Below are positions 1-64,000 of a stretch of DNA of 64,000 nucleotides, piece by piece. A program made the position numbers and the translations under genes. The notes beneath the pieces are model-generated. The model saw only the letters and a list, made by a program, of their open reading frames with translations. It was not told where the DNA came from and did not search any database. Each line of letters opens with the position of its first letter. Position 1 is the stretch's first letter. Source of the stretch: Komagataeibacter sp. FNDCR2 (GTDB lineage Bacteria; Pseudomonadota; Alphaproteobacteria; Acetobacterales; Acetobacteraceae); contig NZ_JAIWOU010000001.1 in NCBI RefSeq assembly GCF_021295395.1, positions 2,558,501 to 2,622,500 on the forward strand. The letters run 5' to 3'.

Positions 1-2
1 CC

Positions 3-95
3 CGGATCAAGAGCCGCCCGTGTTTCCGCGCACTGCTGCAGGAGCGGGTGACGGGCATCAACCCGCCCGCCCATTACGCGGATCTGGATTTCTGA
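3..95 (+). CDS. C-terminal end of a glutathione S-transferase-like protein (5' truncated by window edge)
   Basis: An open frame enters from the left edge and stops at TGA 93-95. The visible tail contains KSRPCFRALLQERV and ends in HYADLDF. Alphaproteobacterial glutathione S-transferase family proteins commonly end in this way (a final helix with a SRP-F element, then YADLDF). The start, the thioredoxin fold and any catalytic residue lie outside the window, so the family call rests on about 30 residues. The next gene starts 4 bases after the stop, which suggests co-transcription. Confidence 0.5.
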   Translation, partial: RIKSRPCFRALLQERVTGINPPAHYADLDF

Positions 96-99
96 GTCG

Positions 100-1335
100 A
101 TGACAGGCGGGAGAGCCCCCATCCTTGATGCCATCGTCCTGGGCGCGGGGGCCGCGGGCCTTATGGCGGCGGCGACCGCGGGGCAGGCGGGCAGACAGGT
201 GCTGGTGGTGGACCATGCGCCGCAGGCGGGGCGCAAGATCCTCATTTCCGGTGGGGGGCGGTGCAACTTCACCAACATGGATGCGGGGGCGGGGCAGTTC
301 CTGTCCGCCAATCCGCATTTCGCCAAATCGGCGCTGGCGCGCTACACCCCGGCCGATTTCCTCTCCCTTGTCCGCCGCCACCGCATTCCCTGGCACGAAA
401 AGGCGGCGGGCCAGCTGTTCTGTGACCGCTCGGCGCGCGACATCGTGGACATGCTGCTGCGCGAATGCGCGGCGGGGCAGGTGGACATACGCCTGTCGCA
501 CCGGATCATCGACGTGGCGCGTGACGGCGCGGGGCTGTACCGGGTCGAGACGGATCACGGGGTTTTCGTGGCGCGCGGGCTGATCGTGGCCACGGGGGGG
601 CTGTCCATTCCCAAGCTGGGCGCCACGGGCCTTGCGCATGATCTCGCGCGCCGGTTCGGCCTGCGGGTCGTGGCGCCGGCCCCCGCACTCGTGCCGCTGA
701 CATTCGGCGCGCAGGATCTGGAATGGATGGGGGCGCTGGCCGGGCTGTCGGTCAATGTGGCGATCGGCTGCCACAGCGGGGCGGGACGGCAGGCGCGCCA
801 CGTCGTGTTCCGTGATGGCATGGTCTTTACCCACCGGGGCCTGTCCGGTCCCGCCATCCTGCAGGCGTCATCCTACTGGCAGCCGGGACAGGCGCTGGAG
901 ATCGACCTGCTGCCCGGCATCGACGCGGGGCGGCGGTTGCTGGAAATCAAGCGCGACCGCCCGCGCGCGGGCGGGGTAGCCATGCTGTCCATGCTGCTGC
1001 CGCAGCGCCTGGCCCAGCTTCTGGCGCGGTCCTGCCTGCCCGAAGGGCAGCTTGCAGGCATGCCGGACGCGGTTCTGGCCGGTGTGGCCGGCATGCTTTC
1101 GGCATGGCGGCTCAACCCCCATGGCACGGAAGGCTACGTGAAGGCCGAGGTCACGCGCGGTGGCGTGGATACGGATTGCCTCTCCTCACGCGATATGGAG
1201 GCGCGGGATGTCCCGGGCCTGTTCATGGTGGGGGAAGCCGTGGACGTGACCGGCTGGCTGGGCGGCTACAACTTCCAGTGGGCGTGGGCCAGTGGCCACG
1301 CGGCGGGGCGGGCCGTGGCGGAACGCACGGGCTGA
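100..1335 (+). CDS. BaiN/HI0933-type FAD-dependent flavoprotein (TIGR03862-like)
   Basis: A 411-residue protein with an N-terminal dinucleotide-binding motif (GAGAAG, residues about 16-21). It is followed by the family signature GRKILISGGGRCNFTN (about residues 44-59) and a C-terminal FAD-contacting GYNFQWAWASGHAAG segment. These are hallmarks of the HI0933/BaiN/RdsA flavoprotein group, soluble NAD(P)/FAD-dependent oxidoreductases whose physiological substrate is mostly unknown. The ATG at 100 lies directly before the Rossmann strand, and no upstream alternative fits. The TGA overlaps the ATG of the following membrane acyltransferase gene (TGATG), so the two are translationally coupled. Family certain, reaction unknown. 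Confidence 0.85.
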   Translation: MTGGRAPILDAIVLGAGAAGLMAAATAGQAGRQVLVVDHAPQAGRKILISGGGRCNFTNMDAGAGQFLSANPHFAKSALARYTPADFLSLVRRHRIPWHEKAAGQLFCDRSARDIVDMLLRECAAGQVDIRLSHRIIDVARDGAGLYRVETDHGVFVARGLIVATGGLSIPKLGATGLAHDLARRFGLRVVAPAPALVPLTFGAQDLEWMGALAGLSVNVAIGCHSGAGRQARHVVFRDGMVFTHRGLSGPAILQASSYWQPGQALEIDLLPGIDAGRRLLEIKRDRPRAGGVAMLSMLLPQRLAQLLARSCLPEGQLAGMPDAVLAGVAGMLSAWRLNPHGTEGYVKAEVTRGGVDTDCLSSRDMEARDVPGLFMVGEAVDVTGWLGGYNFQWAWASGHAAGRAVAERTG

Positions 1336-2711
1336 TGCTGTTTGCCTCGCAGCCTTTCCTTGTGGTGTTCCTGCCGCTGGTGCTGGGGCTGTATTACGGC
1401 GTGGCGGCGTCAAGGGCGGGACGGCAGACGGTGGTGATCGCGGCGTCGGTGCTGTTCTATGGGCTGTGGGACTGGCGGTTCGTGCCGTTCCTGCTGGCGA
1501 TGGTCGGGTTCAACCAGATGGTTGCCATGGCGTGGGGGCGCTGGCGGCGGCGGGGGTGGCTGGGGTTCGGGATCGCGGCCAATCTCGCGGTGCTGTTCGG
1601 CTTCAAATACGCGGACTGGCTGGCCGGTGTGGCCATGGGGCTTGCGGGCCGGGCGCATGCGCCGTGGCCGATCATCCTGCCGCTGGGGCTGTCGTTTTTC
1701 GTGTTCCAGAAAATCTCCTATCTGGTTGACCTGGGGCGCGGGCAGGCGCGGGTGTACCGGCTGGCGGATTTCATGGAATTCGTCACCTTCTTCCCCCAGC
1801 TCGTGGCGGGGCCGATCGTGCGGCATAACGAACTGATCCCGCAGTTCGACGCCAGCCCGCGCAATGGCGCGATGTGGGAAAACCTTGGCCGGGGTGGCCT
1901 GCTGGTGCTGGTCGGGCTGGGCAAGAAGCTGGGTCTGGCCGATACGCTGGGCGCCATGGCCAACCCGGTGTTCGATGCCGCCCATGCGGGGCACCCGCCG
2001 GGTCTGGGCAGTGCGTGGCTGGCCGCGACAACCTACATGCTCCAGATCTATTTCGATTTTTCCGGCTATTCGGATATGGCCATCGGCATGGCGCTGATGA
2101 TGGGCATTCGCCTGCCATTCAATTTCAACGCGCCCTATACGGCCGTGTCCGTGCGGGATTTCTGGCGGCGGTGGCACATGACGCTGTCGCGCTTCCTGCG
2201 TGATTACGTCTATATCCCGCTGGGCGGAAATCGCTGCCCCCCGGCGCGGCAGGCCGCCAATGTGGTGGCGACGATGGGGCTGGCGGGAATCTGGCATGGG
2301 GCGGGGTGGAATTTCATGCTCTGGGGCCTGCTGCATGGCGGCGCGCTGGCGCTGTCGCATGCATGGACCCGCGCGGGACGCGTGCTGCCATGCTGGGGCG
2401 GGCGGGGGCTGACGCTGTTTTTCCTGCTGCTGACATGGGTGGTGTTCCGCGCCGCCGACCTGCCCACGGCGGGACGGATGTTCATGGGGATGGCGGGGCT
2501 GGGGGGAATGGGAAAGGTGCTCCTGCCGCACCCGTTGATACTGGCTCTGGCCCTTGGCGTGGCGCTGGTCGGGCCTGCCTCGCAATCGGTCATCATGGAC
2601 CGGCTGCGGCCCGCGCCATGGCTGGCGGTGGCGGCGGGCGTGGCCTTTGTGCTGCTGGTGTTCCTGGTCGGGGGCAGGCCGCCCGAGCCGTTCATCTATT
2701 TCCAGTTCTGA
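1335..2711 (+). CDS. MBOAT family O-acyltransferase (AlgI/DltB-like)
   Basis: A polytopic 458-residue inner-membrane protein starting MLFASQPFLVVFLPLVLG. The MBOAT core is clear: FFPQLVAGPIVRH, YFDFSGYSDMAIGMA, NFNAPY, FWRRWHMTLSRFLRDYVYIPLGG, and GIWHGAGWNFMLWGLLHGG near the C-terminus. The conserved catalytic histidine is His321 and a second one is His334. Members move acyl groups across the membrane onto extracytoplasmic polymers, as AlgI does for alginate and DltB for teichoic acid. The usual periplasmic AlgX/AlgJ-type partner is not encoded next to it, so the acceptor is unknown. The ATG at 1335 overlaps the stop of the flavoprotein gene; an in-frame extension upstream to 1104 would lie entirely inside that gene and was rejected. 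Confidence 0.85.
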   Translation: MLFASQPFLVVFLPLVLGLYYGVAASRAGRQTVVIAASVLFYGLWDWRFVPFLLAMVGFNQMVAMAWGRWRRRGWLGFGIAANLAVLFGFKYADWLAGVAMGLAGRAHAPWPIILPLGLSFFVFQKISYLVDLGRGQARVYRLADFMEFVTFFPQLVAGPIVRHNELIPQFDASPRNGAMWENLGRGGLLVLVGLGKKLGLADTLGAMANPVFDAAHAGHPPGLGSAWLAATTYMLQIYFDFSGYSDMAIGMALMMGIRLPFNFNAPYTAVSVRDFWRRWHMTLSRFLRDYVYIPLGGNRCPPARQAANVVATMGLAGIWHGAGWNFMLWGLLHGGALALSHAWTRAGRVLPCWGGRGLTLFFLLLTWVVFRAADLPTAGRMFMGMAGLGGMGKVLLPHPLILALALGVALVGPASQSVIMDRLRPAPWLAVAAGVAFVLLVFLVGGRPPEPFIYFQF

Positions 2712-2948
2712 CCGCGGCGTTCCGTCGCGAAAAAAGCGGCGCGGGGATTTCTGTTTTCCAGTTCCTTAAACTCCCGCGCGTAGGTTCCCGATGATCGGGG
2801 TTCGGGAATTCTGTATGCGAAAGGGGCGGGAACGACATGGCGGAGGGGGCCTGTATTGTTCCGCCGGGACTGGTATTGATACGCGACGCATCCCAATTTG
2901 AAGGTGACGGTCCAGCAAAGGGACCGGATACGGTACGGGCAGGAGCAT

Positions 2949-4340
2949 ATGGCAGGCAGGCGTGACAGCATGGATGACGGCCCGGGGGATCTGTTCGGGG
3001 CGTCCGGGCCGCAGGCGCAGCCGGGCCGGGGGCCGGTGCCGTTTCCACCGCGCGCCACCACGCCCGCCGCGCGCACCCAGCCGCTGGCGGACCGCCTGCG
3101 CCCCGCGACGCTGGATGATGTGGTGGGGCAGGACCATCTGCTTGGGCCCCATGGCAGCCTGCGCCAGATGCTCGCGCGCGGCTCGCTCGCCAGCCTGATC
3201 CTGTGGGGCGGCCCCGGCGTAGGCAAGACCACCATCGCGCGCCTGCTGGCCGATGCAGCGGGGTTGCGCTTCGTGCAGCTTTCGGCGGTGTTTTCCGGTG
3301 TGGCGGACCTCAAGCGCGCGTTCGAGGATGCGCGGCGCACCAGCGCGCAGGGCGGCGGAACGCTTCTGTTCGTGGACGAAATCCACCGCTTCAACCGCGC
3401 CCAGCAGGACGGGTTCCTGCCGGTGGTGGAAGATGGCACGGTGGTGCTGGTGGGCGCGACGACGGAAAATCCCTCCTTTGCGCTGAACAGCGCGCTGCTC
3501 TCGCGCTGTCAGGTGCTGGTGCTGCACCGGCTGGATGACGCGGCGATGGAGCAGCTCCTGCACCGCGCCGAAACCGCGACCGGCACGCCCCTGCCGCTCA
3601 CGCCCGAAGCCCGCGCGACCCTGCGCGCCATGGCCGATGGCGACGGGCGCTACCTGCTGAACATGGTCGAGCAGCTTCTGGCCCTGCCGCCACAGGCGCG
3701 GCCGCTCGATCCCGCTGGCCTGTCCGGCCTGCTCGCCCGCCGCGCGGCCCTGTATGACAAGGACCGGGAGGAGCATTACAACCTGATCTCGGCGCTGCAT
3801 AAATCCATGCGCGGCTCCGACCCCGATGCGGCGCTGTACTGGTTCGCCCGCATGCTGGAAGGGGGCGAGGATCCGCGCTACATCGCGCGCCGCCTGACCC
3901 GTTTCGCCGCCGAGGACGTGGGCATGGCCGACCCGCACGCCCTGCCGCTGGCCATCGCCGCGTGGGAGACGTTCGAACGCCTCGGCTCGCCCGAGGGGGA
4001 ACTGGCCCTGGCCCAGCTTGTGGTGCATCTGGCCACCGCGCCCAAGTCCAATGCGGTGTACAAGGGCTACAACATGGCCCGCCGCGCCGCGCGCGCCACC
4101 GGCAGCCTCATGCCGCCCGCCCATATCCTGAACGCGCCGACCACGCTCATGAAGGATATCGGCTACGGCAAGGGTTACGAATACGACCATGACGCCGAAG
4201 GCGGCATATCGGGCCAGAACTACTTTCCCGACGGCATGCGCCGCCCCCGGCTTTACCAGCCGACCGACCGTGGATATGAGCGCGAAGTGGCGCGACGACT
4301 GGACAGTTGGAACAGAGTGCGCGAAAGCCGTGGGTCATGA
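2949..4340 (+). CDS. rarA: Replication-associated recombination protein A (RarA/MgsA AAA+ ATPase)
   Basis: A 463-residue AAA+ ATPase of the RarA/MgsA/WRNIP1 family, which acts at stalled replication forks and interacts with SSB. The N-terminus is Pro/Arg-rich and holds PLADRLRPATLDDVVGQDHLLG. Walker A is GGPGVGKTT (residues 87-95), Walker B is LLFVDEIHRF (about 140-149), and sensor 1 is VGATTENPSF. The C-terminal tetramerisation region includes DPDAALYWFARMLEGGEDP and the characteristic YKGYNMA and GYEYDHD segments. An AGGAG ribosome site at 2941-2945 selects ATG 2949 over an in-frame ATG at 2898. The stop overlaps the next start (ATGA). Confidence 0.95.
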   Translation: MAGRRDSMDDGPGDLFGASGPQAQPGRGPVPFPPRATTPAARTQPLADRLRPATLDDVVGQDHLLGPHGSLRQMLARGSLASLILWGGPGVGKTTIARLLADAAGLRFVQLSAVFSGVADLKRAFEDARRTSAQGGGTLLFVDEIHRFNRAQQDGFLPVVEDGTVVLVGATTENPSFALNSALLSRCQVLVLHRLDDAAMEQLLHRAETATGTPLPLTPEARATLRAMADGDGRYLLNMVEQLLALPPQARPLDPAGLSGLLARRAALYDKDREEHYNLISALHKSMRGSDPDAALYWFARMLEGGEDPRYIARRLTRFAAEDVGMADPHALPLAIAAWETFERLGSPEGELALAQLVVHLATAPKSNAVYKGYNMARRAARATGSLMPPAHILNAPTTLMKDIGYGKGYEYDHDAEGGISGQNYFPDGMRRPRLYQPTDRGYEREVARRLDSWNRVRESRGS

Positions 4341-5314
4341 GTGTCGTTACCCTTACCGTCAGCGATGACGAAGCCGATATCCGCCTGGACCGCTGGTTCC
4401 GCAGGCACTACCCCCACCTGACGCAGGGCGCGCTGCAAAAGCTGTGCCGCACGGGGCAGGTGCGTGTGGATGGCGGTCGCGTCACCGCCGCCACGCGCCT
4501 TGCGCCCGGCCAGGCGGTGCGCGTGCCGCCCATCCCCAACGCCAGCCGCCCGCCGCCGCTGGCGGCCCGACCGCTGGATGAGCGGCAGGTGCGCGAAATC
4601 AACAAGATGGTCCTGTATCGCGATGACCATGTGATCGTGCTGAACAAGCCCGCCGGGATCGCCGTGCAGGGCGGGCCGGGCATCACCCACCATATCGACG
4701 CGCTGCTCGATGGCCTGCGCGACAGCCCCGATGACCCGCGCCCCCGGCTCGTCCACCGCATCGACCGCGATACATCGGGCCTCCTGCTCGTGGCGCGCAC
4801 GCCCGGTGTGGCGGCCAAGCTCGCGGCCGCCTTTCGCGGGCGCGACGTGCGCAAGATCTACTGGGCCGTCGTCGTGGGGCGCCCCAGCCCGGCCACGGGC
4901 ATCATCGACCAGCCGCTGACCAAGCTTGGCGCGGGGGCGGGCGCCATCAGCGTCGTGGCCGAACGGGGGGATGCGGACGCGGTGCACGCCCTATCGGAAT
5001 ACGAGGTGCTGGACGCGGCGGCGCGCAAGCTGTCATGGCTGGCGCTGTCCCCGCTGACCGGGCGCACCCACCAGCTTCGCGTGCATTGCGAGGCGCTGGG
5101 CAACCCCATACTGGGGGATCCGAAATATGGCGGTGACATAGCTCATGTCGCAGGGTTCGTGGACAGGTTACACCTGCATGCCCGCAGGCTGGAACTGCCG
5201 CACCCGGCAGGGGGCACGCTGGTGGTCGAGGCGGATCTGCCGCCGCATATGCGCGAGACATTCCGGCAGATCGGGTTTGTCGCCCCCCAGCCCGCGCCCT
5301 GCCGGCGTATCTAG
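4337..5314 (+). CDS. rluC: RluA-family 23S rRNA pseudouridine synthase (RluC-like)
   Basis: A 325-residue protein with an N-terminal S4 RNA-binding domain (RLDRWFRRHYPHLTQGALQKL, residues about 17-37). The catalytic domain contains HRIDRDTSGLLLVART with catalytic Asp143, and the C-terminal GRTHQLRVHCEALGNPILGD. RluC, RluD and RluA differ in target uridines. The length, S4 domain and presence of a clear rluD elsewhere in the window favour RluC, but the exact rRNA position cannot be read from sequence. The ATG at 4337 overlaps the rarA stop codon, so the pair is probably translationally coupled. Confidence 0.82.
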   Translation: MSVVTLTVSDDEADIRLDRWFRRHYPHLTQGALQKLCRTGQVRVDGGRVTAATRLAPGQAVRVPPIPNASRPPPLAARPLDERQVREINKMVLYRDDHVIVLNKPAGIAVQGGPGITHHIDALLDGLRDSPDDPRPRLVHRIDRDTSGLLLVARTPGVAAKLAAAFRGRDVRKIYWAVVVGRPSPATGIIDQPLTKLGAGAGAISVVAERGDADAVHALSEYEVLDAAARKLSWLALSPLTGRTHQLRVHCEALGNPILGDPKYGGDIAHVAGFVDRLHLHARRLELPHPAGGTLVVEADLPPHMRETFRQIGFVAPQPAPCRRI

Positions 5315-5354
5315 GGCAGGGACAGCGGGATAACGGTACAGGACAGGAAGCGAG

Positions 5355-7838
5355 ATGGCACAGAACGGAAATGCGCGACGGATACTGCTGGGTTCCGCCG
5401 TGGCCCTGGTAGTGGTGGCTGGCGGGGCGGGTCTTGCGGTCAGGTCCATGCTGGACCCCGATGCGCTGCGCAGCCGAGCCATCGCCGCGATCGAGAAGCA
5501 GACCGGCAGGCAGGTGCGCATGGGCGCGCTGGATTTCCATGTCTTCCCCTCCCTTTCGCTGTCGGTGCGTGATGTCGGCCTGTCGGACATGGCGGGCGGG
5601 GCCTATACGGACATGCTCACGGCGGACCGGCTGACGGCGCGGCTGGGCCTGATGGCGCTGCTGCACCATGAAATCCAGCTTGAGGGCCTGACGCTCGACC
5701 ATCCCGTCATCCATCTCGAACGCACGGAGAAGGGGGAGGCCAACTGGCGTCTTTCCCCCACCAGCGCGCAGGCCAACGTCGCGCCGGATACGGCGACGAA
5801 ACAGGCGGCGTCGGACTGGAAGGTGCAGATCGGCAGCATCCGCGTCACCAATGCCGACCTTGACTGGGATGACCGCCTTTCGGGCAGCAGGGGCAAGGTG
5901 GTCGTGGACCGCGTCAACCTGACCGATGTCAGCGGTGAGCAGCCCCGGATCGACGTGGCCGGTCATAATGAGGGCGGCGCCTTCACGCTGGCGGGCCATA
6001 CCGGCCCGATCACCCTGACCTCCACCGCGCGCGTCGGCTGGCCGGTGGCGTTGCAGGCGACGTTCAGCGCGGGCGGCCAGCCGGTGGGGCAACTGGCGGT
6101 CGATGGTTCGGTGGCCGATCCCGACCACATGAAGGGCTACAACATCCGGCTTGATGGCAGTCTCACCACCCTTGCCGCGATCACGGCCGTAGCGCCGGGG
6201 CTGGACCTGCCCGATGTGCGCCGCCTGTCGTTCAAGGCCAATGTGGTGGATGGCAGCGCGCCAGACAGCGAAGGCAGCACGCCGCTGTTCAACAGTGTGC
6301 ACCTGGACACGGGCGCGGTGGATGCGGGGCGGTACATCGCGGGCCTGACGTTGCAGGGCCTGTCGATTGACGCGCCGGGCCCGAAGGATGGCGTCACCAT
6401 CCGCAGTCAGGGCCAGTGGCAGGGGCAGGGGCTGAAACTTTCGGGCACGCTGGGCTCGCTCCAGCAGGTGGAGACAGCGGTGCTGTCGCATCTGGCCGAG
6501 CCGCTGCCGCTCTCGTTCGACCTGTCGGGCGATCCGGGCGCGCTGCGGGTCGCGGGTACGCTGGGTGGTTCGCGCGCGGTGGTGAACGTATCGGCCACGG
6601 CGGGGCATCTCCTGTTGCCCAATGGCGCGGCGCTCGACCATCTGGAAGCGTCCTCCCATCTCGTAAGCGAGGATAACGGCGCGCATTTCCAGCTCTCGGA
6701 CATCGCGGTCAAGAGCACGCAGGCTTCCTTCACCGGGGCGCTGGACCTGTCGGTTCATGGCGGGCATGACGGTGTGCCGCTGCTCAGCGGCGCGCTTGAT
6801 TCGAGCTGGCTGAACGTGGACGCCCTGATGGGCCAGACGGCAAAGGCCGACGCCACGGGCGGCACCGCGCCCACGCAGGCGAAACCCGGTGATGAGCCGC
6901 TGCCTTTCGCCATGCTGCGCAGGCAGGACGTGGACCTGCGCCTGAGCGTGGCGCAGATGGAGTTCGAGGGGGATGAATACCACAACGCGCTGACCCACGT
7001 CGTCCTGCGCAACGGGCGGCTGACGATCGACCCCATTCAGGCGCTGGGCACGGGGCGCAGCCTGTCGGGCCAGTTGGAGGTCGATGCATCGGGCAGCGTG
7101 CCCACGGTTTCGGGCACGATCGGCACGTTGGTCCTGCCCGCGGGATGGGTGGAGAGCAGGGCCGGCCTGTCGAACATGGTGCAGGGCGCATTGCAGGTTG
7201 TCGGTACCCTGCGCGCGCAGGGCAATACCCGCACCGAACTGCGCAACAGCCTGACGGGCCATATGGGCGCGTCCATGGTCAACGGCACGATCAGCGGTAC
7301 CGCGCTGGGTGAACTGCTGGGTGATGCGGCGCGTGGCGCGCTTGGCACGGGGCCGATCGCCCTGCGCTGCTTCGGCCTGCACATGGCCATGGCCGACGGG
7401 CGCGCCAATGTCGATACCATCGGTGTACAGACCAATGCGCTGACACTGACCGGCCACGGCACCGTGGGCATGGTCACGCAGGATCTGGACCTGCATCTGG
7501 TGCCGCAGGTCATGATCGGCGGAACCGGGGCCAGCGTGCCGCTGCGTGTGGGCGGCACATTGGCGTCGCCACGGCCCAAGATGGATGGCGGCGCGGACGG
7601 GCGTTACGCGATCGGCCTGCTGCTGGGCGGTTCGAACGGCAATGCCGTAGCCGATCCCTGCCCCGCGACGCTGAAGGCCGCGCGGGAAGGGCAGGCCGGC
7701 CCCCAGCCCACGACCGCCGCCCCCAAGGGGACGGCCTCCGCCGGGGGCGGGGTTTCCAAACTGCTGGGCAATTCCAAGGGCGCGCCTGATGTGAAGAAGG
7801 CGGCGAACCTGCTCAAGGGTCTGGGGATTCTGAAATGA
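5355..7838 (+). CDS. AsmA family envelope protein
   Basis: An 827-residue protein with an N-terminal uncleaved signal/membrane anchor (ILLGSAVALVVVAGGAGLAV, residues 11-30). It is followed by the AsmA start: DPDALRSRAIAAIEKQTGRQVRMGALDF and FPSLSLSVRDVGLSDMAG. The C-terminal AsmA_2 part has GSVPTVSGTIGTLVLPAGW and a Gly-rich repeat of beta segments. AsmA/TamB-like proteins span or line the periplasm and are linked to outer-membrane biogenesis and phospholipid transport. The tail is a low-complexity Ala/Gly/Lys linker. It sits between the pseudouridine synthase gene and an ATP12 gene with which it overlaps by 4 bases. Confidence 0.88.
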   Translation: MAQNGNARRILLGSAVALVVVAGGAGLAVRSMLDPDALRSRAIAAIEKQTGRQVRMGALDFHVFPSLSLSVRDVGLSDMAGGAYTDMLTADRLTARLGLMALLHHEIQLEGLTLDHPVIHLERTEKGEANWRLSPTSAQANVAPDTATKQAASDWKVQIGSIRVTNADLDWDDRLSGSRGKVVVDRVNLTDVSGEQPRIDVAGHNEGGAFTLAGHTGPITLTSTARVGWPVALQATFSAGGQPVGQLAVDGSVADPDHMKGYNIRLDGSLTTLAAITAVAPGLDLPDVRRLSFKANVVDGSAPDSEGSTPLFNSVHLDTGAVDAGRYIAGLTLQGLSIDAPGPKDGVTIRSQGQWQGQGLKLSGTLGSLQQVETAVLSHLAEPLPLSFDLSGDPGALRVAGTLGGSRAVVNVSATAGHLLLPNGAALDHLEASSHLVSEDNGAHFQLSDIAVKSTQASFTGALDLSVHGGHDGVPLLSGALDSSWLNVDALMGQTAKADATGGTAPTQAKPGDEPLPFAMLRRQDVDLRLSVAQMEFEGDEYHNALTHVVLRNGRLTIDPIQALGTGRSLSGQLEVDASGSVPTVSGTIGTLVLPAGWVESRAGLSNMVQGALQVVGTLRAQGNTRTELRNSLTGHMGASMVNGTISGTALGELLGDAARGALGTGPIALRCFGLHMAMADGRANVDTIGVQTNALTLTGHGTVGMVTQDLDLHLVPQVMIGGTGASVPLRVGGTLASPRPKMDGGADGRYAIGLLLGGSNGNAVADPCPATLKAAREGQAGPQPTTAAPKGTASAGGGVSKLLGNSKGAPDVKKAANLLKGLGILK

Positions 7839-8596
7839 TGAAGGAAGGCGTGCGCGTACCCCGGGCCGAAACCCCCGGCACCCGCAAGCGGTTCTGGGCC
7901 GAGGCCACAGTCCGCCCCGTGGCCGGGGGGGGCTTCGGCGTTGAACTTGACGGGCGTGGCATCCGCCTGCCCGGCGGCACGGCGCTGTGCGTGCCCTCCG
8001 AGACCCTTGCCGGGGCCATCGCGGGGGAATGGGCGCGCGCGGGTGGAAAAAAGGGGGGCGCATTCACCCCCGATGACCTGCCGATGACGCGCATGGCCGG
8101 CAGCATGATCGAACGGATCGCGCCTGAACCCGCCGCACAGGTCGCGGCGCTGATGCAGTACGTGGATGGGGAACTGCTGTGCTACCGCGCGGAGCATCCC
8201 GCCCGGCTCTGCGCGGCCGAGCGCGAGGAATGGGATCCCCAGCTCGCCTGGCTGCGCGCGCGCCACGGGATCGACATGGCGGTCACGCACGGCATCATGC
8301 CGCTGGCGCAGTCCGGGGATGTGCATGCGGCGTGGAATGACGTGCTGGGCAGGCAGGATAACGCGACGCTGGCCGCGCTGGGCGTGATGGTGCCCGCCAT
8401 GAAAAGTATCGTGCTGGGGCTTGCGGTGGTGACGGGCGCGCTGTCAGCCACCCGTGCGGCGGAGATCGCTACCGTGGGGGAACGCATCCAGATGACGATA
8501 TGGGGCGAGGACGCCAAGCTGGTTGAGGCCCTGCGCCAGCTTGCGGCGGAGGTGGTTGAGGCCGACCGCTTCATGCACCTGTGTCAGGCGCAGTGA
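7835..8596 (+). CDS. ATP12-type F1-ATPase assembly chaperone
   Basis: A 253-residue protein of the ATP12 family (COG5387), the alphaproteobacterial and mitochondrial chaperone that binds the F1 alpha subunit during ATP synthase assembly. Visible signatures are KRFWAEATV near residue 14, the beta-rich N-domain GFGVELDGRGIRLPGG, and the helical C-domain with EEWDPQLAWLRARHG and the tail AEVVEADRFMHLC. The ATG overlaps the asmA stop (ATGATGA). A G8 run at 7925-7932 is read in frame here (Ala-Gly-Gly-Gly-Phe). The gene is followed by a strong terminator and then the convergent ispDF. Confidence 0.9.
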   Translation: MMKEGVRVPRAETPGTRKRFWAEATVRPVAGGGFGVELDGRGIRLPGGTALCVPSETLAGAIAGEWARAGGKKGGAFTPDDLPMTRMAGSMIERIAPEPAAQVAALMQYVDGELLCYRAEHPARLCAAEREEWDPQLAWLRARHGIDMAVTHGIMPLAQSGDVHAAWNDVLGRQDNATLAALGVMVPAMKSIVLGLAVVTGALSATRAAEIATVGERIQMTIWGEDAKLVEALRQLAAEVVEADRFMHLCQAQ

Positions 8597-8613
8597 AACG
8601 ACGACCGTGACGT

Positions 8614-8655
8614 AAAAAAACAGACGGCCCGGTCATGTGACCGGGCCGTTTTTTT
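8614..8655. terminator. Bidirectional intrinsic terminator between the ATP12 gene and ispDF
   Basis: A near-perfect inverted repeat, ACGGCCCGGTCA (8624-8635) and TGACCGGGCCGT (8638-8649), is followed by a T run (8649-8655) on the plus strand and preceded by an A run (8614-8620) that becomes a T run on the minus strand. It lies between two convergent genes, as expected for a shared terminator. Confidence 0.85.
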
Positions 8656-8679
8656 CTGCCTGTTCCCAGGGCGTGGCAT

Positions 8680-9870
8680 TCAGGGCACCAGCACCGTGGC
8701 GCTGGCCTGACTGGCGATCCCTTCCTCCCGCCCGGTAAAGCCCAGCCGTTCGGATGTCGTGGCCTTGACCGAAATCCGGTCGATATCCACCTTCAGCAGC
8801 TCGGCCAGTCGTGCGCGCATGGCCTCCGAATGCGGGCCGATCTTGGGGCGTTCGCAGATCAGCGTGACATCGGCGTTGACCAGCATGCCGCCGCGCTGGC
8901 GGATGCGCTCGCCCGCGTGGATGAGGAAGCGCGCGCTGTCGGCATCCTTCCACTGGTTCTGGCTGGGCGGGAAGTGACGGCCGATATCCCCTTCGGCCAG
9001 CGCGCCGTAAATCGCGTCGCACAGGGCGTGAATGCCCACATCCGCATCGGAATGCCCGGCAAGGCCGCGCGTGTGGGGCACGCTCACGCCGCACAGGATC
9101 AGGGGGCGGTTCTCGGCAAAGGCATGCACGTCATAGCCGATCCCGGTGCGCGGCAGCAGGGTCGGGCCGATCAGGCGTTCCAGGCGCACCAGATCCTCCT
9201 TGTAGGTCAGTTTGATATTGTCTTCCGAACCGGGAACGATGGCGACATGGTGCCCGGCCAGTTCCAGCAGGGCCGCGTCATCCGTCGCATCGGCGGCGGT
9301 GGCGGAGCGGTGCAGGTCGTGCAGTATCCCGAAGCGGAAGCCCTGCGGCGTCTGGGCGCGGAACAGGTCGGTGCGGGGCACGGTATCGGTGATGATGCCA
9401 TCACGCGCGCGCTTGATGGTGTCGGCCACCGGCACGGCGGGAATGGCGCCCGCATGGTGCGCAAGGGCCGCGATCACGCCCTGTGTCACGCTGGCGGGCA
9501 CGTACGGGCGCGCGCCGTCATGGATCAGCACCAGATCGGGGCGTTCGCCGGCGGGCAGGCGGTCAAGTGCTTCAAGCCCCGCGCTTACGCTGGCCTGGCG
9601 CGTATCGCCACCGGGCACGACCGGCAGGACCGCACAGGCTTCGGGGGCGAAACCCTCCAGCGCCGCGCCCAGCAGGGCCGGGTCGCCCACGGGCTGGATC
9701 ATCGCTACATGAGGGGCAAGGGCATCCGCCGCGTGGCGGATGACGGGCCGGCCGCCGAGCGTGACATACTGCTTGGCGACGGGGGTCGCGGTCTGGGCGC
9801 TGTACCGGCTGCCCTGACCCGCGGCGAGAAGAATGGCTGCAACACGCATGATGCGGAGCAATGCGGCCAT
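8680..9870 (-). CDS. ispDF: Bifunctional IspDF: MEP cytidylyltransferase / MECDP synthase
   Basis: A 396-residue fusion catalysing two non-consecutive steps of the MEP isoprenoid pathway. The IspD domain (about residues 8-230) starts [15 protein letters not shown] (nucleotide-binding loop) and has [11 protein letters not shown] and RAQTPQGFR. The IspF domain (about 240-396) has [39 protein letters not shown] and the C-terminal [17 protein letters not shown]. The metal ligands Asp and His of DVH are present. The fusion is typical of alphaproteobacteria. The start may be the internal ATG at 9849 ([11 protein letters not shown]), because neither start has a clear ribosome site. Confidence 0.95.
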
Positions 9871-9952
9871 GTGGCCCGCGCGTCAAGCATTGTGCGGTGA
9901 CAACCTGCCCGCGCCGCGGCACGAAAATGTTTCCCGAATGCACTGAAGCTGA

Positions 9953-9981
9953 TTGCACGGGGCGGCGGGAGGGGGTATTCT
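9953..9981 (+). promoter_or_regulatory. Putative sigma-70 promoter for the dusB-ntrBC-ntrYX-hfq-hflX run
   Basis: TTGCAC (9953-9958) and TATTCT (9976-9981) are separated by exactly 17 bases, matching the -35/-10 spacing of housekeeping promoters. It lies in the 207-base gap between the divergent ispDF and dusB, about 100 bases before dusB, and points towards it. The long leader contains an AT-rich patch (9982-10020). No experimental support is visible. Confidence 0.5.
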
Positions 9982-10077
9982 GCCTAAATCATAAGCATTA
10001 TTGGCGGATATTTTAGCCGGCATGCCCTTTAATGCCGCCGCGGGGGCGGCCGGGAGGCTGGCGGGGAAGCGGGGTTC

Positions 10078-11139
10078 ATGTCGTCTCAACTGCTGTCGCC
10101 CATTGACCTGGGGGGTGGGGTCGTCCTGCGGGCGCCGGTCATCCTGGCGCCCATGGCCGGGGTGACCGACCTGCCGTTCCGCAGGCTGGCGCGCAGGCTG
10201 GGGGCCGGGCTGGTCGTGTCGGAAATGATCGCGTCCTGGGCCATGGTGCGGGAGAACGAGAACACCCTGCGCATGGCCGAGGTGGCGGATGACGGCCCCA
10301 ATTCCGTCCAGCTTGCCGGTTGCGACCCCGACGCCATGGGGCAGGCCGCGCGGATCGCGGTCGATCGCGGGGCGGATATCATCGACATCAATTTCGGCTG
10401 TCCGGTCAAGAAAGTGGCGGTGGGCCAGCTTGCCGGGTCCGCCCTCATGCGTGATGAAGTCCAGGCCGCGCGCCTGCTCGAAGGGGTGGTCCGCGCCGTT
10501 GACGTGCCGGTCACGCTCAAGATGCGCATGGGCTGGGACCATGACAGCCTCAACGCCCCCGCCCTTGCCCGGATTGCACAGGAATCGGGCATCCGGATGG
10601 TGACGGTGCACGGGCGCACCCGCCAGCAGTTCTATAACGGCACGGCGGACTGGCATTTCGTGCGCAGGGTGGTCGATGCGGTGTCGCTGCCGGTCATCGT
10701 CAATGGGGATATCCTTACGGTGGCGGATGCGCGCGTGGCGCTGGAGCGTTCGGGCGCGCAGGGTGTCATGATCGGCCGTGGCTGCTACGGCCGCCCGTGG
10801 TTTCTGGCGCAGGTGGCGCAGGCGCTCATGGAGGGCACGGAGGTGGCCGAGCCCGACCTCGCGGCGGAAAAGGCCATCGTGCTGGAACATTACGGCATGA
10901 TGATCGACCATTTCGGCGCCCATCCCGGCCTTCGGCTCGCGCGCAAGCATGTCTCATGGTATTCGGCGGGGCTGCCGGGTTCGGCGGGTTTCCGCGCCGC
11001 GGTCAACCGGGTCGATACGGTGGACGCCGCCATCGCCATGATCCATGAATTCTACGACCGCCAGATCGCCGCGGGCACCGTGCGCGGCCCGCGCCCTTCG
11101 ACCGTGGAGGCGGAAAAGGCCGCGGCGCAGGCGGCATGA
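10078..11139 (+). CDS. dusB: tRNA-dihydrouridine synthase (DusB/NifR3)
   Basis: A 353-residue FMN enzyme that reduces uridine to dihydrouridine in tRNA. The TIM-barrel signature VILAPMAGVTDLPFRRLARR (residues 21-40) is followed by QLAGCDP, the active-site segment INFGCPVKKV with catalytic Cys108, VTLKMRMGWD, VTVHGRTRQQFYNG and VIVNGDI. The NifR3/DusB position directly upstream of ntrB-ntrC is a well-known alphaproteobacterial arrangement. It is the first gene of a tightly packed run, and its TGA overlaps the ntrB ATG (ATGA). Confidence 0.95.
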   Translation: MSSQLLSPIDLGGGVVLRAPVILAPMAGVTDLPFRRLARRLGAGLVVSEMIASWAMVRENENTLRMAEVADDGPNSVQLAGCDPDAMGQAARIAVDRGADIIDINFGCPVKKVAVGQLAGSALMRDEVQAARLLEGVVRAVDVPVTLKMRMGWDHDSLNAPALARIAQESGIRMVTVHGRTRQQFYNGTADWHFVRRVVDAVSLPVIVNGDILTVADARVALERSGAQGVMIGRGCYGRPWFLAQVAQALMEGTEVAEPDLAAEKAIVLEHYGMMIDHFGAHPGLRLARKHVSWYSAGLPGSAGFRAAVNRVDTVDAAIAMIHEFYDRQIAAGTVRGPRPSTVEAEKAAAQAA

Positions 11140-12278
11140 GGGACAGCCCCATCCCCCCATCGGCCCATGTACCGTGCGCGCCGGACAACGTGACGGGCAA
11201 TGGCCGGGTCATACTCGATTCGCTGGCGCTGCCGGTCATGGTCGTGCGGGCGGATAACAGCATTGGCTACGTGAACAGCGCGGCGGAACCCTTTTTCGGC
11301 ATGTCGCGCGCGCATCTGGCGCAGTCGCGGCTGACCGGCATCCTGCCGGAGGACAATCCGCTTTTCCTGCTGATGGAGCAGGTGCGCGCGCAGGACCACA
11401 CCGTGGTCGAGCATGAGGTCACGCTGGAAAGCCCCCGGCTGTACCGCACCGGTGTTACCGTGCAGGGCGCGCCCGTGCCGGAGGAGCCGGGATCGGTTGT
11501 CCTGACATTCCATGATTTTTCAGCCGTGCGGGTGCTGGACCGGCAGCTCACCTTCCGTTCGGCGGCGCGCAGCGTGGCGGGCATGGCGGCCATCCTGGCG
11601 CATGAGGTCAAGAACCCGCTTTCGGGCATTCGCGGGGCGGCGCAGCTTCTGGAAACATCGGTGGGCGAGTCCGATCGTGAACTGGCCGTGCTGATTCAGG
11701 ACGAGGTCAACCGCATCCGCGACCTGGTGGACCGGATGGACATGTTCAGCGACCGCCCGATAGAGCGCAGGCCGGTCAACATCCACCGGGTGCTGGAGCA
11801 TGTGCGCATGCTCGCGCAGCAGGGGTTCGCGGCGGATATCCGCTTTCACGAAGTCTATGACCCGTCATTGCCGCCGGTATGGGGCAATCGCGACCAGCTG
11901 GTGCAGGTGCTGCTCAATCTTGTAAAGAACGCGGCGGAAGCCCTGCACGGCCATGTGGACGGCGCGGCCCCGCCCGAAATCACGCTGACAACCGGCTACC
12001 GCCCCGGCATATGGGTATCCACCGGCGGCGGGCAGCGCGTGCAGTTGCCGCTGCTGGTGTCGGTGCGTGACAACGGGCCGGGTATTGCGGAAAACATCCG
12101 CCCGCATCTGTTCGAACCCTTCCTTACGACCAAGGCCACGGGCAGCGGGCTGGGGCTGGCGCTTGCGGGCAAGATCGTGGGAGACCACGGCGGCGTGATC
12201 GAGGTGGAAAGCCAGCCCGGCTGTACCGAAGTGCTGCTTCACCTGCCTGTTGTGACTGAGGAGTGGGGCGCGTCGTGA
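11136..12278 (+). CDS. ntrB: Nitrogen regulation sensor histidine kinase NtrB (GlnL)
   Basis: A 380-residue cytoplasmic histidine kinase with no membrane segment. It has an N-terminal PAS domain (residues about 28-130, LALPVMVVRADNSIGYVNSAAE), a dimerisation/phosphoacceptor domain with AHEVKNPLSGIRGAAQLL (His156), an N box (LVQVLLNLVKNAAEAL), a DNGPGI G1 box and GSGLGLALAGKI G2 box. NtrB phosphorylates or dephosphorylates NtrC according to PII signalling of nitrogen status. It overlaps dusB and is followed after 35 bases by ntrC. Confidence 0.95.
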   Translation: MRDSPIPPSAHVPCAPDNVTGNGRVILDSLALPVMVVRADNSIGYVNSAAEPFFGMSRAHLAQSRLTGILPEDNPLFLLMEQVRAQDHTVVEHEVTLESPRLYRTGVTVQGAPVPEEPGSVVLTFHDFSAVRVLDRQLTFRSAARSVAGMAAILAHEVKNPLSGIRGAAQLLETSVGESDRELAVLIQDEVNRIRDLVDRMDMFSDRPIERRPVNIHRVLEHVRMLAQQGFAADIRFHEVYDPSLPPVWGNRDQLVQVLLNLVKNAAEALHGHVDGAAPPEITLTTGYRPGIWVSTGGGQRVQLPLLVSVRDNGPGIAENIRPHLFEPFLTTKATGSGLGLALAGKIVGDHGGVIEVESQPGCTEVLLHLPVVTEEWGAS

Positions 12279-12313
12279 ACCGCCCCGTGCCGGATCTGAG
12301 AGATTTATAGCGT

Positions 12314-13765
12314 ATGTCGCTACCGACCATTCTTGTCGCGGATGATGACCGTTCCATCCGCACGGTACTGAGCCAGGCGCTGGGGCGCGGGGGCTATCAG
12401 GTGCGCGCCACCGCGCAGGCCGCCACCCTGTGGCAATGGATAGAGGAAGGCGAGGGCGACCTCGTGATTACCGATGTCGTGATGCCCGATGAAAACGGGC
12501 TGGACCTGATCCCGCGCATCCGGCGTATCCGCCCCGACCTGCGGGTCGTGGTCATGAGCGCGCAGTCCACGCTCATGACGGCGGTGAAGGCGACCCAGCG
12601 CGGCGCGTTCGAATACCTGCCCAAGCCCTTTGACCTCAAGGAAGTGCTGGCGCTGGTGGCCCGCGCGCTGGCCACGCCCGCCACCCCCGTCACCCCCATG
12701 GCGGCCCCCGCGCCCGACGAGCAGATGTCGCTGATCGGGCGTTCGGTCGTGATGCAGGACATCTACCGCATCATCGCCCGGCTCACGACATCGGACCTGA
12801 CCGTCATGATCGGGGGCGAGAGCGGAACCGGCAAGGAACTGGTGGCGCGCGCCCTGCATGAATACGGGCGCAGGCGCACGGGGCCGTTTGTCGCGATCAA
12901 CATGGCGGCCATTCCGCGCAACCTGATCGAGAGCGAACTGTTCGGCCATGAGCGCGGCGCCTTCAGCGGGGCGACCAACCGTGTCGCGGGCCGTTTCGAG
13001 CAGGCGGCGGGCGGCACGCTGTTCCTTGATGAGATCGGGGACATGCCGCCCGAGGCCCAGACCCGGCTGCTGCGCGTGCTGCAGGATGGCGAATTCACGA
13101 CAGTAGGCGGCACCACGCCCATCCGCGCCAATGTGCGCATCATCGCCGCCACCCATCGCGACCTGCGGCAGGCCATCCGCGCGGGCACCTTCCGCGAGGA
13201 CCTGTACTACCGCCTGAACGTGGTGCCCATGCGCCTGCCCCCCCTGCGTGAGCGGGTGGAGGACATCCCCCTCCTGGCGCGTCATTTCCTGAACATGAAC
13301 GCCCATGACAGCGGCATGATCCGCGTGCTGGACGAGGAGGCGGTGACCCGCCTGCAGGGCTATCGCTGGCCGGGAAACGTGCGTGAGCTTGAAAACCTCA
13401 TGTGCCGGATCATCGCGCTGCATCCGCAGGAACATATCGGCGCGGACATCATTGACGCCGAACTGAACGAATCCGGCGGCGCGCTGGCCGGGGCGGAGGG
13501 CGAAGGCGGCGGGGCGGGCGAGACCCTGTCCGAAGCCGTGACCCGCCACCTGCGGCGCTTCCTGTCTTCCGGGCAGGACGGGATGCCCATGAGCGATATT
13601 TACGACAAGGTCATCGCCGAGGTCGAACGCCCGCTGATTTCCATGACCCTGTCCGCCACGCGCGGCAACCAGATCCGCGCCGCCGCCATGCTGGGGCTGA
13701 ACCGCAACACGTTGCGCAAGAAGATACGGGATCTGGACATCCCGGTGGTGCGCGGCGGCGCATGA
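12314..13765 (+). CDS. ntrC: Nitrogen regulation response regulator NtrC
   Basis: A 483-residue sigma-54 activator. The receiver domain (1-120) has the acidic pocket Asp10-12, phosphoacceptor Asp54 ([12 protein letters not shown]) and Lys in LPKPF. The AAA+ domain has Walker A GESGTGKE, Walker [11 protein letters not shown] and sigma-54 contact loop [10 protein letters not shown], where the canonical GAFTGA reads GAFSGA, a conservative change. The C-terminal Fis-type helix-turn-helix contains [21 protein letters not shown]. It is paired with ntrB upstream and overlaps ntrY downstream (ATGA). Confidence 0.95.
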
Positions 13766-16029
13766 GCGCAGGGGACACACCGCGCCCCGGTCCCGCCTAC
13801 CGGCTGGCGCGGCGCATGCTGGACATGCTGGTGCGCCGCAATGTGGCGCTGGTGCTGGTGCTTCTGGCGCTGGTGCTGGGGGTCGCGACCTTCGTGGTGC
13901 TGTCGGGGGGGCGTTCGCTTGCGCACCATCCGCAGATTCAGGCGCTGGTCTTTGTCCTGAACTTCCTTGTGCTGCTGCTGCTCGCGACCTCGCTGACCGA
14001 AAAGGTCGGGCGCGTGCTGGCCGAACGGCGCAGCGGGCTGGCGGGCGCGCGGCTGCATGTGCGGCTGGTGACGCTGTTCGGCATCGTGGCGGTCGCGCCG
14101 ACCATCGTGGTGGGCATCTTCGCGGCCGTGTTCTTTCACTACGGCATCCAGATCTGGTTCAGCGACCGGGTCAACACCGCGCTGAACGAGGCGCTGGAAA
14201 CATCGCGCGGCTACCTGCAGGAACATAACGCCAATATCCGCACGGAAGCCTTCTCGCTGGCCAACTACCTTGTCAGCGCGCAGAACGGCCTGTCCGGTTC
14301 GGGGGGGGACCTGCTGCATGATTCGGATGCGCTGTCGCAGGTGCTGGATTCGCAGGCGACCCTGCGCGGGCTGGATGTGGCGGTGGTGTACGACCCGTTC
14401 ACCAACACGGTGGTCGCGTCCGGCGGGCTGATGGGGCGCACGGCCAACCTGCGCGACCTGCCGCCGCCGGCCGCGACCCTCATGGCGCGGACCAATGAAA
14501 TCGCCATCCTGGATTCGGCGGATGAAAAGACCGTCCGCGCCGTGGTCACGCTGGGCGATACGCCCCCGCTCATGCTCATGATCGCACGCCCGGTCGATCC
14601 CGACATCCTCGAACACATGCACCGCACCGAGCAGGTGGTAGCCGACTACCAGCGCCTGAACGGCAACCGCGCCAAGATCCAGTTCACCTTCGTGCTGATC
14701 TTCGCCCTTGTCGCCGTGCTGGTGCTGGGGGCCGCGATCCTGATCGGGCTCATGCTCGCCAACCAGATCGTCCGCCCGCTGGGGCTGCTCATCCTGGCTT
14801 CCGAGCGGGTGAGCAAGGGCATGCTGGACAGCAACGTGCCCGAAGGCGACCGTGATGACGAGGTCTCCAGCCTGTCACGCGCCTTCAACCGCATGACCAC
14901 CCAGCTTGCCACCCAGCGCGCGGAACTGGTCAACGCCACCAACCAGATCAATGAACGCCGCCGCTTTACCGAAGCCGTGCTGGCTGGCGTATCGGCGGGT
15001 GTGATCGGGCTGGACTCCCAGCGCATGATCGAACTGCCCAACCGGGCGGCCAGCGTGCTGCTGCACCGCGACATGGCCGCCAGCGTGGGCCGTCCGCTGA
15101 TCGAGGTGGTGCCCGAACTGACCGGCATGCTCGACCGCATCGCCCATGACGGCGCACGTGAACTGACGGGCGAGGTGCAGGTGCTGGCGGGCGGGCGGGC
15201 CTGCACCCTGCTGGTCCGAATCGGCGCGGAAATGCAGAGCACCATGACCGGCGATTTCGCTGACGGATATGTGGTCACATTTGACGACATAACAGCCTTG
15301 CAGGTAGCGCAGCGCAAGGCCGCGTGGGCGGACGTGGCGCGGCGCATCGCCCATGAGATCAAGAACCCGCTCACCCCCATCCAGCTCGCGGCCGAACGGC
15401 TCAAGCGCCGCTTCCTGCGCGAGATCGCATCCGACCCCGATACCTTCGCCCAGTGCGTGGACACGATCATCCGCCACGTGGGCGATATCGGGCGCATGGT
15501 GGATGAATTTTCCGCCTTCGCGCGCATGCCGCAGCCGGTCATGCGTGTGGAGGACCTCTCACGCATCGTGCGCGAGGCGCTGATCCTGCAACGCAACGCC
15601 CACCCCGAAATCCGCTACGAGGTCAGCCTGCCCGACCGGGGGCCACTGGTGAACTGTGACCGCAGGCTGGTGGGCCAGGCGCTGACCAACCTGTTGCAGA
15701 ACGCGGCCGACGCCATCGCCATGCGCCCCCCGCGTGAGGCGGCGGGCGGGGATGGCGTGATCGGCACGATCCGTATTACATTGAGCCATAATGGCCCGAA
15801 CGTCGTGCTTGCCATCGCGGATGACGGTATCGGGCTGCCAGTCGAGGACCGCGCCCGACTGACCGAGCCGTATGTGACCCACAAGCCCAAGGGAACCGGC
15901 CTGGGCCTTGCGATCGTCAAGAAGATTCTTGAGGATCATGGCGGAAGCATCGGGCTTGAGGACCGCGCCGGAGGCAGGGGAGCTGTGTCGACGTTGATTT
16001 TGCCGATAAAGGACGACCATGGGGCATGA
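13762..16029 (+). CDS. ntrY: Membrane sensor histidine kinase NtrY
   Basis: A 755-residue inner-membrane kinase. It has two N-terminal hydrophobic segments ([20 protein letters not shown] and the [14 protein letters not shown] region), a third near residues 93-115, a periplasmic sensor region, and a fourth ([20 protein letters not shown]) near residue 315. These are followed by a HAMP domain, a PAS domain, the phosphoacceptor [18 protein letters not shown] (His531) and the ATPase boxes [18 protein letters not shown] and [12 protein letters not shown]. NtrY pairs with NtrX in alphaproteobacteria for nitrogen, redox or envelope-related control. A G8 run at 14301-14308 is read in frame. It overlaps ntrX by 11 bases. 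Confidence 0.95.
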
Positions 16030-17410
16030 AATCCTGATCGTTGATGACGAGCCGGATATACGGCTTCTTATCGAGGGCATTCTGGCCGATGAGGGATACG
16101 AGACCCGGCTCGCGGCCGATTCCGATTCCGCCATCGCCGCTTTCAGGGAACGTCGGCCCGCGCTTGTCGTGCTGGACGTGTGGCTTCAGGGGTCGCGGCT
16201 TGACGGGCTGGGCATCCTCAACGTCCTGCACAAGGAGGAGCCGTCCATCCCGGTCATCATGATCTCGGGGCACGGGACGATCGAGACCGCCGTGGCCGCC
16301 CTCCAGCACGGCGCGTATGACTTTATCGAAAAACCCTTTCAGGCCGACCGGCTGCTTGTGGTGGTGCGGCGCGCGCTCGAGGCCTCGCGCCTTGCGCGTG
16401 AAAACGCGGAACTGCGCCTGCGCGTGGGCTCCAGCACGGTGCTGGAGGGCCGCAGCGTCGCCATCGCCGCCGTGCGCAACCAGATCGACCGCGTGGCGCC
16501 CACCGGCTCGCGCGTGCTGATTTCCGGCGCGGCGGGCACGGGCAAGGAAGTGGCGGCGCGGATGATCCACGCCAGTTCCCGCCGGGCGGAGGGGCCATTC
16601 ATCGCCCTGAACTGCGCCACACTCGCGCCCGGCCGGTTTGAAGAAGAGCTTTTCGGCATCGAGGGCGGGGAAAACGGTGCCGGCCGGCGCACCGGCGTGC
16701 TTGAGCGCGCCCATGGCGGCACGCTCCTGCTGGATGAAGTGTCGGATATGCCGCTGGAAACGCAGGGCAAGATCGTGCGGGCGCTGCAGGACCAGACCTT
16801 CGAGAGGCTGGGCGGCGCGCGGCGGGTCAAGGTGGATGTGCGCGTGCTGGCGACCACCAACCGTGATCTCCAGTCCGAGATCGCGCTGGGGCGCTTCCGC
16901 GAGGATCTGTACTACCGGCTTGCCGTCGTGCCGCTGCGCATTCCCGGCCTGCGCGAACGGCGCGAGGACATACCCGAACTGGCGCGCATGTTCCTTGACC
17001 GCGCGGCCGAGAACGCGGGCCTGCCGCTGCGCGAACTGTCGGGCGATGCGATTGCGGCGCTGCAGAGCTATGAATGGCCCGGCAACGTGCGCGAACTGCG
17101 CAATCTCATGGAGCGGCTGCTGATCATGATGCCGGGCAACAGCTCGGATCCCATACGGGCCGACATGCTGCCCTCCACCGTGGGGGATGGCGCGCCCGCG
17201 CTGCTCAAGTTCGATTCTGACGAGGATGTGATGAGCCTTCCCCTGCGGGAAGCGCGCGACCTGTTCGAGACCCAGTACCTGCAGGCGCAGCTCCTGCGCT
17301 TTGGTGGAAATATCAGCCGGACCGCGGGATTTGTGGGGATGGAGCGCAGTGCGCTGCATCGCAAGCTCAAGCAGCTTGGCGTCACGTCCGAGGACCGCAA
17401 CGCCGGATGA
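16019..17410 (+). CDS. ntrX: Response regulator NtrX
   Basis: A 463-residue NtrC-family regulator. The receiver has Asp9-10 and phosphoacceptor Asp53 (VVLDVWLQG). The AAA+ domain has a Walker A-like GAAGTGKE and LLLDEVSDMP. At the position of the sigma-54 contact loop the sequence is FGIEGGENGAGRRTG, so GAFTGA is absent. The protein therefore probably does not drive sigma-54 open-complex formation. The C-terminal Fis-like helix-turn-helix has GNISRTAGFVGMERSALHRKL. The start overlaps ntrY. The partner kinase assignment follows from position and family. Confidence 0.95.
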   Translation: MGHEILIVDDEPDIRLLIEGILADEGYETRLAADSDSAIAAFRERRPALVVLDVWLQGSRLDGLGILNVLHKEEPSIPVIMISGHGTIETAVAALQHGAYDFIEKPFQADRLLVVVRRALEASRLARENAELRLRVGSSTVLEGRSVAIAAVRNQIDRVAPTGSRVLISGAAGTGKEVAARMIHASSRRAEGPFIALNCATLAPGRFEEELFGIEGGENGAGRRTGVLERAHGGTLLLDEVSDMPLETQGKIVRALQDQTFERLGGARRVKVDVRVLATTNRDLQSEIALGRFREDLYYRLAVVPLRIPGLRERREDIPELARMFLDRAAENAGLPLRELSGDAIAALQSYEWPGNVRELRNLMERLLIMMPGNSSDPIRADMLPSTVGDGAPALLKFDSDEDVMSLPLREARDLFETQYLQAQLLRFGGNISRTAGFVGMERSALHRKLKQLGVTSEDRNAG

Positions 17411-17535
17411 GCTTTTGCCCACTGCGCGCATGACTGCTACACAACGAACTGTGATACGGATGGTGGCAACGCCGTAGCATGACACGCGACTGTGCCGTGT
17501 AAGTCCGCCCAACAAGCAACAAGTAAGGCCCTGCC

Positions 17536-17820
17536 GTGGCAAAAGAACCTTCACAGAATGTACAGGACGTCTTTCTCAACCACGTCCGCCGGTCGAAAAC
17601 GCCGGTCACCATTTTCCTCGTCAACGGTGTCAAGCTTCAGGGCATCATAACGTGGTTTGACAACTTCTCCGTCCTGCTGCGGCGCGACGGGCATACCCAG
17701 CTTGTCTACAAGCACGCGATCAGCACGGTCATGCCGGCCACGCCGGTCAGCCTGTTCGAACCCCCGGCCGAGACCGAAGACACACCGGAGCGCGCGGTGA
17801 CGGATGGCAACCCGTCGTGA
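17536..17820 (+). CDS. hfq: RNA chaperone Hfq (GTG start)
   Basis: A 94-residue Sm-like RNA chaperone that pairs small RNAs with mRNAs. Sm1 is [23 protein letters not shown] and Sm2 is [10 protein letters not shown], with the usual [10 protein letters not shown]-terminus that forms the proximal face. Translation starts at GTG 17536, with AAGTAAGG upstream as ribosome site; no ATG precedes the conserved N-terminus in frame. The acidic C-terminal tail is short. The stop overlaps the GTG start of hflX, the classic hfq-hflX pair. Confidence 0.96.
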
Positions 17821-19130
17821 CGGCGGGGGTGCCCCCTGCTTCGGCCACGCGCGCGGCCGTCATCCTGCCGTGGGAACGTCCTGACCGCCATGACGACGCC
17901 CGCGCCGCCGAGGCCCGGCTGGAGGAAGCGGTAGGTCTGGCCGCCTCCATCGGGCTGGTCGTGGTCTGCCAGGCGGTGCTGCTGCTGCGCGCGCGCAAGC
18001 CCGCCACCCTGCTGGGGACGGGGCAGGTCGATTCGCTCAAGGAGACGGTCAAGGCCGACAACATCACCGTCGTCATCATCGATTCCCGCCTGACCCCGGT
18101 GCAGCAGCGCAACCTTGAGCGCGCGCTGGGCTGCAAGGTGATCGACCGGACCGCGCTGATCCTTGACATCTTTGGCGAACGCGCGGCCACGCGTGAGGGC
18201 ACGCTCCAGGTCGAGCTTGCGCATCTGGAATACCAGCGCAGCCGCCTTGTGCGGACATGGACGCATCTTGAACGCCAGCGCGGTGGTTTCGGCTTCCTCG
18301 GCGGCCCCGGCGAGACCCAGATCGAGGCCGACCGCCGCATGATCGGCGACCGGATCGTGCGCCTCAAGCGCGAGCTGGAGCAGGTCCGCCGCACCCGTGG
18401 CCTGCACCGGCAGGCGCGCCGCCGCGTGCCGTTCCCCATCGTCGCACTGGTGGGCTACACCAATGCGGGCAAGTCCACCCTGTTCAATGCGCTGACCGGG
18501 GCCAGCGTTTATGCGCAGGACCAGCTTTTCGCGACACTCGACCCGACCATGCGCAGCATCCAGCTTCCATCGGGGCGGCGGGTCATCCTGTCGGACACGG
18601 TGGGGTTCATCAGTGACCTGCCGACCGAACTGATCGCCGCCTTCCGCGCGACGCTGGAGGAAGTGGCGGAAGCCGACATCATCCTGCACGTGCGCGATGT
18701 CGCCCACCCCGACAGCGCATCGCAGCGCGACGACGTGATCGAGGTGCTGGAGGGCATGGCCCGCAACGGCACGATCGAGCCGGACTGGCAGTCCCGCGTG
18801 ATCGAGGTGCTGAACAAGGCCGACCTGGTGGGCGGGCGCGACGCGGTGGGCGCGCGTCCGGGCAATGTAGTCATCTCGGCCATTACCGGCGACGGCCTGC
18901 CCGAACTGCTGGCCGCGATTGACGAACGCATGACGCGCACGATGGAAGTCGCCGCCTACCGCGTGCCGCTGGCGCAGGGGGCGGCCATGGCGTGGCTGTA
19001 CGAGCATGGCGAAGTGACGGAGCGCACGGACGGGGAGGACGGGGCCGAGATGACCGTCCGGCTTTCCCCCGCCAATCGCGCACGTTTCGAACTCCAGTTC
19101 GGCGCCATGGTGACCTGCCTGCGCGACTGA
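17817..19130 (+). CDS. hflX: Ribosome-associated GTPase HflX (GTG start)
   Basis: A 437-residue GTPase that splits or rescues stalled 70S ribosomes. The N-terminal HflX domain includes [13 protein letters not shown] and [21 protein letters not shown]. The glycine-rich linker is [15 protein letters not shown]. The G domain has G1 [11 protein letters not shown]3 DTVGF and G4 NKAD. Translation starts at a GTG that overlaps the hfq stop codon (GTGA), so output of hflX is coupled to hfq. It closes the ntr-hfq run; a hairpin without a T run follows. Confidence 0.95.
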
Positions 19131-19233
19131 GCACCCGGCCGCGCACTGACTGTCCTGTGACCATGGGCGGGGTGGAAAATGCGCCGCCACGGGCGCATGG
19201 AAGATGGTGGCGGAAGACGGCTTCGGCAGGCCC

Positions 19234-19255
19234 CCCTCCGGACGAACCCGGAGGG
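19234..19255 (+). other. Hairpin between hflX and hisN
   Basis: CCCTCCGG (19234-19241) and CCGGAGGG (19248-19255) form an 8-base-pair stem with a 6-base loop. There is no T run after it, so it is not a canonical intrinsic terminator. It may be an mRNA 3'-end stabiliser or have no function. Confidence 0.3.
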
Positions 19256-19319
19256 CCGGGCCCCGGCGGCGGACCTTTTGAAACGGTCTTCATGGGACAG
19301 TAGCGCGACGGAGGCGGCA

Positions 19320-20156
19320 ATGACGGAACGGATCACCCTGGCGGACATGCACATGGTGGTGGCCATGATGCGGGCGGCGGCGAAGCGCCATGTCATGCCG
19401 TTCTTCCGCTGTCTCGACCGTGCCGATATCCGTAACAAGACCGGCCCGCTTGATATCGTGACCGTGGCGGACGAAGCCGCCGAGCGTGACCTGACGGAGG
19501 CCCTGCGCGCGGCATGGCCCGACGCGCTGGTGGTGGGGGAGGAAGCGGTCGCGGCCAACCCGCGTCTGCTGGATGGCCTGGCCACGGCGGCGCTGGCCTT
19601 CGTGATCGATCCGATCGACGGCACGGCGAATTTCGCCGCCGGGGTGCCGCTGTTCGGGGTCATGGTTTCGGTGGTGTCGCATGGGCAGGTTATCGGGGGC
19701 GCGATTGTCGATCCGGTATGCGACGTGGCGGTTCTGGCCGCGCGCGGCCACGGCGCGTGGCTTCAGGACACCCATGGGGCCGACCGTCGGCTGCATGTGG
19801 CCCCGGCTGTTCCGCCGCGTGAAATGTCGGGCAATGCCTCATGGCGCTACCTGCCGCCGCCGCTGCGCGAAATGGTGACGCGCAACCTGCCCAAGGTGGC
19901 GGGATCATGGGATTTCCGCTGTGCCGCGCATGAATACCTGATGCTGGTGGACGGGCGCTGCCATTTCCTGCTGTTCAACCGCACCCTGCCTTGGGACCAT
20001 CTGGCCGGATGGCTGATCCATGCCGAGGCCGGGGGCTACGCCGCCCGTTTCGATGGCACGTCCTACCGCGTGACGGATCACGGCGGCGGGCTGCTTTACG
20101 CGCCGGACCGGGCAAGCTGGCAGGCGCTGCATGACCTGCTGTTCGCCACGGCCTGA
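19320..20156 (+). CDS. hisN: Histidinol-phosphatase, inositol monophosphatase family (HisN)
   Basis: A 278-residue Mg-dependent phosphatase of the IMPase superfamily. Motifs are VVGEEA (metal-binding Glu), IDPIDGTANFAAG (metal-binding Asp pair) and the C-terminal LPWDHLAGWLIHAEAGGYAA. The HisN subgroup dephosphorylates histidinol phosphate in histidine synthesis, but the same fold also covers inositol and fructose-bisphosphate phosphatases, so the substrate is inferred. GGAGG at 19309-19313 supports ATG 19320; an in-frame upstream extension to 19179 would be Arg-rich and unlike the family. hisZ elsewhere in the window agrees with a split histidine pathway. Confidence 0.82.
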   Translation: MTERITLADMHMVVAMMRAAAKRHVMPFFRCLDRADIRNKTGPLDIVTVADEAAERDLTEALRAAWPDALVVGEEAVAANPRLLDGLATAALAFVIDPIDGTANFAAGVPLFGVMVSVVSHGQVIGGAIVDPVCDVAVLAARGHGAWLQDTHGADRRLHVAPAVPPREMSGNASWRYLPPPLREMVTRNLPKVAGSWDFRCAAHEYLMLVDGRCHFLLFNRTLPWDHLAGWLIHAEAGGYAARFDGTSYRVTDHGGGLLYAPDRASWQALHDLLFATA

Positions 20157-20179
20157 AGCGCGGGGCGTTCTGGCCGGCT

Positions 20180-20971
20180 TCAGGTAACGGGGGCCGTGCG
20201 TTCGCGGCGTTTGACGGTCTGCCAGCCGTCTTCCATGGTTTTTACGTCCACATCCGCCAGCGCCAGGCCGCGCGCGGCCAGATCGCGCTCCATCGCGGTG
20301 AAACGGCGGGTGAATTTGGCGTTGGCCTGACGCAGGCAGGCTTCGGGGTCCATGTCCAGCTTGCGGGCCAGCGTGGCCAGCGTGAACAGTACATCGCCCA
20401 GTTCATCGAATATCTTTTCGCGGTCGCCGCTTTCCAGTTCGACCTTCAGTTCGTCGATTTCCTCATCCACCTTGGCCGCCACTTCCGCCACGGTGTCCCA
20501 GTCAAAGCCGGTGCGGGCCGCGCGGGCGGACAGCTTGCGCGCGCGCAGCAGCGCGGGCAGGCCAACCGGCACGTCATCCAGCGTGCCGCCACGGTTGCGC
20601 GCCAGACGTTCGCGCGCCTTGCCATCTTCCCACTGGCCCGCGGTGCGCTCGCCCGCGCCAAACACATGGGGGTGGCGGCGGACCATCTTGTCGCCAATCA
20701 TGCGCGCGACCGTGGCGAAATCGAACAGGCCCTGCTCATCGGCCATCTGGGCGTGATAGACCACCTGCAACAGCAGGTCGCCCAGTTCATCGGGCAGGCT
20801 GTCCCAGTCCTCGCGCGCTATGGTGTCGGCCACCTCATAGGCTTCCTCGATGCTGTAGGGCGCGATGGAGGCGAAGTCCTGCTCCCGGTCCCACGGGCAG
20901 CCGGTGCGGGGGTCACGCAGGCGCGCCATGATGTCCAGCAGGCGTTGCAGGGCGGTCGCGGCATCTTGCAT
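20180..20971 (-). CDS. mazG: Nucleoside triphosphate pyrophosphohydrolase MazG
   Basis: A 263-residue all-alpha NTP pyrophosphohydrolase with two MazG repeats. The first has [29 protein letters not shown] and [16 protein letters not shown]; the second has [13 protein letters not shown] and [19 protein letters not shown]. The EExxE and ExxD metal-binding motifs are present in both. It hydrolyses noncanonical or surplus NTPs to NMP and pyrophosphate. The gene is convergent with hisN (23-base gap) and divergent from argC (97-base gap to its start). Confidence 0.95.
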
Positions 20972-21068
20972 GGGTGTGTTTCCTGCCTGTTTGTGTTGCG
21001 GTCATGCGCAGGTTTTGTATAGATCGCCCACCGCCCGGGCGGAACGTTTTTATCAGGACATACGGAAC

Positions 21069-22004
21069 ATGCGCAGCGACGGACAGGCGACGGTCTTTAT
21101 TGATGGCGAGGCAGGCACGACGGGGCTGGGCATCCGCAATCGCCTCGGGCGCCTGCCGGTCACGCTGCGCTCCATCGACCCTGAACGCCGCAAGGACCCG
21201 CAGGCCCGGCGCGAGATGATGGCGGCGGTGGATATCGTGATCCTGTGCCTGCCCGACGCGGCGGCGCGTGAAGCGGTGGCGATGGCCGACGCCATGGGGG
21301 ACGACGCCCCGCGCATTCTTGACGCCAGCACCGCCTTTCGCACCGATCCGGCATGGGCTTACGGCTTTCCCGAAATGGATGCGGACCAGCCCGCCGCCAT
21401 CCGCGCCGCCGCGCGCGTGTCCAATCCCGGCTGTTACCCGACGGGGCTGATCGGCCTGCTGCGCCCGCTGGTCCGCGCCGGGCTGGTCCCGGCGGATTAT
21501 CCGGTCAGCATCAACGCCGTAAGCGGCTACAGCGGCGGCGGTCGCGGCATGATCGAGGCGCATGAGCGCGATGGCGGCCCCGCCTTCGAGCTGTACGGGC
21601 TGGGGCTTGGGCACAAGCACATGCCGGAGATGGCGCTCTATGCCGGGCTTGCCCGCGCGCCGGTATTCGTGCCGTCAGTGGGGCATTTTCCGCAGGGCAT
21701 GATCGTGTCCGTGCCGCTGCATCTCGACCTTCTGCCCGGCCGGGTCCGCATGGCGGACCTGCATGCGGCCCTTGCCGCCCATTACCGGGGGTCCGACCGC
21801 ATTACGGTGGCCGAACCCTGCGCCAAACTGGTGGCCGATGCGCTGGCGGGCACCGACCGGATGGAGCTGCGGGTGCATGGCGATGACGCGCTGGGTCAGG
21901 TCGTGCTGACCGCGCGGCTGGACAATCTGGGCAAGGGCGCGTCGGGTGCCGCGCTGCAGAATGTGGCGCTGATGCTGGGGCTGGAGCCGCCGCCGCCAGT
22001 GTGA
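21069..22004 (+). CDS. argC: N-acetyl-gamma-glutamyl-phosphate reductase, type 2 (ArgC)
   Basis: A 311-residue enzyme for the third step of arginine synthesis, the NADPH-dependent reduction of N-acetylglutamyl phosphate. The start [19 protein letters not shown] and short length mark the type 2 family rather than the roughly 345-residue type 1. The catalytic Cys is in [26 protein letters not shown] and [14 protein letters not shown] are also visible. ATG 21069 begins immediately before the Rossmann strand; in-frame codons back to 20865 run inside mazG and were rejected. Confidence 0.93.
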
Positions 22005-22046
22005 TATAGCGGGTCCGCAAGACGTCCCTGGACTGATTGCCTGTAT

Positions 22047-22130
22047 GCGAGAGTGACGGAACGGTAGACGTAGTCGACTCAAAATCGACCGCCGAAAGGC
22101 ATAGGGGTTCGAATCCCCTCTCTCGTACCA
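22047..22130 (+). tRNA. tRNA-Leu (anticodon CAA)
   Basis: The acceptor arm GCGAGAG (22047-22053) pairs with CTCTCGT (22120-22126), with one G-T wobble. The anticodon stem GTCGA/TCGAC encloses the loop CTCAAAA with anticodon CAA (Leu, codon UUG). A long variable arm (GCCGAAAGGC region) marks a class II tRNA. The T arm is GGGG-TTCGAAT-CCCC, and the CCA end is encoded (22128-22130). Length 84. Confidence 0.97.
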
Positions 22131-22188
22131 CAGTCTGGCGCACCGGCGCGCGGTGTTGCCCTTCCTTGCCCGTGTCGTGAACAGGACG

Positions 22189-23370
22189 ATGTCTCCCTTG
22201 CCTGATCCCCTTACTGCCAAGCCGTCCGCGCGGCCTGCCAATCCGTGTTTTTCTTCCGGTCCCTGCGCCAAGCGGCCCGGCTGGTCGCTCGATGCGCTGT
22301 CGGATGCGCTGGTGGGGCGCTCGCACCGTTCGACGGAAGGGCGCGCGCGCCTGAACGAGGTCATTACCCGTTCAAAGGCCATCCTCGGCATGCCGGAGGA
22401 CTGGGTGCTGGGCATCGTGCCGGCGTCGGATACGGGTGCGGTGGAAATGGTGCTGTGGTCCATCCTTGGTTCCCGCCCGGTGGACGTGCTGGCGTTCGAG
22501 AGTTTCTCCGCCACATGGGCCAATGACATCATTGCCCAGCTCCAGTTGCCCGATGCCCGCGTGCTCAAGGCCGATTACGGTGAAATCCCCGATCTGGCGC
22601 AGGTGGACTGGGCGCGCGACGTGGTGCTGACATGGAACGGCACGACATCCGGCGCGCGCCTGCCTTATGACGCCGCCATTCCCACCGTGCGCGACGGGCT
22701 GGTGATCTGTGACGCGACATCCGCCGCCTTCGCCATGGACCTGCCGTGGGAGAAGCTGGATGTCGTGACCTGGTCGTGGCAGAAGGTGCTGGGGGGCGAA
22801 GCCGCCCACGGCATGCTGGCGCTGTCGCCCCGCGCGGTCGAACGGCTGGTCTCCACGCCCGCGCCGCGCGCGCTGCCCAAGATCTTCCGCCTGACGGATA
22901 AAAAGGGCCTGATCGCGGGCATCTTCCGGGGTGATACGATCAACACGCCCTCCATGCTGTGCGTGGAAGATGCGCTCGATGGCCTGAAATGGGCCGAAAG
23001 CCTTGGCGGGCTGAAGGGGCTGATCGCGCGCAGCGAAGCCAACCTCGCCACCATCGCAGAATGGGAAGCGAAGTCCGACTGGGCGCGGTTCCTTGCTCCC
23101 GATCCCCATCACCGCTCCAGCACCGCCATCTGCCTGCGTATTGTCGCGCCGTGGTTTACCGCGCTGGACCACGCGGGCCAGACGGCGGCGGCCAAGAAGA
23201 TCGTCTCCCTGCTGGGCGGGGAAGGGGTGGCGATGGATGTGGGCAGTTACCGCGACGCACCGCCCGGCCTGCGGCTGTGGGGTGGGGCGACGGTGGAAGC
23301 CGCCGACCTGCGGGCCGTCCTGCCCTGGCTTGACTGGGCCTATGCACAGGTTCACCGCGAACACGCCTGA
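22189..23370 (+). CDS. serC: Phosphoserine aminotransferase (SerC)
   Basis: A 393-residue PLP class V aminotransferase for serine synthesis. It converts 3-phosphohydroxypyruvate and glutamate to phosphoserine. The start [17 protein letters not shown], then [17 protein letters not shown], the [13 protein letters not shown] segment and [16 protein letters not shown] with the PLP-binding Lys match the alphaproteobacterial/Methanosarcina-type SerC subfamily. ATG 22189 has ACAGGA upstream. It lies just after tRNA-Leu, and hisZ follows after 73 bases. Confidence 0.93.
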
Positions 23371-23443
23371 AGCGCGCCCGCTTTCCTGCCAGATCCACCC
23401 TGTTCCGGCCTGTCGGCGGCAGGGTGCAGCACAAGGCCCAGAT

Positions 23444-24595
23444 ATGACTGATGACCCGCCGTTCAATCCCGCGCTGCTGCCTGCCGGATTCGTGGACAGG
23501 CTCCCCCCCGAAGCCGAGGCCGAGGCCGCCGGTATCGCGACGCTGATGCATGTGTTCGCGGCCCATGGTTATGACCGCGTGACGCCGCCACTGCTGGAAT
23601 TCGAGGAAACGCTGCTGTCCGGCGCGGGGTCCGCCGTGGCGGAACAGACCTTCCGCCTGATGGACCCGGACACACGGCGCATGATGGCGCTCCGGCCCGA
23701 CATGACGCCGCAGATCGCCCGCATCGCGGCCACCAGGCTGCCCGACGTGCCGCGCCCGCTGCGCCTGGCCTATGCGGGGCCATGCATTCTCATGACCAGC
23801 AACCGGGGCGATGGTGACCGCCAGATCACGCAGGCCGGAGTGGAACTGATCGGGCCGGACCGCCCGGAAGCGGATGCGGAAATCGTCGCCATCGCGGCGG
23901 AATGTCTGGCCACGTTGCAGGTGCGGGGCGTGTCGTTCGACCTGACCATGCCCGCGCTCACCACCGCGCTGCTGGATGCGGGCGGGTTTGACGGGCATGT
24001 GCGCGGCATGCTCATGCGCGCGCTGGACCGCAAGGACGCGGCGGCGGTGGCCCGCCATGGGGGCGAACTGGCCGCCGTGCTGATCCGCCTTCTGCATGTC
24101 GCGGGCCCCGCGCAGGGCGCGCTTGCGGAACTGGCGGCGGTTGACCTGCCGCACGCCGCGCGCGTGCTGAGTGAAAGGCTGGCCGCGACCGTCGCGGCGA
24201 TCGAGGCCCGCGTGCCCGGTATCCGCCTGACGGTGGACCCGGTGGAGTTCCGGGGCTGGCAGTACCATACCGGCGTGTGCGTAAGCGTGTACGCGGCCGG
24301 ACAGCGCGAGGAGCTGGGCCGCGGTGGCCGCTACCTGTCCAATAATGACGAACCGGCCTGTGGCCTGACATTGCGGCCGGACATCATCCTGCGCGCGGCC
24401 CCCGCGCTGCCCAGCCGCACGCGGGTCTTCCTGCCATGGGGCACGGCGGCGGAAGTCGGCGCGGCCCTGCGCGCGGGAGGGTACGCCACCGTGGGCGCGC
24501 TGGGGCCGGATGGGGATGCGCGCGCCGAGGCCGCGCGGCTGTCCTGCCCGCTGATTGTGGTTGATGGTCAGGCCGTCGCGGTGGGCGACGCCTGA
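23444..24595 (+). CDS. hisZ: ATP phosphoribosyltransferase regulatory subunit HisZ
   Basis: A 383-residue class II histidyl-tRNA synthetase-like protein without the anticodon-binding domain. Motif 2-like segments are [19 protein letters not shown] and [22 protein letters not shown]; the C-terminal histidine-binding element is [16 protein letters not shown] and GRGGRY. HisZ forms the regulatory complex with the short-form HisG for the first step of histidine synthesis; hisG is not in the window. ATG 23444 is chosen because the in-frame upstream extension overlaps serC. purA follows after 82 bases. Confidence 0.92.
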
Positions 24596-24677
24596 TTTCG
24601 CGGTTGATTTTCTTACGAGCAAGATTTTTCCGGCTGGCCGCGCCGTGGCCACCGGGCAGCATATCAAGGAGCATGAA

Positions 24678-25967
24678 ATGTCCAACGTCACCGTGATCGG
24701 CACCCAGTGGGGTGACGAGGGCAAGGGGAAGATCGTGGACTGGCTGGCCAGCCGGGCCGATGTGGTCGTGCGCTTCCAGGGTGGCCATAACGCGGGCCAT
24801 ACGCTGGTGGTGGGCGAACAGACCTACAAGCTGTCGCTGCTGCCCTCGGGTCTTGTGCGTGGCAAGACGGGCGTGATCGGCAATGGCGTGGTGGTTGACC
24901 CCGAAGCCCTGCTCAAGGAAATCGACCGCGTGACGGCGCAGGGCCTGACGGTCACGCCCGAGACGCTGAAGATCGCGGAAAACGCGCCGCTGATCCTGCC
25001 CGTGCATGGCGCGCTGGACCGTGCGCGTGAAGCCGCCCGGGGGGAGCGCAAGATCGGCACGACCGGGCGCGGCATCGGCCCCGCCTATGAGGACAAGGTG
25101 GCCCGCCGCGCCATCCGCCTGTGCGACCTGGCCGAGCCGGAAACACTGGACTGGAAGCTTGATGAACTGCTTCTGCACCATAACACGCTACTCAAGGGGC
25201 TGGGTGCGGATACCTTCACCAAGGCCGAACTGCTGGACTTCCTGAACACGGTCGCCCCGCGCGTGCTGCCCTACATGGCCCCGGTATGGGATCTGCTTGA
25301 TGACAGCCGCCGCAGTGGCGCGCGCATCCTGTTCGAAGGCGCGCAGGCGGTCATGCTGGATGTGGACCATGGCACCTATCCGTTCGTGACCAGCTCCAAT
25401 ACGGTCGCCGCCAATGCCGGGACCGGCGCGGGTGTCGGCCCGACCAGCATCGGTTTCGTGCTGGGCATTGCCAAGGCCTACACCACCCGCGTGGGTGAGG
25501 GGCCCTTCCCCAGCGAACTGCATGACGAGATGGGGCGCATACTGGGTGAACGCGGGCATGAATTCGGCACCGTGACGGGCCGCCCGCGCCGGTGTGGCTG
25601 GTTCGATGCCGTGCTGGTGCGCCGCGCCGTGCGCGTGGGGGGCGTGAACGGTCTGGCCCTGACCAAGCTGGATGTGCTCGACGGGCTCAAGGAAATCCGC
25701 ATCTGCGTCGGCTACGAGCTTGATGGCAAGACCACGAAGCATTTCCCTTCCGCCCCCGGTGCGCAGCAGCGCATCCGCCCGGTGTTCGAGACGCTGGAAG
25801 GCTGGGAAGACAGCACGCGGGGCGCGCGCTCCTGGGCTGACCTGCCGGCCCAGGCCATCAAATATGTCCGCCGGATCGAGGAACTGGTCGAAGCGCCGGT
25901 CACCCTGCTGTCCACCAGCCCCGAACGTGACGACACCATCCTGATGCGCGATCCGTTCGAGGACTGA
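24678..25967 (+). CDS. purA: Adenylosuccinate synthetase (PurA)
   Basis: A 429-residue GTP-dependent enzyme joining IMP and aspartate on the way to AMP. The N-terminal [20 protein letters not shown] holds the P-loop and catalytic Asp. [52 protein letters not shown] and [10 protein letters not shown] follow in the family order. AAGGAG at 24666-24671 precedes ATG 24678, which excludes an in-frame ATG further upstream. A copy of the dispersed double-hairpin repeat lies 42 bases downstream and may serve as its terminator. Confidence 0.97.
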
Positions 25968-26009
25968 TCGCCTTCGCCATGGTGCCTGTAAATGGCCGTT
26001 CCTGAATAG

Positions 26010-26082
26010 GTTTCTGGGCGCCGCCTTTTTTCAAAAAGGCGGCGTTTCCTGAAGCTTTTTGAAAAAAGCTTCACCAAAAACT
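26010..26082 (-). repeat. Dispersed double-hairpin (REP-like) repeat, copy 1
   Basis: Two adjacent stem-loops: CGCCGCCTTTTT (26019-26030) with AAAAAGGCGGCG (26033-26044), and GAAGCTTTTT (26051-26060) with AAAAAGCTTC (26063-26072). These are flanked by GTTTCTGGG on one side and ACCAAAAACTT on the other. The same unit recurs at 29615-29690 and 63540-63621 in the other orientation. It sits between purA and the rpoH terminator. Each hairpin ends in a T run in one direction, so it can act as a terminator. Confidence 0.85.
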
Positions 26083-26113
26083 TCCTTAGGATTTGCGTAA
26101 TACGCCCTAAAGG

Positions 26114-26149
26114 AAAAGCCCCGCACGCTTCTGGCGTTGCGGGGCTTTT
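26114..26149. terminator. Intrinsic terminator of rpoH
   Basis: AAAAGCCCCGCA (26114-26125) pairs with TGCGGGGCTTTT (26138-26149) around a 12-base loop, with A and T runs at the stem base, so it can act on both strands. It lies 20 bases past the rpoH stop codon on the minus strand and beyond the purA-side repeat on the plus strand. Confidence 0.85.
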
Positions 26150-26169
26150 TGCAGGGCAGGGGTGGGGCG

Positions 26170-27066
26170 TCAGGCAGGCGCCTGTTCGGCATGGCTGGCG
26201 CGCCGGGTGGCGACTTCCGCCTTCATTGCGGCCTGTACCTTTTCAAAGGCCCGGACCTCGATCTGGCGCACCCGCTCGCGCGAGATGTTGTACACGTGGG
26301 AGAGTTCCTCCAGCGTGGCCGGTTCGTCCTTCAGCCTGCGTTCGGTCAGGATGTGGCGCTCACGATCGTTCAGCGACTTCATGGCGTTGGCCAGAAGCGC
26401 CTGCCTGCCGGACAGTTCCTCGCTTTCGGCAAGGGTTTCTTCCTGGTTGTCGGTGTTGTCCACCAGCCAGTCCTGCCATTCCCCCTCCCCATCCAGCCGC
26501 AGGGGGGCGTTCAGGCTGTGGTCCGGGGCGGCGAGCCTGCGGTTCATGTTGACCACGTCCTGCTCCGGCACGCCGAGGGACTGCGCGATCTTGTTGACCT
26601 GCTCGGGCGGCAGGTCGCCATCATCAATGGCCTGCATCTGCCCCTTCAGGCGACGCAGGTTGAAGAACAGTTTTTTCTGCGCGGCGGTGGTGCCGATCTT
26701 GACCAGCGACCAGCTATGCAGAATATATTCCTGTATTGCCGCGCGGATCCACCACATGGCGTAGGTGGCCAGACGGAAGCCACGATCGGGGTCGAAGCGG
26801 CGCACGGCCTGCATCATCCCGATATTGCCTTCGCTGATCAGTTCGCCCACGGGCAGGCCATAGCCGCGATAGCCCATGGCGATCTTGGCGACGAGCCGCA
26901 GGTGGGATGTGACAAGTTTATGCGCGGCTTCGGTATCGCCCTTGTCCTTCCACAGGTGCGACAGGCGAAGCTCCTCCTCCGGGGAGAGCATGGGGAATTT
27001 GCGGATGTCCCGAAGATATTTGGACAGGTTGTTCTCGGGACCGGAAATGAGAGCAGAAGAGGCCAT
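26170..27066 (-). CDS. rpoH: Heat-shock sigma factor RpoH (sigma-32)
   Basis: A 298-residue group 3-like sigma factor. Region 1.2/2.1 begins YLRDIRKFPMLSPEEELRL; region 2 has HLRLVAKIAMGYRGYGLPVGELISEGNIGMMQAVRRFDP (core binding) and FRLATYAMWWIRAAIQEYI (-10 recognition). The RpoH box reads QKKLFFNLRR, diagnostic for sigma-32 and its chaperone/FtsH control. Region 4.2 ends with LEELSHVYNISRERVRQIEVRAFEKV. Targets should include htpG in this window, whose upstream region has a sigma-32-like promoter. A 241-base leader separates it from rluD. Confidence 0.96.
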   Translation of the reverse strand: MASSALISGPENNLSKYLRDIRKFPMLSPEEELRLSHLWKDKGDTEAAHKLVTSHLRLVAKIAMGYRGYGLPVGELISEGNIGMMQAVRRFDPDRGFRLATYAMWWIRAAIQEYILHSWSLVKIGTTAAQKKLFFNLRRLKGQMQAIDDGDLPPEQVNKIAQSLGVPEQDVVNMNRRLAAPDHSLNAPLRLDGEGEWQDWLVDNTDNQEETLAESEELSGRQALLANAMKSLNDRERHILTERRLKDEPATLEELSHVYNISRERVRQIEVRAFEKVQAAMKAEVATRRASHAEQAPA

Positions 27067-27307
27067 GGTAACGGACTCCTGTTCCAGAGGGATGGATAGC
27101 GGTGATCCGGATCAACGTGAATGTGACCGACCGGGTTGCATCATCACTCTGATAGACGCACGACTGGACTTCTCACGTCCCCATATAGAACCCCCGTCAT
27201 GGGCAGTCTTATACAGGACGTCCAGTTAGCCTGGGGGCGTCGGCCCCGGCAAACAATCATGGAACATAGTGATTTTGGGCCTGTTTGTCAATAAATATGC
27301 ATCCGGA

Positions 27308-28279
27308 CTACGCAATATTGGCCAGAAGCTCACGGAAATCGGGCGGGGGCGCGGTCTCGAACAGCATCTCCGCGCCACTGCGCGGGTGAATGAAGCCCAG
27401 CCGGCGGGCATGCAGCGCCTGGCGGGCGAAATCCAGCGCCGCTGCCCGCGCCGGGGCGGGCAGGCCGCGCGCGGCGGCGGGAATGCGGCGCAGATAGACC
27501 GGATCCCCCACCAGCGCGTGGCCCGCATGGGCGAAGTGAACCCGGATCTGGTGCGTGCGCCCGGTGGCCAGCCTGCACTCCACATGCGCCAGGCCACCGT
27601 GGAAGGTGTCCAGAATACGGTAATGCGTCAGTGCCGCCTTGCCGCCGCCATTGGCGATGACCGCCATGCGCTTGCGGTCGCGCCGGTCACGCCCGATCGC
27701 GCCATCGAACGAACCGTGGGCGGGAGAGGGAATGCCCCAGCATATGGCCTGGTACGCCCGGTCGATCCGGCGTTCGGCAAAGGCGAGGGAGAGCGCCTGA
27801 TGCGCCATTTCGGTCTTGGCCGCGACCATGATACCCGATGTATCCTTGTCCAGCCGATGCACGATACCGGGCCGCTTCTCCCCGCCGATGCCGGTCAGCC
27901 CCTCGCCGCAATGTGCTAAAAGCGCGTTGACCAGCGTGCCGTCCTCGTTTCCCGGGGCGGGGTGGACGACCATGCCCGCAGGCTTGTCCAGCACGATCAG
28001 GTCCCGGTCCTCGAACAGGACGGTCAGGGGAAGATCCTGCCCCTGCGGCGTGGCGGGGATTGCGGGGGGGAGATGAATTTCATAACACATTCCCGCCCGC
28101 ACCGGTTCCGCCGGATCGCGGAGCGGACTGCCATTGCGCGACAGGTGGCCACTTTCCATAAGGGACTTGACGCGTGAACGTGACAGCGTCGGCATCGCAT
28201 TGGCGATGAAGCGGTCGGTGCGCTGGCCCGCGTCGTCCGCCGTGGCGATGACAGGGGCAGGGGGGGCGGTGTCGGTCAT
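27308..28279 (-). CDS. rluD: 23S rRNA pseudouridine synthase RluD
   Basis: A 323-residue RluA-family enzyme. It has an N-terminal S4 domain (QRTDRFIANAMPTLSRSRVKSLMESGHL), the catalytic motif HRLDKDTSGIMVAAKT with Asp144, and GRTHQIRVHFAHAGHALVGDPVY in the C-terminal half. The placement directly upstream of rpoH on the same strand is common in alphaproteobacteria and supports RluD, which modifies helix 69 of 23S rRNA. The gene is divergent from a small membrane protein gene 48 bases away. Confidence 0.9.
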   Translation of the reverse strand: MTDTAPPAPVIATADDAGQRTDRFIANAMPTLSRSRVKSLMESGHLSRNGSPLRDPAEPVRAGMCYEIHLPPAIPATPQGQDLPLTVLFEDRDLIVLDKPAGMVVHPAPGNEDGTLVNALLAHCGEGLTGIGGEKRPGIVHRLDKDTSGIMVAAKTEMAHQALSLAFAERRIDRAYQAICWGIPSPAHGSFDGAIGRDRRDRKRMAVIANGGGKAALTHYRILDTFHGGLAHVECRLATGRTHQIRVHFAHAGHALVGDPVYLRRIPAAARGLPAPARAAALDFARQALHARRLGFIHPRSGAEMLFETAPPPDFRELLANIA

Positions 28280-28327
28280 GGCATGTATCTATCGGAAAAA
28301 ACGGTATTCGGGAACGGAAAGCACATA

Positions 28328-28681
28328 ATGGAAAAACAGGGATCGCGCGCGCTGCTGGCTGCGGTGATCGGTATGGGGGTGCTGCTGTTCATCGGCTCCC
28401 TGGGGCTGGTGGGCGTGCTGGTGCACCGGATGATGCACCCGCAGGCCACACAACAGGCCGCGACGGCCCATCTGGCCGCGCCAGTGGCGGTCACGGCGGG
28501 TGCGGGGGGATATGGTGACCTGACGCTGGATGAACCGTCCGGCACCCGCATTGAATCCGTTGCGGTGCGCCCGGATGGAATGGTTGTGGCCGTACTGGCG
28601 GGTGGTGATCGCGCCGGGCGGATCATTATATGGGATCCGGCGGGGCAGCGCGTCGTGGCGCGTCTTGTGCTCGCGCCCTGA
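28328..28681 (+). CDS. Small membrane-anchored protein, DUF6476-like
   Basis: A 117-residue protein with a single N-terminal membrane helix (ALLAAVIGMGVLLFIGSLGLVGVLV, residues 8-32) and a small beta-rich extracytoplasmic domain (GTRIESVAVRPDGMVVAVLAGGDRAGRIIIWDPAGQRVVARLVL). The location divergent from rluD and next to rpoH is the conserved alphaproteobacterial context of DUF6476 proteins, whose function is unknown. ATG 28328 begins right before the membrane helix; an in-frame ATG at 28283 would add 15 residues. Confidence 0.65.
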   Translation: MEKQGSRALLAAVIGMGVLLFIGSLGLVGVLVHRMMHPQATQQAATAHLAAPVAVTAGAGGYGDLTLDEPSGTRIESVAVRPDGMVVAVLAGGDRAGRIIIWDPAGQRVVARLVLAP

Positions 28682-28705
28682 GCCGGGGCGGCAGGAAAAA
28701 CGGAG

Positions 28706-28736
28706 GCCGCCCATTCTTGCTCTTGCAATGGGCGGC
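28706..28736 (+). other. Hairpin after the DUF6476-like gene
   Basis: GCCGCCCATT (28706-28715) and AATGGGCGGC (28727-28736) form a 10-base-pair stem with an 11-base loop, 25 bases past the stop codon and just before tRNA-Glu. There is no T run, so factor-independent termination is uncertain. Confidence 0.35.
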
Positions 28737-28765
28737 GGGATCACATAGAAGCGGCGTCGGCCCTG

Positions 28766-28841
28766 GTCCCGTTCGTCTAGAGGCCTAGGACACCGCCCTC
28801 TCACGGCGGCAACACGGGTTCGAATCCCGTACGGGACGCCA
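28766..28841 (+). tRNA. tRNA-Glu (anticodon CTC)
   Basis: The acceptor arm GTCCCGT (28766-28772) pairs with ACGGGAC (28831-28837). The anticodon stem CCGCC/GGCGG encloses CTCTCAC with anticodon CTC (Glu, codon GAG). The T arm is CGGG-TTCGAAT-CCCG, with discriminator G and an encoded CCA end. Length 76. The AT-rich, gene-poor stretch before the cellulose locus begins immediately after it; no duplicated 3'-end fragment (att site) was found in the window. Confidence 0.97.
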
Positions 28842-29249
28842 TTGATATTCCGATGACCGGGAATATCCGCATGAAGGGCGATGTATTTCGTTTCATGACT
28901 GAATATGACCAGCAGGCTTTGTCCCGCATGGTGCCTGTGTTCGCGCCGCTTTCCTTCGCGCGCATGGTATAATCACCCGTGCGGCAGGTCGGTCTGTAGT
29001 TATTGGGCGCTCATGTTATTGATAATCGTGATGTTATCTGGATGGGTGTAGGGTCAGGCATGGTAATTCCGGCAAATAATTTCCGGTAATTATTGTACAG
29101 GGCATAAATTTATTTCCAGATTTCGGGTATTAAAATTCATTAATGAAACGGAAACCTGAAACTCCCCCAAAATATCAATGTTTATCCGGGGCTCCTGAAA
29201 AGGATTGTCCCGCTGAAAGACGCTTCTGGTATCAAGGATGGAGTTCAAG
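28842..29249 (+). other. Gene-poor region after tRNA-Glu
   Basis: There is no convincing gene here. The first 130 bases are GC-rich and contain a 33-codon frame (from the ATG near 28871 to the TAA near 28972) without a recognisable product. From about 29000 the sequence turns AT-rich. A palindrome AATAATT/AATTATT lies at 29075-29094 around TCCGGT. The 3' end holds the ribosome site of the small membrane peptide gene. Confidence 0.5.
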
Positions 29250-29399
29250 ATGACCGAGGATGAAAGCAGGCGCATACCATTTTCCACCCCGGCAGAACGA
29301 ATGAAAAGTCTTTCGATTACGGCAATACTGGTGTTGTTGATAACTGTTGTTACGCTGGCAAGTCTGTTTGTTCTTTATTTCATGCTTCCTGATTTCTGA
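29250..29399 (+). CDS. Small single-helix membrane protein (49 aa), unknown function
   Basis: ATG 29250 to TGA 29397-29399 encodes 49 residues: a charged, hydrophilic N-terminus (MTEDESRRIPFSTPAERMKS) and one hydrophobic helix (about residues 21-45, containing ITAILVLLITVV and SLFVLYFM), ending LPDF. AGGATGGAG at 29235-29243 is a good ribosome site 6 bases before the ATG; an in-frame ATG at 29238 lies inside that site. The charge pattern predicts an N-in single-pass inner-membrane peptide. It stands alone in the AT-rich stretch upstream of bcsX on the same strand. No family recognised. Confidence 0.55.
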   Translation: MTEDESRRIPFSTPAERMKSLSITAILVLLITVVTLASLFVLYFMLPDF

Positions 29400-30257
29400 A
29401 TAATATCCTTTCTGGTTTCTGGCCCTGTCTGGCCGTCCTGATACCCGCAATAAAATCCCATGCATCCGGAAACGCTCCTAAAGGGCGGAGGACGTTTCGC
29501 AACCATCCGTGTCCCGCGGCAAATCATGCTGCCCGGCCCGATATTCCCCCAGATGGTGTTTTGGGGGGTGGGAGCTGTATTTTATCGTCAGGTAAAACCC
29601 GACAAATGACAGGGAAGTTTTTGGTGAAGCTTTTTTCAAAAAGCTTCAGGAAACGCCCCATTTTTGAAAAAAGGTGGAATCTAAAAACTTTTATTCTATT
29701 TTATAGAACAATTATTTCCAATAATATCATGAATATTAAAAATCCATCGGAAATACCATTATCTGCCTGTATGGGAATTCAGATCAGCTCCGCGGCAAGA
29801 AATAAAATTGGATATTGGATTGGGGCTGCAATTTATAATTTATGTAAATCAGGTATATAATATGCCGATCGAAAAAATATTCCCTTCGTGCGGCGGATGC
29901 ACTTTGAATTGGAATAATTTTCCAGAATAGACGTGATTTATTTATTCAAAATACTGCGGAACGTCTAAAATATTCCATGTAGAAATAGGTTTGTATTCCT
30001 AATGCCCCCTGTCCACGCAGGTTGGGGCATATGGAAGGGTGAGACTGAAATGCAGATACATCCCTGCCGGTTTCCAGCCGCCATGCCGGGTAAATCCTGA
30101 AAAAATCATAATTAAAATAGGTAGTTAATAAAATACGCCGTCCGGAATTTCATCCGCGCACATGCGGGCCGCGCGCCAGGGGCGGGGCTCTGGCTCGGCA
30201 TTTTTTTTTCTGCTATAAGAACTATATTCGAAAAGAAATATTCCGGAGTCATGTATT
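29400..30257 (+). other. AT-rich leader region upstream of the cellulose locus
   Basis: 858 bases without a supported gene, clearly richer in A and T than the flanks. It holds repeat copy 2 (29615-29690) and a hairpin at 30002-30030 (ATGCCCC-CTG ... CAG-GTT-GGGGCAT). There is a T9 run at 30201-30209 and a TATAAG (30214-30219) that could be a -10 element for bcsX, although the -35 region is poor. A 22-codon frame at 29862 has no support. As the 5' region of the bcsX-to-bcsD run, it is the likeliest place for the operon promoter and its control. Confidence 0.5.
29615..29690 (+). repeat. Dispersed double-hairpin (REP-like) repeat, copy 2
   Basis: It begins AAGTTTTTGGTGAAGC and carries an intact first hairpin (GAAGCTTTTTTCAAAAAGCTTC, 29626-29647 approximately). 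The second hairpin is degraded: CGCCCCATTTTTGAAAAAAGGTGGAA replaces the GC-rich paired arms of the other copies. Its decay suggests it is older or under no selection here. Confidence 0.8.
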
Positions 30258-30929
30258 GTGAATGCGCTGCTGGCAGGCCTTACACTTCTGATCATTGGCG
30301 ACAGCCATGTAACATTCAAGGACTCCCTCCTCTCCATCCTGCCGGACGAATTCACCAGACAGGGCGCCAGGGTCATTACCTATGGCGTATGTTCCTCCAC
30401 CGCCGCGGACTGGGTCGTGCCCAACCCCAATAATGGCTGCGGCGCGGCCCAGCGTATCGGGGATGAACCGATCGGCGCGCCGGACATGAAGCCCGCCTCT
30501 CCACCACCCATGGCGTCCCTGCTTGAAAAATGGCACCCGGATGTCGTCATGGTGGTGCTTGGTGATACAATGGCGGGATACGGCCAGAAAACGATCTCGC
30601 GCGACTGGGTGGACGAGCAGGTCAAGACCCTGACCTACACCCTGGGCAAGACCGCGTGCATCTGGGTCGGGCCGACATGGGGGCAGTACAGCCCGCGCTA
30701 CGGCAAGACCGACCAGCGGACCACCGAAATGGCCACCTTCATGAAGGAGGAAGTGCCGCCGTGCACCTATGTCGACGGGACGGAACTGATGAAGCCGGGC
30801 TCGGTCAGCACCATTGACGGCATCCATGCCACCGCCGCCAGCTATCAGGTCTGGGGCGACGCCATTGTAAAAACGACGCTGCCCATACTTGAAAAGATCA
30901 AGGCGGAAGAACCCGCCGCCGGACAGTAA
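30258..30929 (+). CDS. bcsX: BcsX: SGNH-fold protein of the type II cellulose locus (GTG start)
   Basis: A 223-residue SGNH/GDSL-fold protein. Block I is LLIIGDSHVTF (residues 10-20, nucleophile Ser in GDS) and block V is DGIHATAASY (Asp and His of the DxxH pair). At block III the sequence is VLGDTMAGYG, not the hydrolase GxND, so the oxyanion Asn is missing; acyltransferase-associated SGNH proteins often vary here. In Komagataeibacter type II cellulose operons a protein of this kind (bcsX) precedes bcsY. The GTG at 30258 has GGAG 9 bases upstream; no ATG is available in frame. No signal peptide is evident. bcsY follows after 12 bases. A role in acyl transfer to cellulose is inferred. Confidence 0.72.
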   Translation: MNALLAGLTLLIIGDSHVTFKDSLLSILPDEFTRQGARVITYGVCSSTAADWVVPNPNNGCGAAQRIGDEPIGAPDMKPASPPPMASLLEKWHPDVVMVVLGDTMAGYGQKTISRDWVDEQVKTLTYTLGKTACIWVGPTWGQYSPRYGKTDQRTTEMATFMKEEVPPCTYVDGTELMKPGSVSTIDGIHATAASYQVWGDAIVKTTLPILEKIKAEEPAAGQ

Positions 30930-30941
30930 GGCGCATGGCTG

Positions 30942-32168
30942 GTGCCGCGCCGCCAGAACGCGATGCAGCCAGCCGGTAGAATGACGGTATTTCATGGGTA
31001 TCCGGTTATGAGCCAAGGGCAGGCGGCAGTTCCCGCGCGCAGTACGTGGCGGCAGATCCTCCGTAATGAATTCTTTCCCACGGACCGGCGGCGCGACATC
31101 GATGGCCTGCGTGGGCTGGCCATCATTTTCGTGGTGCTGTTTCATGCCGGGTGGCTGGATGGCGGCTTTATCGGCGTTGACATATTTATCGTCATTTCCG
31201 GTTATTTCATCGGCCGTTCCGCGTTGATCCAGCAGCCTTTCCAGCCCATGCGCTTCGTCAGCCGCCGGTTGTACCGGCTGCTGCCGGCCCTGTTCTGCAT
31301 GGTCGCGGCCATATCCGCCGGCATGCTGTGGTGGGTGCTGCAAAGCGACCGCGCCGATATCGCGCTGAACGGGGCGTACGCGCTGGTCTATCTGTCCAAT
31401 ATCTGGGCGGCGGGCCATGTGGGATATTTCGAGGGGCAGAGCATTGCCTACCCCTTCCTGCATACATGGTCGCTTTCCCTTGAGATGCAGTTCTATCTCG
31501 TCATTTTCATCATGGCGCTGGTGCTTACGTACACCCATCACCGCAACCGGGGGCTGGTCGGGATTTTCGTGCTGTCGTTGGGATGCAGCCTGTACAGCAA
31601 CCATGTCGGCAATTCTCAGGGCTACTATAATATCCTCGACCGCCTGTGGGAGTTCTCACTGGGGGCGCTGATCTGGATTGTTCCCCGCCCGCGTTTCAGT
31701 CGCGCGGTGTCCAACATCGTCTGCGGCCTTGGGGTGGCCTTCCTTTTTTACGCGGCCTTTTCTTACCCGCTCCGGTTCGCCTGCCCCTCCTACATGATCG
31801 CCCTGCCGTGCCTGGCGGTCATGGGTGTCATCATGTGCCCGCAGCATGATGTCGCGCGCATGCTGCTCGTACCCGTTTCCCCTATAGGTGTTATTTCGTA
31901 TTCGATATATTTATGGCATTGGCCAGCCATCGTGGTGGCGAACTACCTGTTGATGTTTCAGGTCCATGGCCTGGTTATGGGGGGTGTGCTGGCGTTGGTC
32001 ATGGTCATAAGCCTGCTCAGTTACGTGGGGATCGAACGGGTTTTTCTCGATTATGAAGGCCGCGTGACGCCATCTGTCCGGAATTGCGGCGCATTGGCGC
32101 TGGTGGGCGCGTGCGGCGGGCTGGCGATGGTGCTGTCCTACGTGTCGTTCGTGTCACGTGTGCATTAA
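30942..32168 (+). CDS. bcsY: BcsY: membrane acyltransferase (acyltransferase_3/OafA family)
   Basis: About 390-408 residues with around ten hydrophobic helices. The family signature RRDIDGLRGLAIIFVVLFHAGW contains the catalytic His; GGFIGVDIFIVISGYFI and FVSRRLYRLLPALFCMVA follow, and FLHTWSLSLEMQFYLV is the typical mid-protein motif. Acyltransferase_3 enzymes pass acyl groups to extracytoplasmic sugars. As bcsY of the type II locus it is the proposed cellulose acylase, a role analogous to the Wss acetylation proteins. The start is uncertain: GTG 30942, ATG 30963, ATG 30981 and ATG 31008 are all in frame and no ribosome site is strong. It overlaps the possible GTG start of bcsC. Confidence 0.82.
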   Translation: MPRRQNAMQPAGRMTVFHGYPVMSQGQAAVPARSTWRQILRNEFFPTDRRRDIDGLRGLAIIFVVLFHAGWLDGGFIGVDIFIVISGYFIGRSALIQQPFQPMRFVSRRLYRLLPALFCMVAAISAGMLWWVLQSDRADIALNGAYALVYLSNIWAAGHVGYFEGQSIAYPFLHTWSLSLEMQFYLVIFIMALVLTYTHHRNRGLVGIFVLSLGCSLYSNHVGNSQGYYNILDRLWEFSLGALIWIVPRPRFSRAVSNIVCGLGVAFLFYAAFSYPLRFACPSYMIALPCLAVMGVIMCPQHDVARMLLVPVSPIGVISYSIYLWHWPAIVVANYLLMFQVHGLVMGGVLALVMVISLLSYVGIERVFLDYEGRVTPSVRNCGALALVGACGGLAMVLSYVSFVSRVH

Positions 32169-32211
32169 GGCACACAGGTCCCATGTGTCCTGGGTGGTGC
32201 GGTCCGTCCGT

Positions 32212-35200
32212 ATGCCCATGCCCAGAGGCATGCATAATGTGACGCTGCTATGTGGTGCTGTATTATGCATGCCCTTGGGTATGGCGCATGCCGATGGCGG
32301 CGTGGCCCCTGGCTCCCCACAGGTCGCGCAGGCAGGTGTGACGGCGGCGGGCGCGCCCGTGCCTGAAAACGCGGCGCTCGACCTGCTGCTGCGCAAGGCG
32401 GAGTACTGGATCGGGCAGCAGGAATATGACAAGGCGACCGAGGTGGTGCGTGAAGCGCGCAGCATCGCCCCCGACAGCAGCCGGGCCCTGTACGACCAGG
32501 GCCGCATCCAGATCGGGACGGGCGACGCCGCGGCCGCGGGCCAGACGCTCAGGCAGCTTTCGCGCAATGGGGATGCATCGTCCTATATCGGCATGCTCAA
32601 TGCCCAGATCAGGTACGGTAAACTCGACCCGCAGGCATTGGCCGAGGCGCGCCATCTGGCTGAAACCGGCAAGATGATGCAGGCCATGTTCAAGTACAAG
32701 GCCCTGTTCAAGAACGGCGATCCGCCGCCGGATCTGGCGCTGGAATATTATCGTGTGCTGGGTTCCACCATCCTTGGGTATCAGGAAGCGCGGACCAAAC
32801 TGGGCGAATACGTCGCCCATAGCCCCGAAGACCTGGATGCGCGCCTGGCCTATGACCGGATCCTGACCTACCGCATTACCAACCGCGAACAGGGGCTGAG
32901 TGACCTGAAGGTGCTGGCCCGCACCGCCAGTTCCAGCGCCATCCGGCAGGATGCGGCGGCATCGTGGCGTCTGGCCCTGACATGGGAGCCCATAACGGGT
33001 TCCAGCATGCCATTGTACCGGGAATGGCTGGAAGCCCACCCCGATGACGCGGAGATACGCGATCTCCTGCAAAAGGCGCAGGAAACGCAGTCCGGCATCG
33101 ATGCGGCCACCTACCGCATAGAAGGCTACAAATTCCTGTCGCGGAAGGATTACGTCGCGGCGGCCCGTAGTCTGCATCAGGCGCTGGCGCTCAATCCCGA
33201 CGACCCGGATACGCTGGGTGGTCTGGGGGTGGTGGCCGAGGGAGAACAGCGTCTGGAGGATGCGAAAAAGTATTTTGCCCAGGCCGTCGCCGCCGATCCC
33301 GCGCCCGACAGCCACTGGCGCACGGCGTTGCAGCATGTCTACGCCGGGGGCGGCCCAGACCCGCTGGTGGGGAATGCCCAGTCCGCCATTGATGAGGGGC
33401 GTCTGGCCGCGGCCCAGGACGATATCGACCGCCTGCGCCAGCATCCCGGCGCGACCGAGGCGGCGCTGTTCTTGCAGGCGGCGCTGTATCGCAAGCAGGG
33501 CAGGCTGGATGAGGCCGCGCGGGTGTATCGGGAAATCCAGCGCATTTCGCCCCATAATCCCGAAGCTCCCTATAACCTTGCCTATGTCCTGATCCAGCAG
33601 GGGCGCGGGGATGAGGCCGATGACCTGATCCGGCTCGTGGCGCAGAAGGAGCCACGCCGGGCGTCGCTCCTGCGCGGCATGCAGTTGCGTTACGCGGCGG
33701 CGCATACCGGCGACCTGACGCGGCGTATCGCCCTGCTGCGCAGCGCGCTGGCCTATATGCCGGATAATCCGTGGGTATATCTCGAACTGGGCAATGCGCT
33801 GTACGACAACGGGCAGGTTGCGCAGGCGGACGCCCATATGCGGCAGTTGACCAGCGGCCGCGATGTCACCGATGCAGATATCGAGGCCGGTGTCCTGTAT
33901 GCGGTGGCGCATCATGACATCACCACGGCGGCCCGGCTGTATGCCCGTCTGCCCCCGTCCGCCCGCACGCCCGCCATGGTGCAGGCGGAGCGCCAGATCC
34001 GCCTGACGCAGATGGTCCGCGCCATCGACCCCCAGGCGCCCGATTACAGGGACCAGCTCATGGCGCTGGCCAATGCGCCCGACCCCGATGGCACGCTGGG
34101 CACGATCATCGCCACAGCCTTCATGGATCGCGACGATCCCCGCTCCGCGCGCAAGGTGCTGCGGTATGAGAACCAGATCACCCCCAATCCCGAACCGGAG
34201 CAGAAACTGGGCTATGCCGGAACGTCGCTGCGCATAGGCTCATTGCGGGACGCACAGGCCTACCTGAAGGATTTTGACCAGCTCGCGGCTGAAAACCCCG
34301 ATGGCATCACCAGTGACCAGATGCGTGTGCGCGAGCAGATCGAGATCGGCATGACCATCATGAAATCGGACCGGCTGGACCAGGGCGGCAAACCCGGCCA
34401 GGCGGAAAAGCTCATGCTTCCCCTTGTCGCGGCCAATCCCGATTCGGCCGAAGCCCATCTGGCGCTGGGCCGTGTTTACGAGACACAGGACAGGGCGCGC
34501 CACGCGCTGGGCGAGGATCTGGCCGCGCTGAAGCTGCGCCAGAACGACCGCTACATCCTGGCCTCCATCGTGCGGGACGCCACCGGGGCGGGGGATCTGG
34601 CGCTTGCGCATGAATACATGCAACGCCTGACCGAGCTTGCCCCCGACAGTTCGATTACATGGGAAGTGCGTTCGGAGATCGACCGGGTGGAGGGGCATGC
34701 CAGAGAACAGCTTGCCGACCTAGAACGGGCGCATGACCTGCAATGCAGTAGCAGCCCGAGCGTGAAATGCAACGCGCCGGACGCGTTCGTGCCCGATTAC
34801 ATGTGGCCGGACATGGAGGGAGACCATAACGAGCCGAAGGCGGTCACGCTTTCCGCCATGTACCCCTCCCTGCCCAGTGACACGGTGCTGCAGGCGACCG
34901 AGCGCAATATTGCCTACCTGCGCGAATCCCTTGCGCCGCAGATTGACGCGAATGTCTATATTCGCGGCCGTACCGGCGCGCGCGGGCAGGGGCAGATGAC
35001 GGAAGTGTCCGTGCCGATTACAGGCTCGTATCCGCTTTCCTCATGGGAACACCGGCTGACCTTCTCCGCCACGCCCACATTCCTGTTCACGGGCAATCCG
35101 GGCCAGAGCACCTCCATCTACAACCCGAGCACCTTCGGAACGCAGGCCGTCAATGGCGGCAAGGCCAGGGATCATTACAATATACAGGGCATCGCGCTGG

Positions 35201-36055
35201 GCGTAAGCTACATGAACCGCTGGTTTACGGGCGATGTGGGGACATCCCCCCTCGGCTTTCCCATCACCAATGTCGTGGGCGGGGTCGAATTCGCGCCCCA
35301 ACTGGCCCGGAACCTCAGGCTGCGGATCAGCGGCGGTCGGCGCATGGTTACGGATAGCGAACTGTCCTATGGCGGCATGACCGACCCCGCGACCGGCAGG
35401 ACATGGGGCGGTGTCACCCGCATTTTCGGCCATGGATCGCTGGAATACGCATCCGCGTTATGGACGGCCTATGTCGGCGGTGGCGGCGCCTATCTGGAGG
35501 GGACCAATGTGGTCAGCAATACCGAAGGGGAAGCCAGGGCGGGCGGGAATGCAAAGGTATGGCGCTACAGGGACCGGCAGGCGCTGCGCGTGGGGCTGGA
35601 TCTCATGTATTTCGGGTATGAACGCAACACCTACTTCTTCACGCTGGGGCAGGGGGGGGTACTTCTCTCCCAGCGCGTATTACGGGGCGATGGTTCCGGT
35701 GGAATGGTCCGGCCATGCGGGGCGCTGGAACTGGTTCCTGCGTGGCGAGGCGGGGTACCAGAACTACCATAGCGGCGGGTCGCCCTATTATCCCCGCAAT
35801 CCCGGCCTGCAGGCCGAACTGCCGCAGGGCAGGGGGCGGTTCGGGGGCGAGGGGGCCAGCGGGCTTGCGGGTAATTTCGGGGCGCGGCTGGTCTATCAGC
35901 TTACACCGCAGTTCAGGCTGGGGGTGAACGGTGGCTACACCCGCGCGGGGAGCTGGTCTGAATCCACCGGCATGCTGCTGTTCCATTATGTATTCGATGC
36001 GCCCGATACCCCGCAGGCCCCGGGATCGTCACGCCTGTCGGTTGATGAGGACTGA
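32212..36055 (+). pseudogene. bcsC: BcsC cellulose export protein (TPR + outer-membrane barrel), interrupted by a +1 frameshift
   Basis: A signal peptide (MHNVTLLCGAVLCMPLGMAHA) is followed by about 850 residues of tetratricopeptide-like helices (for example AARSLHQALALNPDDPDTLGGLG and AARVYREIQRISPHNPEAPYNLAYVL). The C-terminal BCSC_C barrel begins near SLAPQIDANVYIRGRTGARG. BcsC guides cellulose across the periplasm and outer membrane. The frame from 32212 runs to a stop at 35772, giving a 37-residue foreign tail. Removing one G from the G8 run at 35652-35659 restores GQGGYFSPSAYYGA and continues to TGA 36055, a product of about 1280 residues, the normal family length. The last about 130 residues, several barrel strands, are lost without that correction. 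Start choices are GTG 32158, ATG 32212 and ATG 32230. It may be a true mutation, a slippage switch or a sequencing error. Confidence 0.88.
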
Positions 36056-36060
36056 ACCCC

Positions 36061-37779
36061 ATGGCCAGATGCAGACAATGGCTTGTGAACACGAAATACC
36101 ACGCTCTTGCCGCCTGCGCGCTGGTGGCGCTGGGGCCGTGCGCGCCGCTGGCGCGGGGCGCGTCCTGCCCGGTGGGGATGGGGGAGGCCACTGTGTGCAT
36201 CCCGGCGGCGGACAGGCTGTCCGGCGGCATGGACCGCGCGCCGGGCGTGCATGACGATGCCCGGGCCGGTTACGCGCCCGGCAATATCTGGCAGGTCGAT
36301 GGCCGGGTCTGGCGGGCGGTATCCGTGGCGGCGGGGGCCGCGCGGTGGGAGCCGGTCGCCACCGCGCGCCCTGCGGATGCGCTGGCGGGCCATGCCGTGT
36401 TCGCAGGGGGGACGGTACGGATGGTCACGGGCTATGTGGGGCCCGCCGTGGATGTGGAAACCCTGCATGCGGGCCAGCCGGTCGTGACCACCATCGGTAT
36501 CGGGGCGGATGGGGCCTTTGACCACGCGGCCCTGCGCGCGGTTCTGGCCGGGCGGGATGCGGGAACATTCGCGACCGTGCTGCGGGTGCATGACCAGAGC
36601 GGGCATGGCCACGACCTGGAGGCCACGCCGGGCCGCCATGTCGTCCATATCGGGGAGGTGCAGGTCGCGGGGAACGAGACCCTCTCATGGGGGGAGGAAA
36701 ACGGGCCGGGCGGGTTTGTCATCCCCGCATCGCTGCGGGTTCCGGCGGATGATTTCTTTTTTGGGACAGTAGGCACCTATGCCTCCTCCAATTCCGGGTA
36801 CGCGGCCTATCCCGTGCCGGTAATGCTGGGGAGCGCCGTGCGCGGGCGCGTGTTCAAGGCATTTTTCGGCAGCTACAGCCTGGATGGATTCGCCCATATC
36901 GCCGATGCCACAAGCCCAGACCGCCGGACGGACATGGTCATTACCAATTCCCCCGCGGCCTTTGATGTCCATGCGACGCGGGGCGGATATGGTCTCGATT
37001 GCGCGAATGCCTCCGCCCGGCTGGACTCCCCCATCGCGCCGGGACAGATGAATGGCGGCTATATCGGCTTCAATGCCGATGGCGGGCCATGGTTCTCGCA
37101 GGGGCGCAATACGGGACAGTGGAGTGGTCTGGTCATTGCCGACAGAGCGCCCGATCCGGCGGGGCTTGCGGCGTTCCAGGCCTCGGCCGCGGCGGTGGGG
37201 AACTACATGCCCCAGCTTCGCGCCACGCTTGTGGTGATCGGGGATAGCCGGTCGGAGGGGTTCCGCCTGTCGGATGGCCGGAACTGGCCCTATCTCATGC
37301 AGCAGTATGGGCGCTACCAGAGCTATGACTTCGCGGTGTCCGGCGCGACGACACGACAGATGCTGGGCATGGTCGCGGCGGCGGAAGCCGTGGGCCAGCG
37401 GACCACCGGCAGCCGGGTCGCGGTCATTTTTGGCGGGTATAACGACCATCTGGAGTTCAACCACATCCCGGCGGAGGAGACGGTACGCAACATCGCCAGC
37501 ATGGTGCGACGCCTGAAAAAGGCTGGCTTCACGGTCGCCCTGATCGATGAGACCAACACATCCGGCGCACCGCGCGCGGCGCTGCGCGCGGCGGTGCGCG
37601 CCGGGACCATCACGCCCGATATCGAGATCGACCCCTTCGCGCCCGACCAGCCGCTGTACAATGTGGAGAACCATACCAACTGGAGCAATGACGATACCCA
37701 CCCCTCCCAGACCGGCCATGCCATCCTGGCCAGCATGGTGTGGCGGCAGGTCGGCGCCCGCCTGCTGCCCGCGCGTTGA
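36061..37779 (+). CDS. Secreted two-domain SGNH hydrolase of the cellulose locus (ORF569-like)
   Basis: A 572-residue exported protein. The signal peptide ends near ARG-ASCPVG (about residue 32). A middle domain holds VLRVHDQSGHGHDLEATPG, the DQSGNGNDL-type signature of arabinofuranosidase B or LamG-like jelly-roll folds, and probably binds carbohydrate. The C-terminal SGNH domain has all catalytic blocks: GDSRSEG (Ser396), GGYNDH (Asn461) and DDTHPS (Asp544, His547). It starts 5 bases after the bcsC stop. A protein of this size is described directly downstream of bcsCII in the type II operon. Likely a periplasmic or extracellular esterase or acyltransferase acting on cellulose or another glycan; substrate unproven. 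Confidence 0.75.
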   Translation: MARCRQWLVNTKYHALAACALVALGPCAPLARGASCPVGMGEATVCIPAADRLSGGMDRAPGVHDDARAGYAPGNIWQVDGRVWRAVSVAAGAARWEPVATARPADALAGHAVFAGGTVRMVTGYVGPAVDVETLHAGQPVVTTIGIGADGAFDHAALRAVLAGRDAGTFATVLRVHDQSGHGHDLEATPGRHVVHIGEVQVAGNETLSWGEENGPGGFVIPASLRVPADDFFFGTVGTYASSNSGYAAYPVPVMLGSAVRGRVFKAFFGSYSLDGFAHIADATSPDRRTDMVITNSPAAFDVHATRGGYGLDCANASARLDSPIAPGQMNGGYIGFNADGGPWFSQGRNTGQWSGLVIADRAPDPAGLAAFQASAAAVGNYMPQLRATLVVIGDSRSEGFRLSDGRNWPYLMQQYGRYQSYDFAVSGATTRQMLGMVAAAEAVGQRTTGSRVAVIFGGYNDHLEFNHIPAEETVRNIASMVRRLKKAGFTVALIDETNTSGAPRAALRAAVRAGTITPDIEIDPFAPDQPLYNVENHTNWSNDDTHPSQTGHAILASMVWRQVGARLLPAR

Positions 37780-37902
37780 CAGCGTGGGGCGCGTGGGGGA
37801 GCATCAGGCCACGACCGGTGGCGTGCCGGAAATGCGGGTGGTTGCACTTTGACGGATTCCAGATAGGGAAGCCCGACAGTTCAGGGGATACATGATTATC
37901 TG

Positions 37903-39000
37903 ATGCGGTTTGATCTCAAGACATCCGGCCTGCCAGCCCACCCGGCCCCGATCATGGGGCGTCGCGCCATGCTGGCGGCCCTTATGGCCATGGGGGGCGT
38001 GTCCATGTCGTCCATCACCGGGTTCGCCGCGCCCGGGGCGGCGGATGACGTGGCACGGCAATGGGCCGTGTTCCGGCGGAAATATTTCCGCCCCGATGGC
38101 CGCATTGTCGATACGGGCAATAACGGGGAATCCCACAGCGAGGGTCAGGGATACGGCATGCTTTTCTCCGCCGCCGCTAATGACCTCCCTTCGTTCGAGG
38201 CGATGTGGAACTGGACGCAGGCCACCTTGCGGCACACACGGGACAGTCTGTTTTCATGGCGTTTCCTGCCCGGTCAGGTACCCGCCGTGCCCGATACGAA
38301 CAACGCGACCGATGGGGACCTGCTGATCGCCCTTGCCCTTGCCCGCGCCGGGCGGCGGTGGCAGCGCGTGGATTTCGTGCAGGAAGCCGTGGCGATCTAC
38401 CGCGACGTGCTGCGGCTCATGACCCTGCGGGTGGGAGGCTACAGGGTGCTGCTGCCCGGCGCGCAGGGCTTCGTGTCCCCCGATGCGGTCACGCTCAATC
38501 TTTCCTATTACGTCATGCCCTCGCTGCTTCAGGCCTTTGAACTGACGGCGGACCCGGCATGGCATGGCGTGATGCATGACGGCATGCGCCTCATCCTTCA
38601 GGCCCGCTTCGGCCAATGGCGGCTGCCGCCGGACTGGGTCTCGATCGACCGGCGCACACAGGCCCTTTCCATCGCGAAGGGGTGGGCGCCGCGTTTTTCC
38701 TATGATGCGATCCGGGTTCCGCTCTACCTGTACTGGGCCCACATGCTCACGCCGGACCTGCGGGCGGGATACGCCCAGTTCTGGACCCATTTCGGCGCGG
38801 ATGCGCTGCCCGGCTGGATAGACCTGACAACGGGCGCGCGTTCGCCCTATAATGCCCCGCCGGGATATCTGGCGGTCGCGCAGTGCACGGGGCTTGCTTC
38901 ATCGGCAAAATTGCCGACACTTGACCATGCGCCGGATTATTATTCCGCGGCATTGACGCTTCTGGTTTATATCGCGCGGGCAGAGGAGCAGGCGAAGTGA
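37903..39000 (+). CDS. bcsZ: BcsZ / CMCax: GH8 endo-beta-1,4-glucanase
   Basis: A 365-residue glycosyl hydrolase family 8 enzyme (alternative start ATG 37954). A twin-Arg-free export signal spans about residues 19-44 ([16 protein letters not shown] ... GFAAPG). The catalytic acid Glu80 lies in [23 protein letters not shown] and [15 protein letters not shown] (containing the base Asp region) complete the family pattern. BcsZ trims or relieves tangled glucan during cellulose export, and in Komagataeibacter it is needed for normal cellulose I assembly. It follows the SGNH gene after 123 bases, and its TGA overlaps the GTG of bcsH. Confidence 0.93.
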
Positions 39001-40151
39001 GCGGATCAGGGTCAGAAGACAGGGTTGAAGGCGACGGTCAGTCCGGTGCGGTGGGGCGTCCGCGCGATATCGAGCGTGTCCTGCAAAGCTTCGGGGTCGA
39101 GCAGGGATTCGTTTACCGGCCTTTTGTCGATCGCTCCCTTATGGAAACGGAAGAGACATCCGCCGCCACCGACTCCTCCAGCCCCGAAGATCTGGCGGAG
39201 GTCGAGGATCCGTACGACTGGCAGGCCGAAAACGAACCCGGTGAGGAACCACCCGCGGATGAAGTAGTGGACTCCGAACCACCGGCGGAGCAGCTTCTGC
39301 CCCCGCCCGAAGCCAGCACGGCCCCACAGGTGGAACCGCCGGTTGCCGCCATCGCCGCCCCGCATGTGCAAGAGGAACCTGTCGCCATCGCGCCACCCGA
39401 GGTGCAAACGCCCGAGCCCGCCATTGCATCGGCTCCGGAGGGTGTATCGGAACCCGAACCCGAACCCGAACCCGAACCCGAACCCGAACCCGAACCCGAA
39501 CCTGCGCCTGCGCCTGAGCCCGAAATCGTGCCTGAACCCACACCGGAACCCACACCGGAACCCGTGCCCGAAACCACACCCGCGCCCGCGCCGGAGCCTG
39601 AAGTCGGGCCGGCACCGGAGCCGCAGCCCGAAGTCGATGCGCCCCCTCCCGCCATGCCCGTGGCCGCCCCGCAGCCCGCGGCCGATGCTGCCGAGACCGG
39701 GCGGAAGCCCCTGGCCGCCGCAATGCCCGAAACGGTGGCGCCGATTGAAAAAAGTGATGCGGAGCTTCTTCCCCTCCTGCCGCCGGCCGAAGCCGGGGAG
39801 GACTGGATGCCCGTGCCCAAGGCGCGGCACCAGCGTGGCGAACGCCCCCGCCCGGTAAGCCGTGGCTTCGCCTTTCCCCTGCCCGATATCCGCAGGCAGG
39901 CAGAGCGCAGGCTGTTCCGCCCCGCGCCGCTGCCTGTGCGTGTTTCCCGTCCCCAACAGACCAAGGTGAGTACCATGACCAAGTCGAATTCCAGCCCCGC
40001 CAATGAATCCCCCCTCGCGCCGTCCACCGATGGTTCACCCACCATGGAGGAAATGTTCATGATCCTGGGTGGCCGGGCGACCGATCGGCTGACCCCCAAA
40101 TCCACGTTGCGTGACGCCCTGTCGCGCCGCAAGGAAGACGACGAATCCTGA
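38997..40151 (+). CDS. bcsH: BcsH / CcpAx cellulose complementing factor (GTG start)
   Basis: A 384-residue protein specific to cellulose-producing acetic acid bacteria that helps arrange the terminal complexes and interacts with BcsD. The N-terminus is [20 protein letters not shown]. Residues about 90-240 are an acidic proline-rich linker with a perfect (Glu-Pro)9 run (residues 152-169) encoded by eight GAACCC units plus GAACCT (39450-39503). The conserved C-terminus is [17 protein letters not shown] and [10 protein letters not shown]. The GTG at 38997 overlaps the bcsZ stop. An internal in-frame ATG at 39975 has AAGGTGAG just upstream and could give the conserved last 58 residues alone. Confidence 0.88.
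39450..39503 (+). repeat. GAACCC hexanucleotide microsatellite in bcsH
   Basis: Eight perfect tandem copies of GAACCC (39450-39497) are followed by GAACCT, encoding alternating Glu-Pro. Unit length is a multiple of three, so gain or loss of copies by slippage changes linker length without shifting the frame. Imperfect Pro-Glu repeats continue downstream to about 39640. Confidence 0.95.
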
Positions 40152-40173
40152 AGCGGCGCATTTTCCCGCTTTT

Positions 40174-40209
40174 CCGTCCATCCGGCGGCCTGCCGGGTGT
40201 GATGGACGG
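40174..40209 (+). other. Strong hairpin between bcsH and bcsAB
   Basis: CCGTCCATC (40174-40182) pairs with GATGGACGG (40201-40209), and an inner CCGGC/GCCGG stem (40182-40186 with 40192-40196) stacks within the loop. It lies 23 bases after the bcsH stop in a 264-base gap before bcsAB. No T run follows. It may protect the 3' end of an upstream bcsZ-bcsH transcript or attenuate read-through into bcsAB. The rest of the gap shows no gene. Confidence 0.45.
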
Positions 40210-40415
40210 ACACAGGCGTGGCGGTTGAGGCAGGAACGTGCATCGTCCCATCCCTGGGGCGCGGCACGGCTGGCCACGCAGTTGTCCGAACCCGTAGGAC
40301 CTGTTTGAAGTGACATGGACTGTTCTGATGCACGCGATCGGCAGGCGTGCTGCCCCTCTGACAGTTTTTGAGCGTAACTTTCTGTTTTTGCCGTTTATTT
40401 CGGACGAGTGGTTTT

Positions 40416-43400
40416 ATGTCAGAGGTTGAGTCGCCCACATCGGCGGATTCGGCGTGGTCGCGCCGGTTGGAGCAGTTTCTGGCTTCGCGTCCGGGAATCG
40501 CCATAGTGGTGGCCTTCGCCCTGTGCGCCATGTTCGCGGCCGCCACGGTCACGCTCACGCCCAATCAGCAACTGGTCGTGGCGGGTATCTTTGTGGGTAT
40601 CTTCTTCATCGTCGGCCGGAAGAAGACCCGGCGCGTGCAGGTTTTCCTGGAGGTGCTGTCGGCCGCCGTCTCGCTGCGGTACCTGACATGGCGCCTGACG
40701 GATACGCTCTATTTCAACACATGGATCGAGATCGGGCTGGGCACGCTGCTGCTTACGGCGGAACTCTATGCCCTCGTGATGCTTTTCCTGAGCTATTTCC
40801 AGAGCATCTATCCACTGGGCCGCGCGCCGATCCCGCTGCCGGACAACCCTGCCGACTGGCCTACGGTGGATGTCTACATCCCCACCTATAACGAAGACCT
40901 GAGCATCGTCCGGCTTACCGTTCTGGGCGCGCTGGGCATGGACTGGCCCCGCGACAGGCTGAACGTCTATCTGCTCGATGACGGCAGGCGGCCGGAATTC
41001 GCCCTGTTCGCCGAAGCCTGCGGGGCAACCTACATCGCGCGGCCCACGAACGAACATGCCAAGGCGGGCAATTTCAATTATGCCATCAAGCGTTCATCGG
41101 GCGAATTCATCCTGACGCTGGACTGCGATCATATCCCGACCCGCGCCTTCCTGCAGATCACCATGGGCTGGATGGTGGGTGACCCCAAGATCGCGCTCAT
41201 GCAGACGCCGCATCACTTCTATTCCCCCGACCCGTTCCAGCGCAATCTGGCCGCGGGCTTCCGCACCCCACCCGAAGGCAACCTGTTCTATGGCGTGATC
41301 CAGGACGGAAATGATTTCTGGGATGCGACATTCTTCTGCGGGTCGTGCGCCATCCTGCGGCGTGTCGCGATCGAGGGGATCGGCGGGTTCGCGACCCAGA
41401 CCGTCACCGAAGACGCCCATACCGCCCTGCGCATGCAGCGCGAGGGCTGGTCCACCGCCTACCTGCGCATTCCGCTGGCGGGCGGGCTGGCGACCGAGCG
41501 CCTGATCACCCATGTCGGGCAGCGTGTGCGCTGGGCGCGCGGCATGCTGCAGATTTTCCGTATCGACAACCCCCTGCTGGGGCCGGGCCTGAACTGGGGG
41601 CAGCGGCTGTGCTATCTGGCGGCCATGCTGTCCTTCCTGTTCGCGGTGCCGCGCGTGGTGTTCCTGACCGCGCCGCTGGCCTTCCTGTTCTTCGGGCAGA
41701 ATGTCATCGCCGCATCGCCCGTGGCCGTGCTGGCCTATGCCGGGCCGCACATGTTCCACGCCATCGGCACGGCGTCGCGCATCAACAGGGGCTGGCGCTA
41801 TTCGTTCTGGAGCGAGGTGTACGAAACCACCATGGCGCTGTTCCTGGTGCGCGTGACGGTCGCTACCCTGCTCAACCCCTGGCGTGCGAAGTTCAATGTC
41901 ACGAACAAGGGCGGCGTGCTGGAAAGCGGGTATTTCGATCTGCGCGCGGTCTATCCCAATGTCATTATGGGGGGGCTCATGTTCCTCGGGCTGCTCCGGG
42001 GGCTGTACGGGCTGGCGTTCGAACATGTCGATTTCATCGCCCGGCGCGCCTATCTGCTCAATTCCTGCTGGGCCACGCTCAGCCTGCTGATCATCCTTGC
42101 CGCCGTCGCCGTGGGCCGTGAAACCCATCAGAAACGCTACAGCCACCGTATCCGCGCCAGCCTGCCGGTAAATGTGACCACCGCGGACGGCATTGTGGTC
42201 GCGGGCGTGACCGAAGACCTGTCCATGGGTGGGGCGTCGATCCACATGACATGGCCCCAGCCCATAGTGGGGCCACAGACGGTCGAGATTCACGTCAATA
42301 TCGAAGGGGAGAGCCTGCGCCTGCGCGCGCATGTGATCCGTAGCCGGAACGGCCAGTGCGTGTTCAGGTGGGACATCGGCTCCCTTCAGGAAGAAGCAAG
42401 TATCATCCGCATCGTGTTCGGTCGTGCCGATGCGTGGGTGGACTGGAACGATTACGGAAATGATCGCCCCCTGCGGAGCGTGTGGGATATTTTCGTCAGT
42501 ATTCTGGGCCTGTTCCGTCCCCCCGGGCGCCTCACTCCACGGAAGGGGGCCCGCTATCCCAGTTTCAGTGAGGAAAATGTGTCGACGGATGAAGCCGCAC
42601 CCGGGGCGGGGCGCGCCCAGCGCAGGAACAGGACCGGGATACTGTCTGGTTCACGCAGCCTGAAAATGATACCGCTGCTGGCCATGCTGGCCTGGGCGTC
42701 CACGGCTTACGCGGCGCCCGACCCTTCGGCCGCCGCCACCGCCGCCGCTGCGGGCGCTGCCGATGCGGCGGACGCGGTAGGGGCGGCCGAAGCGGCCGTG
42801 GACAGTGGCGAGAACGCGAGCGGCGCGTCCGCCCAGATGGCCACCACCCATACCTATACGTTCGACCAGCTCGGGGCGCTCACCGCCCTGACCATGCGCA
42901 GCGCGACGCCGCTGCAGGGCCTGCAGTTCGGCATTCCTTCCGACCAGCTCGTCACCTCGGCGCGGCTGATCGTCTCGGGGGCCATGTCGCCCAGCCTGCG
43001 GCCTGAAAACAGCGCCGTGACCATCACGCTGAACGAACAGTATGTCGGCACCCTGCGGCCCACACCGGGCCAGCCCGCGTTCGGGCCGATCGCGTTTGAC
43101 GTGAACCCGATCTTTTTCGTCAACAGCAACCGGCTGAATTTCAGCTTCGCGGTCGGCACGAAAGGCTGCGCCGACCCCATGGACAAGCTGCTGTGGGCAA
43201 GCGTTTCGGAACATTCGCAGCTACAGATCACCACCATCTCGCTTCCCGCGCGCAGGCAGCTTGCCCGCCTGCCACAGCCATTTTACGACAGGGCGGTTGA
43301 CCAGCGCGCGGTCATCCCGGTGGTGCTGGCGGCAAGCTATGACCCCGAGATCCTGACGGCGACTGGCATCGTCGCCTCGTGGTTCGGCAAGCAGACCGAT

Positions 43401-44993
43401 TTCCGTGGCGTCACGTTCCCCGTCTCCTCCACCGTGCCCCGCACGGGCAACGCCATGGCGGTGGGCGTGGTTGCCGAACTGCCCCGCGAACTCGGGCATC
43501 TTTCCGTCGGGGGACCGACGGTGATGGAGGTCGCCAATCCCTTCGATCCCAACGGGACGGTGCTGGTGGTGACCGGGCGTGACCGGGACGAGGTGATTAC
43601 GGCCAGCAAGGGCATAGGCTTCGGTTCGGGCACGCTGCCCGCCACCGACCATGCCGATATCGCGCCCATTGACGTAGCACCCAGCCAGCCCAACGACGCC
43701 CCGGCCTTCATCCCGACCTCGCGCCCGGTGAAGCTGGGGGAACTGGTGCCGGACAGCGAACTGCAGGGCGTGGGTTTCACGCCCGGCGTCATGACCGTGC
43801 CGTTCCGTATCCCGCCGGATCTGTACACATGGCATAGCCGCCCGTACAAGGTGCATGTCCGTTTCCGCTCGCCCGACGGGCCGGTTCTGGATGTCGCCCG
43901 CTCGCACCTGGATGTCAGCATCAACAACATCTACCTGCGTTCCTTTTCCCTGCGTGAAAACAACGGGGAAATAGGGAAGGCGCTGGCGCATATCGGTCTG
44001 GGCAACACATCGGGGGTCGAGAACCGTATTGCCACGGTCCAGCCGTGGATGGTTTACGGCAAGAACCAGTTGCAGTTCTATTTCGATGCGATGCCCATGT
44101 CCTCCGCCGGAGCCTGCAAGGCGGGGCCGGCCCTGCTGCACCTGTCGGTCGATCCTGACTCCACCATCGATTTTTCCAATGCCTTCCACATCACGACCAT
44201 GCCGAACCTGGCGTATATGGCCAGCGCGGGGTTTCCCTTCACCACCTATGCCGACCTGTCGCATACGGCGGTCGTGCTGCCCGATCACCCCGCCGCCCCC
44301 GAAATCGGGGCGTTTCTGGATCTGATGGGCTTCATGGGGGCCACGACGTGGTACCCGGTGGCCGGTGTTGAAATCGTCACCGCCGACCATGTGAGCGATG
44401 TGGCGGACAGGAACCTGATCGTCCTGTCCACGCTGGCGGAAAGCGCGGATGTCGCGCCCCTGCTGGCGAATGCGGCCTATCAGATTTCGGACGGGCACCT
44501 GCACATGGCCGCCCGCTCCGCGCTGAATGGGGTCTGGAACGCGTTTGAAGATCCGCTCTCGGCCCTCAGGCGGCACGCGCCCACGGAGATCGACACCGAC
44601 CTTACGGGGGGTGTCGGCGCGATGGTGGAGGCGCAGTCGCCACTCATGGCCGGGCGCACCGTGCTGGCCTTCCTGTCCGGTGACGCGCCGGGCCTGAACC
44701 ACCTGGTCCAGACACTGAACCTGCGCAAGAACCAGCCTGACATCCAGGGCGACCTGGTGCTGGTGCATGGCGATGCCGTGTCGTCCTATCGCGGGTCGCC
44801 GGTCTATACCGTGGGGTCGGTGCCGTTATGGATGTGGCCGGACTGGCATATGCACAACCGCCCGGTACGGGTGATGGTGGTCGGCCTGATCGCCTGCGTG
44901 CTGCTGACGGCGGTGATGTCGCGCGCGCTGGTCCGCCACGCCCGCCGCCGCTACAAGGCGCTGCAGGTTCAAAAGCGCACCTTCCGTGACTGA
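40416..44993 (+). CDS. bcsAB: BcsAB: fused cellulose synthase catalytic and periplasmic subunits
   Basis: A 1525-residue fusion. The BcsA half (about 1-745) has membrane helices, the GT2 core [19 protein letters not shown] (Asp188-189), LDCDH (DxD, Asp236/238), TED (331-333) and QRVRW (369-373). Its PilZ domain, with RYSHR (Arg574, Arg578) and DLSMGG (Asp601-Gly606), binds c-di-GMP and opens the gate for UDP-glucose. The BcsB half starts with a signal-like segment near residue 751 ([16 protein letters not shown]), has the carbohydrate-binding beta domains, and ends with a membrane helix [16 protein letters not shown]. The fusion is typical of Komagataeibacter. ATG 40416 is preferred over an in-frame GTG 40368. 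All catalytic residues are intact. Unusually, bcsC does not follow. Confidence 0.96.
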
Positions 44994-45199
44994 CCGGCGC
45001 GGCATGGACGTGAGCATTTCACGCGGTGTGGCGGGGATGCCAATGCCGCTGGCTTGCGGCCACGTTTGGTGGCAGAGTAGGTTATAGTTGTTTTATCCGC
45101 AGTCCCGGTGCGGCATGGTGGCGGCGCCATCATCGCTACGACAGCACGACCGCGGGGGAGTGCCATGATTTCGAACCACTATCTTGTTATGGACCAGTA
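44994..45199 (+). other. 206-base gap between bcsAB and bcsD where bcsC is expected
   Basis: In type I acetobacterial operons bcsC lies here. The gap has no long frame and no recognisable TPR or barrel remnant in any forward frame that I could read. A short frame ending in YLVMDQ stops just before bcsD but is too short to interpret. A TTATAGTTGTTTTATCC stretch (about 45080-45098) is AT-rich relative to the surroundings and could belong to a promoter for bcsD. Confidence 0.45.
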
Positions 45200-45670
45200 A
45201 TGACAACTTTCAAGAAACAACCGGATTTTTCCCTGTTCCTTCAGGCCCTGTCCTGGGAAATTGACGATCAGGCCGGGATCGAGGTCAGGAACGAGCTTCT
45301 GCGCGAGGTCGGTCGCGGCATGGCGGGCCGTCTTGCGCCGCCGCTGTGCAACACGATCGATACCCTGCAGATCGAACTCAACGCCCTGCTGTCCATGATC
45401 GGCTGGGGCTATGTCTCGCTCGAACTGCTGAGCGAGGAAAAGACCCTGCGCATCGTGCATGAGGACCTGCCGCAGGTTGGCAGCGCGGGTGAGCCGCCGG
45501 GAACCTGGCTGGCTCCGGTGCTGGAGGGGCTGTACGGCCGCTGGATCACGTCACAGCCGGGCGCGTTCGGGGATTACGTGGTGATGCGCGATCTGGAGGC
45601 GGAAGATCTGGATTCCGTGCCGCGCCAGACCATCATCCTTTACATGCGCGTCCGCAGCAGCTCGCTGTAA
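45200..45670 (+). CDS. bcsD: BcsD cellulose synthase subunit D
   Basis: A 156-residue periplasmic protein without a classical signal peptide, as is usual for BcsD. It matches the family at FSLFLQALSWEIDDQAG, ELLREVGRGMAGRL, LCNTIDTLQIELNALLSMIGWGYV and the C-terminal TIILYMRVRSSSL. BcsD forms an octameric ring that channels four glucan chains and supports the linear arrangement of terminal complexes and cellulose crystallisation. ATG 45200 directly follows a TAA; an in-frame extension to 45026 is non-homologous. The usual next gene, the beta-glucosidase bglX, is not present downstream. Confidence 0.94.
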   Translation: MTTFKKQPDFSLFLQALSWEIDDQAGIEVRNELLREVGRGMAGRLAPPLCNTIDTLQIELNALLSMIGWGYVSLELLSEEKTLRIVHEDLPQVGSAGEPPGTWLAPVLEGLYGRWITSQPGAFGDYVVMRDLEAEDLDSVPRQTIILYMRVRSSSL

Positions 45671-45690
45671 GGCTGGCGGACTGGTTGAAG

Positions 45691-45707
45691 CCGGCCTTCC
45701 GGGCCGG
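45691..45707 (+). other. Hairpin after bcsD
   Basis: CCGGCC (45691-45696) and GGCCGG (45702-45707) form a 6-base-pair stem with a 5-base loop, 20 bases past the bcsD stop, with no T run. It marks the possible 3' end of the cellulose transcript. The remaining bases to 45921 hold no supported gene. Confidence 0.3.
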
Positions 45708-45921
45708 AAAGGACGACGCCCCCCCATGGCCCGCCATCCCGGCTCCAGCATGCAGGCTGAAGGCGGGGGGTGGGCCGCGGCCGTTCGTGGGGTCGCTGTC
45801 ATTGCTTCAGGTCCATGATGGGGCGGCGGCTTCCGGTACATGACAACGGGGCGGGGCGTGATCCGTTCCCCATGTTCGCCCGTATCCATGGTCGCGCGCA
45901 CCGCACGCTGGGGGCAGGCCA

Positions 45922-46590
45922 ATGAAAAAACATGTGCTGTCGATCTCCATGGGGACATTGGGGCTGCTGGTCGCCAGTACCGTGCCCGTGACGGCGGCGG
46001 GCTGGCCCGATACGCCCCTTGGGCGCGCGGGCATGCTGGTGGCGATCCAGGAGATGGAAATCATGCTCCTGACCCACCCCAGCGCCACACGCGCGCTGGA
46101 GGCATGGTGCGCGCTGCACCACATGGCGGACCCGCCCGTCATCATGGCGCGCAAGGTCGCGCGGACCGGCCCGGACATCGTGCCCGACCGGGTCCGGGCC
46201 GAACTGGCGGTCAGCGCCACCCAGCCTGTCCGGCACAGGCAGGTGCGGCTGGTCTGCGGCCCGCATGTCCTGTCCGTGGCCGATAACTGGTACGTGCCCG
46301 ACCGGCTGACAGCCGCGATGAACGCCGCGCTGGAGCAGACCGACGTGCCCTTTGGCCGGGTGGTGGCCGCGTTGAATTTCTCCCGCCAGCGGCTGGAATT
46401 CACCCGGCTGTGGTCGCCATGGCCCGGAAGCGGGGCGGTGGCATCCGGCGCCATGATCGTGCCGCCAGCGGAAATCGTGCGGCAGCGTGCGGTGCTGCGC
46501 GATGCGCATGACCAGCCGTTCAGCGAGGTCGTGGAAACCTATACGAACCAGATGCTCGATTTTCCGCCCCCGCCCGAAGTCGCGCACTGA
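45922..46590 (+). CDS. Secreted chorismate lyase-like (UbiC/UTRA fold, DUF98-type) protein
   Basis: A 222-residue protein with a signal peptide (MKKHVLSISMGTLGLLVASTVPVTAAG). The mature part has VRHRQVRLVCGPHVLSVADNWYVPDRLT, TDVPFGRVVAALNF and the C-terminal EIVRQRAVLRDAHDQPFSEVVETY, which follow the chorismate-lyase-like fold (R-V-L ... A-x-N-W-Y-V-P ... PFG ... R). UbiC itself is cytoplasmic, so the export signal argues against ubiquinone synthesis; the ligand is unknown. It lies 251 bases after bcsD on the same strand. Family fairly likely, function open. Confidence 0.55.
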   Translation: MKKHVLSISMGTLGLLVASTVPVTAAGWPDTPLGRAGMLVAIQEMEIMLLTHPSATRALEAWCALHHMADPPVIMARKVARTGPDIVPDRVRAELAVSATQPVRHRQVRLVCGPHVLSVADNWYVPDRLTAAMNAALEQTDVPFGRVVAALNFSRQRLEFTRLWSPWPGSGAVASGAMIVPPAEIVRQRAVLRDAHDQPFSEVVETYTNQMLDFPPPPEVAH

Positions 46591-46676
46591 CGAGATCGCG
46601 CACTGACACGGATTGCGGTGGACGGGCAGGGGCGCTACGCCGGGACCAGCCGCGTGACCGGAGCAAGGATCCAGAC

Positions 46677-47135
46677 ATGACCGACCTGCGAGACCCGAAC
46701 CTGCCCGCCGATGAAGTGCGGCGCGTACTGGACCTGCACCCCCACCCCGAAGGGGGCAGCTACCGCGAGATATGGCGTGACAGCCCCGCCGATGGCCCGC
46801 GCGGCGCGGTTTCGACCATCCAGTTCCTGCTCGCGGCGGGGGAGCGGTCGCACTGGCACCGGGTCGATGCGGCGGAAATCTGGTGCTGGCAGGGCGGCAG
46901 CCCCCTGCTACTGGAAATCGCGGCGCGGGCGGGCGCGCCTGTCAGCCGCATCCTGCTTGGCCCCCTTCCGGGGCGGGGGCAGGTGCTTCAGGCCGTGGTG
47001 CCCGCAGGGGCATGGCAGGCCGCATCCAGCCAGGGCGGCTGGAGCCTTGTCGCCTGTCAGGTCGCGCCGGCTTTCGTGTTCAGCAGTTTTGAACTCGCCC
47101 CTCCCGGCTGGTCGCCCGATGGAGCGGCCCCGTGA
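46677..47135 (+). CDS. DUF985 cupin-fold protein
   Basis: A 152-residue cupin. DEVRRVLDLHPHPEGGSYREIWRD near the N-terminus, STIQFLLAAGERSHWHRVDAAEIWCWQGGSPLLLEI in the core and GAWQAASSQGGWSLVACQVAPAFVFSSFEL at the end are the DUF985/Cupin_5 pattern. The family is small, stand-alone and poorly characterised. The HWHRVD histidines could bind a metal. The TGA overlaps the GTG start of the Nudix gene, so both are probably made together. Confidence 0.9.
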   Translation: MTDLRDPNLPADEVRRVLDLHPHPEGGSYREIWRDSPADGPRGAVSTIQFLLAAGERSHWHRVDAAEIWCWQGGSPLLLEIAARAGAPVSRILLGPLPGRGQVLQAVVPAGAWQAASSQGGWSLVACQVAPAFVFSSFELAPPGWSPDGAAP

Positions 47136-47770
47136 CGACGCGGGCCATGCCGCAATGGCTGCTATGGGCGCGTGAACTGCAGGCCCTGGCCCAGAGCGGA
47201 CTGGCCTTTACCCAGAACCCGTTTGATCGGGAACGCTATGAAAACATAAGGAAGATCGCGGCCGACATGATGGCCGTGGGCAGCGGGGCGGTGATGGACC
47301 GCGTGCTGGACCTGCTTGCCGGGCAGCATGGCTACGCCACGCCCAAGGTCGTGGTCCGTGCGGGCGTGTTCGATGCGCGCGGGCGTATCCTGATGGTGCG
47401 CGAGCGGCTCGATCATGACCGCTGGACCCTGCCGGGCGGATGGGCGGATGTGAACCTGACCCCGGTGGAAAACGTGATCAAGGAAGTGCGTGAGGAAAGT
47501 GGCCACACCATCCGCGTGACCCGCCTCGCGGCGGTATGGGACCGTGACCGGCAGGGCCATCCGCCCGGTCCTTTTCCGTGCTACACGCTGTTCTTTTTGT
47601 GTGAACTGACCGGCGGCGTGGCGCGGACCAGTATCGAGACATCGGAAATCGGCTGGTTCGGCGCGGCGGACATTCCCGCCGACCTATCGGTGGGGCGCGT
47701 GCTGCCCGCACAGATCGCGCGCATGTTCGTCCATGCCCGCAATGCGGACCTGCCAACGGATTTTGACTGA
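47132..47770 (+). CDS. Nudix hydrolase with N-terminal Nudt-type helical domain (GTG start)
   Basis: A 212-residue protein. The N-terminal about 65 residues (PQWLLWARELQALAQSGLAF and NPFDRERYENIRKIAADMM) are the helical Nudix N-terminal domain. The Nudix box reads GGWADVNLTPVENVIKEVREESG: the paired Glu of REUXEE are kept, but the first Glu is Leu and the Arg is Lys, so activity may be altered. Substrate unknown, probably a nucleoside diphosphate derivative. The GTG at 47132 overlaps the cupin gene stop (GTGA). Confidence 0.85.
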   Translation: MTTRAMPQWLLWARELQALAQSGLAFTQNPFDRERYENIRKIAADMMAVGSGAVMDRVLDLLAGQHGYATPKVVVRAGVFDARGRILMVRERLDHDRWTLPGGWADVNLTPVENVIKEVREESGHTIRVTRLAAVWDRDRQGHPPGPFPCYTLFFLCELTGGVARTSIETSEIGWFGAADIPADLSVGRVLPAQIARMFVHARNADLPTDFD

Positions 47771-47788
47771 AAACACGCCATGGCAGGC

Positions 47789-47817
47789 CATTGAAATCCC
47801 CGCAAAGATTTCCATAT
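47789..47817 (+). promoter_or_regulatory. Putative RpoH (sigma-32) promoter of htpG
   Basis: CATTGAAA (47789-47796) resembles the CTTGAAA -35 element and TTCCATAT (47810-47817) the CCCATNT -10 element, with 15 bases between TTGAAA and CCATAT. It lies about 50 bases before the htpG start. htpG is a classical sigma-32 target and rpoH is encoded in this window. Confidence 0.45.
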
Positions 47818-47867
47818 CCCATACAAATTGTAACCTACCGGCATTTCCATAAATAACAGGACAGACA

Positions 47868-49751
47868 ATGACCGAACAGACCACGGCAACCCCACCCGAA
47901 GCCTCGGGCGAACAGCATGAATTCAGCGCCGAGGTCGGGCGGCTGCTCGACCTTGTGGTGCATGCCCTTTATTCGGAACGTGAGATTTTCCTGCGTGAAC
48001 TGGTGGCCAACGCCGCCGATGCTACTGACAAGCGCCGTTTCGAGGCCCTGACCGATGGCGCGCGCGCCCTGCCCGATGATGCGAAGATCCGCATCAACCC
48101 CGACAAGGATGCCCGCCTGCTGACAATCAGCGATGACGGCGCGGGCATGGGCAAGGATGAGCTGGCCCGTAACCTGGGCACCATCGCGCGTTCCGGCACC
48201 CGCGCCTTTGGCGAGGAACTGGCCAACGCGAAGCCCGAGGACAAGCCCAGCCTGATCGGGCAGTTCGGCGTGGGCTTCTATGCCGCCTTCATGGTGGCGG
48301 ACCGGGTGGACGTGATTTCACGCCGCGCGGGCAGCGAGGAAGCATGGCGCTGGTCCTCCACCGGCAAGGGCAATTACACCATAAGCCCCGCCACGCGTGA
48401 GAAGGCGGGCACCGACATCATCCTGCACATCAAGGAAGACGCGAATGACTTCCTTGATTCATGGCAGCTCGAGACGATCGTGCGCAAATGGGCCGATCAC
48501 ATCTCCTGGCCCATCAGCATCGTCAAGGATGGCGAGGAAACCGCCGCGAACAAGGGCACGGCCCTGTGGCGCAAGCCACGTGGCGAGATTGATGAAGAAC
48601 AGCTCAACGAGTTCTACCGTCACGTCAGCCATAATTTCGATACGCCGTGGGCCACGCTGCACTGGCATGCCGAAGGGACGCTGGAATTCTCGGCCCTGCT
48701 GTTCATTCCGGGCAGCAAGCCCTTCGAATTCGCCGAGCCGGTGCGCGAAAGCCAGATCCGCCTGCATGTGCGCCGTATGTTCATTACCGACGATGCCGGG
48801 CTGCTGCCGCCGTGGCTGCGCTTTGTAACCGGCGTGGTCGATACGGAGGATCTGCCGCTCAACGTCTCGCGTGAGATGTTGCAGGCCACCCCCGTTCTCG
48901 CGCGCATCCGCAAGGCCGTGACCAACCGCGTGATCTCGGAACTCAAGACCCGCGCCAGAGATGAAGCGGATTTCGAGAAATTCTGGGACAATTTCGGCCC
49001 CACCTTCAAGGAAGGCATCTGGGACGACGCCGAGCACCGCACCGAACTGGCCACCATCGCGCGCTTCCGTTCCAGCACGCAGGAAGGCTGGACCACGCTT
49101 GATGCGTATCTGGAACGTAAAAAACCGGAACAGGAAGCAATCTATTACCTGACCGGCGACCGTACGGAAATGCTGCCCACCTCGCCGCAGCTTGAAGGCT
49201 TCCGCGCGCGCGGGATCGAGGTGCTGCTGCTGTCGGACGCGGTGGATTCCTTCTGGCCGGACCGTCTGGGCGTGTACAAGGATACGCCCCTGCGCAATAT
49301 CAGCCAGTTCCACACCGACCTGGAAAAGTTTGGCGCGCCCGAGGAAACGGCGGAAGAAAAGAGCGCGCTGGAAGTGGTCATCCCCGCGCTGAAGGAAGCG
49401 CTGGGGGACACGGTTTCGGACGTGAAGGGCACCAATCGGCTGGTCAACAGCGCCGTGGTGCTGGCAGCCCCCGAATCCGGCCCCGACCTGCAGATGATCC
49501 GGCTGATGAAGCGCAGCGGCCAGCAGGTGCCCGATACGGCCCCTGTGCTGCAGGTCAATCCCGCCCATCCGCTGATCCTTGATCTGGCCACGCGGGTAAG
49601 GAATGGCGACCCGGTGCAGGATATCGCGCTGGTGCTGATGGACATGGCCCGGATTCAGGATGGCGAAAGCCCGAAGGATCCGACCGGCTTCGCCCAGCGC
49701 CTGACCTCCATCCTGACCCGCCTGCCGGTGTCGGACGGCCCGCAGGGCTGA
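47868..49751 (+). CDS. htpG: Molecular chaperone HtpG (Hsp90)
   Basis: A 627-residue Hsp90. The N-terminal GHKL ATPase has [46 protein letters not shown] and [19 protein letters not shown]. The middle domain has SRKx-type LYVRRMFI-like [41 protein letters not shown], with the catalytic Arg. The C-terminal dimerisation domain is present, and the eukaryotic MEEVD tail is absent as expected. An AGGACA ribosome site precedes ATG 47868. A probable heat-shock promoter lies upstream and a strong terminator downstream, so it is likely monocistronic. Confidence 0.97.
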
Positions 49752-49778
49752 TCCATCCCTCCGGTCTGAGTTGTCACG

Positions 49779-49814
49779 TCCCGCCATGCCTGTGCATGGC
49801 GGGATGTTTTTTTT
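49779..49814 (+). terminator. Intrinsic terminator of htpG
   Basis: TCCCGCCATGC (49779-49789) pairs perfectly with GCATGGCGGGA (49794-49804) around a CTGT loop, followed by TGTTTTTTTT (49805-49814). It lies 28 bases after the htpG stop. Confidence 0.92.
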
Positions 49815-50000
49815 GGAACGCGATACCTCTTTTATTCCCCCCTTGCGCGCATATCTATGCGGGGCAGGCCGGGCGGAATGAAAATCCCCGCGCGCCCCTG
49901 ATAAAGTATTCGGCCCGGGGGGCTTGAATACACGCGGGCCGGATGCTTCCCTACGCGTCCTTGTGATGTGTTCCGGTTTTTCGACGGTGGCAATGAATAT

Positions 50001-51092
<1,092 letters not shown>

Positions 51093-51094
51093 GC

Positions 51095-51114
51095 CCCGCC
51101 CCGTACGGGGCGGG
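51095..51114. other. GC-rich palindrome after mtnA
   Basis: CCCGCCCCGT and ACGGGGCGGG form a perfect 20-base palindrome starting 3 bases after the mtnA stop. No T run follows, so it is at best a weak terminator or an mRNA end stabiliser. Confidence 0.35.
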
Positions 51115-51226
51115 CAGTTACCTATAACCTTGACAGGTGGGGGCAGGATTGGCTTTGTCGCGCCAGCAACCGGGCGCGTACCAACAGGTCGCGCCCCCCG
51201 GAATCTGGTAGAATCAGGACAAGAGC

Positions 51227-53023
51227 ATGCATCCCTATCGTACCCATAGCTGTGCGGCCCTGCGGGCTGCCGACGCCGGGCAGACGGCCCGCCTTTCGGG
51301 GTGGGTACACAGCAAGCGCGATCATGGCGGCCTGCTGTTCATTGACCTGCGCGATCATTTCGGCATGACGCAGATCGTGATCCCGGCCGGCTCCCCCGTG
51401 CTGGAAACGGCCGAGCGGGTGCGGGTGGAAAGCGTGCTGACGGTAACCGGCGAAGTCGTGCTGCGCGACGGCGCGACCGCGAACCCCAACCTGCCCACGG
51501 GTGAGATCGAACTGCGCGCGCGTGAAATCGAGGTGCAGTCCAGCGCCGACGTGCTGCCGCTGCAGGTGGCGGGCAACGAGCATTACCCTGAGGACCTGCG
51601 CCTGACCTACCGCTACATCGACCTGCGGCGTGACAAGGTGCATCGCAACATCATGCTGCGCGCACAGGTGATCGCGAGCCTGCGCAGGCGGATGACGGAC
51701 CTTGGTTTCGTGGAGTTCCAGACCCCGATCCTGACCGCGTCCTCACCCGAGGGCGCGCGTGACTTCCTCGTGCCCGCGCGCATGCATCCAGGCAAGTTCT
51801 ACGCCCTGCCGCAGGCCCCGCAGCAGTTCAAGCAGTTGGCCATGGTGGCGGGGTTCGACCGCTATTTCCAGATCGCGCCGTGCTTCCGTGATGAAGCGGC
51901 CCGTGCCGACCGTTCGCCGGGTGAGTTCTACCAGCTTGATTTCGAGATGGCGTTCGCCACACAGGAAGACGTGTTCGCAACCCTTGAGCCGGTGATGGAA
52001 GGCGTGTTCAGGGAATTCGGCGGCGGGCGCATCGTCAGCCAGGCCCCGTTCGCGCGCATTCCCTACGCCACGGCCATGGAAGTGTATGGCAGCGACAAGC
52101 CCGACCTGCGCAACCCGCTCCTGCTTTCGGACGTGACCGAGGCCTTTGCCGGGTCCGGCTTTGGCCTGTTCGCCCGCATCGCGGCCGATGGCGGCCAGAT
52201 CCGCGCCATCCCGGCGCCCGGGGCGGGGGATCGCCCCCGCGCGTTCTTTGACAAGCTCAATAACTGGGCGCGGGAATCCGGTGCGGGCGGTCTTGGCTAC
52301 ATCATCTTTGCCGAGGATGGCGGCAAGGGCCCGATCGCGAAGAACCTCGAGGCCGACCGGATCGAGGCCATCCGCGCCAAAACCGGACTGAAGGCGGGCG
52401 ACGCGGTGTTCTTCGTCGCGGGCAAGGGCGATGAGATGGTCCGCTTCTCCGGCAGCGTGCGCACGCGCGTCGCGACCGAGCTTGAGCTGATCGAACACAA
52501 TGCCTTCCGCTTCTGCTGGATCACGGATTTCCCGATGTACGAGCGTAATGAGGAAACGGGGCAGATCGACTTCTCCCACAACCCCTTCTCCATGCCGCAG
52601 GGGGGCATGGAGGCGCTCCAGACACAGGATCCGCTGACCATCAAGGCGTTCCAGTACGACATCGTGTGCAACGGCGTGGAACTGTCCTCGGGCGCGATCC
52701 GTAACCACCAGCCCGATGTGATGATCCGCGCCTTCGAGATCGCGGGCTATCCGGCCAGTGAGGTCGAGGCCCGCTTCGGCGGCATGCTCAACGCCTTCCG
52801 TTACGGCGCGCCGCCGCATGGCGGATCCGCGCCGGGCGTGGACCGCATGGTGATGCTGCTGGCCGATGAGCCCAACATCCGCGAGGTGATCCTGTTCCCG
52901 CTCAACCAGCAGGGCCAGGACCTGATGATGGGCGCGCCCGCCCCGGTCGAGCCGCAGCGGCTCAAGGAACTTTCCCTCGCCCTTGACCTGCCGCGTCCCA
53001 AGCCCGGCCAGGCGAAGGGCTGA
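51227..53023 (+). CDS. aspS: Aspartyl-tRNA synthetase (AspS)
   Basis: A 598-residue class IIb synthetase. The N-terminal OB-fold anticodon domain has [24 protein letters not shown]. Motif 2 is [33 protein letters not shown]; the bacterial GAD insertion domain is at about residues 290-410; motif 3 is [18 protein letters not shown] with the ATP-binding Arg. The length and GAD domain mark the bacterial type. GADs and motifs are intact. eipB starts 4 bases after the stop. Confidence 0.97.
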
Positions 53024-53027
53024 GCGC

Positions 53028-53924
53028 ATGGCCATGGCGGGCTGGCGGTTCCTGCTACGCCGTGGCCGAAATTACCCGGCGGGCATGGTCGCGGCCATCA
53101 TGGCCACGGCCCTGTGGCAGGGATGCGCCATGGCGGCCCCGCCCGCCATGCTGGCCCACCGGGCGGTGTATGACCTGTCCCTGTCCGCCGTGAATGGTGG
53201 CGATGTGGTCACCGCGGAAGGGAAACTGACCTTCGTCCTGTTCGATATGTGTTCGACATGGTCAATGCAGCAGCAGTTGCACCTGCGCACGACCGGGCGC
53301 GGCGGGGCGGAAGCGGTCAGCGATTCGGATTATGCCGTGCTGGAGGAAAAGGACGGCTCCTCCCTCATCTTCCGTGCCGACCAGACGGAAAACGGCAGCC
53401 CCGCCCCCCGTATCGCGGGGGAGGCCCGGATGCGCCCCGCCGGGGGCAGCGTGCATTATACAGCCCCCGTGGCGCATGACGTGGCGCTGCCGGCCGACAC
53501 CCTGTTTCCCGTCGCGCATACCGCCGCCATAATCCAGGCCGGGCTGGCGGGCAGGGGGCAGATTTCACCCTATCTGTTCGATGGCACGGTGGATTCTGGC
53601 GCGCTGGGTACCTATGTGCTGCTGCTTGGCCGGCAGGCGCCGCCCGTCGCCACTTCCGTCGCGGCGCTGTCCCCGCTTGCGGCAGTGCGGGCGCATGTGG
53701 CCTATTACAACACCACCACGCGCGACATGGCCCCGATGTTCGAGACGGGCATGCGTTATTTCGCCAATGGGGTGGCCGACAGGGTGGAGCTGGATTTCGG
53801 CCAGTTCCGCATGGCCGGAACCCTGCGGGAGTTCAGGCCGCTCCCCGTGCCCGATCACTGCCCCGGCACGGGCGCGCTACCCGGGCGCGGGGCCGTTGTC
53901 AGCCCGGCGCGTCCTCCAGCGTAA
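53028..53924 (+). CDS. eipB: Cell envelope integrity protein EipB-like (DUF1849)
   Basis: A 298-residue exported protein. A signal peptide (residues about 16-40, MVAAIMATALWQGCAMAAP) precedes LAHRAVYDLSLSAVNGG, the DUF1849/EipB start. AEGKLTFVLFDMCSTWSMQQQLHLR holds one conserved Cys, and CPGT near the C-terminus supplies its likely disulfide partner. EipB is a periplasmic beta-spiral protein for envelope stability in alphaproteobacteria. AAGGG precedes ATG 53028. The 3' end overlaps the convergent xthA by 26 bases. Confidence 0.8.
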   Translation: MAMAGWRFLLRRGRNYPAGMVAAIMATALWQGCAMAAPPAMLAHRAVYDLSLSAVNGGDVVTAEGKLTFVLFDMCSTWSMQQQLHLRTTGRGGAEAVSDSDYAVLEEKDGSSLIFRADQTENGSPAPRIAGEARMRPAGGSVHYTAPVAHDVALPADTLFPVAHTAAIIQAGLAGRGQISPYLFDGTVDSGALGTYVLLLGRQAPPVATSVAALSPLAAVRAHVAYYNTTTRDMAPMFETGMRYFANGVADRVELDFGQFRMAGTLREFRPLPVPDHCPGTGALPGRGAVVSPARPPA

Positions 53925-54681
53925 CCGCCAGCGGCACATGGTCGGAAGGCTGGGGTCTGCCACGTTCCGCGCGCGCGGGCAGCGCGCCAAGCAGCCGTTC
54001 GGCCACACGCGGCGAGAGCAGGGCATGGTCGATCCGCAGCCCGCTGTCGCGCTGCCAGGCGGCGGCCTGATAATCCCAGAAGGTATAGAACGCCCCGGTG
54101 GGGTGGAGGGCGCGCAACGCATCGGTCAGCCCCAGCCAGAGCAGGCGGCGGAAGGCCGCGCGGCTCTGCGGGCGCAGCAGGGCGTCATCGGGGGCGAGCG
54201 CGCCGGGGGCGCAGTCTTCATCGGTGGGGCAGACATTGTAGTCCCCCAGCAGGACGAAATCCTGTCCGGCCTGAAGCATGGCATGGGCATGCAGCGCCAG
54301 TGCGTCCATGAAGGCCAGCTTGGATTCGTAGCCTACGCTGCCGCCGGAATTGCCGTTGGGCAGGTACAGGTTGCCAAACACCAGCCCGCAGGTGCGTATT
54401 TCCACGTAGCGGGCCTGCGGCGGGTCGGTTTCCCAGCCGGGCAGGCTGTCATGGATGACCGTGTGGGGATGCCGCGTCAGGATGGCGACGCCGTTATAGC
54501 TTTTCTGCCCCACCACCACGCTGTCGTAGCCTGCGGCGCGGAACGCCTCGACGGGAAAGAGGTCGGTCGCGCATTTGATTTCCTGCAACGCCAGCACGTC
54601 GGGTTGTTCACGGGCAAGGTAGTCCAGCACATGGTCCTGACGCTGGCGGATGGAATTGACGTTCCAGGTGGCGAATTTCAT
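53899..54681 (-). CDS. xthA: Exodeoxyribonuclease III / AP endonuclease (XthA)
   Basis: A 260-residue exonuclease-endonuclease-phosphatase enzyme for base excision repair. MKFATWNVNSIRQR (metal-binding Asn), DVLALQEIKC (Glu), YVEIRTCGLVFGNLYLPNG, LGDYNVCPTDEDC (Asp-Asn) and the C-terminal PSDHVPLAV (Asp-His) are the complete active-site set. The start (ATG 54681, or 54684 giving an extra Met) overlaps the stop of the upstream A-type carrier gene. The stop overlaps eipB on the opposite strand. Confidence 0.95.
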   Translation of the reverse strand: MKFATWNVNSIRQRQDHVLDYLAREQPDVLALQEIKCATDLFPVEAFRAAGYDSVVVGQKSYNGVAILTRHPHTVIHDSLPGWETDPPQARYVEIRTCGLVFGNLYLPNGNSGGSVGYESKLAFMDALALHAHAMLQAGQDFVLLGDYNVCPTDEDCAPGALAPDDALLRPQSRAAFRRLLWLGLTDALRALHPTGAFYTFWDYQAAAWQRDSGLRIDHALLSPRVAERLLGALPARAERGRPQPSDHVPLAVTLEDAPG

Positions 54682-55097
54682 CATTCGACCGAAAAGCTGG
54701 TGCCACACCCGCACGATGACGCGGCATTGGGGTTGCGCACGGTAAAGTGCGCGCCCATCAGGCTGTCGTTGAAGTCCAGCTCCGCGCCCGCCAGCAGGTC
54801 CATGCTGGCCGGGTCGACCAGCACGCGCGCCGTGCCCGCCGCGATCACGATATCATCGGGCGTGGCATCGGGCTCAAGGGCGAATTTATACTGGAATCCG
54901 TTGCACCCCCCCGCCAGGACCGATACGCGCAGCGCCGGTTCGCCCGTGGGGCCGGGGGCCTGCCCGTCCAGTATTTCACGCAGGCGCTTCGCCGCCGCGT
55001 CCGATACACGGAAGCTCTCTGTAGTCGGGGAGGGAGACGTGGACATCGGGTTCACCATGATCTGTGGAACGCGCCGGGGCTGGATCATGTTGGCCAC
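54681..55097 (-). CDS. erpA: A-type iron-sulfur cluster carrier (ErpA/IscA family)
   Basis: Up to 138 residues; the conserved part begins FRVSDAAAKRLREIL and an inner start (MVNPMSTSPS, residue 14) is likelier than the first ATG. The three cluster-binding cysteines are in GGCNGFQYKF and SSCGCGTSF. These proteins hand 4Fe-4S or 2Fe-2S clusters to target enzymes; ErpA and IscA cannot be told apart safely by sequence alone. The TGA overlaps the xthA start. The gene is divergent from dgt. Confidence 0.88.
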   Translation of the reverse strand: MANMIQPRRVPQIMVNPMSTSPSPTTESFRVSDAAAKRLREILDGQAPGPTGEPALRVSVLAGGCNGFQYKFALEPDATPDDIVIAAGTARVLVDPASMDLLAGAELDFNDSLMGAHFTVRNPNAASSCGCGTSFSVE

Positions 55098-55172
55098 GGG
55101 CTGCGCGCGGGTTAGGATGGGCGAACGGCATCATCATATGTCGCCGCATCCATGGCTGGGTCTTGATCCTAT

Positions 55173-56351
55173 ATGAATACTGCACCCTACGCTGTCCAGA
55201 CCGCAACGGCCCGTGGCCGCCTCCACCCCGAGGCCGAAGCCCCCACACGCAGCCCGTGGCAGCGCGATCGCGACCGGGTCATCCATTCCGCCGGGTTTCG
55301 CACGCTCCAGTACAAGACCCAGGTCTTCCTCAACCACGAAGGCGATTTCTTTCGCACGCGCCTGACCCATTCGCTGGAAGTGGCCCAGGTCGCGCGCTCC
55401 ATCGCCCGCAGGCTGGGGCTGGAGGAAGACCTGACCGAAGGCCTCGCGTTGGCGCATGACCTTGGCCACACCCCCTTCGGCCATGCGGGGGAGGAAGCGC
55501 TTTCCGCCGCCATGAAGCCGTGGGGCGGCTTCGACCACAATACCCAGTCCCTGCGGCTGGTGACATTGCTGGAGCGGCGCTATTTCGCCTTCGATGGCCT
55601 GAACCTGACATGGGAAATGCTTGAGGGGCTGGCCAAGCATAACGGCCCGGTGGACCACCCCACCGCCTATGTGGCCGATTACGCGGCGCGGCACCGGCTG
55701 GAACTCGACAGCTATGCCTCGGCCGAGGCGCAGGTCGCCGCCGTGTCGGACGATATCGCCTACCACGCCCATGATCTGGACGATGGCCTGCGCGCGGGGC
55801 TCCTGCATATCGGGGAGCTTGAGGCCCTGCCCGTGGTGGGGGACGCCCTGGCCGAAGCCCGCGCCGCCCAGCGCGCGGGCGCGCATGGCGCAAGCGATCG
55901 TGACCCCCGCCTGCGCCATGAGACGATCCGCCGTGTCATCAACACGCTGGCCATGGACCTGATCGGCCAGACACAGCGCAACCTGCAACGCCTCGCCCCG
56001 CGTGGCGCGGACGATATCCGCCATGCCGCCGGCCCCGTGGTGGCCTACAGCCCGGAAACGGCGGCGGCCAATCTGGAAATCCGCAAATTCCTGTACGCGC
56101 GCCTTTACCGGCACTGGCGCGTCAACCGCATGACACGCAAGGCGCGGCTGACGGTCGAATCGATTTTTACCATCCTGTCGGAAAATCCCGGCCTGCTGCC
56201 CGATGGCTGGCGTGAACTGGCGGTGGCGGCGTGTGAGGGCGGGGACAGGGCGCGCGCGTGCCGCGTGGTGGCCGATTATATAGCCGGGATGACCGATCGC
56301 TGCGCGATGGAGGAATATCGACGGTTGACGGACCTGTCCTCGCCGGGGTGA
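55173..56351 (+). CDS. dgt: dGTP triphosphohydrolase-like HD-domain protein (Dgt)
   Basis: A 392-residue HD-domain phosphohydrolase. SPWQRDRDRVIHSAGFRTLQYKTQVF, FFRTRLTHSLEVAQVARSIARRLGL, LALAHDLGHTPFGHAGEEAL (the HD metal pair) and DDIAYHAHDLDDGLRAG are present in family order. Dgt-type enzymes hydrolyse dNTPs to deoxynucleosides and triphosphate. The shorter alphaproteobacterial type is usually annotated as dGTPase-like because the preferred nucleotide is untested. It lies upstream of argS on the same strand, the standard order in this group. Confidence 0.93.
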   Translation: MNTAPYAVQTATARGRLHPEAEAPTRSPWQRDRDRVIHSAGFRTLQYKTQVFLNHEGDFFRTRLTHSLEVAQVARSIARRLGLEEDLTEGLALAHDLGHTPFGHAGEEALSAAMKPWGGFDHNTQSLRLVTLLERRYFAFDGLNLTWEMLEGLAKHNGPVDHPTAYVADYAARHRLELDSYASAEAQVAAVSDDIAYHAHDLDDGLRAGLLHIGELEALPVVGDALAEARAAQRAGAHGASDRDPRLRHETIRRVINTLAMDLIGQTQRNLQRLAPRGADDIRHAAGPVVAYSPETAAANLEIRKFLYARLYRHWRVNRMTRKARLTVESIFTILSENPGLLPDGWRELAVAACEGGDRARACRVVADYIAGMTDRCAMEEYRRLTDLSSPG

Positions 56352-56457
56352 AACACGCGCAGCAAGATATCCGCCTGCCATGCCCGCCGGGCAGCCGCGC
56401 GGGCCCTTTATGCCGGACCGCAGGGTCCATTACCGTTTGTTGGGAAGCCGAAGCCGC

Positions 56458-58263
56458 ATGTCAGACAGTCTGTTCGCCCGTTACCTCTCGCATGTGCGCG
56501 ACGCGCTGCGCCAGATCATGCCCGATCTGCCGGGTGCGATGCTGGACCGGGTCGAAGTCACCCCCACCCGTGACCCCGCCCATGGGGATCTGGCCACCAA
56601 CGCGGCGCTGGTCATTTCCAAGGCCGCACGCCGCCGCCCGGCCGAGATCGCGGCCGAACTGGCCACCGTGCTGGCGGGCGTGCCCGGTATCGCACGCGCG
56701 GAAGTGGCGGGGCCGGGCTTCGTCAACATGACGCTTGCCGCCAGCGTATGGCAGGACGTGGCGCGCGAGGTGCTGGAAGCGGGCGAGGAGTACGGCCGTG
56801 GCACGGCGGGCCGGGGCGTGAAGGTGAATGTGGAGTATGTCTCCGCCAACCCGACCGGGCCGATGCATGTCGGCCATTGCCGCGGGGCCGTGGTGGGCGA
56901 CGTGCTGGCCAACCTGCTGGCCAAGGCCGGATATACGGTCACGAAGGAATATTACATCAACGACGCGGGCGCGCAGGTCATCGCGCTGGCCTGGGCGGCC
57001 TACTGGCGCTACCTGCAGGTGCTCGGCACCCGCATGACGCAGGAAGCCTTCGCCGCCCTTGTTCCCGGCGGCGCGATCCAGTACGGCGGCGACTATCTGG
57101 TGCCCGTGGGCGAGGCGCTGGTCAGCCGCCACGGGGGCAGCCTGGCGGCGGCGGACGCGAATCCCGCCGACCCTTCCGTATGGCTTGAGACCGTGAAGGG
57201 CGAGACGGTTGATATCATGATGGCCATGATCCGCGAGGATCTGGATGCCCTTGGCGTGCATCACGACGTCTTCACCAGCGAGGCGCGGATTCTGGCCGAT
57301 GGTGAAACCGACCGCGCCATCGCCCGGCTGGCGGAAAAGGGCCTGATCTACGAAGGCGTGCTGGAGCCGCCCAAGGGCAAGCTGCCCGATGACTGGGAAG
57401 CCCGCCCGCAGACGCTGTTCCGCTCCACCGAATTCGGTGATGACGTGGACCGCCCGCTGCGCAAGTCCGATGGGTCGAACACCTATTTCGCCAATGACAT
57501 CGGCTACCATGCCGACAAGATCCGCCGGGGCGCGGATGTGCTGGTGGATGTGTGGGGGGCCGACCATGGCGGCTACGTCACGCGCATGAAGGCCGCCGTG
57601 GCGGCGCTGGCGCATGAGGGCCGCCCGGTGCTCGATGTATTGCTGTGCCAGATCGTGCGCATCGTGCGTGATGGGGAGCCGGTGCGCATGTCCAAGCGCG
57701 CCGGGACGTTCGTGACGCTGCGCGACCTGATTGACGAGGTCGGTCGTGACGCCGTGCGCTTCACCATGCTGACCCGCAAGGCCGATGCGCAGATGGAATT
57801 CGACCTGGACCAGGTCGTGGCGCAGAGCCGCGACAACCCGGTCTTCTATGTGCAGTATGCCCATGCGCGCTGCTGTTCGGTGCTGCGCGCGGCGGCGGGG
57901 CTGGCCAATGAAGGCAGGCTGGGTGGCGGCATCACGCCCGCCGAACTGGCCGCGACCGACCTGTCGGGCCTGACGTCGGATGCCGAACTGGCGCTGCTGC
58001 AACGCATGGCGCAGTGGCCGCGTATGGTGGAATCCGCCGCCGCCGCGCATGAGCCGCACCGCATTGCGTTCTATCTTAATGAACTGGCGTCCGATTTTCA
58101 TGCATTGTGGAACCGGGGGCGTGAGGACACGACCCTGCGTTTCATTCAGGAAGATGAGATTGCCACCACCCGCACCAAGCTCGCCCTTGTCGAGGCGACG
58201 GCAACCGTGCTGCGTTCGGGCATGAAGGTGCTCGGCGTGCAGCCGGTCGAGGAGATGCGATGA
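56458..58263 (+). CDS. argS: Arginyl-tRNA synthetase (ArgS)
   Basis: A 601-residue class I synthetase. The N-terminal Add-1 domain has THGD-like DPAHGDLATNAALVISKAARR. The HIGH motif is EYVSANPTGPMHVGHCRGAVVGDVL (HVGH). The KMSKS-like site is EPVRMSKRAGTFVTLRDLID (MSKR). The C-terminal DALR anticodon-binding domain follows (VFYVQYAHARCCSVLR). ATG 56458 directly precedes the conserved N-terminus; upstream in-frame codons to 56380 are non-homologous. The stop overlaps the start of the SPOR gene (ATGA). Confidence 0.97.
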   Translation: MSDSLFARYLSHVRDALRQIMPDLPGAMLDRVEVTPTRDPAHGDLATNAALVISKAARRRPAEIAAELATVLAGVPGIARAEVAGPGFVNMTLAASVWQDVAREVLEAGEEYGRGTAGRGVKVNVEYVSANPTGPMHVGHCRGAVVGDVLANLLAKAGYTVTKEYYINDAGAQVIALAWAAYWRYLQVLGTRMTQEAFAALVPGGAIQYGGDYLVPVGEALVSRHGGSLAAADANPADPSVWLETVKGETVDIMMAMIREDLDALGVHHDVFTSEARILADGETDRAIARLAEKGLIYEGVLEPPKGKLPDDWEARPQTLFRSTEFGDDVDRPLRKSDGSNTYFANDIGYHADKIRRGADVLVDVWGADHGGYVTRMKAAVAALAHEGRPVLDVLLCQIVRIVRDGEPVRMSKRAGTFVTLRDLIDEVGRDAVRFTMLTRKADAQMEFDLDQVVAQSRDNPVFYVQYAHARCCSVLRAAAGLANEGRLGGGITPAELAATDLSGLTSDAELALLQRMAQWPRMVESAAAAHEPHRIAFYLNELASDFHALWNRGREDTTLRFIQEDEIATTRTKLALVEATATVLRSGMKVLGVQPVEEMR

Positions 58264-59261
58264 CCCCTGAAAACTCCCCCCCCGGCGCGACCCCGCCGGA
58301 TGATGGCGGCCGCAACCCGGCGGCCCCCGATCCCTACATGGCGTCGGGCAACCGCGCGCGTGAACGCATGGGGGCGGATTCCAACCCCGATCTGGACCCG
58401 CGCCGCCCCATGGAACCCTCCGAGGGCACGCGCCCGCGCGCATCCGCCGGCAGGGCGGGGCTGGATGTCCGCGCCCTGCTGGCGCGGATGGCGGGCAGCA
58501 ACCTGCTGGGAACCGACCCCATGACCCGCAGGCTGGTCTATGGCGCGGCGGGGCTGGGTGGCGTGCTGGTGGTGGCGATCGGGGGGTGGTCGCTGTTCGG
58601 CCATCATCAGGGCGGGATTCCCGTGCTGGGCCCGCCGCCGGGTCCGGTGCGGGTCAAGCCCGCCGATCCGGGCGGGATGCAGATTCTGGGCGCGGCGGAC
58701 GGCATGTCGGCGGATGGCGGGGTGATGCGCCTGTCACCGCCGCCCGAACAGCCGCAGCCCGACGCCATGGCGCGCCAGTATGGCCAGAATGCGGGTGCGG
58801 ATACCCCTCCCGCCCCCAATGGCGGGAATAATGGCGGGAACGTCGCGGCCCCACCCCCCGCGCCTTCCGCCACGCCCCCGGCGGCGGTTGCGCCCACGCC
58901 GCCGCCCGCCACGGCCCCTGTGGCGCCCGCGCCCGCGCCGTTGCCCGCGCCACAGGCCGAAGCCCCGGCTCCCGCCCACCTGCCGCCGCCCGTGCCGCGC
59001 GCGCTGAATACGGGCGATGGGGCATATGGCGTGCAGCTTGCGGCGCTGGATACACAGGCGGCGGCCATGAAAAGCTGGAACAGCCTGACCAGCCGCTACC
59101 CCGGCGTGTTTGGTGACTACAGGCCCGCCGTGGTGAAGGCGGAGCGCAATGGCCGGACCTTCTACCGGCTGCGGATCAGGGGGCTGGACAGGGCGCAGGC
59201 CACGGCGCTGTGCGCGAAAGTCAGGGCGAAAAGCCTGCCGTGTGACCCGGTTCATTCCTGA
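58260..59261 (+). CDS. SPOR-domain membrane protein
   Basis: A 333-residue bitopic protein. It has a hydrophilic cytoplasmic N-terminus (about 1-93), one membrane helix (LVYGAAGLGGVLVVAIGGWSLF, about 94-115), a long Pro/Ala-rich periplasmic linker (about 120-245) and a C-terminal SPOR domain (GAYGVQLAALDTQAAAMKSWNSL ... FYRLRIRGLDRAQATALCAKVRA). SPOR domains bind denuded glycan strands at the septum, so it probably acts in cell division. The position between argS and scpA is conserved in alphaproteobacteria. The start overlaps the argS stop. Confidence 0.88.
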   Translation: MTPENSPPGATPPDDGGRNPAAPDPYMASGNRARERMGADSNPDLDPRRPMEPSEGTRPRASAGRAGLDVRALLARMAGSNLLGTDPMTRRLVYGAAGLGGVLVVAIGGWSLFGHHQGGIPVLGPPPGPVRVKPADPGGMQILGAADGMSADGGVMRLSPPPEQPQPDAMARQYGQNAGADTPPAPNGGNNGGNVAAPPPAPSATPPAAVAPTPPPATAPVAPAPAPLPAPQAEAPAPAHLPPPVPRALNTGDGAYGVQLAALDTQAAAMKSWNSLTSRYPGVFGDYRPAVVKAERNGRTFYRLRIRGLDRAQATALCAKVRAKSLPCDPVHS

Positions 59262-59294
59262 GCATGACGGCGCGCGCACCAGCGGGCAGGGGAA

Positions 59295-60137
59295 GTGGTG
59301 ACAGGGGATAGCGCCATCCCCGCCCCATCCACGGTCATGACGACCGCGCCCGTCGTGTATCTGGAGGGGTTCGAGGGGCCGATGGACCTGCTTCTGGAAC
59401 TGGCGCGGGCGCAGAAGGTGGATCTGTGGCGCATTTCCATCCTGCAGGTGGTGGAGCAGTTCCTGGCTGTCGTGCGTTCGGCGCAGCGTGTCCGGCTGGA
59501 ACTGGCGGCGGACTGGCTGGTCATGGCGGCATGGCTGGCATGGCTCAAGTCACGCCTGCTCCTGCCCGAGGACGACGCCGAAGCCACCGATGCCGAGGAA
59601 GCCGCCGCCCTGCTGCATGAGCGGCTGCTGGAACTCGAACGCATGGTCCAGCTTGGCCGCTGGCTGGCCGGGCGGCCCCAGTTGGGTCACGATGTTTTCG
59701 GGCGCGGGGCGGGGGAAAGCCTGGTGGCCATTGACCGTTCGGGGCTGGCGGTCGATGTGCCGCAGCTCATGCGCGGTTACATGGCGGCCATGCGGCGGCG
59801 GGCGCGCAAATCCGTCTATCAGCCGCGCGTTCTGCGTTTCTGGACCGTGCAGGATGCGCTGGAACGGCTGCGGCGCATGCTGGGCGGGGTCAATGACCCG
59901 GCGCGGTGGTGCGGGCTGGAGCGGTTCATGCCCGACCTGCCACCCCCGTCCGACGCGACGGAGGGAATGGTGGAGACCGGCCGCCGCGCCGCTGTCGCGG
60001 GCACGCTGCTCGCCAGCCTTGAAATGGCGCGCGATGGCAGGATCGAACTGCAGCAGGCCGCGCAGTTCGGCCGTATCCTGCTGCGTGAACGTAGGGATGA
60101 TGCCGCAATGACGGAACCGGAAGGGGAACTGGACTGA
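59295..60137 (+). CDS. scpA: Segregation and condensation protein A (ScpA)
   Basis: About 266-280 residues, the kleisin subunit of the bacterial SMC condensin complex. VYLEGFEGPMDLLLELARAQKVDLWRISILQVVEQFL is the N-terminal SMC-neck-binding helix; LAADWLVMAAWLAWLKSRLLLP is characteristic. The start is open: GTG 59295, GTG 59298 or ATG 59337, with GGGGAAG just before the GTGs. The ATG of scpB overlaps the stop (TGATG). Confidence 0.93.
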   Translation: MVTGDSAIPAPSTVMTTAPVVYLEGFEGPMDLLLELARAQKVDLWRISILQVVEQFLAVVRSAQRVRLELAADWLVMAAWLAWLKSRLLLPEDDAEATDAEEAAALLHERLLELERMVQLGRWLAGRPQLGHDVFGRGAGESLVAIDRSGLAVDVPQLMRGYMAAMRRRARKSVYQPRVLRFWTVQDALERLRRMLGGVNDPARWCGLERFMPDLPPPSDATEGMVETGRRAAVAGTLLASLEMARDGRIELQQAAQFGRILLRERRDDAAMTEPEGELD

Positions 60138-60787
60138 TGAACGATACGCCCCAACAGCCCGGGCAGGACATGCCGGAAAGCAGGGAAGCCGGTGCGGACA
60201 TAAAGGTGCGGGAGTTTTCCATCCGGCTGGTGGAAGCCCTGATTTTTGCCCGCGCCGATCCGCTCAGCACCCGCGCCGTGGCCGAGGTGCTGAGCGCGCA
60301 GGGCGGTGTCCCGCATGATGTGGCGGATCGGGACGCCTATGTCGCGGCGACGCTGGCGGCGCTGGTCGCGCGGTATGCCGGGCGTGGCGTCGTGCTGGTG
60401 GAAGTGGCGGGGGGCTGGCAGTTCCGCACCGCGCCGGATCTTGCGTCCCGGCTGACCCGCGTGATGCCGCGCCCGCGCAGGCTGGCGCGTTCGACCATGG
60501 AAACGCTGGCCATCATCGCCTATCACCAGCCCTGCACCCGTGCCGAGATCGAGGAAATCCGCGGCGTAAGCCTGAGCCAGCAGGTGCTTGATACCTTGCT
60601 GGAGGCGGAACTCGTCATGCCGCTGGGCCGCAAGGAAGTGCCGGGGCGGCCCATCCTGTGGGGGACATCGTCCGGGTTCCTGCGGCATTTTGGCCTCAAG
60701 GATCTGGGCGATCTGCCCCGGCGGGAGGAACTGCTGGTGGAAGTGCCCGATACCGACCCCGAGGTTCCTGACCCGCCCGTGTCATGA
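60137..60787 (+). CDS. scpB: Segregation and condensation protein B (ScpB)
   Basis: A 216-residue winged-helix dimer that binds the ScpA kleisin in the SMC complex. FSIRLVEALIFARADPLSTRAVAEVL is wing one; GGWQFRTAPDLASRL, STMETLAIIAYHQPCTRAEIEEIRGVS and GRPILWGTSSGFLRHFGL follow in the ScpB order. Directly coupled to scpA and followed after 81 bases by tatB. Confidence 0.94.
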   Translation: MNDTPQQPGQDMPESREAGADIKVREFSIRLVEALIFARADPLSTRAVAEVLSAQGGVPHDVADRDAYVAATLAALVARYAGRGVVLVEVAGGWQFRTAPDLASRLTRVMPRPRRLARSTMETLAIIAYHQPCTRAEIEEIRGVSLSQQVLDTLLEAELVMPLGRKEVPGRPILWGTSSGFLRHFGLKDLGDLPRREELLVEVPDTDPEVPDPPVS

Positions 60788-60868
60788 TAGGTGTGCGGGA
60801 AGCTGTGCTAGGATACGGGGGCGCGCCGGTGGCGCAATGCCCCGGCGGTGGTGAAGGATACAGGGTTC

Positions 60869-61435
60869 ATGTTCGATTTCGCGTGGTCTGAATTTGCCCT
60901 GGTCGGGGTGGTGGGCCTGTTGCTGATCGGCCCGAAGGACATGCCCGTCGCCATCCGCACGGTTACCGGCCTTATCCGGAAGGCGCGGGGGCTGGCTACC
61001 GAATTCCAGTCCCATGTGGATGAAATGGTGCGCGAGGCGGATCTGACCGAAGCGCGTGACCAGCTTGGCCAGCTCCGGCGGCTGAACGTGCGCGACAAGA
61101 TCATGAAGGCCATTGACGGCGACGGCACGCTGCGCCGCACGCTTGACGAGCGGCCGCTCGCGCCGGTCGTGACCCCGCCGCCGGGGCCGCCTGCCACGGA
61201 CATGCCCGAACGGACGCTGCCCCCCCTTCATCATATCCCCCCCCTGATGGATATGGCGCAGGACGTGGCCGATGCAGGCGAGCGGGTCGACGCCCCTGAT
61301 TTCCTGCCGCCGCGCACGGCACGGCGCATCGCGGCCGAGATGCCCCATCTTTCCCCGCCCGCCTTCCTGCCGCCGGTAAGGGTGATCCATGCAGGGCGGC
61401 GCATTTCCGTTGCGGCGGGCGGGCAGGACCAGTAA
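60869..61435 (+). CDS. tatB: Twin-arginine translocase subunit TatB
   Basis: A 188-residue Tat subunit. MFDFAWSEFALVGVVGLLLIGPKDMPVAIRTV is the N-terminal membrane helix, hinge (GPKDMP) and amphipathic helix, with the TatB-specific early Glu (residue 8). The tail is long and Pro-rich. TatB with TatC recognises twin-Arg signals of folded proteins. TatA is not adjacent. AAGGA at 60851-60855 precedes ATG 60869; an in-frame start at 60848 would add 7 residues. Confidence 0.93.
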   Translation: MFDFAWSEFALVGVVGLLLIGPKDMPVAIRTVTGLIRKARGLATEFQSHVDEMVREADLTEARDQLGQLRRLNVRDKIMKAIDGDGTLRRTLDERPLAPVVTPPPGPPATDMPERTLPPLHHIPPLMDMAQDVADAGERVDAPDFLPPRTARRIAAEMPHLSPPAFLPPVRVIHAGRRISVAAGGQDQ

Positions 61436-61439
61436 CGCG

Positions 61440-62249
61440 ATGGACGCAGGAGACAGGCCCCTGAACGAGGATTCGATCAACGACCAGCCCATGCCGCTGC
61501 TTGAGCATCTGGTCGAGCTGCGGCGCAGGCTGCTGTGGTCCATGGCGACCTTCGTGGTGTGTTTTGCCATCTGTTACTATTATTCGGAACAGATCTATTT
61601 CTTCCTGGCCCGGCCGCTCGGCGCCATCATGCGCCAGAAGGGCGAACAGCCGCACCTGATCTACACCGCGCTGTACGAGGCTTTTTTCACCTACATGAAG
61701 GTCGCCTTCTTCGGCGCGGCCTGCCTGTCCTTTCCCATGATCGCGGTGCAGGCGTGGATATTCATCGCCCCGGGGCTGTACCGGAGCGAGAAGCGCGCCT
61801 TCGCCCCGTTTCTTGTCGCGACACCGGTCATGTTCGCCATAGGGGCGGCGCTGGCCTATTATTTCATCTTCCCCGCCGCGTGGAAGTTCTTCCTGTCGTT
61901 CCAGACGGCGGACGGGCAGGACGGCCTCCAGATCGAACTGCAGGCCAAGGTGTCGGAATACCTGTCACTGGTCATGAAGCTGATCCTGGCCTTCGGCATG
62001 GCGTTCGAACTGCCGGTGGTGCTGACGCTGCTGGCGCGTGTGGGGCTGGTCACGTCCAGGGGGCTGGCGCGGGTGCGGCGTTACGCCTATGTGGGCGCGT
62101 TTGTCGTCGCCGCCATCCTGACCCCGCCCGACGTGATTACCCAGACCGGGCTGGCCGTGCCGCTGATCGGGCTGTACGAGATTTCCATCCTTTGCGCCCG
62201 CCTTGTCGAGCCGCGCAATCCGCCTGAAGAAACCGAGGAGACGACCTGA
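61440..62249 (+). CDS. tatC: Twin-arginine translocase subunit TatC
   Basis: A 269-residue membrane protein with six predicted helices. The signature [21 protein letters not shown] (residues about 18-38) is followed by [32 protein letters not shown] and the PP-containing last-helix loop [10 protein letters not shown]. TatC is the signal-peptide receptor. ATG 61440 follows the tatB stop by 4 bases and the TGA overlaps the serS ATG. Confidence 0.95.
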
Positions 62250-63520
62250 TGCATGACCTGCGCGCCCTCCGCGCCGATCCGGAGGGTTTTGACGCCGCCC
62301 TGAAGCGACGCGGCGAGCCCGCCGTGGCCACCGCCCTGCTGCTGCTGGATCGTGAGCGCCGCGCCGCCGAGACGGCCCTGCAGGAACTTCAGGCCCGCCG
62401 CAAGCAGATCTCGAAGGAAATCGGGGCGCTGCGCAGGACCGGCGCCGACAGTTCCGCTCTCGAGGCCGAGGTGGCGTGCGCCAAGGCGCGCATGGAGGCG
62501 TTCCAGACCCAGGTGGACGACCTCGACAGTCGTATCCGCGGCACGCTGGAGCGCCTGCCCAACCGGCTGGACGCCAGCGTGCCGGACGGGGCGGACGAGA
62601 GCGCCAACGTGGTGGTCCACCAGCATGGCGCGCTACGGGAATTCCCGTTCACGCCGCGCGAGCATTTCGAACTGGGCGAGGCGCTCGGCCTCATGGATTT
62701 CGAGACCGCGTCCCGCCTGTCCGGCGCGCGCTTCGTGGTGCTGCGCGGGCAGCTTGCGCGCATGGAACGCGCGCTGGGCCAGTTCATGCTCGACCTGCAT
62801 ACGGGTGAGAACGGTTACGTGGAAACCAACGTGCCCGTTCTGGTCAATAACGAGGCCATGTACGGCACCGACAAGCTGCCCAAATTCGCCGACCAGTCCT
62901 TCCGCACCGAAGATGGCCGCTGGCTGATCCCCACGGCGGAAGTGCCGCTGACCGCCAGCATCGCGGGCCAGATCCTGCCCGCAGGCGAACTGCCCCGGCG
63001 CAATGTCGCCCTGTCCTCATGCTTCCGTAGCGAGGCAGGGGCCGCCGGGCGCGATACGCGCGGGATGCTGCGCCAGCACCAGTTCCAGAAGGTGGAGATG
63101 GTCAGCATCACCACGCCCGAGGAAAGTGACGCCGAACTCGAACGCATGACTCGCTGCGCCGAGATGGTGCTGGAGCGGCTGGGCGTTCCCTATCGCCGCA
63201 TGCAGCTCTGCGCGGGGGATACCGGCTTTGGCGCGGCCAGGACATTCGACCTGGAGGCCTGGCTGCCGGGGCAGAAGGCGTGGCGCGAAATCTCGTCATG
63301 TTCCACCACGCGCGACTTTCAGGCCCGGCGCATGAATGCCCGCTACCGCGCGGCGGATGGCAAGCCCGCCTTTGTCCATACCCTGAACGGCTCGGGGCTG
63401 GCGGTGGGGCGCACGCTGATCGCGGTGATGGAAAACTACCAGAACGAAGATGGCAGCATTACCGTGCCCGACGTGCTGCGGCCCTATATGGGGGGCGTGG
63501 AGGTTATCCGCGCGGGCTGA
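62249..63520 (+). CDS. serS: Seryl-tRNA synthetase (SerS)
   Basis: A 423-residue class II synthetase. The N-terminal coiled-coil arm (about 25-110, [29 protein letters not shown]) binds the long variable arm of tRNA-Ser. Motif 2 is [28 protein letters not shown] and motif 3 is [19 protein letters not shown]. The TatC-SerS neighbourhood is conserved in alphaproteobacteria. Repeat copy 3 begins 20 bases after the stop and probably terminates the run. Confidence 0.97.
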
Positions 63521-63539
63521 GCCTCAGTAAATCATAAGA

Positions 63540-63621
63540 AAGTTTTTGGTGAAGCTTTTTTCAAAAAGCTTCGGGAAACGCCGCCTTTTTGAAAAAAAAA
63601 GACGGCGCCCGAAAATTTTTG
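63540..63621 (+). repeat. Dispersed double-hairpin (REP-like) repeat, copy 3
   Basis: It starts AAGTTTTTGGTGAAGC, has the first hairpin GAAGCTTTTTTCAAAAAGCTTC (63551-63572) and a second GC-rich hairpin CGCCGCCTTTTT ... GACGGCG with an A9 run between the arms. It matches copies 1 and 2 over its whole length and lies directly after serS, where the T runs could end transcription. The stretch from here to 63668 has no gene. Confidence 0.85.
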
Positions 63622-63668
63622 TTTTTCTTATCAACAGGTTATTTTCAAACAGCTTCCAGCCCCAGAAA

Positions 63669-64000
63669 CTAGCGCCGCCTGCGCGCGGGGCGCCTGCCCT
63701 GCGGCGGGGCGTCGCGGTTGCGACGGCCCAGCGGATTGGCCCGGGCATCCGGGCTGAAAGGGGAGGTACGCGGCGCGCGGGCGCGGATGCTCTGCTGGCG
63801 CAGCACATCCTCGATCCAGTCATTCAGGCGCGCGGTCGTGGCTTCGGCGTCCTCACGGTTCACGTAAGCCTCGGGGAAGCGCAGCGCCAGCCACCGCCAT
63901 GCCACCAGCCGCTTGTGCCGCTTTTCCGCCCGCTCCAGTTCCGTGCGCTCGGCGCGTTCCGGCGCGGGCAGGCGGCCCGTTCCGGGCGGTGGCACGGCAT
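63669..64000 (-). CDS. Hypothetical basic protein, N-terminus beyond window edge
   Basis: An open minus-strand frame runs from a stop near 63669 to the window end and stays open past a possible GTG start at 63995, so the true start may lie outside. The visible about 109 residues include a helical core (KRHKRLVAWRWLALRFPEAYVNREDAEATTARLNDWIEDVL) and a very Arg/Pro-rich C-terminus ending RRPARRRR. The basic tail suggests nucleic-acid contact. No family recognised. Confidence 0.5.
   Translation of the reverse strand, partial: AVPPPGTGRLPAPERAERTELERAEKRHKRLVAWRWLALRFPEAYVNREDAEATTARLNDWIEDVLRQQSIRARAPRTSPFSPDARANPLGRRNRDAPPQGRRPARRRR

Follow-up and report, generated by a model that had tools for sequence, protein, structure and literature searches.

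A gene in a cellulose operon of Komagataeibacter sp. FNDCR2 encodes a protein, predicted to be secreted via a signal peptide, in which a beta-sandwich resembling the catalytic domain of GH54 arabinofuranosidases is followed by an SGNH hydrolase domain. With moderate confidence, we favour the reading that this protein is a secreted polysaccharide O-acyl esterase, which would act on the glucan modified by BcsX and BcsY. Its gene is firmly linked to the putative cellulose acylation cassette of the operon, and its relatives outside cellulose operons include proteins of acetic-acid-bacterial prophages.

The SGNH enzyme of bcsII is not new, and the interpretation given in the preliminary description is already in print. 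Szymczak et al. in 2022 described the orthologue as 'bcsZ' of bcsII, with a signal peptide, a lectin/jelly-roll middle part and a Ser403/Asp550/His553 triad (PMC9318390). Judged by orthology and place, the window gene is the same gene; as the name BcsZ also belongs to the GH8 enzyme, we write SGNH gene throughout. What is new here is the GH54-like fold of the middle domain, the conserved gene order, the prophage kinship and the genomes with a single BcsA. The words 'phage' and 'GH54' are absent from the available text of PMC9318390, and a literature search, with most subscription journals outside its scope, found no paper that connects bcsII with GH54 or with the tail proteins of phages. In the same search the name ORF569, from Umeda 1999, which may denote the window SGNH gene, returned one unrelated paper only. 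A figure legend of 2025 places an 'SGNH/GDSL hydrolase' of bcs operons among cellulose hydrolases, which may be the gene described here (PMC12412545).

The locus

The gene occupies positions 36061-37779 on the plus strand of the window, the whole stretch of 64,000 nucleotides that was analysed. It starts with ATG and encodes 572 residues in an intact frame with no internal stop. Upstream, on the same strand, lie bcsX (30258-30929, named by orthology and order), bcsY (30942-32168) and bcsC (32158-36055, with TPR and BCSC_C, type II by operon order). BcsY, a membrane acyltransferase of 408 residues, has Acyl_transf_3 as its sole Pfam match. BcsX is reported as SGNH-like, although it gave no Pfam or NCBIfam match; no signal peptide is apparent by eye, and its third block reads, also by eye, GDT and not GxND. 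Downstream follow a GH8 endoglucanase (37903-39000, the classical BcsZ/CmcAx), the cellulose-complementing protein CcpA/BcsH (38997-40151), a fused bcsAB synthase (40368-44993) and bcsD (45026-45670, Cellsynth_D, tested from 45188), all on the plus strand. The placement of the gene within a cellulose operon, as given in the preliminary description, is thereby borne out. Since bcsAB and bcsD have no bcsC between them, and bcsX is not preceded by the genome's single bcsAB, the locus reads as a type II cassette (bcsX-bcsY-bcsC-SGNH gene) fused before a type I operon. A fused operon of this type has already been described for K. saccharivorans (PMC9318390).

The close coupling to bcsC that had been proposed stands as far as spacing is concerned, only 5 bases separating the stop of the frame that holds the end of BCSC_C from the ATG of the SGNH gene; bcsC itself, however, is broken in the assembly. 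It is read as two ORFs (32158-35772 and 35411-36055), with a frame change at a run of eight G (35652-35659), so that the end of BCSC_C falls in another frame. At the same site K. melaceti (L052) has six G and then an A. As the window genome (3.29 Mb in 5 contigs) contains one BcsC and one BcsAB, and this bcsC is the only one found, the break is either a sequencing error, a slippery site or the mark of a cellulose-negative strain. A scan of 35600-38100 gave one promoter-like site (shuffles 0.5, s.d. 0.8) and one terminator-like site (shuffles 1.2, s.d. 1.4), nothing usable in either case.

Distribution, gene order and selection

Among 299 Acetobacteraceae genomes, 15 match the SGNH protein at E <= 1e-5, namely that of the window, nine with orthologues (51-74% identity) and five with distant copies (28-36%). 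Of the 19 genomes of the genus, 17 have a match; it is fragmentary in one and runs at length in 16, of which G808 is truncated at the end of a contig. Named genomes gave 24 loci across Komagataeibacter, Novacetimonas, Gluconacetobacter and Acetobacter, the copy of K. melaceti AV382 (85% identical) being nearer to that of the window than the copy of the K. saccharivorans type strain (L039, 73%). A class-wide search with the alignment profile matched 21 of 385 genomes; apart from the window's own, the matches listed, 20 in all, cover the SGNH part only. Two relatives without a signal peptide (L017 and L018, genomes G105 and G010) stand beside apparent transporter genes and not in prophages, by eye. 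Two further relatives (L103 and L105, genomes G147 and G083) are stop-to-stop frames of 766 residues, with a 704-residue ORF in L103, that have a similar sandwich and SGNH domain with another N-terminus.

The SGNH gene stays behind bcsX-bcsY-bcsC while the synthase genes shift. The three genes lie upstream, in this order, in 22 of the 24 named loci; the other two are a 4-kb contig with bcsC only (L040) and a locus that begins inside the SGNH gene (L050). The same holds for all nine further family genomes with orthologues besides the window's, several of which overlap the named set. The synthase, on the other hand, is placed variously: AB or B lies upstream in 16 of the 24 loci, and four loci, from three species of Acetobacter, have B upstream and an A match downstream. 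K. saccharivorans resembles the window in having the type I operon after the SGNH gene, the K. melaceti contig ends past the GH8 gene of the type I operon, and two loci are too short for the position to be seen. The order in A. okinawensis, A. syzygii and A. orientalis (L054, L055, L058 and L059) is B-X-Y-C-SGNH gene-A.

BcsX was found in 21 of the 299 family genomes (E 1e-20), including all ten that have an operon-type SGNH copy. The SGNH gene is dispensable to the cassette, because, of 13 genomes of the family whose BcsX is close (>= 73%), three have no SGNH gene match, and because, among the 22 ordered loci, the gene is broken in K. diospyri (L062) and in A. okinawensis JCM 25146 (L059, where the copy lies in more than one frame). 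Where retained, the gene is under purifying selection: dN/dS is 0.17 against K. melaceti and 0.20 against K. saccharivorans, with neighbouring genes at 0.06-0.26. By part, and for the same two species in turn, the values are 0.20 and 0.33 for the small N-terminal module, 0.10 and 0.18 for the sandwich, and 0.16 and 0.13 for the SGNH domain.

Only three of the 19 genus genomes have a single BcsA match, and 16 have two to four (query with the BcsA part, E 1e-60). The three are the window genome, K. saccharivorans LMG 1582 (G135) and K. melaceti AV382 (G809), the latter two being drafts assigned to these strains by their identical contig coordinates, and in each the single BcsA stands beside one cassette with the SGNH gene where the contig lets this be seen. 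Counted against a single-synthase reading of K. saccharivorans is a 2026 comparison in which strains CV1 and JH1 are reported with bcsA matches on more than one contig (PMC13028821). According to published reports, neither K. melaceti AV382 nor K. saccharivorans LMG 1582 makes cellulose, and other K. saccharivorans strains are high producers (PMC7465234, PMC9318390). Whether bcsII yields an acylated cellulose is difficult to assess in strains that owe most of their pellicle to a different synthase, which is the situation reported for K. hansenii (PMC10106347). In a cellulose-producing strain with one synthase, loss of bcsY or of the SGNH gene would show directly in the cellulose made.

Domain structure of the protein

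The N-terminus of the protein has a basic start and then a hydrophobic stretch with its peak near residue 16, which gives a signal-like region at residues 1-35 (36061-36165) by hydropathy and conservation among rows. A signal peptide had been noted in the preliminary description, and the K. xylinus orthologue is reported positive with both SignalP and Phobius (PMC9318390), in agreement with it. Two cysteines follow, C36 in 22 of 22 operon rows of the alignment and C46 in 19 of 22, and then a small N-terminal module at residues ~55-101 (36223-36363; R.P...DD..GY..G..W), which alignments show to be common to phage relatives.

The middle of the protein, residues ~102-386 (36364-37218), is predicted to fold like the catalytic domain of GH54 arabinofuranosidases. 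An AlphaFold2 model (m57239da79892), built from 24 aligned sequences, has a mean pLDDT of 84.6 and a pTM of 0.86. With VIA-align, the GH54 enzyme 1wd3 ranks first (Z 23.7, 268 aligned residues, rmsd 2.7, 14% identity), the alignment running on the window model from residue 102 to residue 554, which is beyond the sandwich. It took this rank only once the first 1000 Foldseek matches had been realigned; the best 50 Foldseek matches listed for the model include no GH54 protein. The motif DQSGHGHDL, which had been taken as typical of arabinofuranosidase B/LamG-like folds, lies at residues 178-186 (36592-36618), within a sandwich that resembles arabinofuranosidase B in the model. The DQSG block aligns to GH54 by hhalign with an E of 7.3e-8 over 65 columns.

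Profile comparisons detect the kinship in relatives. The sandwich of the window protein has no Pfam match, PF09206 giving none even at E 5, and a profile search of the PDB with this domain returned zero GH54 chains. The A. orientalis orthologue matches PF09206 at E 2.4e-4 (20.7 bits, below the cut-off of 25), and the relatives L016 and L037 match at E 1.9e-15, over the cut-off, and at E 0.0015, below it. The profile of the sandwich matches 19 of 299 genomes of the family and a single genome, the window's own, in a class set of 289 genomes that includes few of this family.

The vicinal cysteine pair of GH54, present in both GH54 sequences compared, is absent from the window protein, whose cysteines are at 4, 19, 27, 36, 46 and 314, C314 being the only one within the sandwich. 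Since the domain has the GH54 fold without this pair, it is probably a glycan-binding derivative of that fold. Glu221 and Asp297, the catalytic residues of GH54, were mapped on GH54, and its C-terminal half aligns unreliably to the window protein; global and low-threshold hhalign runs made to place these acids gave no credible alignment outside the DQSG block. D282 is invariant in all 24 rows. D340 is found in 19 of them, being replaced (by E, a gap or N) in three Gluconacetobacter rows and absent in both phage rows. By hand alignment, D282 and D340 could sit near the GH54 acids.

The SGNH domain covers residues 387-570 (37219-37770). It matches Pfam Lipase_GDSL_2 at E 2.2e-14 (54.8 bits, cut-off 32.9, residues 392-555) and Lipase_GDSL at E 2.3e-7. 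The full set of Ser396, Asn461, Asp544 and His547 in the preliminary description was found at exactly these positions: S396 in VVIGDSRSEGF, N461 in GGYNDH, and D544 and H547 in DDTHPSQTGH, with codons at 37246, 37441, 37690 and 37699. These four, together with G394, G428 (37342; the conserved second SGNH block) and D462, do not vary in any of the 24 aligned rows (22 from operons and two from phages), and the set is therefore not a product of chance. Structure prediction, which had been suggested as a check, yields an SGNH fold with TesA-type matches at Z ~20; in VIA-align the SGNH proteins rank behind GH54 at Z ~21, with TesA 4jgg at Z 20.9 (167 aligned residues, rmsd 2.3). The best-ranked solved SGNH folds are mostly hydrolases or annotated as such, namely TesA, the putative lipolytic protein 4rsh, CE3 and other acetyl esterases. 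Acyltransferases (3skv, 7trr and 8zbc) are also among the matches of Foldseek and VIA-align. SGNH sequence and fold cannot tell an esterase from a transferase. The window genome has two more Lipase_GDSL_2 sites, at G000:C1:1794067-1794594 and 345216-345509.

Relatives in phages and prophages

The body of the protein, that is, the N-terminal module, sandwich and SGNH domain, recurs in the same order in prophage proteins of acetic acid bacteria. The window protein has a single match in 50,697 phage records, phiAX1 of Acetobacter sp. ATCC 21760, whose protein BCZ75921.1 (29% identity over 77% of the query, E 2e-26) shows the same architecture. It lies at 11749-13533 of L035 (phiAX1 40358-42142) and is annotated as a KilA-N DNA-binding protein, yet its Pfam matches are only the two GDSL families. 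Its neighbours are annotated mostly as hypothetical or regulatory, and the prophage itself is, according to a published report, probably incomplete (PMC8566455). The window protein by itself retrieved no relative from viral contigs; further phage relatives in IMG/VR contigs were reached via the alignment or phiAX1. The L087 copy, within a protein of 842 residues with a tail-family N-terminus, comes after two genes for baseplate wedge proteins and one for a tail fibre, and the L088 copy is preceded by portal, head and adaptor genes. L029, L031, L032, L036 and L037 resemble head-tail or tail modules by eye. In three phage copies (L087, L088 and L019) a long N-terminal region matches tail families of PHROG; no PHROG match was obtained for the window protein, the prophage copy L014 or L015. 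The window gene has neither a tail-type N-terminus nor phage neighbours, having a signal-like start and a place in a bcs operon. A model of the phage protein L085 (pLDDT 76.5, pTM 0.79), in whose alignment 12 of the 19 rows are operon copies, again has 1wd3 first in VIA-align, at Z 25.9.

In an unrooted tree of 34 rows, computed with IQ-TREE, one side of a branch (100/100) consists of the 22 operon rows, and seven phage or prophage rows join with L015 at 91/88, which is below the starred level. Since the tree is unrooted, with several long branches and seven rows of odd composition, it gives no direction of gene flow between phage and operon. Left out of alignment and tree were L050 (cut by its contig), L059 and L062 (broken), L038 (weak match), L014, L084, L086, L089 and L090 (same or nearly the same as kept rows) and L104, L105 and L109 (superfluous, or no frame located); L040 was retained. 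Two lines were tried and set aside. The copy in G228 (L015), considered as a second recruitment to an operon, groups with phage rows (100/100), is convergent to the operon and has no signal peptide by eye. Foldseek against viral models gave 231 matches at E <= 0.001, many annotated as SGNH or tail, with low TM-scores (0.20-0.38 by query length among the matches listed). In G228, the phage-type relative (L030 9707-11320) is convergent to bcsA-B-C-D with no prophage visible by eye, and a second copy lies in the prophage-like L031.

We put forward as a tentative idea, itself somewhat doubtful, that the operon enzyme is a captured receptor-binding deacylase of a prophage tail, which would have shed the region that attaches it to the tail and acquired a signal peptide and the Cys pair. 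In the ancestor of the copies now found in Komagataeibacter, Novacetimonas, Gluconacetobacter and Acetobacter it would have become established behind bcsC, with the finishing of cellulose as its role. If so, phage and host would share one tool on one coat, and the host copy could also change the coat that phages recognise. The kinship gives a concrete clue to the substrate, an acylated surface glycan, and ties cellulose chemistry to contact between phage and host. Two SGNH proteins of Klebsiella prophages, in a tail setting, have been shown to be esterases (PMC13123978).

Function

As an esterase, the protein would work after BcsY, a membrane acyltransferase that, aided by BcsX, would put acyl groups onto the nascent glucan. 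The SGNH enzyme would meet the glucan in the periplasm or outside BcsC, the beta-sandwich may hold it, and removal of acyl groups would then set how much acyl remains and how the fibres pack or stick. Counted for this reading are the invariant catalytic set (24 of 24 rows), the hydrolase-type best folds, the linkage to bcsX-bcsY-bcsC, the purifying selection and the homologues in prophage loci, two tested as tail or head-tail modules. The bcsX/bcsY cassette has an effect, since deletion of bcsY in K. hansenii is reported to alter the fibre network, crystallinity and stiffness (PMC10106347). Against the esterase reading, FTIR of K. hansenii cellulose (PMC10106347) and Raman of the cellulose of another strain (PMC12412545) are reported with no acetyl detected. 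In K. hansenii BcsAB1 is reported as dominant (PMC10106347), and the strain used for FTIR is reported to have no SGNH gene (PMC9318390). Also against it, expression of the SGNH gene in K. xylinus E25 is reported to fall with ethanol while that of bcsY rises (PMC9318390), the gene is dispensable to the cassette, and the structural lists include acyltransferases.

The protein might instead be the periplasmic acyltransferase of the cassette, taking acyl groups from BcsY, which has no fused SGNH domain, and moving them to cellulose; we consider this unlikely. Over its 408 residues BcsY offers Pfam only Acyl_transf_3, and BcsX, in which no signal peptide is visible by eye, is reported in K. xylinus as negative with SignalP but positive with Phobius (PMC9318390), so that the window protein may be the sole secreted SGNH enzyme here. 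SGNH-fold transferases were matched by Foldseek (3skv at E 4.8e-7 and PatB, 7trr, at E 8.2e-5) and by VIA-align (8zbc at Z 18.1), and WssI is reported as an SGNH protein able to acetylate cello-oligomers (PMC10302187). Hydrolases, however, rank higher among the structural matches, and acylation would have to run without the SGNH gene in the three family genomes that keep a close BcsX and lack it. The homologues in prophage loci also speak against a transferase; we know of no acyl donor in such loci.

A main role in attaching cells or acylated glucan to cellulose fibres, with catalysis secondary, has been proposed for the K. xylinus orthologue (PMC9318390) and would suit a large sandwich under the constraint measured (dN/dS 0.10 and 0.18). 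It seems improbable for a protein whose SGNH set, needless in an adhesin, is fully conserved and in which inspection by eye showed neither a cell-wall nor a lipid anchor signature. That the GH54-like domain is itself an active glycosidase, in a two-activity enzyme for a side polymer bearing arabinose or another sugar, is very improbable. The strength of the fold match in the predicted model and the conservation of D282 and D340, which hand alignment may bring near the GH54 acids, would agree with it, but the CC pair is missing, D340 is replaced in three Gluconacetobacter rows and lacking in both phage rows, and the catalytic half cannot be aligned reliably. We retain the esterase reading.

Comparison with known systems

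The nearest described system is 'BcsZ' of K. xylinus E25, which the window protein resembles in its place in the operon, its length (576 vs 572 residues), a signal peptide that is predicted for the window protein, a middle part of lectin/jelly-roll type, and the triad and oxyanion residues of a C-terminal SGNH domain. The middle was assigned by Szymczak et al. in 2022 to thrombospondin and plant lectins over residues 192-382, whereas GH54 is the top structural match here, over ~102-386. With 1wd3 the protein shares the fold and the DQSG block; it differs in having no vicinal cysteine pair and in the SGNH domain that follows the sandwich, where GH54 in 1wd3 is followed by CBM42. The prophage proteins (phiAX1 BCZ75921.1 and the IMG/VR relatives) share the three parts in the same order, but they lack a signal peptide by eye, whereas the operon copies have a signal-like start and mostly the Cys pair.

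CE2 enzymes (2wab and 2wao) likewise have an SGNH domain with a beta-sandwich ahead of it, and by their titles complexes with cello-oligomers have been solved. They are in the list for the phage L085 model, at Z ~17, but are not among the best 50 listed for the window model. CE2 enzymes are not known to have the usual Asp, whereas the window protein has a full triad. Genes wssGHIJ are reported absent in K. xylinus E25 (PMC9318390). WssI and WssF, from the acetylated-cellulose operon of Pseudomonas, are also SGNH enzymes attached to cellulose synthesis; WssI, reported as a transferase (PMC10302187), is set beside the window protein by description only, and BcsX is reported to resemble WssF (PMC9318390).
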